Of a stretch of DNA of 64,000 bases, positions 1 through 64,000 are shown piece after piece (position 1 is the first letter of the stretch; each line of letters opens with the position of its first letter). Location: assembly GCA_947179485.1 (NCBI GenBank), contig OX359249.1, positions 4,402,001 through 4,466,000 of the forward strand. The letters run 5' to 3'. Below the pieces are notes generated by a model. That model saw only the letters and a program-made list of their open reading frames with translations. It made no database searches and was not told where the DNA came from. The stretch is from Allacma fusca. Its lineage: Eukaryota; Arthropoda; Collembola; Symphypleona; Sminthuridae. A program made the position numbers and the translations under genes.

Positions 1-163
1 CCATATCGTGAAATTTCTGCCTGGAAGTTCCAAAGTGGACTCTGTCGTTTTTTTCGAACTGACAGGGTCAAGTTAACCTACTACCATTTCCACAATTCAA
101 TAAGGAATTTCAATCCAAGTACAGAATCGTGACCACTCGCACCTAGTGCTTCTAGTTATGTAC
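1..163 (+). repeat. Shortened 163-bp monomer at left edge
   Basis: This first unit carries CGTGAAATTTCTGCC, a 7-T tract and an unusual stretch AAGTTAACCTAC in place of AAGTACGTTTCCTAC, a loss of 3 bp with base changes. I noticed this variant nowhere else in the window. Its counterpart at 2,325 in the next 14-monomer unit is a normal 167-bp monomer, so the change is private to this copy or to an array portion left of the window. Confidence 0.8.
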
Positions 164-2491
164 CCATATCGCGAAATTTCGGCCTGGAAGTTCCAAAGTG
201 GACTCTGTCGTTTTTGTTCGAACTGACAGGGTCAAGTACGTTTCCTACTACCATTTCCACAATTCTCAAAGGAATTTCAATCCAAGTACAGAATCGTGAC
301 CACTGGCACCTAGTGCTTCTAGATATGTACCCATATCGAGAATTTTCGGCTTGGAAGTTCCAAAGTGGACTGTCGTTTTTGTTCGAACTGACAGGGTCAA
401 GTACGTTTCCTACTACCATTTATACAATTCAATATGGAATTTCAATCCAAGTACAGAATCGTTACCCCTCGCACCTTGTGCTTCTAGTTATGTACCCATA
501 TCGCGAAATTTCGGCCTGGAAGTTCCAAAGTGGACTCTGTCGTTTTTTTTCGAACTGACAGGGTCAAATACGTTTCCTACTACCATTTCCACAATTCTCA
601 AAGGAGTTTCAATCCAAGTACAGAATCGTGACCCCTGGCACCTAGTGCTTCTAGTTATGTACGCATATCGAGAATTTTCGGCTTGGAAGTTCCAAAGTGG
701 ACTGTCGTTTTTGTTCGAACTGACAGGGTCAAGTACGTTTCCTACTACCATTTCCACAATTCAATAAGGAATTTCAATCCAAGTACAGAATCGTGACCGC
801 TCGCACCTAGTGCTTTTAGTTATGTACCCATATCGCGAAATTTCGTCCTGGAAGTTCCAAAGTGGACTCTGTCGTTTTTTTTCGAACTGACAGGGTCAAT
901 TACGTTTCCTACTACCATTTCCACAATTCTCAAAGGAGTTTCAATCCAAGTACAGAATCGTGACCCCTGGCACCTAGTGCTTCTAGTTATGTACGCATAT
1001 CGAGAATTTTCGGCTTGGAAGTTCCAAAGTGGACTGTCGTTTTTGTTCGAACTGACAGGGTCAAGTACGTTTCCTACTACCATTTCCACAATTCAATAAG
1101 GAATTTCAATCCAAGTACAGAATCGTGACCGCTCGCACCTAGTGCTTTTAGTTATGTACCCATATCGCGAAATTTCGGCCTGGAAGTTCCAAAGTGGACT
1201 CTGTCGTTTTTTTTCGAGTTGACAGGGTCAATTACGTTTCCTACTACCATTTCCACAATTCTCAAAGCAATTTCAATCCAAGTACAGAATCGTGACCCCT
1301 GGCACCTAGTGCTTCTAGTTATGTACGCATATCGAGAATTTTCGGCTTGGAAGTTCCAAAGTGGACTGTCGTTTTTGTTCGAACTGACAGGGTCAAGTAC
1401 GTTTCCTACTACCATTTCCACAATTCAATAAGGAATTTCAATCCAAGTACAGAATCGTGACCGCTCGCACCTAGTGCTTTTAGTTATGTACCCATATCGC
1501 GAAATTTCGTCCTGGAAGTTCCAAAGTGGACTCTGTCGTTTTTTTTCCAACTGACAGGGTCAATTACGTTTCCTACTACCATTTCCACAATTCTCAAAGG
1601 AGTTTCAATCCAAGTACAGAATCGTGACCCCTGGCACCTAGTGCTTCTAGTTATGTACGCATATCGAGAATTTTCGGCTTGGAAGTTCCAAAGTGGACTG
1701 TCGTTTTTGTTCGAACTGACAGGGTCAAGTACGTTTCCTACTACCATTTCCACAATTCAATAAGGAATTTCAATCCAAGTACAGAATCGTGACCGCTCGC
1801 ACCTAGTGCTTTTAGTTATGTACCCATATCGCGAAATTTCGGCCTGGAAGTTCCAAAGTGGACTCTGTCGTTTTTTTTCGAGTTGACAGGGTCAATTACG
1901 TTTCCTACTACCATTTCCACAATTCTCAAAGCAATTTCAATCCAAGTACAGAATCGTGACCCCTGGCACCTAGTGCTTCTAGTTATGTACCCATATCGAG
2001 AATTTTCGGCCTGGAAGTTCCAAAGTGGACACTTTCGTTTTTGTTCGAACTGACATGGTCAAGTACGTTTCCTACTACCGTTTCCACAATTCAATAAGGA
2101 ATTTGAATCCAAGTACAGAATCGCGACCGCCCGCACCTAGTGCTTCTAGTTATGTACCCATATCGAGAATTTTCGGCCTGGAAGTTCCAAAGTGGACTCT
2201 GTCGTTTTTGTTCGAACTGACAGGGTCAAGTACGTTTCCTACTACCATTTCCAGAATTCTATAAGGAATTTCAATCCAAGTACAGAATCGTGACCCCTCA
2301 CACCTAGTGCTTCTAGTTGTGTACCCATATCGTGAAATTTCTGCCTGGAAGTTCCAAAGTGGACTCTGTCGTTTTTGTTCGAACTGACAGGGTCAAGTAC
2401 GTTTCCTACTACCATTTCCACAATTCTCAAAGGAATTTCAATCCAAGTACAGAATCGTGACCACTCGCACCTAGTGCTTCTAGTTATGTAC
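164..2491 (+). repeat. HOR unit, 14 monomers, 2,328 bp, copy 1
   Basis: Monomers start at 164, 331, 496, 663, 828, 995, 1160, 1327, 1492, 1659, 1824, 1991, 2158 and 2325. The same order of subtypes recurs 2,328 bp further on. Markers are the ATATGTACC and TTTATACAATTC variants in the 331 unit, four GCAT-bearing units alternating with 8-T units, and the ACACTTTCG plus GACATGG unit at 1,991. Small differences from copy 2 exist, for example near 434 (AATATGG against AATAAGG) and near 1,547 (TTTTCCAACTG against TTTTCGAACTG). Confidence 0.85.
496..1823 (+). repeat. Four 332-bp dimers (167 + 165 bp)
   Basis: Four successive dimers begin at 496, 828, 1160 and 1492. Each pairs a 167-bp unit with an 8-T tract and CGCGAAATTTCG with a 165-bp unit that starts GCATATCGAG, has GGCTTGG and lacks the CT of CTCTGTCG. 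The same run recurs at 2,824-4,151. This is a short-period repeat nested inside the 14-monomer unit. Confidence 0.85.
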
Positions 2492-5153
2492 CCATATCGC
2501 GAAATTTCGGCCTGGAAGTTCCAAAGTGGACTCTGTCGTTTTTGTTCGAACTGACAGGGTCAAGTACGTTTCCTACTACCATTTCCACAATTCTCAAAGG
2601 AATTTCAATCCAAGTACAGAATCGTGACCACTGGCACCTAGTGCTTCTAGATATGTACCCATATCGAGAATTTTCGGCTTGGAAGTTCCAAAGTGGACTG
2701 TCGTTTTTGTTCGAACTGACAGGGTCAAGTACGTTTCCTACTACCATTTATACAATTCAATAAGGAATTTCAATCCAAGTACAGAATCGTTACCCCTCGC
2801 ACCTTGTGCTTCTAGTTATGTACCCATATCGCGAAATTTCGGCCTGGAAGTTCCAAAGTGGACTCTGTCGTTTTTTTTCGAACTGACAGGGTCAAATACG
2901 TTTCCTACTACCATTTCCACAATTCTCAAAGGAGTTTCAATCCAAGTACAGAATCGTGACCCCTGGCACCTAGTGCTTCTAGTTATGTACGCATATCGAG
3001 AATTTTCGGCTTGGAAGTTCCAAAGTGGACTGTCGTTTTTGTTCGAACTGACAGAGTCAAGTACGTTTCCTACTACCATTTCCACAATTCAATAAGGAAT
3101 TTCAATCCAAGTACAGAATCGTGACCGCTCGCACCTAGTGCTTTTAGTTATGTACCCATATCGCGAAATTTCGTCCTGGAAGTTCCAAAGTGGACTCTGT
3201 CGTTTTTTTTCGAACTGACAGGGTCAATTACGTTTCCTACTACCATTTCCACAATTCTCAAAGGAGTTTCAATCCAAGTACAGAATCGTGACCCCTGGCA
3301 CCTAGTGCTTCTAGTTATGTACGCATATCGAGAATTTTCGGCTTGGAAGTTCCAAAGTGGACTGTCGTTTTTGTTCGAACTGACAGGGTCAAGTACGTTT
3401 CCTACTACCATTTCCACAATTCAATAAGGAATTTCAATCCAAGTACAGAATCGTGACCGCTCGCACCTAGTGCTTTTAGTTATGTACCCATATCGCGAAA
3501 TTTCGGCCTGGAAGTTCCAAAGTGGACTCTGTCGTTTTTTTTCGAACTGACAGGGTCAAATACGTTTCCTACTACCATTTCCACAATTCTCAAAGGAGTT
3601 TCAATCCAAGTACAGAATCGTGACCCCTGGCACCTAGTGCTTCTAGTTATGTACGCATATCGAGAATTTTCGGCTTGGAAGTTCCAAAGTGGACTGTCGT
3701 TTTTGTTCGAACTGACAGGGTCAAGTACGTTTCCTACTACCATTTCCACAATTCAATAAGGAATTTCAATCCAAGTACAGAATCGTGACCGCTCGCACCT
3801 AGTGCTTTTAGTTATGTACCCATATCGCGAAATTTCGTCCTGGAAGTTCCAAAGTGGACTCTGTCGTTTTTTTTCGAACTGACAGGGTCAATTACGTTTC
3901 CTACTACCATTTCCACAATTCTCAAAGGAGTTTCAATCCAAGTACAGAATCGTGACCCCTGGCACCTAGTGCTTCTAGTTATGTACGCATATCGAGAATT
4001 TTCGGCTTGGAAGTTCCAAAGTGGACTGTCGTTTTTGTTCGAACTGACAGGGTCAAGTACGTTTCCTACTACCATTTCCACAATTCAATAAGGAATTTCA
4101 ATCCAAGTACAGAATCGTGACCGCTCGCACCTAGTGCTTTTAGTTATGTACCCATATCGCGAAATTTCGGCCTGGAAGTTCCAAAGTGGACTCTGTCGTT
4201 TTTTTTCGAGTTGACAGGGTCAATTACGTTTCCTACTACCATTTCCACAATTCTCAAAGCAATTTCAATCCAAGTACAGAATCGTGACCCCTGGCACCTA
4301 GTGCTTCTAGTTATGTACCCATATCGAGAATTTTCGGCCTGGAAGTTCCAAAGTGGACACTTTCGTTTTTGTTCGAACTGACATGGTCAAGTACGTTTCC
4401 TACTACCGTTTCCACAATTCAATAAGGAATTTGAATCCAAGTACAGAATCGCGACCGCCCGCACCTAGTGCTTCTAGTTATGTACCCATATCGAGAATTT
4501 TCGGCCTGGAAGTTCCAAAGTGGACTCTGTCGTTTTTTTTCGAGTTGACAGGGTCAATTACGTTTCCTACTACCATTTCCACAATTCTCAAAGCAATTTC
4601 AATCCAAGTACAGAATCGTGACCCCTGGCACCTAGTGCTTCTAGTTATGTACCCATATCGAGAATTTTCGGCCTGGAAGTTCCAAAGTGGACACTTTCGT
4701 TTTTGTTCGAACTGACATGGTCAAGTACGTTTCCTACTACCGTTTCCACAATTCAATAAGGAATTTGAATCCAAGTACAGAATCGCGACCGCCCGCACCT
4801 AGTGCTTCTAGTTATGTACCCATATCGAGAATTTTCGGCCTGGAAGTTCCAAAGTGGACTCTGTCGTTTTTGTTCGAACTGACAGGGTCAAGTACGTTTC
4901 CTACTACCATTTCCAGAATTCTATAAGGAATTTCAATCCAAGTACAGAATCGTGACCCCTCACACCTAGTGCTTCTAGTTGTGTACCCATATCGTGAAAT
5001 TTCTGCCTGGAAGTTCCAAAGTGGACTCTGTCGTTTTTGTTCGAACTGACAGGGTCAAGTACGTTTCCTACTACCATTTCCACAATTCTCAAAGGAATTT
5101 CAATCCAAGTACAGAATCGTGACCACTGGCACCTACTGCTTCTAGATATGTAC
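2492..5153 (+). repeat. HOR unit, 16 monomers, copy 2 with an extra dimer
   Basis: From 2,492 the subtype order of the first unit repeats at an offset of 2,328 bp up to the monomer at 4,319. A 334-bp dimer (8-T unit with CGAGTTGAC plus ACACTTTCG unit) is then present a second time, so later markers sit at an offset of 2,662 bp. The last monomer, at 4,987, looks like a fusion of the units at 2,325 and 2,492: its left part matches the CGTG unit and its right part carries the GACCACTGGCACC end that belongs to the next unit. Both changes are as expected from unequal exchange. Confidence 0.8.
4152..4819 (+). repeat. 334-bp dimer present twice in tandem
   Basis: The two dimers start at 4,152 and 4,486. 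Each pairs an 8-T unit containing CGAGTTGACAGGGTCAATTA with a unit containing ACACTTTCG, GACATGG, CTACCGTTTCC and ATCGCGACCGCCCG. The first 14-monomer unit has this dimer only once (1,824-2,157). The second 8-T unit begins CGAG and not CGCG, which fits an exchange point early in the monomer. Confidence 0.8.
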
Positions 5154-5816
5154 CCATATCGAGAATTTTCGGCTTGGAAGTTCCAAAGTGGACTGTCGTT
5201 TTTGTTCGAACTGACAGGGTCAAGTACGTTTCCTACTACCATTTATACAATTCAATAAGGAATTTCAATCCAAGTACAGAATCGTTACCCCTCGCACCTT
5301 GTGCTTCTAGTTATGTACCCATATCGCGAAATTTCGGCCTGGAAGTTCCAAAGTGGACTCTGTCGTTTTTTTCGAACTGACAGGGTCAAGTACGTTTCCT
5401 ACTACCATTTCCACAATTCTCAAAGGAGTTTCAATCCAAGTACAGAATCGTGACCCCTGGCACCTAGTGCTTCTAGTTATGTACGCATATCGAGAATTTT
5501 CGGCTTGGAAGTTCCAAAGTGGACTGTCGTTTTTGTTCGAACTGACAGGGTCAAGTACGTTTCCTACTACCATTTCCACAATTCAATAAGGAATTTCAAT
5601 CCAAGTACAGAATCGTGACCGCTCGCACCTAGTGCTTTTAGTTATGTACCCATATCGCGAAATTTCGGCCTGGAAGTTCCAAAGTGGACTCTGTCGTTTT
5701 TTTTCGAGTTGACAGGGTCAATTACGTTTCCTACTACCATTTCCACAATTCTCAAAGCAATTTCAATCCAAGTACAGAATCGTGACCCCTGGCACGTAGT
5801 GCTTCTAGTTATGTAC
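5154..5816 (+). repeat. Truncated third copy of the 14-monomer unit
   Basis: Four monomers at 5,154, 5,319, 5,485 and 5,650 match the units at 331, 496, 663 and 1,824 in order, so most of the dimer run is missing. The unit at 5,319 has a 7-T tract where the earlier copies have 8 T. After 5,817 the pattern changes to the 1,665-bp decamer. Confidence 0.7.
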
Positions 5817-6481
5817 CCATATCGAGAATTTTCGGCCTGGAAGTTCCAAAGTGGACTCTGTTGTTTTTGTTCGAACTGACAGGGTCAAGTACGTTTCCTA
5901 CTACCGTTTCCACAATTCAATAAGGAATTTGAATCCAAGTACAGAATCGCGACCGCCCGCACCTAGTGCTTCTAGTTATGTACCCATATCGAGAATTTTC
6001 GGCCTGGAAGTTCCAAAGTGGACTCTGTCGTTTTTGTTCGAACTGACAGGGTCAAGTACGTTTCCTACTACCATTTCCAGAATTCTATAAGGAATTTCAA
6101 TCCAAGTACAGAATCGTGACCCCTCACACCTAGTGCTTCTAGTTGTGTACCCATATCGTGAAATTTCTGCCTGGAAGTTCCAAAGTGGACTCTGTCGTTT
6201 TTTTCGAACTGACAGGGTCAAGTACGTTTCCTACTACCATTTCCACAATTCTCAAAGGAGTTTCAATCCAAGTACAGAATCGTGACCCCTGGCACCTAGT
6301 GCTTCTAGTTATGTACGCATATCGAGAATTTTCGGCTTGGAAGTTCCAAAGTGGACTGTCGTTTTTGTTCGAACTGACAGGGTCAAGTACGTTTCCTACT
6401 ACCATTTCCACAATTCTCAAAGCAATTTCAATCCAAGTACAGAATCGTGACCCCTGGCACCTAGTGCTTCTAGTTATGTAC

Positions 6482-6648
6482 CCATATCGCGAAATTTCGG
6501 CCTGGAAGTTCCAAAGTGGACTCTGTCGTTTTTGTTCGAACTGACAGGGTCAAGTACGTTTCCTACTACCGTTTCCACAATTCAATAAGGAATTTCAATC
6601 CAAGTACAGAATCGTGACCCCTCACACCTAGTGCTTATAGTTGTGTAC
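6482..6648 (+). repeat. Representative full-length 167-bp monomer
   Basis: This unit shows the common full-length form: CGCGAAATTTCGG near its start, CTCTGTCG, the TTTTTGTTCG tract, GGTCAAGTACG and the CAATAAGG form near position 103. It differs from the commonest form by G for A at CTACCGTTTCC, CACACC for CGCACC, and CTTATAG and GTTGTG near its end. About 44% of bases in the common form are G or C. It contains eight CpG sites in the commonest form, close to the number expected from composition. It is given only as a reference for the site numbering used elsewhere. Confidence 0.9.
6490..6552. other. Cluster of four short dyad symmetries in the monomer
   Basis: Within monomer positions 9-71 there are four near-consecutive short palindromes: CGAAATTTCG (6490-6499, perfect), TGGAAGTTCCA (6503-6513, 5+1+5), GTTCGAAC (6534-6541, perfect) and TGACAGGGTCA (6542-6552, 4+3+4). 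The second to fourth are conserved in most monomers; the first is altered in several subtypes, but most of those keep a near palindrome. The remaining 96 bp of the monomer have no comparable cluster. The symmetry is seen; any protein binding or hairpin role is inference. Such dyads are a common property of centromeric satellites. Confidence 0.6.
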
Positions 6649-7481
6649 CCATATCGTGAAATTTCTGCCTGGAAGTTCCAAAGTGGACTCAGTCGTTTTT
6701 GTTCGAACTGACAGGGTCAAGTACGTTTCCTACTACCATTTCCACAATTCTCAAAGGAGTTTCAATCCAAGTACAGAATCGTGACCCCTGGCACCTAGTG
6801 CTTCTAGTTATGTACGCATATCGAGAATTTTCGGCTTGGAAGTTCCAAAGTGGACTGTCGTTTTTGTTCGAACTGACAGGGTCAAGTACGTTTCCTACTA
6901 CCATTTCCACAATTCAATAAGGAATTTCAATCCAAGTACAGAATCGTGACCGCTCGCACCTAGTGCTTTTAGTTATGTACCCATATCGCGAAATTTCGGC
7001 TTGGAAGTTCCAAAGTGGACTCTGTCGTTTTTTTTCGAACTGACAGGGTCAATTACGTTTCCTACTACCATTTCCACAATTCTCAAAGCAATTTCAATCC
7101 AAGTACAGAATCGTGACCCCTGGCACCTAGTGCTTCTAGTTATGTACCCATATCGAGAATTTTCGGCCTGGAAGTTATAAAGTGGACTCTGTCGTTTTTG
7201 TTCGAACTGACAGGGTCAAGTACGTTTCCTACTACCGTTTCCACAATTCAATAAGGAATTTGAATCCAAGTACAGAATCGTGACCGCCCGCACCTAGTGC
7301 TTCTAGTTATGTACCCATATCGAGACTTTTCGGCCTGGAAGTTCCAAAGTGGACTCTGTCGTTTTTGTTCGAACTGACAGGGTCAAGTACGTTTCCTACT
7401 ACCATTTCCACAATTCAATAAGGAATTTCAATCCAAGTACAGAATCGTGACCCCTGGCACCTAGTACTTCTAGTTATGTAC

Positions 7482-9146
7482 CCATATCGAGAATTTTCGG
7501 CCTGGAAGTTCCAAAGTGGACTCTGTCGTTTTTGTTCGAACTGACAGGGTCAAGTACGTTTCCTACTACCGTTTCCACAATTCAATAAGGAATTTGAATC
7601 CAAGTACAGAATCGCGACCGCCCGCACCTAGTGCTTCTAGTTATGTACCCATATCGAGAATTTTCGGCCTGGAAGTTCCAAAGTGGACTCTGTCGTTTTT
7701 GTTCGAACTGACAGGGTCAAGTACGTTTCCTACTACCATTTCCAGAATTCTATAAGGAATTTCAATCCAAGTACAGAATCGTGACCCCTCACACCTAGTG
7801 CTTCTAGTTGTGTACCCATATCGTGAAATTTCTGCCTGGAAGTTCCAAAGTGGACTCTGTCGTTTTTTTCGAACTGACAGGGTCAAGTACGTTTCCTACT
7901 ACCATTTCCACAATTCTCAAAGGAGTTTCAATCCAAGTACAGAATCGTGACCCCTGGCACCTAGTGCTTCTAGTTATGTACGCATATCGAGAATTTTCGG
8001 CTTGGAAGTTCCAAAGTGGACTGTCGTTTTTGTTCGAACTGACAGGGTCAAGTACGTTTCCTACTACCATTTCCACAATTCTCAAAGCAATTTCAATCCA
8101 AGTACAGAATCGTGACCCCTGGCACCTAGTGCTTCTAGTTATGTACCCATATCGCGAAATTTCGGCCTGGAAGTTCCAAAGTGGACTCTGTCGTTTTTGT
8201 TCGAACTGACAGGGTCAAGTACGTTTCCTACTACCGTTTCCACAATTCAATAAGGAATTTCAATCCAAGTACAGAATCGTGACCCCTCACACCTAGTGCT
8301 TATAGTTGTGTACCCATATCGTGAAATTTCTGCCTGGAAGTTCCAAAGTGGACTCTGTCGTTTTTGTTCGAACTGACAGGGTCAAGTACGTTTCCTACTA
8401 CCATTTCCACAATTCTCAAAGGAGTTTCAATCCAAGTACAGAATCGTGACCCCTCGCACCTAGTGCTTCTAGTTATGTACGCATATCGAGAATTTTCGGC
8501 TTGGAAGTTCCAAAGTGGACTGTCGTTTTTGTTCGAACTGACAGGGTCAAGTACGTTTCCTACTACCATTTCCACAATTCAATAAGGAATTTCAATCCAA
8601 GTACAGAATCGTGACCGCTCGCACCTAGTGCTTTTAGTTATGTACCCATATCGCGAAATTTCGGCCTGGAAGTTCCAAAGTGGACTCTGTCGTTTTTTTT
8701 CGAACTGACAGGGTCAATTACGTTTCCTACTACCATTTCCACAATTCTCAAAGCAATTTCAATCCAAGTACAGAATCGTGACCCCTGGCACCTAGTGCTT
8801 CTAGTTATGTACCCATATCGAGAATTTTCGGCCTGGAAGTTATAAAGTGGACTCTGTCGTTTTTGTTCGAACTGACAGGGTCAAGTACGTTTCCTACTAC
8901 CGTTTCCACAATTCAATAAGGAATTTGAATCCAAGTACAGAATCGTGACCGCCCGCACCTAGTGCTTCTAGTTATGTACCCATATCGAGACTTTTCGGCC
9001 TGGAAGTTCCAAAGTGGACTCTGTCGTTTTTGTTCGAACTGACAGGGTCAAGTACGTTTCCTACTACCATTTCCACAATTCAATAAGGAATTTCAATCCA
9101 AGTACAGAATCGTGACCCCTGGCACCTAGTACTTCTAGTTATGTAC
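7482..9146 (+). repeat. HOR unit, 10 monomers, 1,665 bp, copy 2
   Basis: Same ten subtypes in the same order as the preceding unit, with every marker displaced by exactly 1,665 bp. Few differences from copy 1 are visible. One is CTCGCACC near 8,454 where copy 1 has CTGGCACC, a change shared with copy 3. Confidence 0.9.
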
Positions 9147-10738
9147 CCATATCGAGAATTTTCGGCCTGGAAGTTCCAAAGTGGACTCTGTCGTTTTTGT
9201 TCGAACTGACAGGGTCAAGTACGTTTCCTACTACCGTTTCCACAATTCAATAAGGAATTTGAATCCAAGTACAGAATCGCGACCGCCCGCACCTAGTGCT
9301 TCTAGTTATGTACCCATATCGAGAATTTTCGGCCTGGAAGTTCCAAAGTGGACTCTGTCGTTTTTGTTCGAACTGACAGGGTCAAGTACGTTTCCTACTA
9401 CCATTTCCAGAATTCTATAAGGAATTTCAATCCAAGTACAGAATCGTGACCCCTCACACCTAGTGCTTCTAGTTGTGTACCCATATCGTGAAATTTCTGC
9501 CTGGAAGTTCCAAAGTGGACTCTGTCGTTTTTTTCGAACTGACAGGGTCAAGTACGTTTCCTACTACCATTTCCACAATTCTCAAAGGAGTTTCAATCCA
9601 AGTACAGAATCGTGACCCCTGGCACCTAGTGCTTCTAGTTATGTACGCATATCGAGAATTTTCGGCTTGGAAGTTCCAAAGTGGACTGTCGTTTTTGTTC
9701 GAACTGACAGGGTCAAGTACGTTTCCTACTACCATTTCCACAATTCTCAAAGCAATTTCAATCCAAGTACAGAATCGTGACCCCTGGCACCTAGTGCTTC
9801 TAGTTATGTACCCATATCGCGAAATTTCGGCCTGGAAGTTCCAAAGTGGACTCTGTCGTTTTTGTTCGAACTGACAGGGTCAAGTACGTTTCCTACTACC
9901 GTTTCCACAATTCAATAAGGAATTTCAATCCAAGTACAGAATCGTGACCCCTCACACCTAGTGCTTATAGTTGTGTACCCATATCGTGAAATTTCTGCCT
10001 GCAAGTTCCAAAGTGGACTCTGTCGTTTTTGTTCGAACTGACAGGGTCAAGTACGTTTCCTACTACCATTTCCACAATTCTCAAAGGAGTTTCAATCCAA
10101 GTACAGAATCGTGACCCCTCGCACCTAGTGCTTCTAGTTATGTACGCATATCGAGAATTTTCGGCTTGGAAGTTCCAAAGTGGACTGTCGTTTTTGTTCG
10201 AACTGACAGGGTCAAGTACGTTTCCTACTACCATTTCCACAATTCAATAAGGAATTTCAATCCAAGTACAGAATCGTGACCGCTCGCACCTAGTGCTTTT
10301 AGTTATGTACCCATATCGCGAAATTTCGGCCTGGAAGTTCCAAAGTGGACTCTGTCGTTTTTTTTCGAACTGACAGGGTCAATTACGTTTCCTACTACCA
10401 TTTCCACAATTCTCAAAGCAATTTCAATCCAAGTACAGAATCGTGACCCCTGGCACCTAGTGCTTCTAGTTATGTACCCATATCGAGAATTTTCGGCCTG
10501 GAAGTTATAAAGTGGACTCTGTCGTTTTTGTTCGAACTGACAGGGTCAAGTACGTTTCCTACTACCGTTTCCACAATTCAATAAGGAATTTGAATCCAAG
10601 TACAGAATCGTGACCGCCCGCACCTAGTGCTTCTAGTTATGTACCCATATCGAGACTTTTCGGCCTGGAAGTTCCAAAGTGGACTCTGTCGTTTTTGTTC
10701 GAACTGACAGGGTCAAGTACGTTTCCTACTACCATTTC
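9147..10738 (+). repeat. HOR unit, 1,665-bp family, copy 3, end replaced
   Basis: Follows copies 1 and 2 marker for marker until about 10,738, inside the tenth monomer. There the expected CCACAATTCAATAAGG is replaced by a GAATTCTATAAGG form, and the pattern moves into the mosaic zone. A private change is CTGCAAG near 10,002. The break falls in sequence shared by all monomers, as expected for an exchange between out-of-register units. Confidence 0.85.
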
Positions 10739-13700
10739 CAGAATTCTATAAGGAATTTCAATCCAAGGACAGAATCGTGACCCCTCGCACCTAGTGCTTC
10801 TAGTTGTGTACCCATATCGTGAAATTTCTGCGTGGAAGTTCCAAAGTGGACTCTGTCGTTTTTGTTCGAACTGACAGGGTCAAGTACGTTTCCTACTACC
10901 ATTTCCACAATTCAATAAGGAATTTCAATCCAAGTACAGAATCGTGACCCCTCGCACCTAGTGCTTCTAGTTATGTACCCATATCGAGAATTTTCGGCCT
11001 GGAAGTTCCAAAGTGGACTCTGTCGTTTTTGTTCGAACTGACAGGGTCAAGTACGTTTCCTACTACCATTTCCAGAATTCTATAAGGAATTTCAATCCAA
11101 GTACAGAATCGTGACCCCTGGCACCTAGTGCTTCTAGTTATGTACCCATATCGCGAAATTTCGGCCTGGAAGTTCCAAAGTGGACTCTGTCGTTTTTGTT
11201 CGAACTGACAGGGTCAAGTACGTTTCCTACTACCGTTTCCACAATTCAATAAGGAATTTGAATCCAAGTACAGAATCGTGACCGCCCGCACCTAGTGCTT
11301 CTAGTTATGTACCCATATCGAGAATTTTCGGCCTGGAAGTTCCAAAGTGGACTCTGTCGTTTTTGTTCGAACTGACAGGGTCAAGTACGTTTCCTACTAC
11401 CATTTCCAGAATTCTATAAGGAATTTCAATCCAAGTACAGAATCGTGACCCCTCACACCTAGTGCTTATAGTTGTGTACCCATATCGTGAAATTTCTGCC
11501 TGGAAGTTCCAAAGTGGACTCTGTCGTTTTTTTCGAACTGACAGGGTCAAGTACGTTTCCTACTACCATTTCCACAATTCTCAAAGGAGTTTCAATCCAA
11601 GTACAGAATCGTGACCCCTGGCACCTAGTGCTTCTAGTTATGTACGCATATCGAGAATTTTCGGCTTGGAAGTTCCAAAAAGGACTGTCGTTTTTGTTCG
11701 AACTGACAGGGTCAAGTACGTTTCCTACTACCATTTCCACAATTCAATAAGGAATTTCAATCCAAGTACAGAATCGTGACCGCTCGCACCTAGTGCTTTT
11801 AGTTATGTACCCATATCGCGAAATTTCGGCCTGGAAGTTCCAAAGTGGACTCTGTCGTTTTTTTTCGAACTGACAGGGTCAATTACGTTTCCTACTACCG
11901 TTTCCACAATTCAATAAGGAATTTGAATCCAAGTACAGAATCGCGACCGCCCGCACCTAGTGCTTCTAGTTATGTACCCATATCGAGAATTTTCGGCCTG
12001 GAAGTTATAAAGTGGACTCTGTCGTTTTTGTTCGAACTGACAGGGTCAAGTACGTTTCCTACTACCGTTTCCACAATTCAATAAGGAATTTGAATCCAAG
12101 TACAGAATCGTGACCCCTCACACCTAGTGCTTATAGTTGTGTACCCATATCGTGAAATTTCTGCCTGGAAGTTCCAAAGTGGACTCTGTCGTTTTTGTTC
12201 GAACTGACAGGGTCAAGTACGTTTCCTACTACCATTTCCACAATTCTCAAAGGAGTTTCAATCCAAGTACAGAATCGTGACCCCTGGCACCTAGTGCTTC
12301 TAGTTATGTACGCATATCGAGAATTTTCGGCTTGGAAGTTCCAAAGTGGACTGTCGTTTTTGTTCGAACTGACAGGGTCAAGTACGTTTCCTACTACCAT
12401 TTCCACAATTCAATAAGGAATTTCAATCCAAGTACAGAATCGTGACCGCTCGCACCTAGTGCTTTTAGTTATGTACCCATATCGCGAAATTTCGGCCTGG
12501 AAGTTCCAAAGTGGACTCTGTCGTTTTTTTTCGAACTGACAGGGTCAATTACGTTTCCTACTACCATTTCCACAATTCTCAAAGCAATTTCAATCCAAGT
12601 ACAGAATCGTGACCCCTGGCACCTAGTGCTTCTAGTTATGTACCCATATCGAGAATTTTCGGCCTGGAAGTTATAAAGTGGACTCTGTCGTTTTTGTTCG
12701 AACTGACAGGGTCAAGTACGTTTCCTACTACCGTTTCCACAATTCAATAAGGAATTTGAATCCAAGTACAGAATCGTGACCGCCCGCATCTAGTGCTTCT
12801 AGTTATGTACCCATATCGAGAATTTTCGGCCTGGAAGTTCCAAAGTGGACTCTGTCGTTTTTGTTCGAACTGACAGGGTCAAGTACGTTTCCTACTACCA
12901 TTTCCAGAATTCTATAAGGAATTTCAATCCAAGTACAGAATCGTGACCGCCCGCACCTAGTGCTTCTAGTTATGTACCCATATCGAGACTTTTCGGCCTG
13001 GAAGTTCCAAAGTGGACTCTGTCGTTTTTGTTCGAACTGACAGGGTCAAGTACGTTTCCTACTACCATTTCCAGAATTCTATAAGGAATTTCAATCCAAG
13101 TACAGAATCGTGACCCCTCGCACCTAGTGCTTCTAGTTGTGTACCCATATCGTGAAATTTCTGCCTGGAAGTTCCAAAGTGGACTCTGTCGTTTTTGTTC
13201 GAACTGACAGGGTCAAGTACGTTTCCTACTACCATTTCCACAATTCAATAAGGAATTTCAATCCAAGTACAGAATCGTGACCCCTCGCACCTAGTGCTTC
13301 TAGTTATGTACCCATATCGAGAATTTTCGGCCTGGAAGTTCCAAAGTGGACTCTGTCGTTTTTGTTCGAACTGACAGGGTCAAGTACGTTTCCTACTACC
13401 ATTTCCAGAATTCTATAAGGAATTTCAATCCAAGTACAGAATCGTGACCCCTCACACCTAGTGCTTATAGTTGTGTACCCATATCGTGAAATTTCTGCCT
13501 GGAAGTTCCAAAGTGGACTCTGTCGTTTTTTTCGAACTGACAGGGTCAAGTACGTTTCCTACTACCATTTCCACAATTCTCAAAGGAGTTTCAATCCAAG
13601 TACAGAATCGTGACCCCTGGCACCTAGTGCTTCTAGTTATGTACGCATATCGAGAATTTTCGGCTTGGAAGTTCCAAAGTGGACTGTCGTTTTTGTTCGA

Positions 13701-16700
13701 ACTGACAGGGTCAAGTACGTTTCCTACTACCATTTCCACAATTCAATAAGGAATTTGAATCCAAGTACAGAATCGTGACCGCCCGCACCTAGTGCTTCTA
13801 GTTATGTACCCATATCGAGACTTTTCGGCCTGGAAGTTCCAAAGTGGACTCTGTCGTTTTTGTTCGAACTGACAGGGTCAAGTACGTTTCCTACTACCAT
13901 TTCCAGAATTCTATAAGGAATTTCAATCCAAGTACAGAATCGTGACCCCTCGCACCTAGTGCTTCTAGTTGTGTACCCATATCGTGAAATTTCTGCCTGG
14001 AAGTTCCAAAGTGGACTCTGTCGTTTTTGTTCGAACTGACAGGGTCAAGTACGTTTCCTACTACCATTTCCACAATTCAATAAGGAATTTCAATCCAAGT
14101 ACAGAATCGTGACCCCTCGCACCTAGTGCTTCTAGTTATGTACCCATATCGAGAATTTTCGGCCTGGAAGTTCCAAAGTGGACTCTGTCGTTTTTTTTCG
14201 AACTGACAGGGTCAATTACGTTTCCTACTACCATTTCCACAATTCTCAAAGCAATTTCAATCCAAGTACAGAATCGTGACCCCTGGCACCTAGTGCTTCT
14301 AGTTATGTACCCACATCGAGAATTTTCGGCCTGGAAGTTATAAAGTGGACTCTGTCGTTTTTGTTCGAACTGACAGGGTCAAGTACGTTTCCTACTACCG
14401 TTTCCACAATTCAATAAGGAATTTGAATCCAAGTACAGAATCGTGACCGCCCGCACCTAGTGCTTCTAGTTATGTACCCATATCGAGAATTTTCGGCCTG
14501 GAAGTTCCAAAGTGGACTCTGTCGTTTTTGTTCGAACTGACAGGGTCAAGTACGTTTCCTACTACCATTTCCAGAATTCTATAAGGAATTTCAATCCAAG
14601 TACAGAATCGTGACCCCTCACACCTAGTGCTTATAGTTGTGTACCCATATCGTGAAATTTCTGCCTGGAAGTTCCAAAGTGGACTCTGTCGTTTTTTTCG
14701 AACTGACAGGGTCAAGTACGTTTCCTACTACCATTTCCACAATTCTCAAAGGAGTTTCAATCCAAGTACAGAATCGTGACCCCTGGCACCTAGTGCTTCT
14801 AGTTATGTACGCATATCGAGAATTTTCGGCTTGGAAGTTCCAAAGTGGACTGTCGTTTTTGTTCGAACTGACAGGGTCAAGTACGTTTCCTACTACCATT
14901 TCCACAATTCAATAAGGAATTTCAATCCAAGTACAGAATCGTGACCGCTCGCACCTAGTGCTTTTAGTTATGTACCCATATCGCGAAATTTCGGCCTGGA
15001 AGTTCCAAAGTGGACTCTGTCGTTTTTTTTCGAACTGACAGGGTCAATTACGTTTCCTACTACCATTTCCACAATTCTCAAAGCAATTTCAATCCAAGTA
15101 CAGAATCGTGACCCCTGGCACTTAGTGCTTCTAGTTATGTACCCATATCGAGAATTTTCGGCCTGGAAGTTATAAAGTGGACTCTGTCGTTTTTGTTCGA
15201 ACTGACAGGGTCAAGTACGTTTCCTACTACCGTTTCCACAATTCAATAAGGAATTTGAATCCAAGTACAGAATCGTGACCGCCCGCACCTAGTGCTTCTA
15301 GTTATGTACCCATATCGAGACTTTTCGGCCTGGAAGTTCCAAAGTGGACTCTGTCGTTTTTGTTCGAACTGACAGGGTCAAGTACGTTTCCTACTACCAT
15401 TTCCAGAATTCTATAAGGAATTTCAATCCAAGTACAGAATCGTGACCCCTCGCACCTAGTGCTTCTAGTTGTGTACCCATATCGTGAAATTTCTGCGTGG
15501 AAGTTCCAAAGTGGACTCTGTCGTTTTTGTTCGAACTGACAGGGTCAAGTACGTTTCCTACTACCATTTCCACAATTCAATAAGGAATTTCAATCCAAGT
15601 ACAGAATCGTGACCCCTCGCACCTAGTGCTTCTAGTTATGTACCCATATCGAGAATTTTCGGCCTGGAAGTTCCAAAGTGGACTCTGTCGTTTTTGTTCG
15701 AACTGACAGGGTCAAGTACGTTTCCTACTACCATTTCCAGAATTCTATAAGGAATTTCAATCCAAGTACAGAATCGTGACCCCTCACACGTAGTGCTTAT
15801 AGTTGTGTACCCATATCGTGAAATTTCTGCCTGGAAGTTCCAAAGTGGACTCTGTCGTTTTTGTTCGAACTGACAGGGTCAAGTACGTTTCCTACTACCA
15901 TTTCCAGAATTCTATAAGGAGTTTCAATCCAAGTACAGAATCGTGACCCCTGGCACCTAGTGCTTCTAGTTATGTACGCATATCGAGAATTTTCGGCTTG
16001 GAAGTTCCAAAGTGGACTGTCGTTTTTGTTCGAACTGACAGGGTCAAGTACGTTTCCTACTACCATTTCCACAATTCAATAAGGAATTTCAATCCAAGTA
16101 CAGAATCGTGACCGCTCGCACCTAGTGCTTTTAGTTATGTACCCATATCGCGAAATTTCGGCCTGGAAGTTCCAAAGTGGACTCTGTCGTTTTTTTTCGA
16201 ACTGACAGGGTCAATTACGTTTCCTACTACCATTTCCACAATTCTCAAAGCAATTTCAATCCAAGTACAGAATCGTGACCCCTGGCACCTAGTGCTTCTA
16301 GTTATGTACCCATATCGAGAATTTTCGGCCTGGAAGTTATAAAGTGGACTCTGTCGTTTTTGTTCGAACTGACAGGGTCAAGTACGTTTCCTACTACCGT
16401 TTCCACAATTCAATAAGGAATTTGAATCCAAGTACAGAATCGTGACCGCCCGCACCTAGTGCTTCTAGTTATGTACCCATATCGAGAATTTTCGGCCTGG
16501 AAGTTCCAAAGTGGACTCTGTCGTTTTTGTTCGAACTGACAGGGTCAAGTACGTTTCCTACTACCATTTCCAGAATTCTATAAGGAATTTCAATCCAAGT
16601 ACAGAATCGTGACCCCTCACACCTAGTGCTTATAGTTGTGTACCCATATCGTGAAATTTCTGCCTGGAAGTTCCAAAGTGGACTCTGTCGTTTTTGTTCG

Positions 16701-16975
16701 AACTGACAGGGTCAAGTACGTTTCCTACTACCATTTCCACAATTCAATAAGGAATTTCAATCCAAGTACAGAATCGTGACCCCTCGCACCTAGTGCTTCT
16801 AGTTATGTACGCATATCGAGAATTTTCGGCTTGGAAGTTCCAAAGTGGACTGTCGTTTTTGTTCGAACTGACAGGGTCAAGTACGTTTCCTACTACCATT
16901 TCCACAATTCTCAAAGCAATTTCAATCCAAGTACAGAATCGTGACCCCTGGCACCTAGTGCTTCTAGTTATGTAC
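10739..16975 (+). repeat. Mosaic satellite zone without a stable HOR period
   Basis: About 37 monomers use the same subtypes as the decamer (CGTG with 7 T, GCAT, 8-T, TTATAAAG, CGAGACTTTT, GAATTC) in changing order. Partial repeats appear at 1,999 bp (12 monomers; 11,313 to 13,312 and 14,478 to 16,477) and 1,166 bp (7 monomers; 13,312 to 14,478), but none holds for a full second copy. The unit at 11,811 is a clear hybrid: its left half is an 8-T, GGTCAATTACG type and its right half has CTACCGTTTCC, AATTTGAATCC and ATCGCGACCGCCCG. No non-satellite sequence is present. Confidence 0.8.
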
Positions 16976-18968
16976 CCATATCGCGAAATTTCGGCCTGGA
17001 AGTTCCAAAGTGGACTCTGTCGTTTTTGTTCGAACTGACAGGGTCAAGTACGTTTCCTACTACCGTTTCCACAATTCAATAAGGAATTTGAATCCAAGTA
17101 CAGAATCGTGACCGCCCGCACCTAGTGCTTCTAGTTATGTACCCATATCGAGAATTTTCGGCCTGGAAGTTCCAAAGTGGACTCTGTCGTTTTTGTTCGA
17201 ACTGACAGGGTCAAGTACGTTTCCTACTACCATTTCCAGAATTCTATAAGGAATTTCAATTCAAGTACAGAATCGTGACCCCTCACACCTAGTGCTTATA
17301 GTTGTGTACCCATATCGTGAAATTTCTGCCTGGAAGTTCCAAAGTGGACTCTGTCGTTTTTTTCGAACTGACAGGGTCAAGTACGTTTCCTACTACCATT
17401 TCCACAATTCTCAAAGGAGTTTCAATCCAAGTACAGAATCGTGACCCCTGGCACCTAGTGCTTCTAGTTATGTACGCATATCGAGAATTTTCGGCTTGGA
17501 AGTTCCAAAGTGGACTGTCGTTTTTGTTCGAACTGACAGGGTCAAGTACGTTTCCTACTACCATTTCCACAATTCAATAAGGAATTTCAATCCAAGTACA
17601 GAATCGTGACCCCTCGCACCTAGTGCTTCTAGTTATGTACGCATATCGAGAATTTTCGGCTTGGAAGTTCCAAAGTGGACTGTCGTTTTTGTTCGAACTG
17701 ACAGGGTCAAGTACGTTTCCTACTACCATTTCCACAATTCTCAAAGCAATTTCAATCCAAGTACAGAATCGTGACCCCTGGCACCTAGTGCTTCTAGTTA
17801 TGTACCCATATCGAGAATTTTCGGCCTGGAAGTTCCAAAGTGGACTCTGTCGTTTTTGTTCGAACTGACAGGGTCAAGTACGTTTCCTACTACCATTTCC
17901 AGAATTCTATAAGGAATTTCAATTCAAGTACAGAATCGTGACCCCTCACACCTAGTGCTTATAGTTGTGTACCCATATCGTGAAATTTCTGCCTGGAAGT
18001 TCCAAAGTGGACTCTGTCGTTTTTTTCGAACTGACAGGGTCAAGTACGTTTCCTACTACCATTTCCACAATTCTCAAAGGAGTTTCAATCCAAGTACAGA
18101 ATCGTGACCCCTGGCACCTAGTGCTTCTAGTTATGTACGCATATCGAGAATTTTCGGCTTGGAAGTTCCAAAGTGGACTGTCGTTTTTGTTCGAACTGAC
18201 AGGGTCAAGTACGTTTCCTACTACCATTTCCACAATTCAATAAGGAATTTCAATCCAAGTACAGAATCGTGACCCCTCGCACCTAGTGCTTCTAGTTATG
18301 TACGCATATCGAGAATTTTCGGCTTGGAAGTTCCAAAGTGGACTGTCGTTTTTGTTCGAACTGACAGGGTCAAGTACGTTTCCTACTACCATTTCCACAA
18401 TTCTCAAAGCAATTTCAATCCAAGTACAGAATCGTGACCCCTGGCACCTAGTGCTTCTAGTTATGTACCCATATCGCGAAATTTCGGCCTGGAAGTTCCA
18501 AAGTGGACTCTGTCGTTTTTGTTCGAACTGACAGGGTCAAGTACGTTTCCTACTACCGTTTCCACAATTCAATAAGGAATTTGAATCCAAGTACAGAATC
18601 GTGACCGCCCGCACCTAGTGCTTCTAGTTATGTACCCATATCGAGAATTTTCGGCCTGGAAGTTCCAAAGTGGACTCTGTCGTTTTTGTTCGAACTGACA
18701 GGGTCAAGTACGTTTCCTACTACCATTTCCAGAATTCTATAAGGAATTTCAATTCAAGTACAGAATCGTGACCCCTCACACCTAGTGCTTATAGTTGTGT
18801 ACCCATATCGTGAAATTTCTGCCTGGAAGTTCCAAAGTGGACTCTGTCGTTTTTTTCGAACTGACAGGGTCAAGTACGTTTCCTACTACCATTTCCACAA
18901 TTCTCAAAGGAGTTTCAATCCAAGTACAGAATCGTGACCCCTGGCACCTAGTGCTTCTAGTTATGTAC
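16976..18968 (+). repeat. HOR unit, 12 monomers, 1,993 bp, copy 1
   Basis: Monomers start at 16976, 17143, 17310, 17476, 17641, 17806, 17973, 18139, 18304, 18469, 18636 and 18803. The unit is built from tetramers (GCAT, GCAT, CGAG, CGTG; 663 bp) and pentamers with an added CGCG/CTACCGTTTCC unit (830 bp). A marker of this zone is AATTTCAATTCAAG, where other zones have AATTTCAATCCAAG, in the GAATTC units. Confidence 0.9.
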
Positions 18969-20961
18969 CCATATCGCGAAATTTCGGCCTGGAAGTTCCA
19001 AAGTGGACTCTGTCGTTTTTGTTCGAACTGACAGGGTCAAGTACGTTTCCTACTACCGTTTCCACAATTCAATAAGGAATTTGAATCCAAGTACAGAATC
19101 GTGACCGCCCGCACCTAGTGCTTCTAGTTATGTACCCATATCGAGAATTTTCGGCCTGGAAGTTCCAAAGTGGACTCTGTCGTTTTTGTTCGAACTGACA
19201 GGGTCAAGTACGTTTCCTACTACCATTTCCAGAATTCTATAAGGAATTTCAATTCAAGTACAGAATCGTGACCCCTCACACCTAGTGCTTATAGTTGTGT
19301 ACCCATATCGTGAAATTTCTGCCTGGAAGTTCCAAAGTGGACTCTGTCGTTTTTTTCGAACTGACAGGGTCAAGTACGTTTCCTACTACCATTTCCACAA
19401 TTCTCAAAGGAGTTTCAATCCAAGTACAGAATCGTGACCCCTGGCACCTAGTGCTTCTAGTTATGTACGCATATCGAGAATTTTCGGCTTGGAAGTTCCA
19501 AAGTGGACTGTCGTTTTTGTTCGAACTGACAGGGTCAAGTACGTTTCCTACTACCATTTCCACAATTCAATAAGGAATTTCAATCCAAGTACAGAATCGT
19601 GACCCCTCGCACCTAGTGCTTCTAGTTATGTACGCATATCGAGAATTTTCGGCTTGGAAGTTCCAAAGTGGACTGTCGTTTTTGTTCGAACTGACAGGGT
19701 CAAGTACGTTTCCTACTACCATTTCCACAATTCTCAAAGCAATTTCAATCCAAGTACAGAATCGTGACCCCTGGCACCTAGTGCTTCTAGTTATGTACCC
19801 ATATCGAGAATTTTCGGCCTGGAAGTTCCAAAGTGGACTCTGTCGTTTTTGTTCGAACTGACAGGGTCAAGTACGTTTCCTACTACCATTTCCAGAATTC
19901 TATAAGGAATTTCAATTCAAGTACAGAATCGTGACCCCTCACACCTAGTGCTTATAGTTGTGTACCCATATCGTGAAATTTCTGCCTGGAAGTTCCAAAG
20001 TGGACTCTGTCGTTTTTTTCGAACTGACAGGGTCAAGTACGTTTCCTACTACCATTTCCACAATTCTCAAAGGAGTTTCAATCCAAGTACAGAATCGTGA
20101 CCCCTGGCACCTAGTGCTTCTAGTTATGTACGCATATCGAGAATTTTCGGCTTGGAAGTTCCAAAGTGGACTGTCGTTTTTGTTCGAACTGACAGGGTCA
20201 AGTACGTTTCCTACTACCATTTCCACAATTCAATAAGGAATTTCAATCCAAGTACAGAATCGTGACCCCTCGCACCTAGTGCTTCTAGTTATGTACGCAT
20301 ATCGAGAATTTTCGGCTTGGAAGTTCCAAAGTGGACTGTCGTTTTTGTTCGAACTGACAGGGTCAAGTACGTTTCCTACTACCATTTCCACAATTCTCAA
20401 AGCAATTTCAATCCAAGTACAGAATCGTGACCCCTGGCACCTAGTGCTTCTAGTTATGTACCCATATCGCGAAATTTCGGCCTGGAAGTTCCAAAGTGGA
20501 CTCTGTCGTTTTTGTTCGAACTGACAGGGTCAAGTACGTTTCCTACTACCGTTTCCACAATTCAATAAGGAATTTGAATCCAAGTACAGAATCGTGACCG
20601 CCCGCACCTAGTGCTTCTAGTTATGTACCCATATCGAGAATTTTCGGCCTGGAAGTTCCAAAGTGGACTCTGTCGTTTTTGTTCGAACTGACAGGGTCAA
20701 GTACGTTTCCTACTACCATTTCCAGAATTCTATAAGGAATTTCAATTCAAGTACAGAATCGTGACCCCTCACACCTAGTGCTTATAGTTGTGTACCCATA
20801 TCGTGAAATTTCTGCCTGGAAGTTCCAAAGTGGACTCTGTCGTTTTTTTCGAACTGACAGGGTCAAGTACGTTTCCTACTACCATTTCCACAATTCTCAA
20901 AGGAGTTTCAATCCAAGTACAGAATCGTGACCCCTGGCACCTAGTGCTTCTAGTTATGTAC
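18969..20961 (+). repeat. HOR unit, 12 monomers, 1,993 bp, copy 2
   Basis: All twelve monomers of the preceding unit recur at an offset of exactly 1,993 bp, so this is a complete second copy. Its last 260 bp or so are also the left end of the 7.13 kb duplicated block. After 20,962 the order changes: a GCAT unit follows in place of the expected CGCG unit. Confidence 0.9.
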
Positions 20962-21626
20962 GCATATCGAGAATTTTCGGCTTGGAAGTTCCAAAGTGGA
21001 CTGTCGTTTTTGTTCGAACTGACAGGGTCAAGTACGTTTCCTACTACCATTTCCACAATTCAATAAGGAATTTCAATCCAAGTACAGAATCGTGACCGCT
21101 CGCACCTAGTGCTTTTAGTTATGTACCCATATCGCGAAATTTCGGCCTGGAAGTTCCAAAGTGGACTCTGTCGTTTTTTTCGAACTGACAGGGTCAATTA
21201 CGTTTCCTACTACCATTTCCACAATTCTCAAAGCAATTTCAATCCAAGTACAGAATCGTGACCCCTGGCACCTAGTGCTTCTAGTTATGTACCCATATCG
21301 AGAATTTTCGGCCTGGAAGTTATAAAGTGGACTCTGTCGTTTTTGTTCGAACTGACAGGGTCAAGTACGTTTCCTACTACCGTTTCCACAATTCAATAAG
21401 GAATTTGAATCCAAGTACAGAATCGTGACCGCCCGCACCTAGTGCTTCTAGTTATGTACCCATATCGAGAATTTTCGGCCTGGAAGTTCCAAAGTGGACT
21501 CTGTCGTTTTTGTTCGAACTGACAGGGTCAAGTACGTTTCCTACTACCATTTCCAGAATTCTATAAGGAATTTCAATCCAAGTACAGAATCGTGACCCCT
21601 CACACCTAGTGCTTATAGTTGTGTAC

Positions 21627-21774
21627 CCATATCGTGAAATTTCTGCCTGGAAGTTCCAAAGTGGACTCTGTCGTTTTTTTCGAACTGACAGGGTCAATTA
21701 CGTTTCCTACTACCATTTCCACAATTCAATAAGGAATTTCAATCCCCTCGCACCTAGTGCTTCTAGTTATGTAC
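21627..21774 (+). repeat. 148-bp monomer with an 18-bp internal deletion
   Basis: The unit has CGTG, a 7-T tract and then AATTTCAATCCCCTCGCACC, so 18 bp between the AATCC and CCTCGCACC parts are lost. The bases CC flank both ends of the lost stretch, so short homology may have guided the deletion. The same short unit occurs at 28,761-28,908, exactly 7,134 bp away, and nowhere else that I can see. Confidence 0.9.
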
Positions 21775-23434
21775 GCATATCGAGAATTTTCGGCTTGGAA
21801 GTTCCAAAGTGGACTGTCGTTTTTGTTCGAACTGACAGGGTCAAGTACGTTTCCTACTACCATTTCCACAATTCTCAAAGCAATTTCAATCCAAGTACAG
21901 AATCGTGACCCCTGGCACCTAGTGCTTCTAGTTATGTACCCATATCGCGAAATTTCGGCCTGGAAGTTCCAAAGTGGACTCTGTCGTTTTTGTTCGAACT
22001 GACAGGGTCAAGTACGTTTCCTACTACCGTTTCCACAATTCAATAAGGAATTTGAATCCAAGTACAGAATCGTGACCGCCCGCACCTAGTGCTTCTAGTT
22101 ATGTACCCATATCGAGAATTTTCGGCCTGGAAGTTCCAAAGTGGACTCTGTCGTTTTTGTTCGAACTGACAGGGTCAAGTACGTTTCCTACTACCATTTC
22201 CAGAATTCTATAAGGAATTTCAATTCAAGTACAGAATCGTGACCCCTCACACCTAGTGCTTATAGTTGTGTACCCATATCGTGAAATTTCTGCCTGGAAG
22301 TTCCAAAGTGGACTCTGTCGTTTTTTTCGAACTGACAGGGTCAAGTACGTTTCCTACTACCATTTCCACAATTCTCAAAGGAGTTTCAATCCAAGTACAG
22401 AATCGTGACCCCTGGCACCTAGTGCTTCTAGTTATGTACGCATATCGAGAATTTTCGGCTTGGAAGTTCCAAAGTGGACTGTCGTTTTTGTTCGAACTGA
22501 CAGGGTCAAGTACGTTTCCTACTACCATTTCCACAATTCAATAAGGAATTTCAATCCAAGTACAGAATCGTGACCCCTCGCACCTAGTGCTTCTAGTTAT
22601 GTACGCATATCGAGAATTTTCGGCTTGGAAGTTCCAAAGTGGACTGTCGTTTTTGTTCGAACTGACAGGGTCAAGTACGTTTCCTACTACCATTTCCACA
22701 ATTCTCAAAGCAATTTCAATCCAAGTACAGAATCGTGACCCCTGGCACCTAGTGCTTCTAGTTATGTACCCATATCGCGAAATTTCGGCCTGGAAGTTCC
22801 AAAGTGGACTCTGTCGTTTTTGTTCGAACTGACAGGGTCAAGTACGTTTCCTACTACCGTTTCCACAATTCAATAAGGAATTTGAATCCAAGTACAGAAT
22901 CGTGACCGCCCGCACCTAGTGCTTGTAGTTATGTACCCATATCGAGAATTTTCGGCCTGGAAGTTCCAAAGTGGACTCTGTCGTTTTTGTTCGAACTGAC
23001 AGGGTCAAGTACGTTTCCTACTACCATTTCCAGAATTCTATAAGGAATTTCAATTCAAGTACAGAATCGTGACCCCTCACACCTAGTGCTTATAGTTGTG
23101 TACCCATATCGTGAAATTTCTGCCTGGAAGTTCCAAAGTGGACTCTGTCGTTTTTTTCGAACTGACAGGGTCAAGTACGTTTCCTACTACCATTTCCACA
23201 ATTCTCAAAGGAGTTTCAATCCAAGTACAGAATCGTGACCCCTGGCACCTAGTGCTTCTAGTTATGTACGCATATCGAGAATTTTCGGCTTGGAAGTTCC
23301 AAAGTGGACTGTCGTTTTTGTTCGAACTGACAGGGTCAAGTACGTTTCCTACTACCATTTCCACAATTCAATAAGGAATTTCAATCCAAGTACAGAATCG
23401 TGACCGCTCGCACCTAGTGCTTTTAGTTATGTAC
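21775..23434 (+). repeat. Two 830-bp pentamers
   Basis: The pentamers start at 21,775 and 22,605. Each has the order GCAT (165 bp), CGCG with CTACCGTTTCC (167), CGAG with GAATTC and AATTCAAG (167), CGTG with 7 T (166) and GCAT (165). They repeat at 28,909 and 29,739 in the second copy of the 7.13 kb block. Units of the same composition also build the preceding 1,993-bp HOR. Confidence 0.85.
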
Positions 23435-25930
23435 CCATATCGCGAAATTTCGGCCTGGAAGTTCCAAAGTGGACTCTGTCGTTTTTTTTCGAACTGACAG
23501 GGTCAATTACGTTTCCTACTACCATTTCCACAATTCTCAAAGCAATTTCAATCCAAGTACAGAATCGTGACCCCTGGCACCTAGTGCTTCTAGTTATGTA
23601 CCCATATCGAGAATTTTCGGCCTGGAAGTTATAAAGTGGACTCTGTCGTTTTTGTTCGAACTGACAGGGTCAAGTACGTTTCCTACTACCGTTTCCACAA
23701 TTCAATAAGGAATTTGAATCCAAGTACAGAATCGTGACCGCCCGCACCTAGTGCTTCTAGTTATGTACCCATATCGAGAATTTTCGGCCTGGAAGTTCCA
23801 AAGTGGACTCTGTCGTTTTTGTTCGAACTGACAGGGTCAAGTACGTTTCCTACTACCATTTCCAGAATTCTATAAGGAATTTCAATCCAAGTACAGAATC
23901 GTGACCCCTCACACCTAGTGCTTATAGTTGTGTACCCATATCGTGAAATTTCTGCCTGGAAGTTGCAAAGTGGACTCTGTCGTTTTTTTCGAACTGACAG
24001 GGTCAAGTACGTTTCCTACTACCATTTCCACAATTCTCAAAGGAGTTTCAATCCAAGTACAGAATCGTGACCCCTGGCACCTAGTGCTTCTAGTTATGTA
24101 CGCATATCGAGAATTTTCGGCTTGGAAGTTCCAAAGTGGACTGTCGTTTTTGTTCGAACTGACAGGGTCAAGTACGTTTCCTACTACCATTTCCACAATT
24201 CAATAAGGAATTTGAATCCAAGTACAGAATCGTGACCGCCCGCACCTAGTGCTTCTAGTTATGTACCCATATCGAGACTTTTCGGCCTGGAAGTTCCAAA
24301 GTGGACTCTGTCGTTTTTGTTCGAACTGACAGGGTCAAGTACGTTTCCTACTACCATTTCCAGAATTCTATAAGGAATTTCAATCCAAGTACAGAATCGT
24401 GACCCCTCGCACCTAGTGCTTCTAGTTGTGTACCCATATCGTGAAATTTCTGCCTGGAAGTTCCAAAGTGGACTCTGTCGTTTTTGTTCGAACTGACAGG
24501 GTCAAGTACGTTTCCTACTACCATTTCCACAATTCAATAAGGAATTTCAATCCAAGTACAGAATCGTGACATCTCGCACCTAGTGCTTCTAGTTATGTAC
24601 CCATATCGAGAATTTTCGGCCTGGAAGTTCCAAAGTGGACTCTGTCGTTTTTGTTCGAACTGACAGGGTCAAGTACGTTTCCTACTACCATTTCCAGAAT
24701 TCTATAAGGAATTTCAATCCAAGTACAGAATCGTGACCCCTCACACCTAGTGCTTATAGTTGTGTACCCATATCGTGAAATTTCTGCCTGGAAGTTCCAA
24801 AGTGGACTCTGTCGTTTTTTTCGAACTGACAGGGTCAAGTACGTTTCCTACTACCATTTCCACAATTCTCAAAGGAGTTTCAATCCAAGTACAGAATCGT
24901 GACCCCTGGCACCTAGTGCTTCTAGTTATGTACGCATATCGAGAATTTTCGGCTTGGAAGTTCCAAAGTGGACTGTCGTTTTTGTTCGAACTGATGGGGT
25001 CAAGTACGTTTCCTACTACCATTTCCACAATTCAATAAGGAATTTCAATCCAAGTACAGAATCGTGACCGCTCGCACCTAGTGCTTTTAGTTATGTACCC
25101 ATATCGCGAAATTTCGGCCTGGAAGTTCCAAAGTGGACTCTGTCGTTTTTTTTCGAACTGACAGGGTCAATTACGTTTCCTACTACCATTTCCACAATTC
25201 TCAAAGCAATTTCAATCCAAGTACAGAATCGTGACCCCTGGCACCTAGTGCTTCTAGTTATGTACCCACATCGAGAATTTTCGGCCTGGAAGTTATAAAG
25301 TGGACTCTGTCGTTTTTGTTCGAACTGACAGGGTCAAGTACGTTTCCTACTACCGTTTCCACAATTCAATAAGGAATTTGAATCCAAGTACAGAATCGTG
25401 ACCGCCCGCACCTAGTGCTTCTAGTTATGTACCCATATCGAGAATTTTCGGCCTGGAAGTTCCAAAGTGGACTCTGTCGTTTTTGTTCGAACTGACAGGG
25501 TCAAGTACGTTTCCTACTACCATTTCCAGAATTCTATAAGGAATTTCAATCCAAGTACAGAATCGTGACCCCTCACACCTAGTGCTTATAGTTGTGTACC
25601 CATATCGTGAAATTTCTGCCTGGAAGTTCCAAAGTGGACTCTGTCGTTTTTTTCGAACTGACAGGGTCAAGTACGTTTCCTACTACCATTTCCACAATTC
25701 TCAAAGGAGTTTCAATCCAAGTACAGAATCGTGACCCCTGGCACCTAGTGCTTCTAGTTATGTACGCATATCGAGAATTTTCGGCTTGGAAGTTCCAAAG
25801 TGGACTGTCGTTTTTGTTCGAACTGACAGGGTCAAGTACGTTTCCTACTACCATTTCCACAATTCAATAAGGAATTTCAATCCAAGTACAGAATCGTGAC
25901 CGCTCGCACCTAGTGCTTTTAGGTATGTAC
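23435..25930 (+). repeat. Three 832-bp pentamers
   Basis: The pentamers start at 23,435, 24,267 and 25,099. The first and third have the order 8-T, TTATAAAG, CGAG/GAATTC, CGTG/7-T, GCAT. In the middle one the first two units are replaced by CGAGACTTTT and CGTG units, and the GCAT unit just before it carries AATTTGAATCC with the GACCGCCCG ending. The period stays at 832 bp despite the replacement. The set recurs at 30,569-33,064. Confidence 0.85.
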
Positions 25931-27836
25931 CCATATCGCGAAATACCGGCCTGGAATTTCCAAAGTGGACTCTGTCGTTTTTGTTCGAACTGACAGGTTT
26001 AAGTACGTTTCCTACTACCATTTCCACAATTCTCAAAGGATGTTTAATCCAAGTACAGAATCGTGACCCCTGGCACCTAGTGCTTCTAGTTATGTACCCA
26101 TATCGAGAATTTTCGGCTTGGAAGTTCCAAAGTGGACTGTCGTTTTTGTTCGAACTGACAGGGTCAAGTACGTTTCCTACTACCATTTCCACAATTCAAT
26201 AAGGAATTTCAATCCAAGTACAGAATCGTGACCGCTCGCACCTAGTGCTTTTAGTTATGTACCCATATCGCGAAATTTCGGCCTGGAAGTTCCAAAGTGG
26301 ACTCTGTCGTTTTTTTTCGAACTGACAGGGTCAATTACGTTTCCTACTACCATTTCCACAATTCTCAAAGCAATTTCAATCCAAGTACAGAATCGTGACC
26401 CCTGGCACCTAGTGCTTCTAGTTATGTACCCACATCGAGAATTTTCGGCCTGGAAGTTATAAAGTGGACTCTGTCGTTTTTGTTCGAACTGACAGGGTCA
26501 AGTACGTTTCCTACTACCGTTTCCACAATTCAATAAGGAATTTCAATCCAAGTACAGAATCGTGACCGCTCGCACCTAGTGCTTTTAGTTATGTACCCAT
26601 ATCGCGAAATACCGGCCTGGAATTTCCAAAGTGGACTCTGTCGTTTTTGTTCGAACTGACAGGTTTAAGTACGTTTCCTACTACCATTTCCACAATTCTC
26701 AAAGGATGTTTAATCCAAGTACAGAATCGTGACCCCTGGCACCTAGTGCTTCTAGTTATGTACCCATATCGAGAATTTTCGGCTTGGAAGTTCCAAAGTG
26801 GACTGTCGTTTTTGTTCGAACTGACAGGGTCAATTACGTTTCCTACTACCATTTCCACAATTCTCAAAGCAATTTCAATCCAAGTACAGAATCGTGACCC
26901 CTGGCACCTAGTGCTTCTAGTTATGTACCCACATCGAGAATTTTCGGCCTGGAAGTTATAAAGTGGACTCTGTCGTTTTTGTTCGAACTGACAGGGTCAA
27001 GTACGTTTCCTACTACCGTTTCCACAATTCAATAAGGAATTTGAATCCAAGTACAGAATCGTGACCGCCCGCACCTAGTGCTTCTAGTTATGTACCCATA
27101 TCGAGACTTTTCGGCCTGGAAGTTCCAAAGTGGACTCTGTCGTTTTTGTTCGAACTGACAGGGTCAAGTACGTTTCCTACTACCATTTCCAGAATTCTAT
27201 AAGGAATTTCAATCCAAGTACAGAATCGTGACCCCTCGCACCTAGTGCTTCTAGTTGTGTACCCATATCGTGAAATTTCTGCCTGGAAGTTCCAAAGTGG
27301 ACTCTGTCGTTTTTGTTCGAACTGACAGGGTCAAGTACGTTTCCTACTACCATTTCCACAATTCAATAAGGAATTTCAATCCAAGTACAGAATCGTGACC
27401 CCTCGCACCTAGTGCTTCTAGTTGTGTACCCATATCGCGAAATTTCGGCCTGGAAGTTCCAAAGTGGAATCTGTCGTTTTTGTTCGAACTGACAGGGTCA
27501 AGGACGTTTCCTACTACCATTTCCACAATTCTCAAAGGAATTTCAATCCAAGTACAGAATCGTGACCACTCGCACCTAGTGCTTCTAGTTATGTACCCAT
27601 ATCGAGAATTTTCGGCTTGGAAGTTCCAAAGTGGACTGTCGTTTTTGTTCGAACTGACAGGGTCAAGTACGTTTCCTACTACCATTTCCACAATTCAATA
27701 AGGAATTTCAATCCAAGTACAGAATCGTGACCCCTGGCACCTAGTACTTCTAGTTATGTACCCATATCGCGAAATTTCGGCCTGGAAGTTCCAAAGTGGA
27801 CTCTGTAGTTTTTGTTCGAACTGACAGGGTCAAGTT

Positions 27837-30800
27837 CGTTTCCTACTACCATTTCCAGAATTCTATAAGGAATTTCAATTCAAGTACAGAATCGTGACCC
27901 CTCACACCTAGTGCTTATAGTTGTGTACCCATATCGTGAAATTTCTGCCTGGAAGTTCCAAAGTGGACTCTGTCGTTTTTTTCGAACTGACAGGGTCAAG
28001 TACGTTTCCTACTACCATTTCCACAATTCTCAAAGCAATTTCAATCCAAGTACAGAATCGTGACCCCTGGCACCTAGTGCTTCTAGTTATGTACGCATAT
28101 CGAGAATTTTCGGCTTGGAAGTTCCAAAGTGGACTGTCGTTTTTGTTCGAACTGACAGGGTCAAGTACGTTTCCTACTACCATTTCCACAATTCAATAAG
28201 GAATTTCAATCCAAGTACAGAATCGTGACCGCTCGCACCTAGTGCTTTTAGTTATGTACCCATATCGCGAAATTTCGGCCTGGAAGTTCCAAAGTGGACT
28301 CTGTCGTTTTTTTTCGAACTGACAGGGTCAATTACGTTTCCTACTACCATTTCCACAATTCTCAAAGCAATTTCAATCCAAGTACAGAATCGTGACCCCT
28401 GGCACCTAGTGCTTCTAGTTATGTACCCATATCGAGAATTTTCGGCCTGGAAGTTATAAAGTGGACTCTGTCGTTTTTGTTCGAACTGACAGGGTCAAGT
28501 ACGTTTCCTACTACCGTTTCCACAATTCAATAAGGAATTTGAATCCAAGTACAGAATCGTGACCGCCCGCACCTAGTGCTTCTAGTTATGTACCCATATC
28601 GAGAATTTTCGGCCTGGAAGTTCCAAAGTGGACTCTGTCGTTTTTGTTCGAACTGACAGGGTCAAGTACGTTTCCTACTACCATTTCCAGAATTCTATAA
28701 GGAATTTCAATCCAAGTACAGAATCGTGACCCCTCACACCTAGTGCTTATAGTTGTGTACCCATATCGTGAAATTTCTGCCTGGAAGTTCCAAAGTGGAC
28801 TCTGTCGTTTTTTTCGAACTGACAGGGTCAATTACGTTTCCTACTACCATTTCCACAATTCAATAAGGAATTTCAATCCCCTCGCACCTAGTGCTTCTAG
28901 TTATGTACGCATATCGAGAATTTTCGGCTTGGAAGTTCCAAAGTGGACTGTCGTTTTTGTTCGAACTGACAGGGTCAAGTACGTTTCCTACTACCATTTC
29001 CACAATTCTCAAAGCAATTTCAATCCAAGTACAGAATCGTGACCCCTGGCACCTAGTGCTTCTAGTTATGTACCCATATCGCGAAATTTCGGCCTGGAAG
29101 TTCCAAAGTGGACTCTGTCGTTTTTGTTCGAACTGACAGGGTCAAGTACGTTTCCTACTACCGTTTCCACAATTCAATAAGGAATTTGAATCCAAGTACA
29201 GAATCGTGACCGCCCGCACCTAGTGCTTCTAGTTATGTACCCATATCGAGAATTTTCGGCCTGGAAGTTCCAAAGTGGACTCTGTCGTTTTTGTTCGAAC
29301 TGACAGGGTCAAGTACGTTTCCTACTACCATTTCCAGAATTCTATAAGGAATTTCAATTCAAGTACAGAATCGTGACCCCTCACACCTAGTGCTTATAGT
29401 TGTGTACCCATATCGTGAAATTTCTGCCTGGAAGTTCCAAAGTGGACTCTGTCGTTTTTTTCGAACTGACAGGGTCAAGTACGTTTCCTACTACCATTTC
29501 CACAATTCTCAAAGGAGTTTCAATCCAAGTACAGAATCGTGACCCCTGGCACCTAGTGCTTCTAGTTATGTACGCATATCGAGAATTTTCGGCTTGGAAG
29601 TTCCAAAGTGGACTGTCGTTTTTGTTCGAACTGACAGGGTCAAGTACGTTTCCTACTACCATTTCCACAATTCAATAAGGAATTTCAATCCAAGTACAGA
29701 ATCGTGACCCCTCGCACCTAGTGCTTCTAGTTATGTACGCATATCGAGAATTTTCGGCTTGGAAGTTCCAAAGTGGACTGTCGTTTTTGTTCGAACTGAC
29801 AGGGTCAAGTACGTTTCCTACTACCATTTCCACAATTCTCAAAGCAATTTCAATCCAAGTACAGAATCGTGACCCCTGGCACCTAGTGCTTCTAGTTATG
29901 TACCCATATCGCGAAATTTCGGCCTGGAAGTTCCAAAGTGGACTCTGTCGTTTTTGTTCGAACTGACAGGGTCAAGTACGTTTCCTACTACCGTTTCCAC
30001 AATTCAATAAGGAATTTGAATCCAAGTACAGAATCGTGACCGCCCGCACCTAGTGCTTCTAGTTATGTACCCATATCGAGAATTTTCGGCCTGGAAGTTC
30101 CAAAGTGGACTCTGTCGTTTTTGTTCGAACTGACAGGGTCAAGTACGTTTCCTACTACCATTTCCAGAATTCTATAAGGAATTTCAATTCAAGTACAGAA
30201 TCGTGACCCCTCACACCTAGTGCTTATAGTTGTGTACCCATATCGTGAAATTTCTGCCTGGAAGTTCCAAAGTGGACTCTGTCGTTTTTTTCGAACTGAC
30301 AGGGTCAAGTACGTTTCCTACTACCATTTCCACAATTCTCAAAGGAGTTTCAATCCAAGTACAGAATCGTGACCCCTGGCACCTAGTGCTTCTAGTTATG
30401 TACGCATATCGAGAATTTTCGGCTTGGAAGTTCCAAAGTGGACTGTCGTTTTTGTTCGAACTGACAGGGTCAAGTACGTTTCCTACTACCATTTCCACAA
30501 TTCAATAAGGAATTTCAATCCAAGTACAGAATCGTGACCGCTCGCACCTAGTGCTTTTAGTTATGTACCCATATCGCGAAATTTCGGCCTGGAAGTTCCA
30601 AAGTGGACTCTGTCGTTTTTTTTCGAACTGACAGGGTCAATTACGTTTCCTACTACCATTTCCACAATTCTCAAAGCAATTTCAATCCAAGTACAGAATC
30701 GTGACCCCTGGCACCTAGTGCTTCTAGTTATGTACCCATATCGAGAATTTTCGGCCTGGAAGTTATAAAGTGGACTCTGTCGTTTTTGTTCGAACTGACA

Positions 30801-33800
30801 GGGTCAAGTACGTTTCCTACTACCGTTTCCACAATTCAATAAGGAATTTGAATCCAAGTACAGAATCGTGACCGCCCGCACCTAGTGCTTCTAGTTATGT
30901 ACCCATATCGAGAATTTTCGGCCTGGAAGTTCCAAAGTGGACTCTGTCGTTTTTGTTCGAACTGACAGGGTCAAGTACGTTTCCTACTACCATTTCCAGA
31001 ATTCTATAAGGAATTTCAATCCAAGTACAGAATCGTGACCCCTCACACCTAGTGCTTATAGTTGTGTACCCATATCGTGAAATTTCTGCCTGGAAGTTGC
31101 AAAGTGGACTCTGTCGTTTTTTTCGAACTGACAGGGTCAAGTACGTTTCCTACTACCATTTCCACAATTCTCAAAGGAGTTTCAATCCAAGTACAGAATC
31201 GTGACCCCTGGCACCTAGTGCTTCTAGTTATGTACGCATATCGAGAATTTTCGGCTTGGAAGTTCCAAAGTGGACTGTCGTTTTTGTTCGAACTGACAGG
31301 GTCAAGTACGTTTCCTACTACCATTTCCACAATTCAATAAGGAATTTGAATCCAAGTACAGAATCGTGACCGCCCGCACCTAGTGCTTCTAGTTATGTAC
31401 CCATATCGAGACTTTTCGGCCTGGAAGTTCCAAAGTGGACTCTGTCGTTTTTGTTCGAACTGACAGGGTCAAGTACGTTTCCTACTACCATTTCCAGAAT
31501 TCTATAAGGAATTTCAATCCAAGTACAGAATCGTGACCCCTCGCACCTAGTGCTTCTAGTTGTGTACCCATATCGTGAAATTTCTGCCTGGAAGTTCCAA
31601 AGTGGACTCTGTCGTTTTTGTTCGAACTGACAGGGTCAAGTACGTTTCCTACTACCATTTCCACAATTCAATAAGGAATTTCAATCCAAGTACAGAATCG
31701 TGACATCTCGCACCTAGTGCTTCTAGTTATGTACCCATATCGAGAATTTTCGGCCTGGAAGTTCCAAAGTGGACTCTGTCGTTTTTGTTCGAACTGACAG
31801 GGTCAAGTACGTTTCCTACTACCATTTCCAGAATTCTATAAGGAATTTCAATCCAAGTACAGAATCGTGACCCCTCACACCTAGTGCTTATAGTTGTGTA
31901 CCCATATCGTGAAATTTCTGCCTGGAAGTTCCAAAGTGGACTCTGTCGTTTTTTTCGAACTGACAGGGTCAAGTACGTTTCCTACTACCATTTCCACAAT
32001 TCTCAAAGGAGTTTCAATCCAAGTACAGAATCGTGACCCCTGGCACCTAGTGCTTCTAGTTATGTACGCATATCGAGAATTTTCGGCTTGGAAGTTCCAA
32101 AGTGGACTGTCGTTTTTGTTCGAACTGATGGGGTCAAGTACGTTTCCTACTACCATTTCCACAATTCAATAAGGAATTTCAATCCAAGTACAGAATCGTG
32201 ACCGCTCGCACCTAGTGCTTTTAGTTATGTACCCATATCGCGAAATTTCGGCCTGGAAGTTCCAAAGTGGACTCTGTCGTTTTTTTTCGAACTGACAGGG
32301 TCAATTACGTTTCCTACTACCATTTCCACAATTCTCAAAGCAATTTCAATCCAAGTACAGAATCGTGACCCCTGGCACCTAGTGCTTCTAGTTATGTACC
32401 CACATCGAGAATTTTCGGCCTGGAAGTTATAAAGTGGACTCTGTCGTTTTTGTTCGAACTGACAGGGTCAAGTACGTTTCCTACTACCGTTTCCACAATT
32501 CAATAAGGAATTTGAATCCAAGTACAGAATCGTGACCGCCCGCACCTAGTGCTTCTAGTTATGTACCCATATCGAGAATTTTCGGCCTGGAAGTTCCAAA
32601 GTGGACTCTGTCGTTTTTGTTCGAACTGACAGGGTCAAGTACGTTTCCTACTACCATTTCCAGAATTCTATAAGGAATTTCAATCCAAGTACAGAATCGT
32701 GACCCCTTACACCTAGTGCTTATAGTTGTGTACCCATATCGTGAAATTTCTGCCTGGAAGTTCCAAAGTGGACTCTGTCGTTTTTTTCGAACTGACAGGG
32801 TCAAGTACGTTTCCTACTACCATTTCCACAATTCTCAAAGGAGTTTCAATCCAAGTACAGAATCGTGACCCCTGGCACCTAGTGCTTCTAGTTATGTACG
32901 CATATCGAGAATTTTCGGCTTGGAAGTTCCAAAGTGGACTGTCGTTTTTGTTCGAACTGACAGGGTCAAGTACGTTTCCTACTACCATTTCCACAATTCA
33001 ATAAGGAATTTCAATCCAAGTACAGAATCGTGACCGCTCGCACCTAGTGCTTTTAGTTATGTACCCATATCGCGAAATACCGGCCTGGAATTTCCAAAGT
33101 GGACTCTGTCGTTTTTGTTCGAACTGACAGGTTTAAGTACGTTTCCTACTACCATTTCCACAATTCTCAAAGGATGTTTAATCCAAGTACAGAATCGTGA
33201 CCCCTGGCACCTAGTGCTTCTAGTTATGTACCCATATCGAGAATTTTCGGCTTGGAAGTTCCAAAGTGGACTGTCGTTTTTGTTCGAACTGACAGGGTCA
33301 AGTACGTTTCCTACTACCATTTCCACAATTCAATAAGGAATTTCAATCCAAGTACAGAATCGTGACCGCTCGCACCTAGTGCTTTTAGTTATGTACCCAT
33401 ATCGCGAAATTTCGGCCTGGAAGTTCCAAAGTGGACTCTGTCGTTTTTTTTCGAACTGACAGGGTCAATTACGTTTCCTACTACCATTTCCACAATTCTC
33501 AAAGCAATTTCAATCCAAGTACAGAATCGTGACCCCTGGCACCTAGTGCTTCTAGTTATGTACCCACATCGAGAATTTTCGGCCTGGAAGTTATAAAGTG
33601 GACTCTGTCGTTTTTGTTCGAACTGACAGGGTCAAGTACGTTTCCTACTACCGTTTCCACAATTCAATAAGGAATTTCAATCCAAGTACAGAATCGTGAC
33701 CGCTCGCACCTAGTGCTTTTAGTTATGTACCCATATCGCGAAATACCGGCCTGGAATTTCCAAAGTGGACTCTGTCGTTTTTGTTCGAACTGACAGGTTT

Positions 33801-35137
33801 AAGTACGTTTCCTACTACCATTTCCACAATTCTCAAAGGATGTTTAATCCAAGTACAGAATCGTGACCCCTGGCACCTAGTGCTTCTAGTTATGTACCCA
33901 TATCGAGAATTTTCGGCTTGGAAGTTCCAAAGTGGACTGTCGTTTTTGTTCGAACTGACAGGGTCAAGTACGTTTCCTACTACCATTTCCACAATTCAAT
34001 AAGGAATTTCAATCCAAGTACAGAATCGTGACCGCTCGCACCTAGTGCTTTTAGTTATGTACCCATATCGCGAAATTTCGGCCTGGAAGTTCCAAAGTGG
34101 ACTCTGTCGTTTTTTTTCGAACTGACAGGGTCAATTACGTTTCCTACTACCATTTCCACAATTCTCAAAGCAATTTCAATCCAAGTACAGAATCGTGACC
34201 CCTGGCACCTAGTGCTTCTAGTTATGTACCCACATCGAGAATTTTCGGCCTGGAAGTTATAAAGTGGACTCTGTCGTTTTTGTTCGAACTGACAGGGTCA
34301 AGTACGTTTCCTACTACCGTTTCCACAATTCAATAAGGAATTTGAATCCAAGTACAGAATCGTGACCGCCCGCACCTAGTGCTTCTAGTTATGTACCCAT
34401 ATCGAGACTTTTCGGCCTGGAAGTTCCAAAGTGGACTCTGTCGTTTTTGTTCGAACTGACAGGGTCAAGTACGTTTCCTACTACCATTTCCAGAATTCTA
34501 TAAGGAATTTCAATCCAAGTACAGAATCGTGACCCCTCGCACCTAGTGCTTCTAGTTGTGTACCCATATCGTGAAATTTCTGCCTGGAAGTTCCAAAGTG
34601 GACTCTGTCGTTTTTGTTCGAACTGACAGGGTCAAGTACGTTTCCTACTACCATTTCCACAATTCAATAAGGAATTTCAATCCAAGTACAGAATCGTGAC
34701 CCCTCGCACCTAGTGCTTCTAGTTGTGTACCCATATCGCGAAATTTCGGCCTGGAAGTTCCAAAGTGGAATCTGTCGTTTTTGTTCGAACTGACAGGGTC
34801 AAGGACGTTTCCTACTACCATTTCCACAATTCTCAAAGGAATTTCAATCCAAGTACAGAATCGTGACCACTCGCACCTAGTGCTTCTAGTTATGTACCCA
34901 TATCGAGAATTTTCGGCTTGGAAGTTCCAAAGTGGACTGTCGTTTTTGTTCGAACTGACAGGGTCAAGTACGTTTCCTACTACCATTTCCACAATTCAAT
35001 AAGGAATTTCAATCCAAGTACAGAATCGTGACCCCTGGCACCTAGTACTTCTAGTTATGTACCCATATCGCGAAATTTCGGCCTGGAAGTTCCAAAGTGG
35101 ACTCTGTAGTTTTTGTTCGAACTGACAGGGTCAAGTT
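27837..35137 (+). repeat. 7.13 kb tandemly duplicated block, copy 2 (7.30 kb)
   Basis: Order and rare markers of copy 1 recur at an offset of 7,133 bp. This becomes 7,134 after a T-tract that is 7 long near 21,180 but 8 long near 28,314, and 7,301 after one extra 167-bp monomer near 33,960-34,130. The join lies in 27,837-27,857. Left of it the unit is the CTCTGTAG, AAGTTCG type that ends the block; right of it is the GAATTCTATAAGG, AATTCAAG type that begins it. The exchange point falls in about 20 bp common to both types. A private change is T at 32,708 (CCTTACACC). The unit at 27,929 has CAAAGCAATTTC where copy 1 has CAAAGGAGTTTC. Confidence 0.9.
28761..28908 (+). repeat. 148-bp monomer with an 18-bp deletion, second copy
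   Basis: Has the same deletion end points as the unit at 21,627. Because the deletion is rare and identical, it marks the 7.13 kb duplication as a copying event that happened after the deletion. Confidence 0.9.
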
Positions 35138-35350
35138 CGTTTCCTACTACCATTTCCACAATTCTCAAAGGAATTTCAATCCAAGTACAGAATTGTGACC
35201 CCTCGCACCTAGTGCTTCTAGTTATGTACCCATATCGCGAACTTTCGGCCTGGAAGTTCCAAAGTGGACTCTGTAGTTTTTGTTCGAACTGACAGGGTCA
35301 AGTTCGTTTCCTACTACCATTTCCACAATTCAATAAGGAATTTCAATCCA
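34397..35350 (+). repeat. Module CGAGACTTTT-CGTG-GGAATCTG-CGAG-CTGTAG
   Basis: Monomers at 34,397, 34,564, 34,731, 34,898, 35,063 and 35,230 include the rare TGGAATCTGTCG/AAGGACG unit. Most of this series occurs at 27,096-27,836 in the first 7.13 kb copy. All of it recurs at 36,895-37,810, an offset of 2,498 bp (15 monomers). In the third occurrence the first unit reads CATATCAAGAC and the unit after 37,396 is preceded by AGATACGTGACC. Confidence 0.8.
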
Positions 35351-38226
35351 AGTACAGAATCGTTACCCCTCGCACCTAGTGCTTCTAGTTATGTACCCAT
35401 ATCGCGAAATACCGGCCTGGAATTTCCAAAGTGGACTCTGTCGTTTTTGTTCGAACTGACAGGTTTAAGTACGTTTCCTACTACCATTTCCACAATTCTC
35501 AAAGGATGTTTAATCCAAGTACAGAATCGTGACCCCTGGCACCTAGTGCTTCTACTTATGTACCCATATCGAGAATTTTCGGCTTGGAAGTTCCAAAGTG
35601 GACTGTCGTTTTTGTTCGAACTGACAGGGTCAAGTACGTTTCCTACTACCATTTCCACAATTCAATAAGGATTTTCCATCCAAGTACAGAATCGTGACCG
35701 CTCGCACCTAGTGCTTTTAGTTATGTACCCATATCGCGAAATTTCGGCCTGGAAGTTCCAAAGTGGACTCTGTAGTTTTTGTTCGAACTGACAGGGTCAA
35801 GTTCGTTTCCTACTACCATTTCCACAATTCTCAAAGGAATTTCAATCCAAGTACAGAATTGTGACCCCTTGCACCTAGTGCTTCTTGTTATGTACCCATA
35901 TCGCGAAATTTCGGCCTGGAAGTTCCAAAGTGGACTCTGTCGTTTTTGTTCGAACTGACAGGGTCAATTACGTTTCCTACTACCATTTCCACAATTCTCA
36001 AAGCAATTTCAATCCAAGTACAGAATCGTGACCCCTGGCACCTAGTGCTTCTAGTTATGTACCCATATCGAGAATTTTCGGCCTGGAAGTTCCAAAGTGG
36101 ACTCTGTCGTTTTTGTTCGAACTGACAGGGTCAATTACGTTTCCTACTACCATTTCCACAATTCTCAAAGCAATTTCAATCCAAGTACAGAATCGTGACC
36201 CCTCACACCTAGTGCTTATAGTTGTGTACCCATATCGTGAAATTTCTGCCTGGAAGTTCCAAAGTGGACTCTGTCGTTTTTTTCGAACTGACAGGGTCAA
36301 GTACGTTTCCTACTACCATTTCCACAATTCTCAAAGGAGTTTCAATCCAAGTACAGAATCGTGACCCCTGGCACCTAGTGCTTCTAGTTATGTACGCATA
36401 TCGAGAATTTTCGGCTTGGAAGTTCCAAAGTGGACTGTCGTTTTTGTTCGAACTGACAGGGTCAAGTACGTTTCCTACTACCATTTCCACAATTCAATAA
36501 GGAATTTCAATCCAAGTACAGAATCGTGACCGCTCGCACCTAGTGCTTTTAGTTATGTACCCATATCGCGAAATTTCGGCCTGGAAGTTCCAAAGTGGAC
36601 TCTGTCGTTTTTTTTCGAACTGACAGGGTCAATTACGTTTCCTACTACCATTTCCATAATTCTCAAAGCAATTTCAATCCAAGTACAGAATCGTGACCCC
36701 TGGCACCTAGTGCTTCTAGTTATGTACCCATATCGAGAATTTTCGGCCTGGAAGTTATAAAGTGGACTCTGTCGTTTTTGTTCGAACTGACAGGGTCAAG
36801 TACGTTTCCTACTACCGTTTCCACAATTCAATAAGGAATTTGAATCCAAGTACAGAATCGTGACCGCCCGCACCTAGTGCTTCTAGTTATGTACCCATAT
36901 CAAGACTTTTCGGCCTGGAAGTTCCAAAGTGGACTCTGTCGTTTTTGTTCGAACTGACAGGGTCAAGTACGTTTCCTACTACCATTTCCAGAATTCTATA
37001 AGGAATTTCAATCCAAGTACAGAATCGTGACCCCTCGCACCTAGTGCTTCTAGTTATGTACCCATATCGTGAAATTTCTGCCTGGAAGTTCCAAAGTGGA
37101 CTCTGTCGTTTTTGTTCGAACTGACAGGGTCAAGTACGTTTCCTACTACCATTTCCACAATTCAATAAGGAATTTCAATCCAAGTACAGAATCGTGACCC
37201 CTCGCACCTAGTGCTTCTAGTTGTGTACCCATATCGCGAAATTTCGGCCTGGAAGTTCCAAAGTGGAATCTGTCGTTTTTGTTCGAACTGACAGGGTCAA
37301 GGACGTTTCCTACTACCATTTCCACAATTCTCAAAGGAATTTCAATCCAAGTACAGAATCGTGACCACTCGCACCTAGTGCTTCTAGTTATGTACCCATA
37401 TCGAGAATTTTCGGCTTGGAAGTTCCAAAGTGGACTGTCGTTTTTGTTCGAACTGACAGGGTCAAGTACGTTTCCTACTACCATTTCCACAATTCAATAA
37501 GGAATTTCAATCCAAGTACAGATACGTGACCCCTGGCACCTAGTACTTCTAGTTATGTACCCATATCGCGAAATTTCGGCCTGGAAGTTCCAAAGTGGAC
37601 TCTGTAGTTTTTGTTCGAACTGACAGGGTCAAGTTCGTTTCCTACTACCATTTCCACAATTCTCAAAGGAATTTCAATCCAAGTACAGAATTGTGACCCC
37701 TCGCACCTAGTGCTTCTAGTTATGTACCCATATCGCGAACTTTCGGCCTGGAAGTTCCAAAGTGGACTCTGTAGTTTTTGTTCGAACTGACAGGGTCAAG
37801 TTCGTTTCCTACTTCCATTTCCACAATTCAATAAGGAATTTCAATCCAAGTACAGAATCGTGACCCCTGGCACCTAGTACTTCTAGTTATGTACCCATAT
37901 CGCGAAATTTCGGCCTGGAAGTCCTAAAGTGGATTCTGTAGTTTTTGTTCGAACTGACAGGGTCAAGTTCGTTTCCTACTACCATTTCCACAATTCTCAA
38001 AGGAATTTCAATCCAAGTACAGAATTGTGACCCCTGGCACCTAGTGCTTCTAGTTATGTACCCATATCGAGAATTTTCGGCTTGGAAGTTCCAAAGTGGA
38101 CTGTCGTTTTTGTTCGAACTGACAGGGTCAAGTTCGTTTCCTACTACCATTTCCACAATTCTCAAAGGAATTTCAATCCAAGTACAGAATTGTGACCCCT
38201 CGCACCTAGTGCTTCTAGTTATGTAC
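35230..38226 (+). repeat. HOR unit, 18 monomers, 2,997 bp
   Basis: Runs from one CGCGAACTTTC unit with CTCTGTAG, AAGTTCG and ATCGTTACC to the next unit of the same kind at 38,227. The following units (ATACCGG at 35,397, CGAG at 35,564, CTGTAG at 35,729, GGTCAATTACG at 35,896 and CGAG at 36,063) recur at exactly 2,997 bp. Inside the block lies the last GCAT unit of the window (36,396) and the last 7-T CGTG unit (36,230). Private changes include AAGGATTTTCC near 35,670 and CTTGCACC with CTTCTTG near 35,880. Confidence 0.8.
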
Positions 38227-40057
38227 CCATATCGCGAACTTTCGGCCTGGAAGTTCCAAAGTGGACTCTGTAGTTTTTGTTCGAACTGACAGGGTCAAGT
38301 TCGTTTCCTACTACCATTTCCACAATTCAATAAGGAATTTCAATCCAAGTACAGAATCGTTACCCCTCGCACCTAGTGCTTCTAGTTATGTACCCATATC
38401 GCGAAATACCGGCCTGGAATTTCCAAAGTGGACTCTGTCGTTTTTGTTCGAACTGACAGGTTTAAGTACGTTTCCTACTACCATTTCCACAATTCTCAAA
38501 GGATGTTTAATCCAAGTACAGAATCGTGACCCCTGGCACCTAGTGCTTCTAGTTATGTACCCATATCGAGAATTTTCGGCTTGGAAGTTCCAAAGTGGAC
38601 TGTCGTTTTTGTTCGAACTGACAGGGTCAAGTACGTTTCCTACTACCATTTCCACAATTCAATAAGGAATTTCAATCCAAGTACAGAATCGTGACCGCTC
38701 GCACCTAGTGCTTTTAGTTATGTACCCATATCGCGAAATTTCGGCCTGGAAGTTCCAAAGTGGACTCTGTAGTTTTTGTTCGAACTGACAGGGTCAAGTT
38801 CGTTTCCTACTACCATTTCCACAATTCTCAAAGGAATTTCAATCCAAGTACAGAACTGTGACCCCTCGCACCTAGTGCTTCTAGTTATGTACCCATATCG
38901 CGAAATTTCGGCCTGGAAGTTCCAAAGTGGACTCTGTCGTTTTTGTTCGAACTGACAGGGTCAATTACGTTTCCTACTACCATTTCCACAATTCTCAAAG
39001 CAATTTCAATCCAAGTACAGAATCGTGACCCCTGGCACCTAGTGCTTCTAGTTATGTACCCATATCGAGAATTTTCGGCCTGGAAGTTCCAAAGTGGACT
39101 CTGTCGTTTTTGTTCGAACTGACAGGGTCAAGTACGTTTCCTACTACCATTTCCACAATTCAATAAGGAATTTCAATCCAAGTACAGAATCGTGACCCCT
39201 GGCACCTAGTACTTCTAGTTATGTACCCATATCGCGAAATTTCGGCCTGGAAGTTCTAAAGTGGACTCTGTAGTTTTTGTTCGAACTGACAGGGTCAAGT
39301 TCGTTTCCTACTACCATTTCCACAATTCTCAAAGGAATTTCAATCCAAGTACAGAATTGTGACCCCTGGCACCTAGTGCTTCTAGTTATGTACCCATATC
39401 GAGAATTTTCGGCTTGGAAGTTCCAAAGTGGACTGTCGTTTTTGTTCGAACTGACAGGGTCAAGTTCGTTTCCTACTACCATTTCCACAATTCTCAAAGG
39501 AATTTCAATCCAAGTACAGAATCGTGACCACTCGCACCTAGTGCTTCTAGTTATGTACCCATATCGAGAATTTTCGGCTTGGAAGTTCCAAAGTGGACTG
39601 TCGTTTTTGTTCGAACTGACAGGGTCAAGTTCGTTTCCTACTACCATTTCCACAATTCTCAAAGGAATTTCAATCCAAGTACAGAATCGTGACCACTCGC
39701 ACCTAGTGCTTCTAGTTATGTACCCATATCGAGAATTTTCGGCCTGGAAGTTCCAAAGTGGACTCTGTAGTTTTTGTTCGAACTGACAGGGTCAAGTTCG
39801 TTTCCTACTACCATTTCCACAATTCTCAAAGCAATTTCAATCCAAGTACAGAATTGTGACCCCTCGCACCTAGTGCTTCTAGTTATGTACCCATATCGCG
39901 AACTTTCGGCCTGGAAGTTCCAAAGTGGACTCTGTAGTTTTTGTTCGAACTGACAGGGTCAAGTTCGTTTCCTACTTCCATTTCCACAATTCAATAAGGA
40001 ATTTCAATCCAAGTACAGAATCGTGACCCCTGGCACCTAGTACTTCTAGTTATGTAC
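38227..40057 (+). repeat. Partial second copy of the 18-mer, then 165-bp runs
   Basis: The first five or six monomers (38,227 to about 39,100) copy the start of the 18-monomer unit. A TTCTAAAG, CTCTGTAG unit (39,227) follows, then two neighbouring 165-bp CGAG units (39,394 and 39,559) with AAGTTCG and CTCAAAGG. The block closes with a CTCTGTAG unit and a CGCGAACTTTC unit that has the rare CCTACTTCC. The latter also occurs at 37,728 and 42,056. Confidence 0.75.
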
Positions 40058-42222
40058 CCATATCGCGAAATTTCGGCCTGGAAGTTCTAAAGTGGATTCT
40101 GTAGTTTTTGTTCGAACTGACAGGGTCAAGTTCGTTTCCTACTACCATTTCCACAATTCTCAAAGGAATTTCAATCCAAGTACAGAATTGTGACCCCTGG
40201 CACCTAGTGCTTCTAGTTATGTACCCATATCGAGAATTTTCGGCTTGGAAGTTCCAAAGTGGACTGTCGTTTTTGTTCGAACTGACAGGGTCAAGTTCGT
40301 TTCCTACTACCATTTCCACAATTCTCAAAGGAATTTCAATCCAAGTACAGAATCGTGACCACTCGCACCTAGTGCTTCTAGTTATGTACCCATATCGAGA
40401 ATTTTCGGCTTGGAAGTTCCAAAGTGGACTGTCGTTTTTGTTCGAACTGACAGGGTCAAGTACGTTTCCTACTACCATTTCCACAATTCAATAAGGAATT
40501 TCAATCCAAGTACAGAATCGTGACCCCTGGCACCTAGTACTTCTAGTTATGTACCCATATCGCGAAATTTCGGCCTGGAATTTCCAAAGTGGACTCTGTA
40601 GTTTTTGTTCGAACTGACAGGGTCAAGTTCGTTTCCTACTACCATTTCCACAATTCTCAAAGGAATTTCAATCCAAGTACAGAATTGTGACCCCTCGCAC
40701 CTAGTGCTTCTAGTTATGTACCCATATCGCGAACTTTCGGCCTGGAAGTTCCAAAGTGGACTCTGTAGTTTTTGTTCGAACTGACAGGGTCAAGTTCGTT
40801 TCCTACTACCATTTCCACAATTCAATAAGGAATTTCAATCCAAGTACAGAATCGTTACCCCTCGCACCTAGTGCTTCTAGTTATGTACCCATATCGCGAA
40901 ATACCGGCCTGGAATTTCCAAAGTGGACTCTGTCGTTTTTGTTCGAACTGACAGGTTTAAGTACGTTTCCTACTACCATTTCCACAATTCTCAAAGGATG
41001 TTTAATCCAAGTACAGAATCGTGACCCCTGGCACCTAGTGCTTCTACTTATGTACCCATATCGAGAATTTTCGGCTTGGAAGTTCCAAAGTGGACTGTCG
41101 TTTTTGTTCGAACTGACAGGGTCAAGTACGTTTCCTACTACCATTTCCACAATTCAATAAGGAATTTCAATCCAAGTACAGAATCGTGACCGCTCGCACC
41201 TAGTGCTTTTAGTTATGTACCCATATTGCGAAATTTCGGCCTGGAAGTTCCAAAGTGGACTCTGTAGTTTTTGTTCGAACTGACAGGGTCAAGTTCGTTT
41301 CCTACTACCATTTCCACAATTCTCAAAGGAATTTCAATCCAAGTACAGAATTGTGACCCCTCGCACCTAGTGCTTCTAGTTATGTACCCATATCGCGAAC
41401 TTTCGGCCTGGAAGTTCCAAAGTGGACTCTGTAGTTTTTGTTCGAACTGACAGGGTCAAGTTCGTTTCCTACTACCATTTCCACAATTCAATAAGGAATT
41501 TCAATCCAAGTACAGAATCGTTACCCCTCGCACCTAGTGCTTCTAGTTATGTTTTCATATCGCGAAATTTCGGCCTGGAAGTTCCAAAGTGGACTCTGTA
41601 GTTTTTGTTCGAACTGACAGGGTCAAGTTCGTTTCCTACTACCATTTCCACAATTCTCAAAGCAATTTCAATCCAAGTACAGAATCGTGACCCCTGGCAC
41701 CTAGTGCTTCTAGTTATGTACCCATATCGAGAATTTTCGGCCTGGAAATTCCAAAGTGGACTCTGTCGTTTTTGTTCGAACTGACAGGGTCAAGTACGTT
41801 TCCTACTACCATTTCCACAATTCAATAAGGAATTTCAATCCAAGTACAGAATCGTGACCCCTGGCACCTAGTACTTCTAGTTATGTACCCATATCGCGAA
41901 ATTTCGGCCTGGAAGTTCTAAAGTGGACTCTGTCGTTTTTGTTCGAACTGACAGGGTCAAGTTCGTTTCCTACTACCATTTCCACAATTCTCAAAGCAAT
42001 TTCAATCCAAGTACAGAATTGTGACCCCTCGCACCTAGTGCTTCTAGTTATGTACCCATATCGCGAACTTTCGGCCTGGAAGTTCCAAAGTGGACTCTGT
42101 AGTTTTTGTTCGAACTGACAGGGTCAAGTTCGTTTCCTACTTCCATTTCCACAATTCAATAAGGAATTTCAATCCAAGTACAGAATCGTGACCCCTGGCA
42201 CCTAGTACTTCTAGTTATGTAC
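40058..42222 (+). repeat. HOR unit, 13 monomers, 2,165 bp, copy 1
   Basis: Monomers start at 40058, 40225, 40390, 40555, 40722, 40889, 41056, 41221, 41388, 41555, 41722, 41889 and 42056. Rare markers are TTCTAAAGTGGATTCTG in the first unit, CATATTGCG (41,221), GTTTTCATATCG (before 41,555) and GGAAATTCC (41,722). All recur 2,165 bp later in the next unit. Confidence 0.88.
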
Positions 42223-44053
42223 CCATATCGCGAAATTTCGGCCTGGAAGTTCTAAAGTGGATTCTGTAGTTTTTGTTCGAACTGACAGGGTCAAGTTCGT
42301 TTCCTACTACCATTTCCACAATTCTCAAAGGAATTTCAATCCAAGTACAGAATTGTGACCCCTGGCACCTAGTGCTTCTAGTTATGTACCCATATCGAGA
42401 ATTTTCGGCTTGGAAGTTCCAAAGTGGACTGTCGTTTTTGTTCGAACTGACAGGGTCAAGTTCGTTTCCTACTACCATTTCCACAATTCTCAAAGGAATT
42501 TCAATCCAAGTACAGAATCGTGACCACTCGCACCTAGTGCTTCTAGTTATGTACCCATATCGAGAATTTTCGGCTTGGAAGTTCCAAAGTGGACTGTCGT
42601 TTTTGTTCGAACTGACAGGGTCAAGTACGTTTCCTACTACCATTTCCACAATTCAATAAGGAATTTCAATCCAAGTACAGAATCGTGACCCCTGGCACCT
42701 AGTACTTCTAGTTATGTACCCATATCGCGAAATTTCGGCCTGGAATTTCCAAAGTGGACTCTGTAGTTTTTGTTCGAACTGACAGGGTCAAGTTCGTTTC
42801 CTACTACCATTTCCACAATTCTCAAAGGAATTTCAATCCAAGTACAGAATTGTGACCCCTCGCACCTAGTGCTTCTAGTTATGTACCCATATCGCGAACT
42901 TTCGGCCTGGAAGTTCCAAAGTGGACTCTGTAGTTTTTGTTCGAACTGACAGGGTCAAGTTCGTTTCCTACTACCATTTCCACAATTCAATAAGGAATTT
43001 CAATCCAAGTACAGAATCGTTACCCCTCGCACCTAGTGCTTCTAGTTATGTACCCATATCGCGAAATACCGGCCTGGAATTTCCAAAGTGGACTCTGTCG
43101 TTTTTGTTCGAACTGACAGGTTTAAGTACGTTTCCTACTACCATTTCCACAATTCTCAAAGGATGTTTAATCCAAGTACAGAATCGTGACCCCTGGCACC
43201 TAGTGCTTCTACTTATGTACCCATATCGAGAATTTTCGGCTTGGAAGTTCCAAAGTGGACTGTCGTTTTTGTTCGAACTGACAGGGTCAAGTACGTTTCC
43301 TACTACCATTTCCACAATTCAATAAGGAATTTCAATCCAAGTACAGAATCGTGACCGCTCGCACCTAGTGCTTTTAGTTATGTACCCATATTGCGAAATT
43401 TCGGCCTGGAAGTTCCAAAGTGGACTCTGTAGTTTTTGTTCGAACTGACAGGGTCAAGTTCGTTTCCTACTACCATTTCCACAATTCTCAAAGGAATTTC
43501 AATCCAAGTACAGAATTGTGACCCCTCGCACCTAGTGCTTCTAGTTATGTACCCATATCGCGAACTTTCGGCCTGGAAGTTCCAAAGTGGACTCTGTAGT
43601 TTTTGTTCGAACTGACAGGGTCAAGTTCGTTTCCTACTACCATTTCCACAATTCAATAAGGAATTTCAATCCAAGTACAGAATCGTTACCCCTCGCACCT
43701 AGTGCTTCTAGTTATGTTTTCATATCGCGAAATTTCGGCCTGGAAGTTCCAAAGTGGACTCTGTAGTTTTTGTTCGAACTGACAGGGTCAAGTTCGTTTC
43801 CTACTACCATTTCCACAATTCTCAAAGCAATTTCAATCCAAGTACAGAATCGTGACCCCTGGCACCTAGTGCTTCTAGTTATGTACCCATATCGAGAATT
43901 TTCGGCCTGGAAATTCCAAAGTGGACTCTGTCGTTTTTGTTCGAACTGACAGGGTCAAGTACGTTTCCTACTACCATTTCCACAATTCAATAAGGAATTT
44001 CAATCCAAGTACAGAATCGTGACCCCTGGCACCTAGTACTTCTAGTTATGTAC
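42223..44053 (+). repeat. HOR unit, 11 monomers, 1,831 bp, copy 2 (two units lost)
   Basis: Copies the first eleven monomers of the preceding 13-monomer unit marker for marker, including CATATTGCG at 43,386 and GTTTTCATATCG before 43,720. The last two (TTCTAAAG with CTCTGTCG, and CGCGAACTTTC with CCTACTTCC) are absent, a loss of 334 bp. The next unit starts at 44,054 with a TTCTAAAG, CTCTGTAG monomer. Confidence 0.88.
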
Positions 44054-45550
44054 CCATATCGCGAAATTTCGGCCTGGAAGTTCTAAAGTGGACTCTGTAG
44101 TTTTTGTTCGAACTGACAGGGTCAAGTTCGTTTCCTACTACCATTTCCACAATTCTCAAAGGAATTTCAATCCAAGTACAGAATTGTGACCCCTGGCACC
44201 TAGTGCTTCTAGTTATGTACCCATATCGAGAATTTTCGGCTTGGAAGTTCCAAAGTGGACTGTCGTTTTTGTTCGAACTGACAGGGTCAAGTTCGTTTCC
44301 TACTACCATTTCCACAATTCTCAAAGGAATTTCAATCCAAGTACAGAATCGTGACCACTCGCACCTAGTGCTTCTAGTTATGTACCCATATCGAGAATTT
44401 TCGGCTTGGAAGTTCCAAAGTGGACTGTCGTTTTTGTTCGAACTGACAGGGTCAAGTACGTTTCCTACTACCATTTCCACAATTCAATAAGGAATTTCAA
44501 TCCAAGTACAGAATCGTGACCCCTGGCACCTAGTACTTCTAGTTATGTACCCATATCGCGAAATTTCGGCCTGGAAGTTCCAAAGTGGACTCTGTAGTTT
44601 TTGTTCGAACTGACAGGGTCAAGTTCGTTTCCTACTACCATTTCCACAATTCTCAAAGGAATTTCAATCCAAGTACAGAATTGTGACCCCTCGCACCTAG
44701 TGCTTCTAGTTATGTACCCATATCGCGAACTTTCGGCCTGGAAGTTCCAAAGTGGACTCTGTAGTTTTTGTTCGAACTGACAGGGTCAAGTTCGTTTCCT
44801 ACTACCATTTCCACAATTCAATAAGGAATTTCAATCCAAGTACAGAATCGTTACCCCTCGCACCTAGTGCTTCTAGTTATGTACCCATATCGCGAAATAC
44901 CGGCCTGGAATTTCCAAAGTGGACTCTGTCGTTTTTGTTCGAACTGACAGGTTTAAGTACGTTTCCTACTACCATTTCCACAATTCTCAAAGGATGTTTA
45001 ATCCAAGTACAGAATCGTGACCCCTGGCACCTAGTGCTTCTACTTATGTACCCATATCGAGAATTTTCGGCTTGAAAGTTCCAAAGTGGACTGTCGTTTT
45101 TGTTCGAACTGACAGGGTCAAGTACGTTTCCTACTACCATTTCCACAATTCAATAAGGAATTTCAATCCAAGTACAGAATCGTGACCGCTCGCACCTAGT
45201 GCTTTTAATTATGTACCCATATCGCGAAATTTCGGCCTGGAAGTTCCAAAGTGGACTCTGTAGTTTTTGTTCGAACTGACAGGGTCAAGTTCGTTTCCTA
45301 CTACCATTTCCACAATTCTCAAAGGAATTTCAATCCAAGTACAGAATTGTGACCCCTCGCACCTAGTGCTTCTAGTTATGTACCCATATCGCGAACTTTC
45401 GGCCTGGAAGTTCCAAAGTGGACTCTGTAGTTTTTGTTTGAACTGACAGGGTCAAGTTCGTTTCCTACTACCATTTCCACAATTCAATAAGGAATTTCAA
45501 TCCAAGTACAGAATCGTTACCCCTCGCACCTAGTGCTTCTAGTTATGTAC
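44054..45550 (+). repeat. HOR unit, 9 monomers, truncated third copy
   Basis: Nine monomers follow the order of the 13/11-monomer family. The family then stops, because the unit with GTTTTCATATCG does not appear and a hexamer repeat takes over. Private changes are CTTGAAAG near 45,072, TTTTAATTATG near 45,207 and GTTTGAACTG near 45,437, which removes the usual TTCGAA. Confidence 0.82.
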
Positions 45551-46550
45551 CCATATCGCGAAATTTCGGCCTGGAAGTTCCAAAGTGGACTCTGTAGTTT
45601 TTGTTCGAACTGACAGGGTCAAGTTCGTTTCCTACTACCATTTCCACAATTCTCAAAGGAATTTCAATCCAAGTACAGAATTGTGACCCCTCGCACCTAG
45701 TGCTTCTAGTTATGTACCCATATCGCGAACTTTCGGCCTGGAAGTTCCAAAGTGGACTCTGTAGTTTTTGTTCGAACTGACAGGGTCAAGTTCGTTTCCT
45801 ACTACCATTTCCACAATTCAATAAGGAATTTCAATCCAAGTACAGAATCGTTACCCCTCGCACCTAGTGCTTCTAGTTATGTACCCATATCGCGAAATAC
45901 CGGCCTGGAATTTCCAAAGTGGACTCTGTCGTTTTTGTTCGAACTGACAGGTTTAAGTACGTTTCCTACTACCATTTCCACAATTCTCAAAGGATGTTTA
46001 ATCCAAGTACAGAATCGTGACCCCTGGCACCTAGTGCTTCTACTTATGTACCCATATCGAGAATTTTCGGCTTGGAAGTTCCAAAGTGGACTGTCGTTTT
46101 TGTTCGAACTGACAGGGTCAAGTACGTTTCCTACTACCATTTCCACAATTCAATGAGGAATTTCAATCCAAGTACAGAATCGTGACCGCTCGCACCTAGT
46201 GCTTTTAGTTATGTACCCATATCGCGAAATTTCGGCCTGGAAGTTCCAAAGTGGACTCTGTAGTTTTTGTTCGAACTGACAGGGTCAAGTTCGTTTCCTA
46301 CTACCATTTCCACAATTCTCAAAGGAATTTCAATCCAAGTACAGAATTGTGACCCCTCGCACCTAGTGCTTCTAGTTATGTACCCATATCGCGAACTTTC
46401 GGCCTGGAAGTTCCAAAGTGGACTCTGTAGTTTTTGTTCGAACTGACAGGGTCAAGTTCGTTTCCTACTACCATTTCCACAATTCAATAAGGAATTTCAA
46501 TCCAAGTACAGAATCGTTACCCCTCGCACCTAGTGCTTCTAGTTATGTAC
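44551..46550 (+). repeat. Two 1,000-bp hexamers
   Basis: Hexamers begin at 44,551 and 45,551. The order is CGCG/CTCTGTAG, CGCGAACTTTC, CGCGAAATACC, CGAG (165 bp), CGCG/CTCTGTAG and CGCGAACTTTC. The first hexamer overlaps the truncated 13-monomer family. A private change in the second is CAATGAGG near 46,152. Five units of 167 bp and one of 165 give exactly 1,000 bp. The hexamer at the right end of the window has the same length but different subtypes. Confidence 0.85.
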
Positions 46551-47714
46551 CCATATCGCGAAATTTCGGCCTGGAAGTACCAAAGTGGACTCTGTCGTTT
46601 TTGTTCGAACTGACAGGGTCAAGTACGTTTCCTACTACCATTTCCACAATTCAATAAGGAATTTCAATCCAAGTACAGAATCGTGACCATTGGCACCTAG
46701 TACTTCTAGTTATGTACCCATATCGCGAAAATTCGGCCTGGAAGTTCCAAAGTGGACTCTGTAGTTTTTGTTCGAACTGACAGGGTCAAGTTCGTTTCCT
46801 ACAACCATTTCCACAATTCTCAAAGGAATTTCAATCCAAGTACAGAATTATGACCCCTCGCACCTAGTGCTTCTAGTTATGTACCCATATCGCGAACTTT
46901 CGGCCTGGAAGTTCCAAAGTGGACTCTGTCGTTTTTGTTCGAACTGACAGGTTTAAGTACGTTTCCTACTACCATTTCCACAATTCTCAAAAGAATTTCA
47001 ATCCAAGTACAGAATCGTGACCCCTGGCACCTAGTGCTTCTAGTTATGTACCCATATCGAGAATTTTCGGCTTGGAAGTTCCAAAGTGGACTGTCGTTTT
47101 TGTTCGAACTGACAGGGTCAAGTACGTTTCCTACTACCATTTCCACAATTCAATTAGGAATTTCAATCCAAGTACAGAATCGTGACCGCTCGCACCTAGT
47201 GCTTCTAGTTCATACCCATATCGCGAAATTCCGGCCTGGAAGTTCCAAAGTGGACTCTGTCGTTTTTGTTCGAACTGACAGGTTTAAGTACGTTTCCTAC
47301 TACCATTTCCACAATTCTCAAAAGAATTTCAATCCAAGTACAGAATCGTGACCCCTGGCACCTAGTGCTTCTAGTTGTGTACCCATATCGTGAATTTTCG
47401 GCCTGGAAGTTCAAAAGTGGACTGTCGTTTTTGTTCGAACTGACAGGGTCAAGTACGTTTCCTACTACCATTTCCACAATTCTCAAAGGAATTTCAATCC
47501 AAGTACAGAATTGTGACCCCTCGCACCTAGTGCTTCTAGTTATGTACCCATATCGCGAACTTTCGGCCTGGAAGTTCCAAAGTGGACTCTGTAGTTTTTG
47601 TTCGAACTGACAGGGTCAAGTTCGTTTCCTACTACCATTTCCACAATTCAATAAGGAATTTCAATCCAAGTACAGAATCGTTACCCCTCGCACCTAGTGC
47701 TTCTAGTTATGTAC
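46551..47714 (+). repeat. HOR unit, 7 monomers, 1,164 bp, copy 1
   Basis: Monomers start at 46551, 46718, 46885, 47052, 47216, 47383 and 47548. Markers are AAGTACCAAAG, CGCGAAAATTCGG with CCTACAACC and ATTATGACC, a unit with GGTTTAAGTACG and CTCAAAAGAATTTC, the shortened join CTAGTTCATACCC before 47,216, and TTCAAAAGTGGACTGTCG at 47,383. Confidence 0.85.
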
Positions 47715-48710
47715 CCATATCGCGAAATTTCGGCCTGGAAGTACCAAAGTGGACTCTGTCGTTTTTGTTCGAACTGACAGGGTCAAGTACGTTTCCTACT
47801 ACCATTTCCACAATTCAATAAGGAATTTCAATCCAAGTACAGAATCGTGACCATTGGCACCTAGTACTTCTAGTTATGTACCCATATCGCGAAAATTCGG
47901 CCTGGAAGTTCCAAAGTGGACTCTGTAGTTTTTGTTCGAACTGACAGGGTCAAGTTCGTTTCCTACAACCATTTCCACAATTCTCAAAGGAATTTCAATC
48001 CAAGTACAGAATTATGACCCCTCGCACCTAGTGCTTCTAGTTATGTACCCATATCGCGAACTTTCGGCCTGGAAGTTCCAAAGTGGACTCTGTCGTTTTT
48101 GTTCGAACTGACAGGTTTAAGTACGTTTCCTACTACCATTTCCACAATTCTCAAAAGAATTTCAATCCAAGTACAGAATCGTGACCCCTGGCACCTAGTG
48201 CTTCTAGTATGTACCCATATCGAGAATTTTCGGCTTGGAAGTTCCAAAGTGGACTGTCGTTTTTGTTCGAACTGACAGGGTCAAGTACGTTTCCTACTAC
48301 CATTTCCACAATTCAATAAGGAATTTCAATCCAAGTACAGAATCGTGACCGCTCGCACCTAGTGCTTCTAGTTCATACCCATATCGCGAAATTCCGGCCT
48401 GGAAGTTCCAAAGTGGACTCTGTCGTTTTTGTTCGAACTGACAGGTTTAAGTACGTTTCCTACTACCATTTCCACAATTCTCAAAAGAATTTCAATCCAA
48501 GTACAGAATCGTGACCCCTGGCACCTAGTGCTTCTAGTTGTGTACCCATATCGTGAATTTTCGGCCTGGAAGTTCAAAAGTGGACTGTCGTTTTTGTTCG
48601 AACTGACAGGGTCAAGTACGTTTCCTACTACCATTTCCACAATTCTCAAAGGAATTTCAATCCAAGTACAGAATCGTGAACCCTGGCACCTAGTGCTTCT
48701 AGTTATGTAC
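47715..48710 (+). repeat. HOR unit, 1,164-bp family, partial copy 2
   Basis: Six monomers copy the preceding heptamer, including CGAAAATTCGG and the CTAGTTCATACCC join (before 48,379). One base is lost near 48,209 (CTAGTATGTACC), so the offset falls from 1,164 to 1,163. In place of the seventh unit, a CCATGTCGCG unit with CCAAATTGGACTGTCGATTT follows at 48,711. Confidence 0.82.
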
Positions 48711-50040
48711 CCATGTCGCGAAATTTCGGCCTGGAATTTCCAAATTGGACTGTCGATTTTGTTCGAACTGACAGGGTCAAGTACGTTTCCTACTACCATT
48801 TCCACAATTCAATAAGGAATTTCAATCCAAGTACAGAATCGTGACCATTGGCACCTAGTACTTCTAGTTATGTACCCATATCGCGAAAATTCGGCCTGGA
48901 AGTTCCAAAGTGGACTCTGTAGTTTTTGTTCGAACTGACAGGGTCAAGTTCGTTTCCTACAACCATTTCCACAATTCTCAAAGGAATTTCAATCCAAGTA
49001 CAGAATTATGACCCCTCGCACCTAGTGCTTCTAGTTATGTACCCATATCGCGAACTTTCGGCCTGGAAGTTCCAAAGTGGACTCTGTCGTTTTTGTTCGA
49101 ACTGACAGGTTTAAGTACGTTTCCTACTACCATTTCCACAATTCTCAAAAGAATTTCAATCCAAGTACAGAATCGTGACCCCTGGCACCTAGTGCTTCTA
49201 GTTATGTACCCATATCGAGAATTTTCGGCTTGGAAGTTCCAAAGTGGACTGTCGTTTTTGTTCGAACTGACAGGTTTAAGTACGTTTCCTACTACCATTT
49301 CCACAATTCTCAAAAGAATTTCAATCCAAGTACAGAATCGTGACCCCTGGCACCTAGTGCTTCTAGTTATGTACCCATATCGAGAATTTTCGGCTTGGAA
49401 GTTCCAAAGTGGACTGTCGTTTTTGTTCGAACTGACAGGGTCAAGTACGTTTCCTACTACCATTTCCACAATTCAATAAGGAATTTCAATCCAAGTACAG
49501 AATCGTGACCGCTCGCACCTAGTGCTTCTAGTTATGTACCCATATCGCGAAATTTCGGCCTGGAAGTTCCAAAGTGGACTCTGTCGTTTTTGTTCGAACT
49601 GACAGGGTCAATTACGTTTCCTACTACCATTTCCACAATTCTCAAATGAATTTCAATCCAAGTACAGAATCGTGACCCCTGGCACCTAGTGCTTCTAGTT
49701 ATGTACCCATATCGAGAATTTTCGGCCTGGAAGTTCCAAAGTGGACTCTGTCGTTTTTGTTCAAACTGACAGGGTCAAGTACGTTTCCTACTACCATTTC
49801 CAAAATTCTATAAGGAATTTCAATCCAAGTACAGAATCGTGACTCTTCGCACCTAGTGCTTCTAGTTGTGTACCCATATCGTGAAATTTCTGCCTGGAAG
49901 TCCCAAAGTGGACTCTGTCGTTTTTGTTCGAACTGACAGGGTCAAGTACGTTTCCTACTACCATTTCTACAATTCTCAAAGGAATTTCAATTTAAGTACA
50001 GAATCGTGACCCCTGGCACCTAGTGCTTCTAGTTATGTAC
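48379..50040 (+). repeat. Ten-monomer module, first of three related copies
   Basis: Order: CGCGAAATTCC (48,379); CGTG with TTCAAAAG (48,546); CCATGTCG with GTCGATTTTG (48,711); CGAAAATTCGG with ATTATGACC (48,876); CGCGAACTTTC with GGTTTAAG (49,043); CGAG (49,210 and 49,375); CGCG with CTCAAATGAATTTC (49,540); CGAG (49,707); and CGTG with AAGTCCCAAAG and AATTTAAGTAC (49,874). The whole order recurs near 60,020-61,685, about 11.64 kb away. Its first six units recur at 52,700-53,693. Exact relationships between the three are inferred from shared rare variants. Confidence 0.8.
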
Positions 50041-50207
50041 CCATATCGAGAATTTTCGGCCTGGAAGTTCCAAAGTGGACTCTGTCGTTTTTGTTCGAAC
50101 TGACAGGGTCAATTACGTTTCCTACTACCATTTCCACAATTCAATAAGGAATTTCAATCCAAGTACAGAATCGTGACCGCTCGCACCTAGTGCTTCTAGT
50201 TATGTAC
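50041..50207 (+). repeat. Single linking monomer
   Basis: One 167-bp CGAG unit with GGTCAATTACG and CAATAAGG joins the ten-monomer module to the 831-bp pentamers. Nothing else is present. Confidence 0.8.
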
Positions 50208-51038
50208 CCATATCGCGAAATTTCGGCCTGGAAGTTCCAAAGTGGACTCTGTCGTTTTTGTTCGAACTGACAGGGTCAAGTTCGTTTCCTACTACCATTT
50301 CCACAATTCAATAAGGAATTTCAATCCAAGTACAGAATCGTTACCCCTCGCACCTACTGCTTCTAGTTATTTACCCATATCGCGAAATTCCGGCCTGGAA
50401 GTTCCAAAGTGGACTCTGTCGTTTTTGTTCGAACTGACAGGTTTAAGTACGTTTCCTACTACCATTTCCACAATTCTCAAAAGAACTTCAATCCAAGTAC
50501 AGAATCGTGACCCCTGGCACCTAGTGCTTCTAGTTATATACCCATATCGAGAATTTTCGGCTTGGAAGTTCCAAAGTGGACTGTCGTTTTTGTTCGAACT
50601 GACAGGGTCAAGTACGTTTCCTACTACCATTTCCACAATTCAATAAGGAATTTCAATCCAAGTACAGAATTGTGACCCCTCGCACCTAGTGCTTCTAGTT
50701 ATGTACCCATATCGCGAACTTTCGGCCTGGAAGTTCCAAAGTGGACTCTGTCGTTTTTGTTCGAACTGACAGGTTTAAGTACGTTTCCTACTACCATTTC
50801 CACAATTCTCAAAAGAATTTCAATCCAAGTACAGAATCGTGACCCCTGGCACCTAGTGCTTCTAGTTATATACCCATATCGAGAATTTTCGGCTTGGAAG
50901 TTCCAAAGTGGACTGTCGTTTTTGTTCGAACTGACAGGGTCAAGTTCGTTTCCTACTACCATTTCCACAATTCTCAAAGGAATTTCAATCCAAGTACAGA
51001 ATTGTGACCCCTCGCACCTAGTGCTTCTAGTTATGTAC
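50208..51038 (+). repeat. HOR unit, 5 monomers, 831 bp, copy 1
   Basis: Monomers start at 50208, 50375, 50542, 50707 and 50874. Markers are the CGCGAAATTCC unit with GGTTTAAG and the ATATACCCATATCGAG joins. The first unit differs from those of copies 2 and 3: it has CGCGAAATTTC and CTCTGTCG where they have CCATTTCGCGAACTTTC and CTCTGTAG. A private change is AAAAGAACTTC near 50,484. Confidence 0.88.
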
Positions 51039-51869
51039 CCATTTCGCGAACTTTCGGCCTGGAAGTTCCAAAGTGGACTCTGTAGTTTTTGTTCGAACTG
51101 ACAGGGTCAAGTTCGTTTCCTACTACCATTTCCACAATTCAATAAGGAATTTCAATCCAAGTACAGAATCGTTACCCCTCGCACCTAGTGCTTCTAGTTA
51201 TGTACCCATATCGCGAAATTCCGGCCTGGAAGTTCCAAAGTGGACTCTGTCGTTTTTGTTCGAACTGACAGGTTTAAGTACGTTTCCTACTACCATTTCC
51301 ACAATTCTCAAAAGAATTTCAATCCAAGTACAGAATCGTGACCCCTGGCACCTAGTGCTTCTAGTTATATACCCATATCGAGAATTTTCGGCTTGGAAGT
51401 TCCAAAGTGGACTGTCGTTTTTGTTCGAACTGACAGGGTCAAGTACGTTTCCTACTACCATTTCCACAATTCTCAAAGGAATTTCAATCCAAGTACAGAA
51501 TCGTGACCCCTCGCACCTAGTGCTTCTAGTTATGTACCCATATCGCGAACTTTCGGCCTGGAAGTTCCAAAGTGGACTCTGTCGTTTTTGTTCGAACTGA
51601 CAGGTTTAAGTACGTTTCCTACTACCATTTCCACAATTCTCAAAAGAATTTCAATCCAAGTACAGAATCGTGACCCCTGGCACCTAGTGCTTCTAGTTAT
51701 ATACCCATATCGAGAATTTTCGGCTTGGAAGTTCCAAAGTGGACTGTCGTTTTTGTTCGAACTGACAGGGTCAAGTTCGTTTCCTACTACCATTTCCACA
51801 ATTCTCAAAGGAATTTCAATCCAAGTACAGAATTGTGACCCCTCGCACCTAGTGCTTCTAGTTATGTAC
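51039..51869 (+). repeat. HOR unit, 5 monomers, 831 bp, copy 2
   Basis: Starts with CCATTTCGCGAACTTTC and CTCTGTAG, then repeats the order CGCGAAATTCC, CGAG (165 bp), CGCGAACTTTC, CGAG (165 bp) at an offset of exactly 831 bp from copy 1. Confidence 0.9.
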
Positions 51870-52699
51870 CCATTTCGCGAACTTTCGGCCTGGAAGTTCC
51901 AAAGTGGACTCTGTAGTTTTTGTTCGAACTGACAGGGTCAAGTTCGTTTCCTACTACCATTTCCACAATTCAATAAGGAATTTCAATCCAAGTACAGAAT
52001 CGTTACCCCTCGCACCTAGTGCTTCTAGTTATGTACCCATATCGCGAAATTCCGGCCTGGAAGTTCCAAAGTGGACTCTGTCGTTTTTGTTCGAACTGAC
52101 AGGTTTAAGTACGTTTCCTACTACCATTTCCACAATTCTCAAAAGAATTTCAATCCAAGTACAGAATCGTGACCCCTGGCACCTAGTGCTTCTAGTTCAT
52201 ACCCATATCGAGAATTTTCGGCTTGGAAGTTCCAAAGTGGACTGTCGTTTTTGTTCGAACTGACAGGGTCAAGTACGTTTCCTACTACCATTTCCACAAT
52301 TCAATAAGGAATTTCAATCCAAGTACAGAATTGTGACCCCTCGCACCTAGTGCTTCTAGTTATGTACCCATATCGCGAACTTTCGGCCTGGAAGTTCCAA
52401 AGTGGACTCTGTCGTTTTTGTTCGAACTGACAGGTTTAAGTACGTTTCCTACTACCATTTCCACAATTCTCAAAAGAATTTCAATCCAAGTAAAGAATCG
52501 TGACCTTTGGCACCTAGTGCTTCTAGTTGTGTACCCATATCGAGAATTTTCGGCTTGGAAGTTCCAAAGTGGACTGTCGTTTTTGTTCGAACTGACAGGG
52601 TCAAGTTCGTTTCCTACTACCATTTCCACAATTCAATAAGGAATTTCAATCCAAGTACAGAATCGTTACCCCTCGCACCTAGTGCTTCTAGTTATGTAC
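51870..52699 (+). repeat. HOR unit, 5 monomers, 830 bp, copy 3
   Basis: Same order as copy 2 but one base shorter, because the join before 52,203 reads CTAGTTCATACCC. Private changes include AAGTAAAGAATCG near 52,490 and GTGACCTTTGG near 52,500. Confidence 0.87.
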
Positions 52700-53693
52700 C
52701 CATATCGCGAAATTCCGGCCTGGAAGTTCCAAAGTGGACTCTCGTTTTTGTTCGAACTGACAGGTTTAAGTACGTTTCCTACTACCATTTCCACAATTCT
52801 CAAAAGAATTTCAATCCAAGTACAGAATCGTGACCCCTGGCACCTAGTGCTTCTAGTTGTGTACCCATATCGTGAAATTTCGGCCTGGAAGTTCAAAAGT
52901 GGACTGTCGTTTTTGTTCGAACTGACAGGGTCAAGTACGTTTCCTACTACCATTTCCACAATTCTCAAAGGAATTTCAATCCAAGTACAGAATCGTGAAC
53001 CCTGGCACCTAGTGCTTCTAGTTATGTACCCATGTCGCGAAATTTCGGCCTGGAAGTTCCAAATTGGACTGTCGATTTTGTTCGAACTGACAGGGTCAAG
53101 TACGTTTCCTACTACCATTTCCACAATTCAATAAGGAATTTCAATCCAAGTACAGAATCGTGACCATTGGCACCTAGTACTTCTAGTTATGTACCCATAT
53201 CGCGAAATTTCGGCCTGGAAGTTCCAAAGTGGACTCTGTAGTTTTTGTTCGAACTGACAGGTTCAAGTTCGTTTCCTACAACCATTTCCACAATTCTCAA
53301 AGGAATTTCAATCCAAGTACAGAATTATGACCCCTCGCACCTAGTGCTTCTAGTTATGTACCCATATCGCGAACTTTCGGCCTGGAAGTTCCAAAGTGGA
53401 CTCTGTCGTTTTTGTTCGAACTGACAGGTTTAAGTACGTTTCCTACTACCATTTCCACAATTCTCAAAAGAATTTCAATCCAAGTACAGAATCGTGACCC
53501 CTGGCACCTAGTGCTTCTAGTTATGTACCCATATCGAGAATTTTCGGCTTGGAAGTTCCAAAGTGGACTGTCGTTTTTGTTCGAACTGACAGGGTCAAGT
53601 ACGTTTCCTACTACCATTTCCACAATTCAATAAGGAATTTCAATCCAAGTACAGAATCGTGACCCCTCGCACCTAGTGCTTCTAGTTGTGTAC
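52700..53693 (+). repeat. Second copy of the 48.4 kb module (six monomers)
   Basis: Units at 52,700, 52,865, 53,030, 53,195, 53,362 and 53,529 match those from 48,379 in order. Shared rare variants are TTCAAAAG, CCATGTCG with AAATTGGACTGTCGATTT, CCTACAACC and ATTATGACC, at an offset of 4,319 bp from the second unit on. The first unit has CTCTCGTTTTTG, a 2-bp loss at a place different from the usual CTGTCG form. The 53,195 unit has CAGGTTCAAG. Confidence 0.83.
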
Positions 53694-53860
53694 CCATATC
53701 GTGAAATTTCGGCCTGGAAGTTCAAAAGTGGACTCTGTCGTTTTTGTTCGAACTGACAGGGTCAAGTACGTTTCCTACTACCATTTCCACAATTCCATAA
53801 GGAATTTCAATCCAAGTACAGAATCGTGAACCCTGGCACCTAGTGCTTCTAGTTATGTAC
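53694..53860 (+). repeat. Single linking monomer
   Basis: A 167-bp CGTG unit with TTCAAAAG and the rare ACAATTCCATAAGG. Similar TTCAAAAG units precede CCATGTCG units at 55,859, 60,187, 61,853 and 62,853. Confidence 0.75.
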
Positions 53861-55526
53861 CCATGTCGCGAAATTTCGGCCTGGAAGTTCCAAAGTGGAC
53901 TGTCGTTTTTGTTCGAACTGACAGGGTCAATTACGTTTCCTACTACCATTTCCACAATTCAATAAGGAATTTCAATCCAAGTACAGAATCGTGACCGCTC
54001 GCACCTAGTGCTTCTAGTTATGTACCCATATCGCGAAATTTCGGCCTGGAAGTTCCAAAGTGGACTCTGACGTTTTTGTTCGAACTGACAGGGTCAATTA
54101 CGTTTCCTACCACCATTTCCAGAATTCTATAAGGAATTTCAATCCAAGTACAGAATCGTGACCCTTCGCACCTAGTGCTTCTAGTTGCGTACCCATATCG
54201 TGAAATTTCCGCCTGGAAGTTCCAAAGTGGACTCCGTCGTTTTTGTTCGAACTGACAGGGTCAAGTACGTTTCCTACTACCATTTCCAGAATTCTATAAG
54301 GAATTTCAATCCAAGTACAGAATCGTGACCCCTCGCACCTAGTGCTTCTAGTTGTGTACCCATATCGTGAAATTTCTGCCTGGAAGTTCCAAAGTGGACT
54401 CTGTCGTTTTTGTTCGAACTGACAGGGTCAAGTACGTTTCCTACTACCATTTCCACAATTCTCAAAGGAATTTCAATCCAAGTACAGAATTGTGACCCCT
54501 CGCACCTAGTGCTTCTAGTTATGTACCCATTTCGCGAACTTTCGGCCTGGAAGTTCCAAAGTGGACTCTGTAGTTTTTGTTCGAACTGACAGGGTCAAGT
54601 ACGTTTCCTACTACCATTTCCACAATTCAATAAGGAATTTCAATCCAAGTACAGAATCGTGAACCCTGGCACCTAGTGCTTCTAGTTATGTACCCATGTC
54701 GCGAAATTTCGGCCTGGAAGTTCCAAAGTGGACTGTCGTTTTTGTTCGAACTGACAGGGTCAATTACGTTTCCTACTACCATTTCCACAATTCAATAAGG
54801 AATTTCAATCCAAGTACAGAATCGTGACTCCTGGCACCTAGTGCTTCTAGTTATGTACCCATATCGCGAAATTTCGGCCTGGAAGTTCCAAAGTGGACTC
54901 TGTCGTTTTTGTTCGAACTGACAGGGTCAATTACGTTTCCTACCACCATTTCCAGAATTCTATAAGGAATTTCAATCCAAGTACAGAATCGTGACCCTTC
55001 GCACCTAGTGCTTCTAGTTGTGTACCCATATCGTGAAATTTCTGCCTGGAAGTTCCAAAGTGGACTCCGTCGTTTTTGTTCGAACTGACAGGGTCAAGTA
55101 CGTTTCCTACTACCATTTCCAGAATTCTATAAGGAATTTCAATCCAAGTACAGAATCGTGACCCCTCGCACCTAGTGCTTCTAGTTGTGTACCCATATCG
55201 TGAAATTTCTGCCTGGAAGTTCCAAAGTGGACTCTGTCGTTTTTGTTCGAACTGACAGGGTCAAGTACGTTTCCTACTACCATTTCCACAATTCTCAAAG
55301 GAATTTCAATCCAAGTACAGAATTGTGACCCCTCGCACCTAGTGCTTCTAGTTATGTACCCATTTCGCGAACTTTCGGCCTGGAAGTTCCAAAGTGGACT
55401 CTGTAGTTTTTGTTCGAACTGACAGGGTCAAGTTCGTTTACTACTACCATTTCCACAATTCAATAAGGAATTTCAATCCAAGTACAGAATCGTTACCCCT
55501 CGCACCTAGTGCTTCTAGTTATGTAC
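53861..55526 (+). repeat. Two 833-bp pentamers
   Basis: Pentamers start at 53,861 and 54,694. The order is CCATGTCG (165 bp, GGTCAATTACG), CGCG with CCTACCACC, GAATTCTATAAGG and GACCCTTCG, CGTG with CTCCGTCG, CGTG with ATTGTGACC, and CCATTTCGCGAACTTTC with CTCTGTAG. The last unit of the first pentamer has AAGTACG, that of the second AAGTTCG with GTTTACTACTACC. Related pentamers recur from 56,692 and 58,523, and a four-unit form from 56,026. Confidence 0.85.
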
Positions 55527-57357
55527 CCATATCGCGAAATTCCGGCCTGGAAGTTCCAAAGTGGACTCTGTCGTTTTTGTTCGAACTGACAGGTTTAAGT
55601 ACGTTTCCTACTACCATTTCCACAATTCTCAAAAGAATTTCAATCCAAGTACAGAATCGTGACCCCTGGCACCTAGTGCTTCTAGATATATACCCATATC
55701 GAGAATTTTCGGCTTGGAAGTTCCAAAGTGGACTGTCGTTTTTGTTCGAACTGACAGGGTCAAGTACGTTTCCTACTACCATTTCCACAATTCAATAAGG
55801 AATTTCAATCCAAGTACAGAATCGTGACCCCTCGCACCTAGTGCTTCTAGTTGTGTACCCATATCGTGAAATTTCGGCCTGGAAGTTCAAAAGTGGACTC
55901 TGTCGTTTTTGTTCGAACTGACAGGGTCAAGTACGTTTCCTACTACCATTTCCACAATTCAATAAGGAATTTCAATCCAAGTACAGAATCGTGAACCCTG
56001 GCACCTAGTGCTTCTAGTTATGTACCCATGTCGCGAAATTTCGGCCTGGAAGTTCCAAAGTGGACTGTCGTTTTTGTTCGAACTGACAGGGTCAATTACG
56101 TTTCCTACTACCATTTCCACAATTCAATAAGGAATTTCAATCCAAGTACAGAATCGTGACCGCTCGCACCTAGTGCTTCTAGTTATGTACCCATATCGCG
56201 AAATTTCGGCCTGGAAGTTCCAAAGTGGACTCTGTCGTTTTTGTTCGAACTGACAGGGTCAATTACGTTTCCTACCACCATTTCCAGAATTCTATAAGGA
56301 ATTTCAATCCAAGTACAGAATCGTGACCCTTCGCACCTAGTGCTTCTAGTTGTGTACCCATATCGTGAAATTTCTGCCTGGAAGTTCCAAAGTGGACTCT
56401 GTCGTTTTTGTTCGAACTGACAGGGTCAAGTACGTTTCCTACTACCATTTCCACAATTCTCAAAGGAATTTCAATCCAAGTACAGAATTGTGACCCCTCG
56501 CACCTAGTGCTTCTAGTTATGTACCCATTTCGCGAACTTTCGGCCTGGAAGTTCCAAAGTGGACTCTGTAGTTTTTGTTCGAACTGACAGGGTCAAGTAC
56601 GTTTCCTACTACCATTTCCACAATTCAATAAGGAATTTCAATCCAAGTACAGAATCGTGAACCCTGGCACCTAGTGCTTCTAGTTATGTACCCATGTCGC
56701 GAAATTTCGGCCTGGAAGTTCCAAAGTGGACTGTCGTTTTTGTTCGAACTGACAGGGTCAATTACGTTTCCTACTACCATTTCCACAATTCAATAAGGAA
56801 TTTCAATCCAAGTACAGAATCGTGACCCCTGGCACCTAGTGCTTCTAGTTATGTACCCATATCGCGAAATTTCGGCCTGGAAGTTCCAAAGTGGACTCTG
56901 TCGTTTTTGTTCGAACTGACAGGGTCAATTACGTTTCCTACCACCATTTCCAGAATTCTATAAGGAATTTCAATCCAAGTACAGAATCGTGACCCTTCGC
57001 ACCTAGTGCTTCTAGTTGTGTACCCATATCGTGAAATTTCTGCCTGGAAGTTCCAAAGTGGACTCCGTCGTTTTTGTTCGAACTGACAGGGTCAAGTACG
57101 TTTCCTACTACCATTTCCAGAATTCTATAAGGAATTTCAATCCAAGTACAGAATCGTGACCCCTCGCACCTAGTGCTTCTAGTTGTGTACCCATATCGTG
57201 AAATTTCTGCCTGGAAGTTCCAAAGTGGACTCTGTCGTTTTTGTTCGAACTGACAGGGTCAAGTACGTTTCCTACTACCATTTCCACAATTCTCAAAGGA
57301 ATTTCAATCCAAGTACAGAATTGTGACCCCTCGCACCTAGTGCTTCTAGTTATGTAC
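55360..57357 (+). repeat. HOR unit, 12 monomers, 1,998 bp
   Basis: Runs from the CCATTTCG, CTCTGTAG unit at 55,360 to the like unit at 57,358. It holds a CGCGAAATTCC unit with TAGATATATACCC, a CGTG/TTCAAAAG unit, a four-unit form of the CCATGTCG series (56,026-56,691) and a five-unit form (56,692 to 57,524, overlapping the next unit). Confidence 0.75.
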
Positions 57358-59188
57358 CCATTTCGCGAACTTTCGGCCTGGAAGTTCCAAAGTGGACTCT
57401 GTAGTTTTTGTTCGAACTGACAGGGTCAAGTACGTTTCCTACTACCATTTCCACAATTCAATAAGGAATTTCAATCCAAGTACAGAATCGTGAACCCTGG
57501 CACCTAGTGCTTCTAGTTATGTACCCATATCGCGAAATTCCGGCCTGGAAGTTCCAAAGTGGACTCTGTCGTTTTTGTTCGAACTGACAGGTTTAAGTAC
57601 GTTTCCTACTACCATTTCCACAATTCTCAAAAGAATTTCAATCCAAGTACAGAATCGTGACCCCTGGCACCTAGTGCTTCTAGATATATACCCATATCGA
57701 GAATTTTCGGCTTGGAAGTTCCAAAGTGGACTGTCGTTTTTGTTCGAACTGACAGGGTCAAGTACGTTTCCTACTACCATTTCCACAATTCAATAAGGAA
57801 TTTCAATCCAAGTACAGAATTGTGACCCCTCGCACCTAGTGCTTCTAGTTATGTACCCATATCGCGAACTTTCGGCCTGGAAGTTCCAAAGTGGACTCTG
57901 TCGTTTTTGTTCGAACTGACAGGTTTAAGTACGTTTCCTACTACCATTTCCACAATTCTCAAAAGAATTTCAATCCAAGTACAGAATCGTGACCTTTGGC
58001 ACCTAGTGCTTCTAGTTATGTACCCATATCGAGAATTTTCGGCTTGGAAGTTCCAAAGTGGACTGTCGTTTTTGTTCGAACTGACGGGGTCAAGTTCGTT
58101 TCCTACTACCATTTCCACAATTCAATAAGGAATTTCAATCCAAGTACAGAATCGTGACCCGTCGCACCTAGTGCTTCTAGTTGTGTACCCATATCGTGAA
58201 ATTTCTGCCTGGAAGTTCCAAAGTGGACTCTGTCGTTTTTGTTCGAACTGACAGGGTCAAGTACGTTTCCTACTACCATTTCCACAATTCTCAAAGGAAT
58301 TTCAATCCAAGTACAGAATTGTGACCCCTCGCACCTAGTGCTTCTAGTTATGTACCCATTTCGCGAACTTTCGGCCTGGAAGTTCCAAAGTGGACTCTGT
58401 CGTTTTTGTTCGAACTGACAGGGTCAAGTACGTTTCCTACTACCATTTCCACAATTCAATAAGGAATTTCAATCCAAGTACAGAATCGTGAACCCTGGCA
58501 CCTAGTGCTTCTAGTTATGTACCCATGTCGCGAAATTTCGGCCTGGAAGTTCCAAAGTGGACTGTCGTTTTTGTTCGAACTGACAGGGTCAATTACGTTT
58601 CCTACTACCATTTCCACAATTCAATAAGGAATTTCAATCCAAGTACAGAATCGTGACCCCTGGCACCTAGTGCTTCTAGTTATGTACCCATATCGCGAAA
58701 TTTCGGCCTGGAAGTTCCAAAGTGGACTCTGTCGTTTTTGTTCGAACTGACAGGGTCAATTACGTTTCCTACCACCATTTCCAGAATTCTATAAGGAATT
58801 TCAATCCAAGTACAGAATCGTGACCCTTCGCACCTAGTGCTTCTAGTTGTGTACCCATATCGTGAAATTTCTGCCTGGAAGTTCCAAAGTGGACTCCGTC
58901 GTTTTTGTTCGAACTGACAGGGTCAAGTACGTTTCCTACTACCATTTCCAGAATTCTATAAGGAATTTCAATCCAAGTACAGAATCGTGACCCCTCGCAC
59001 CTAGTGCTTGTAGTTGTGTACCCATATCGTGAAATTTCTGCCTGGAAGTTCCAAAGTGGACTCTGTCGTTTTTGTTCGAACTGACAGGGTCAAGTACGTT
59101 TCCTACTACCATTTCCACAATTCTCAAAGGAATTTCAATCCAAGTACAGAATTGTGACCCCTCGCACCTAGTGCTTCTAGTTATGTAC
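57358..59188 (+). repeat. HOR unit, 11 monomers, 1,831 bp
   Basis: Monomers start at 57358, 57525, 57692, 57857, 58024, 58189, 58356, 58523, 58688, 58855 and 59022. The first five recur at an offset of 1,831 bp from 59,189. Private changes are GACGGGGTC near 58,083 (repeated copy: GACAGGGTC) and CTTGTAG near 59,008. The unit length equals that of the 42,223 unit, but its subtypes are different. Confidence 0.82.
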
Positions 59189-60019
59189 CCATTTCGCGAA
59201 CTTTCGGCCTGGAAGTTCCAAAGTGGACTCTGTAGTTTTTGTTCGAACTGACAGGGTCAAGTTCGTTTACTACTACCATTTCCACAATTCAATAAGGAAT
59301 TTCAATCCAAGTACAGAATCGTTACCCCTCGCACCTAGTGCTTCTAGTTATGTACCCATATCGCGAAATTCCGGCCTGGAAGTTCCAAAGTGGACTCTGT
59401 CGTTTTTGTTCGAACTGACAGGTTTAAGTACGTTTCCTACTACCATTTCCACAATTCTCAAAAGAATTTCAATCCAAGTACAGAATCGTGACCCCTGGCA
59501 CCTAGTGCTTCTAGATATATACCCATATCGAGAATTTTCGGCTTGGAAGTTCCAAAGTGGACTGTCGTTTTTGTTCGAACTGACAGGGTCAAGTACGTTT
59601 CCTACTACCATTTCCACAATTCAATAAGGAATTTCAATCCAAGTACAGAATTGTGACCCCTCGCACCTAGTGCTTCTAGTTATGTACCCATATCGCGAAC
59701 TTTCGGCCTGGAAGTTCCAAAGTGGACTCTGTCGTTTTTGTTCGAACTGACAGGTTTAAGTACGTTTCCTACTACCATTTCCACAATTCTCAAAAGAATT
59801 TCAATCCAAGTACAGAATCGTGACCTTTGGCACCTAGTGCTTCTAGTTATGTACCCATATCGAGAATTTTCGGCTTGGAAGTTCCAAAGTGGACTGTCGT
59901 TTTTGTTCGAACTGACAGGGTCAAGTTCGTTTCCTACTACCATTTCCACAATTCAATAAGGAATTTCAATCCAAGTACAGAATCGTTACCGCTCGCACCT
60001 AGTGCTTCTAGTTATGTAC
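59189..60019 (+). repeat. Partial second copy of the 11-monomer unit
   Basis: Five monomers (59189, 59356, 59523, 59688 and 59855) follow the order of the 57,358 unit, including TAGATATATACCC and GTGACCTTTGG. The sixth unit is then CGCGAAATTCC in place of CGTG, and the dispersed module begins. The first unit has the GTTTACTACTACC variant shared with 55,360. Confidence 0.82.
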
Positions 60020-61685
60020 CCATATCGCGAAATTCCGGCCTGGAAGTTCCAAAGTGGACTCTGTCGTTTTTGTTCGAACTGACAGGTTTAAGTACGTTTC
60101 CTACTACCATTTCCACAATTCTCAAAAGAATTTCAATCCAAGTACAGAATCGTGACCCCTGGCACCTAGTGCTTCTAGTTGTGTACCCATATCGTGAAAT
60201 TTCGGCCTGGAAGTTCAAAAGTGGACTCTGTCGTTGTTGTTCGAACTGACAGGGTCAAGTACGTTTCCTACTACCATTTCCACAATTCTCAAAGGAATTT
60301 CAATCCAAGTACAGAATCGTGAACCCTGGCACCTAGTGCTTCTAGTTATGTACCCATGTCGCGAAATTTCGGCCTGGAAGTTCCAAAGTGGACTGTCGAT
60401 TTTGTTCGAACTGACAGGGTCAAGTACGTTTCCTACTACCATTTCCACAATTCAATAAGGAATTTCAATCCAAGTACAGAATCGTGACCATTGGCACCTA
60501 GTACTTCTAGTTATGTACCCATATCGCGAAATTTCGGCCTGGAAGTTCCAAAGTGGACTCTGTAGTTTTTGTTCGAACTGACAGGGTCAAGTTCGTTTCC
60601 TACTACCATTTCCACAATTCTCAAAGGAATTTCAATCCAAGTACAGAATTATGACCCCTCGCACCTAGTGCTTCTAGTTATGTACCCATATCGCGAACTT
60701 TCGGCCTGGAAGTTCCAAAGTGGACTCTGTCGTTTTTGTTCGAACTGACAGGTTTAAGTACGTTTCCTACTACCATTTCCACAATTCTCAAAAGAATTTC
60801 AATCCAAGTACAGAATCGTGACCCCTGGCACCTAGTGCTTCTAGTTGTGTACCCATATCGTGAAATTTCGGCCTGGAAGTTCAAAAGTGGACTCTGTCGT
60901 TTTTGTTCGAACTGACAGGGTCAAGTACGTTTCCTACTACCATTTCCACAATTCTCAAAAGAATTTCAATCCAAGTACAGAATCGTGACCCCTGGCACCT
61001 AGTGCTTCTAGTTATGTACCCATATCGAGAATTTTCGGCTTGGAAGTTCCAAAGTGGACTGTCGTTTTTGTTCGAACTGACAGGGTCAAGTACGTTTCCT
61101 ACTACCATTTCCACAATTCAATAAGGAATTTCAATCCAAGTACAGAATCGTGACCGCTCGCACCTAGTGCTTCTAGTTATGTACCCATATCGCGAAATTT
61201 CGGCCTGGAAGTTCCAAAGTGGACTCTGTCGTTTTTGTTCGAACTGACAGGGTCAATTACGTTTCCTACTACCATTTCCACAATTCTCAAATGAATTTCA
61301 ATCCAAGTACAGAATCGTGACCCCTGGCACCTAGTGCTTCTAGTTATGTACCCATATCGAGAATTTTCGGCCTGGAAGTTCCAAAGTGGACTCTGTCGTT
61401 TTTGTTCGAACTGACAGGGTCAAGTACGTTTCCTACTACCATTTCCAGAATTCTATAAGGAATTTCAATCCAAGTACAGAATCGTGACCCTTTGCACCTA
61501 GTGCTTCTAGTTGTGTACCCATATCGTGAAATTTCTGCCTGGAAGTCCCAAAGTGGACTCTGTCGTTTTTGTTCGAACTGACAGGGTCAAGTACGTTTCC
61601 TACTACCATTTCCACAATTCTCAAAGGAATTTCAATTTAAGTACAGAATCGTGACCGCTCGCACCTAGTGCTTCTAGTTATGTAC
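60020..61685 (+). repeat. Third copy of the 48.4 kb module (ten monomers)
   Basis: Units at 60020, 60187, 60354, 60519, 60686, 60853, 61020, 61185, 61352 and 61519 follow the order of 48,379-50,040. Shared variants are GTCGATTTTG, ATTATGACC, CTCAAATGAATTTC, AAGTCCCAAAG and AATTTAAGTAC. The offset is 11,641 bp at the left end and 11,645 bp at the right end, because two units differ by 2 bp each. A private change is GTCGTTGTTGTTCG near 60,230. Its last three units begin the 1,000-bp hexamer. Confidence 0.82.
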
Positions 61686-62184
61686 CCATATCGAGAATTT
61701 TCGGCCTGGAAGTTCCAAAGTGGACTCTGTCGTTTTTGTTCGAACTGACAGGGTCAAGTACGTTTCCTACTACCATTTCCAGAATTCTATAAGGAATTTC
61801 AATCCAAGTACAGAATCGTGACCCCTCGCACCTATTGCTTCTAGTTGTGTACCCATATCGTGAAATTTCGGCCTGGAAGTTCAAAAGTGGACTCTGTCGT
61901 TTTTGTTCGAACTGACAGGGTCAAGTACGTTTCCTACTACCATTTCCACAATTCAATAAGGAATTTCAATCCAAGTACAGAATCGTGAACCCTGGCACCT
62001 AGTGCTTCTAGTTATGTACCCATGTCGCGAAATTTCGGCCTGGAAGTTCCAAAGTGGACTGTCGTTTTTGTTCGAACTGACAGGGTCAAGTACGTTTCCT
62101 ACTACCATTTCCACAATTCAATAAGGAATTTCAATCCAAGTACAGAATCGTGACCGCTCGCACCTAGTGCTTCTAGTTATGTAC
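61185..62184 (+). repeat. HOR unit, 6 monomers, 1,000 bp, copy 1
   Basis: Monomers start at 61185, 61352, 61519, 61686, 61853 and 62020. Markers are CTCAAATGAATTTC, GAATTCTATAAGG in units two and four, GACCCTTTGCACC, AAGTCCCAAAG with AATTTAAG, TTCAAAAG, and a 165-bp CCATGTCG unit. A private change is CACCTATTGC near 61,833. The last unit has GGTCAAGTACG; copy 2 has GGTCAATTACG. Confidence 0.92.
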
Positions 62185-63184
62185 CCATATCGCGAAATTT
62201 CGGCCTGGAAGTTCCAAAGTGGACTCTGTCGTTTTTGTTCGAACTGACAGGGTCAATTACGTTTCCTACTACCATTTCCACAATTCTCAAATGAATTTCA
62301 ATCCAAGTACAGAATCGTGACCCCTGGCACCTAGTGCTTCTAGTTATGTACCCATATCGAGAATTTTCGGCCTGGAAGTTCCAAAGTGGACTCTGTCGTT
62401 TTTGTTCGAACTGACAGGGTCAAGTACGTTTCCTACTACCATTTCCAGAATTCTATAAGGAATTTCAATCCAAGTACAGAATCGTGACCCTTTGCACCTA
62501 GTGCTTCTAGTTGTGTACCCATATCGTGAAATTTCTGCCTGGAAGTCCCAAAGTGGACTCTGTCGTTTTTGTTCGAACTGACAGGGTCAAGTACGTTTCC
62601 TACTACCATTTCCACAATTCTCAAAGGAATTTCAATTTAAGTACAGAATCGTGACCGCTCGCACCTAGTGCTTCTAGTTATGTACCCATATCGAGAATTT
62701 TCGGCCTGGAAGTTCCAAAGTGGACTCTGTCGTTTTTGTTCGAACTGACAGGGTCAAGTACGTTTCCTACTACCATTTCCAGAATTCTATAAGGAATTTC
62801 AATCCAAGTACAGAATCGTGACCCCTCGCACCTAGTGCTTCTAGTTGTGTACCCATATCGTGAAATTTCGGCCTGGAAGTTCAAAAGTGGACTCTGTCGT
62901 TTTTGTTCGAACTGACAGGGTCAAGTACGTTTCCTACTACCATTTCCACAATTCAATAAGGAATTTCAATCCAAGTACAGAATCGTGAACCCTGGCCTCT
63001 AGTGCTTCTAGTTATGTACCCATGTCGCGAAATTTGCGCCTGGAAGTTCCAAAGTGGACTGTCGTTTTTGTTCGAACTGACAGGGTCAATTACGTTTCCT
63101 ACTACCATTTCCACAATTCAATAAGGAATTTCAATCCAAGTACAGAATCGTGACCGCTCGCACCTAGTGCTTCTAGTTATGTAC
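62185..63184 (+). repeat. HOR unit, 6 monomers, 1,000 bp, copy 2
   Basis: All markers recur at exactly 1,000 bp. The end of the fifth unit gains CCTGGCCTCTAG near 62,995, which is also at the window's last bases, so copy 3 shares it and copy 1 does not. A private change is AAATTTGCGCC near 63,033. Confidence 0.92.
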
Positions 63185-64000
63185 CCATATCGCGAAATTT
63201 CGGCCTGGAAGTTCCAAAGTGGACTCTGTCGTTTTTGTTCGAACTGACAGGGTCAATTACGTTTCCTACTACCATTTCCACAATTCTCAAATGAATTTCA
63301 ATCCAAGTACAGAATCGTGACCCCTGGCACCTAGTGCTTCTAGTTATGTACCCATATCGAGAATTTTCGGCCTGGAAGTTCCAAAGTGGACTCTGTCGTT
63401 TTTGTTCGAACTGACAGGGTCAAGTACGTTTCCTACTACCATTTCCAGAATTCTATAAGGAATTTCAATCCAAGTACAGAATCGTGACCCTTTGCACCTA
63501 GTGCTTCTAGTTGTGTACCCATATCGTGAAATTTCTGCCTGGAAGTCCCAAAGTGGACTCTGTCGTTTTTGTTCGAACTGACAGGGTCAAGTACGTTTCC
63601 TACTACCATTTCCACAATTCTCAAAGGAATTTCAATTTAAGTACAGAATCGTGACCGCTCGCACCTAGTGCTTCTAGTTATGTACCCATATCGAGAATTT
63701 TCGGCCTGGAAGTTCCAAAGTGGACTCTGTCGTTTTTGTTCGAACTGACAGGGTCAAGTACGTTTCCTACTACCATTTCCAGAATTCTATAAGGAATTTC
63801 AATCCAAGTACAGAATCGTGACCCCTCGCACCTAGTGCTTCTAGTTGTGTACCCATATCGTGAAATTTCGGCCTGGAAGTTCAAAAGTGGACTCTGTCGT
63901 TTTTGTTCGAACTGACAGGGTCAAGTACGTTTCCTACTACCATTTCCACAATTCAATAAGGAATTTCAATCCAAGTACAGAATCGTGAACCCTGGCCTCT
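63185..64000 (+). repeat. HOR unit, 1,000-bp family, copy 3, cut by window end
   Basis: Almost five monomers of the hexamer are present before the window ends inside the fifth, at CCTGGCCTCT. The array plainly continues to the right with the same period. Confidence 0.92.

Follow-up and report, generated by a model that had tools for sequence, protein, structure and literature searches.

Background

The closest described systems are primate alpha-satellite arrays with very long higher-order repeats (HORs). A 52mer is reportedly present on human chromosome 21; for the orangutan, a 59mer has been described. Exchange between non-allelic monomers that are in phase predicts hybrid monomers.

The window considered here is a 64-kb stretch (C5:4402001-4466000) of the 392.7-Mb genome of the springtail Allacma fusca, and it is ~167-bp satellite from end to end. 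Contig C5 (OX359249.1) is taken as chromosome X1 of assembly qeAllFusc8.1 (PMC10427803). A search of titles in the open-access literature (subscription papers mostly lie outside it) for an Allacma fusca satellite or springtail centromere satellite DNA returned no paper title on the X1 satellite. We report a block of this satellite that is present twice in tandem and the probable mode of its duplication.

Results

The array to which the window belongs, referred to as the forward array, spans C5:4385885 to 4494657 (108.8 kb, 653 monomers, 293 exact monomer types), with zero runs of N over that whole span. A 26-base core of the satellite occurs 838 times genome-wide: 807 times in two X1 arrays and 13 times in a small array on C8, the other 18 occurrences being unplaced. 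The small array of this family (C8:68085065-68087488, putative chromosome 2; 15 matches) comprises 15 monomers, none of them identical to an X1 monomer, with a best identity of ~98%. Phages, GTDB genomes, Rfam and tRNAs searched with the satellite gave zero matches, as expected for a eukaryotic satellite.

All positions given below without a contig name are those of the window, on the forward strand. Copy 1 of the duplicated block occupies 20704..27836 (7,133 bp, 43 monomers) and is directly followed, with nothing intervening, by copy 2 at 27837..35137 (7,301 bp, 44 monomers). The global alignment of 20,704-27,836 with 27,837-35,137 shows identity in 7,128 columns and a mismatch in 5 (copy 1/copy 2: 20903 G/C, 20905 G/A, 22925 G/C, 25574 C/T, 25923 G/T); in addition, copy 2 has an extra T at 28,307 and an extra 167-bp monomer at 33,949-34,115. 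The spacing between the copies along the block is 7,133, then 7,134 and then 7,301 bp. A preliminary description of this DNA proposed a near-identical second copy directly after the first, with a handful of base differences, a 1-bp difference in a T-tract and one monomer-sized difference, and the alignment bears this out. Its block of about 43 monomers is correct for copy 1, while copy 2 and the ancestral unit have 44; likewise, its marker spacing of 7,133-7,134 bp applies to the stretches before the site of the lost monomer, and 7,301 bp applies after it. The short marker monomer (21627..21773 in copy 1 and 28761..28907 in copy 2) is 147 bp as cut here and 148 bp in that description; the alignment of the full block spans the other short markers as well.

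Exactly identical monomers form runs of up to 15 at a single lag in the forward array, whereas 50 shuffles of the monomer order gave no run above 3; the repetition of the block is not a matter of chance. When up to 2 edits per monomer are allowed, the run at lag 43 covers 37 monomers and ends where the monomer was lost. Tandem runs were counted as complete if the run reached at least 0.85 of the lag and the lag was at least 5 monomers, so that incomplete or older events are uncounted. Among such runs in the forward array, the next longest lag after the duplicated block is 14 monomers. The block had been presented as far longer than the other periods, which is true of the forward array; however, a second X1 array contains a duplication of ~69 monomers (absent from the same listing of complete runs), and therefore the block is the largest complete duplication of the forward array, not of the locus. 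At the base level, many of the 60 longest of 1,487 repeats have lags near multiples of the monomer, and some lags are not exact multiples because of short monomers. In these 60 and in the lag runs the 44-monomer unit is present two times, as opposed to the many highly identical repeats of a HOR array. Lags of 5-10 monomers extend past one period in places, so the forward array does include short HOR-like stretches.

The join falls within the monomer 27762..27928, an exact mosaic whose two sources are the monomers at either border of the duplication. The left parent (20629..20795) is the monomer whose 3' part begins copy 1, and the right parent (35063..35229) is the one whose 5' part ends copy 2; they differ at 12 of 167 positions. 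Up to position 96 the join monomer has the sequence of the right parent, and from position 76 onward it has that of the left parent; that is, positions 1-75 are as in the right parent, 97-167 are as in the left one and 76-96 are common to both. All 12 parental differences are accounted for, with no base left unexplained. Since 27,836 fits the right-hand parent only, 27,858 fits the left-hand parent only and the mosaic is in phase, the switch lies within 27837..27857, at the same phase in both parents. The parents are identical over these 21 bp, which makes exact the earlier placement of the join in about 20 bp common to the two subtypes that meet there. A same-phase mosaic of the two border monomers is what in-phase unequal exchange leaves behind.

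The differences between the copies can be polarized using the rest of the array. The extra monomer of copy 2 corresponds to a hybrid in copy 1: the monomer 26764..26928, a singleton in the array, is an exact mosaic of two successive intact monomers of copy 2 (33898..34229), its 5' part being as in 33,898-34,062 and its 3' part as in 34,063-34,229, with the switch between 26,815 and 26,833. Copy 2 has kept both monomers; thus, one monomer was lost from copy 1 and the original unit had 44. The loss came about by a second in-phase, out-of-register exchange. Five monomers carry the substitutions and the T difference; in each case one copy has a singleton type, and the type in the other copy has 8 to 21 occurrences in the array. 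On this basis the changes at 22925 and 25923, the T-tract change and the monomer loss are derived in copy 1 (which is thus shorter by one monomer and one T, with copy 2 at the ancestral length), and those at 20903, 20905 and 25574 are derived in copy 2. The derived bases at the first two of these positions, 28036..28038 in copy 2, form part of a 12-base state with 50 occurrences in the array (its own included), and the pair possibly reflects one short gene conversion. A sequencing error could account for the one-base T difference.

The second X1 array is inverted relative to the forward one (C5:4521078-4618129; 580 or 581 monomers by two cuttings). The possibility that it is simply the other haplotype of the forward array, or was copied from it, was tested and rejected: the two share no 334-base word (73.9 kb of the inverted array compared) and a single exact monomer type, the cutting into monomers being uneven in the initial ~7 kb of the inverted array. 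The inverted array is homogenised separately from the forward one. From one end of its large tandem duplication to the other, the present lag is 12,521 bp, then 11,519 bp and then 12,688 bp. Our reading is that ~69 ancestral monomers (11,519 bp) were duplicated and that 6 monomers were later added to copy A and 7 to copy B. Both of these smaller repeats are marked by hybrid monomers, and each presumably arose as a gain in the one copy, not as a loss from the other. The join of the large duplication (C5:4599604-4599733) explains 8 of 8 parental differences, 3 on one side and 5 on the other. The 6-monomer repeat in copy A has a join of the same mosaic kind; for the 7-monomer repeat in copy B, the strict scan gives a hybrid with parents 7 monomers to either side, and the ungapped base comparison is blurred past 26366 by the length difference. 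The copies differ by 4 substitutions in ~11.65 kb, as counted along three diagonals. These diagonals list 2 + 2 + 5 mismatches, and five of the nine were dropped: 7816, which is part of the hybrid of the 6-monomer repeat, and four at 18526-18616, past the right end of the match. A scan of both arrays for the phase of switches in hybrid monomers gave many long intervals, and the event of 44 monomers escaped its strict context rule, a monomer next to it having changed in the meantime.

A 23-kb piece (C5:4497439-4520438) with a 200-N gap at either side lies between the two arrays. Its GC content is ~22% over most of its length, and it includes ~8 tandem copies of ~2.5 kb with an identity of 99.5-99.7%, the repeat span taking in sequence that adjoins the first gap. 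Frames at one end resemble mitochondrial ND1 and cytochrome b, as judged by eye. The piece is a nuclear mitochondrial insert or else a mitochondrial contig, carrying an expanded repeat, that was put in the wrong place; because this gapped piece sits between the X1 arrays, their relative orientation is uncertain. COX1 matches number 13 (on C12, C5:4638854, C8 and C91); five are near-complete and have TGA as their sole internal stops, including one ~21 kb past the inverted array (C5:4638854). Among the matches, one is possibly the mitochondrial genome proper and several are possibly nuclear copies.

Discussion

We believe, with a probability of about 0.85, that the duplication was made by a homology-directed exchange, in phase but out of register. 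The join monomer, being an exact same-phase mosaic with no stray base, favours such an exchange, and the large duplication of the inverted array adds support by a like join. The estimate refers to the class of homology-directed exchange, and copying by replication or re-insertion of a circle would be routes inside it. In the likeliest single route, misaligned sister chromatids or X1 homologues would have crossed over: the monomer now at 20,629 would have paired with one originally 44 units onward, now at 35,063, and the strands would have switched inside the 21-bp stretch identical in both. One large out-of-register exchange had been suggested before; the mechanism is upheld, but as a large event it is not the sole one at the locus, given the ~69-monomer duplication.

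We presume a crossover rather than the two other routes. Break-induced replication, or a restart of replication out of register, could have copied the block, which we consider quite possible, though at less than even odds: its product would be identical in sequence to that of a crossover, yet no feature here points to it specifically and the later loss in copy 1 fits either model. Extrachromosomal circles from plant satellite repeats have reportedly been surveyed, and a circle of 44 monomers that was excised and re-inserted beside its source would give a product of the same appearance if inserted at the excision site; since this takes two exchanges at one place where one suffices, we regard it as highly improbable. 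For human alpha satellite, break-induced replication is argued to be a driver of array change (PMC11034957).

It is also necessary to consider that the second copy was produced by the assembler or by chimeric molecules. Ultra-low-input protocols amplify by PCR, and PCR can create chimeras in tandem repeats. The HiFi library was prepared by such a protocol (PMC10427803), the array is highly repetitive, and scaffolding faults occur nearby, namely the two 200-N gaps and the mitochondrial-type piece between the arrays. Nevertheless, there is no run of N inside the array, and seven differences separate the copies, some derived in copy 1 and others in copy 2. The copies are nowhere identical over more than 2,648 bp, while the DNA is stated to have been sheared to 12-20 kb; the stated assembly QV is 58.7, a figure for the whole assembly rather than this array (both values from PMC10427803). 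The specimen used for HiFi sequencing was one male (PMC10427803), and X1 is hemizygous in males (PMC10427803, PMC9630974), so an end-to-end join of two alleles is excluded, provided that elimination is complete. With changes in both copies, no identical stretch longer than 2,648 bp and a male-hemizygous chromosome, an assembly or library artefact is unlikely, and both copies are probably real in the animal, as far as the assembled bases can tell.

The divergence between the copies is 5/7,133 columns (0.07%) in the forward array and ~0.034% in the inverted one. With a Drosophila-like mutation rate near 3e-9 per generation, the duplication would date back, as an order of magnitude, some 100,000 generations. 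PMC9630974 gives 227,570 autosomal and 7,731 X-linked heterozygous variants for male BH3-2, and 28,070 in all for the reference male of that study. With 282 Mb of autosomes (PMC10427803), the autosomal heterozygosity of BH3-2 is ~0.08%, a rough value, as the variants are filtered and placed on scaffolds. Measured against BH3-2, the duplication does not exceed the age of ordinary standing variation and could still segregate; against the reference male, which is nearly homozygous, it seems older.

It is tempting to see in the 44- and ~69-monomer duplications, which arose once each at roughly similar recent times in two opposed X1 arrays, a separate mode or burst of amplification instead of the tail of small exchanges; complete tandem lags between 21 and 43 monomers (runs at least 0.85 of the lag) are not listed. 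We consider this doubtful; if true, a burst would have struck a chromosome that males carry in a single copy and partly eliminate. The case is most likely a real, recent, well-resolved instance of ordinary satellite turnover by a mechanism already known.

Satellite growth is usually deduced from much-overwritten arrays, whereas individual exchanges are legible here down to the base, on a chromosome that is hemizygous in males. The two large duplications also serve as time reference points for array change. Since they occurred, the ~226 monomers in the four block copies gained 9 substitutions and 3 monomer-scale exchanges, or about one exchange per three substitutions; the numbers are small, and the direction is deduced for two of the three exchanges. 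A comparison among other males could directly show the rate at which such arrays are rearranged.

The Allacma array resembles primate alpha-satellite HORs in that monomers of similar length are arranged head-to-tail and multi-monomer blocks are copied. It differs from them in species and satellite, and in that the 44-monomer block is found two times only, for which reason we speak of one duplication and not of an amplified HOR array. The event agrees with models of unequal crossover and break-induced replication (PMC11034957), in which in-phase non-allelic exchange yields a tandem duplication or deletion. Relative to these models of satellite turnover it is the same in kind, and distinct only in that every informative site of the parents and the hybrid is legible.
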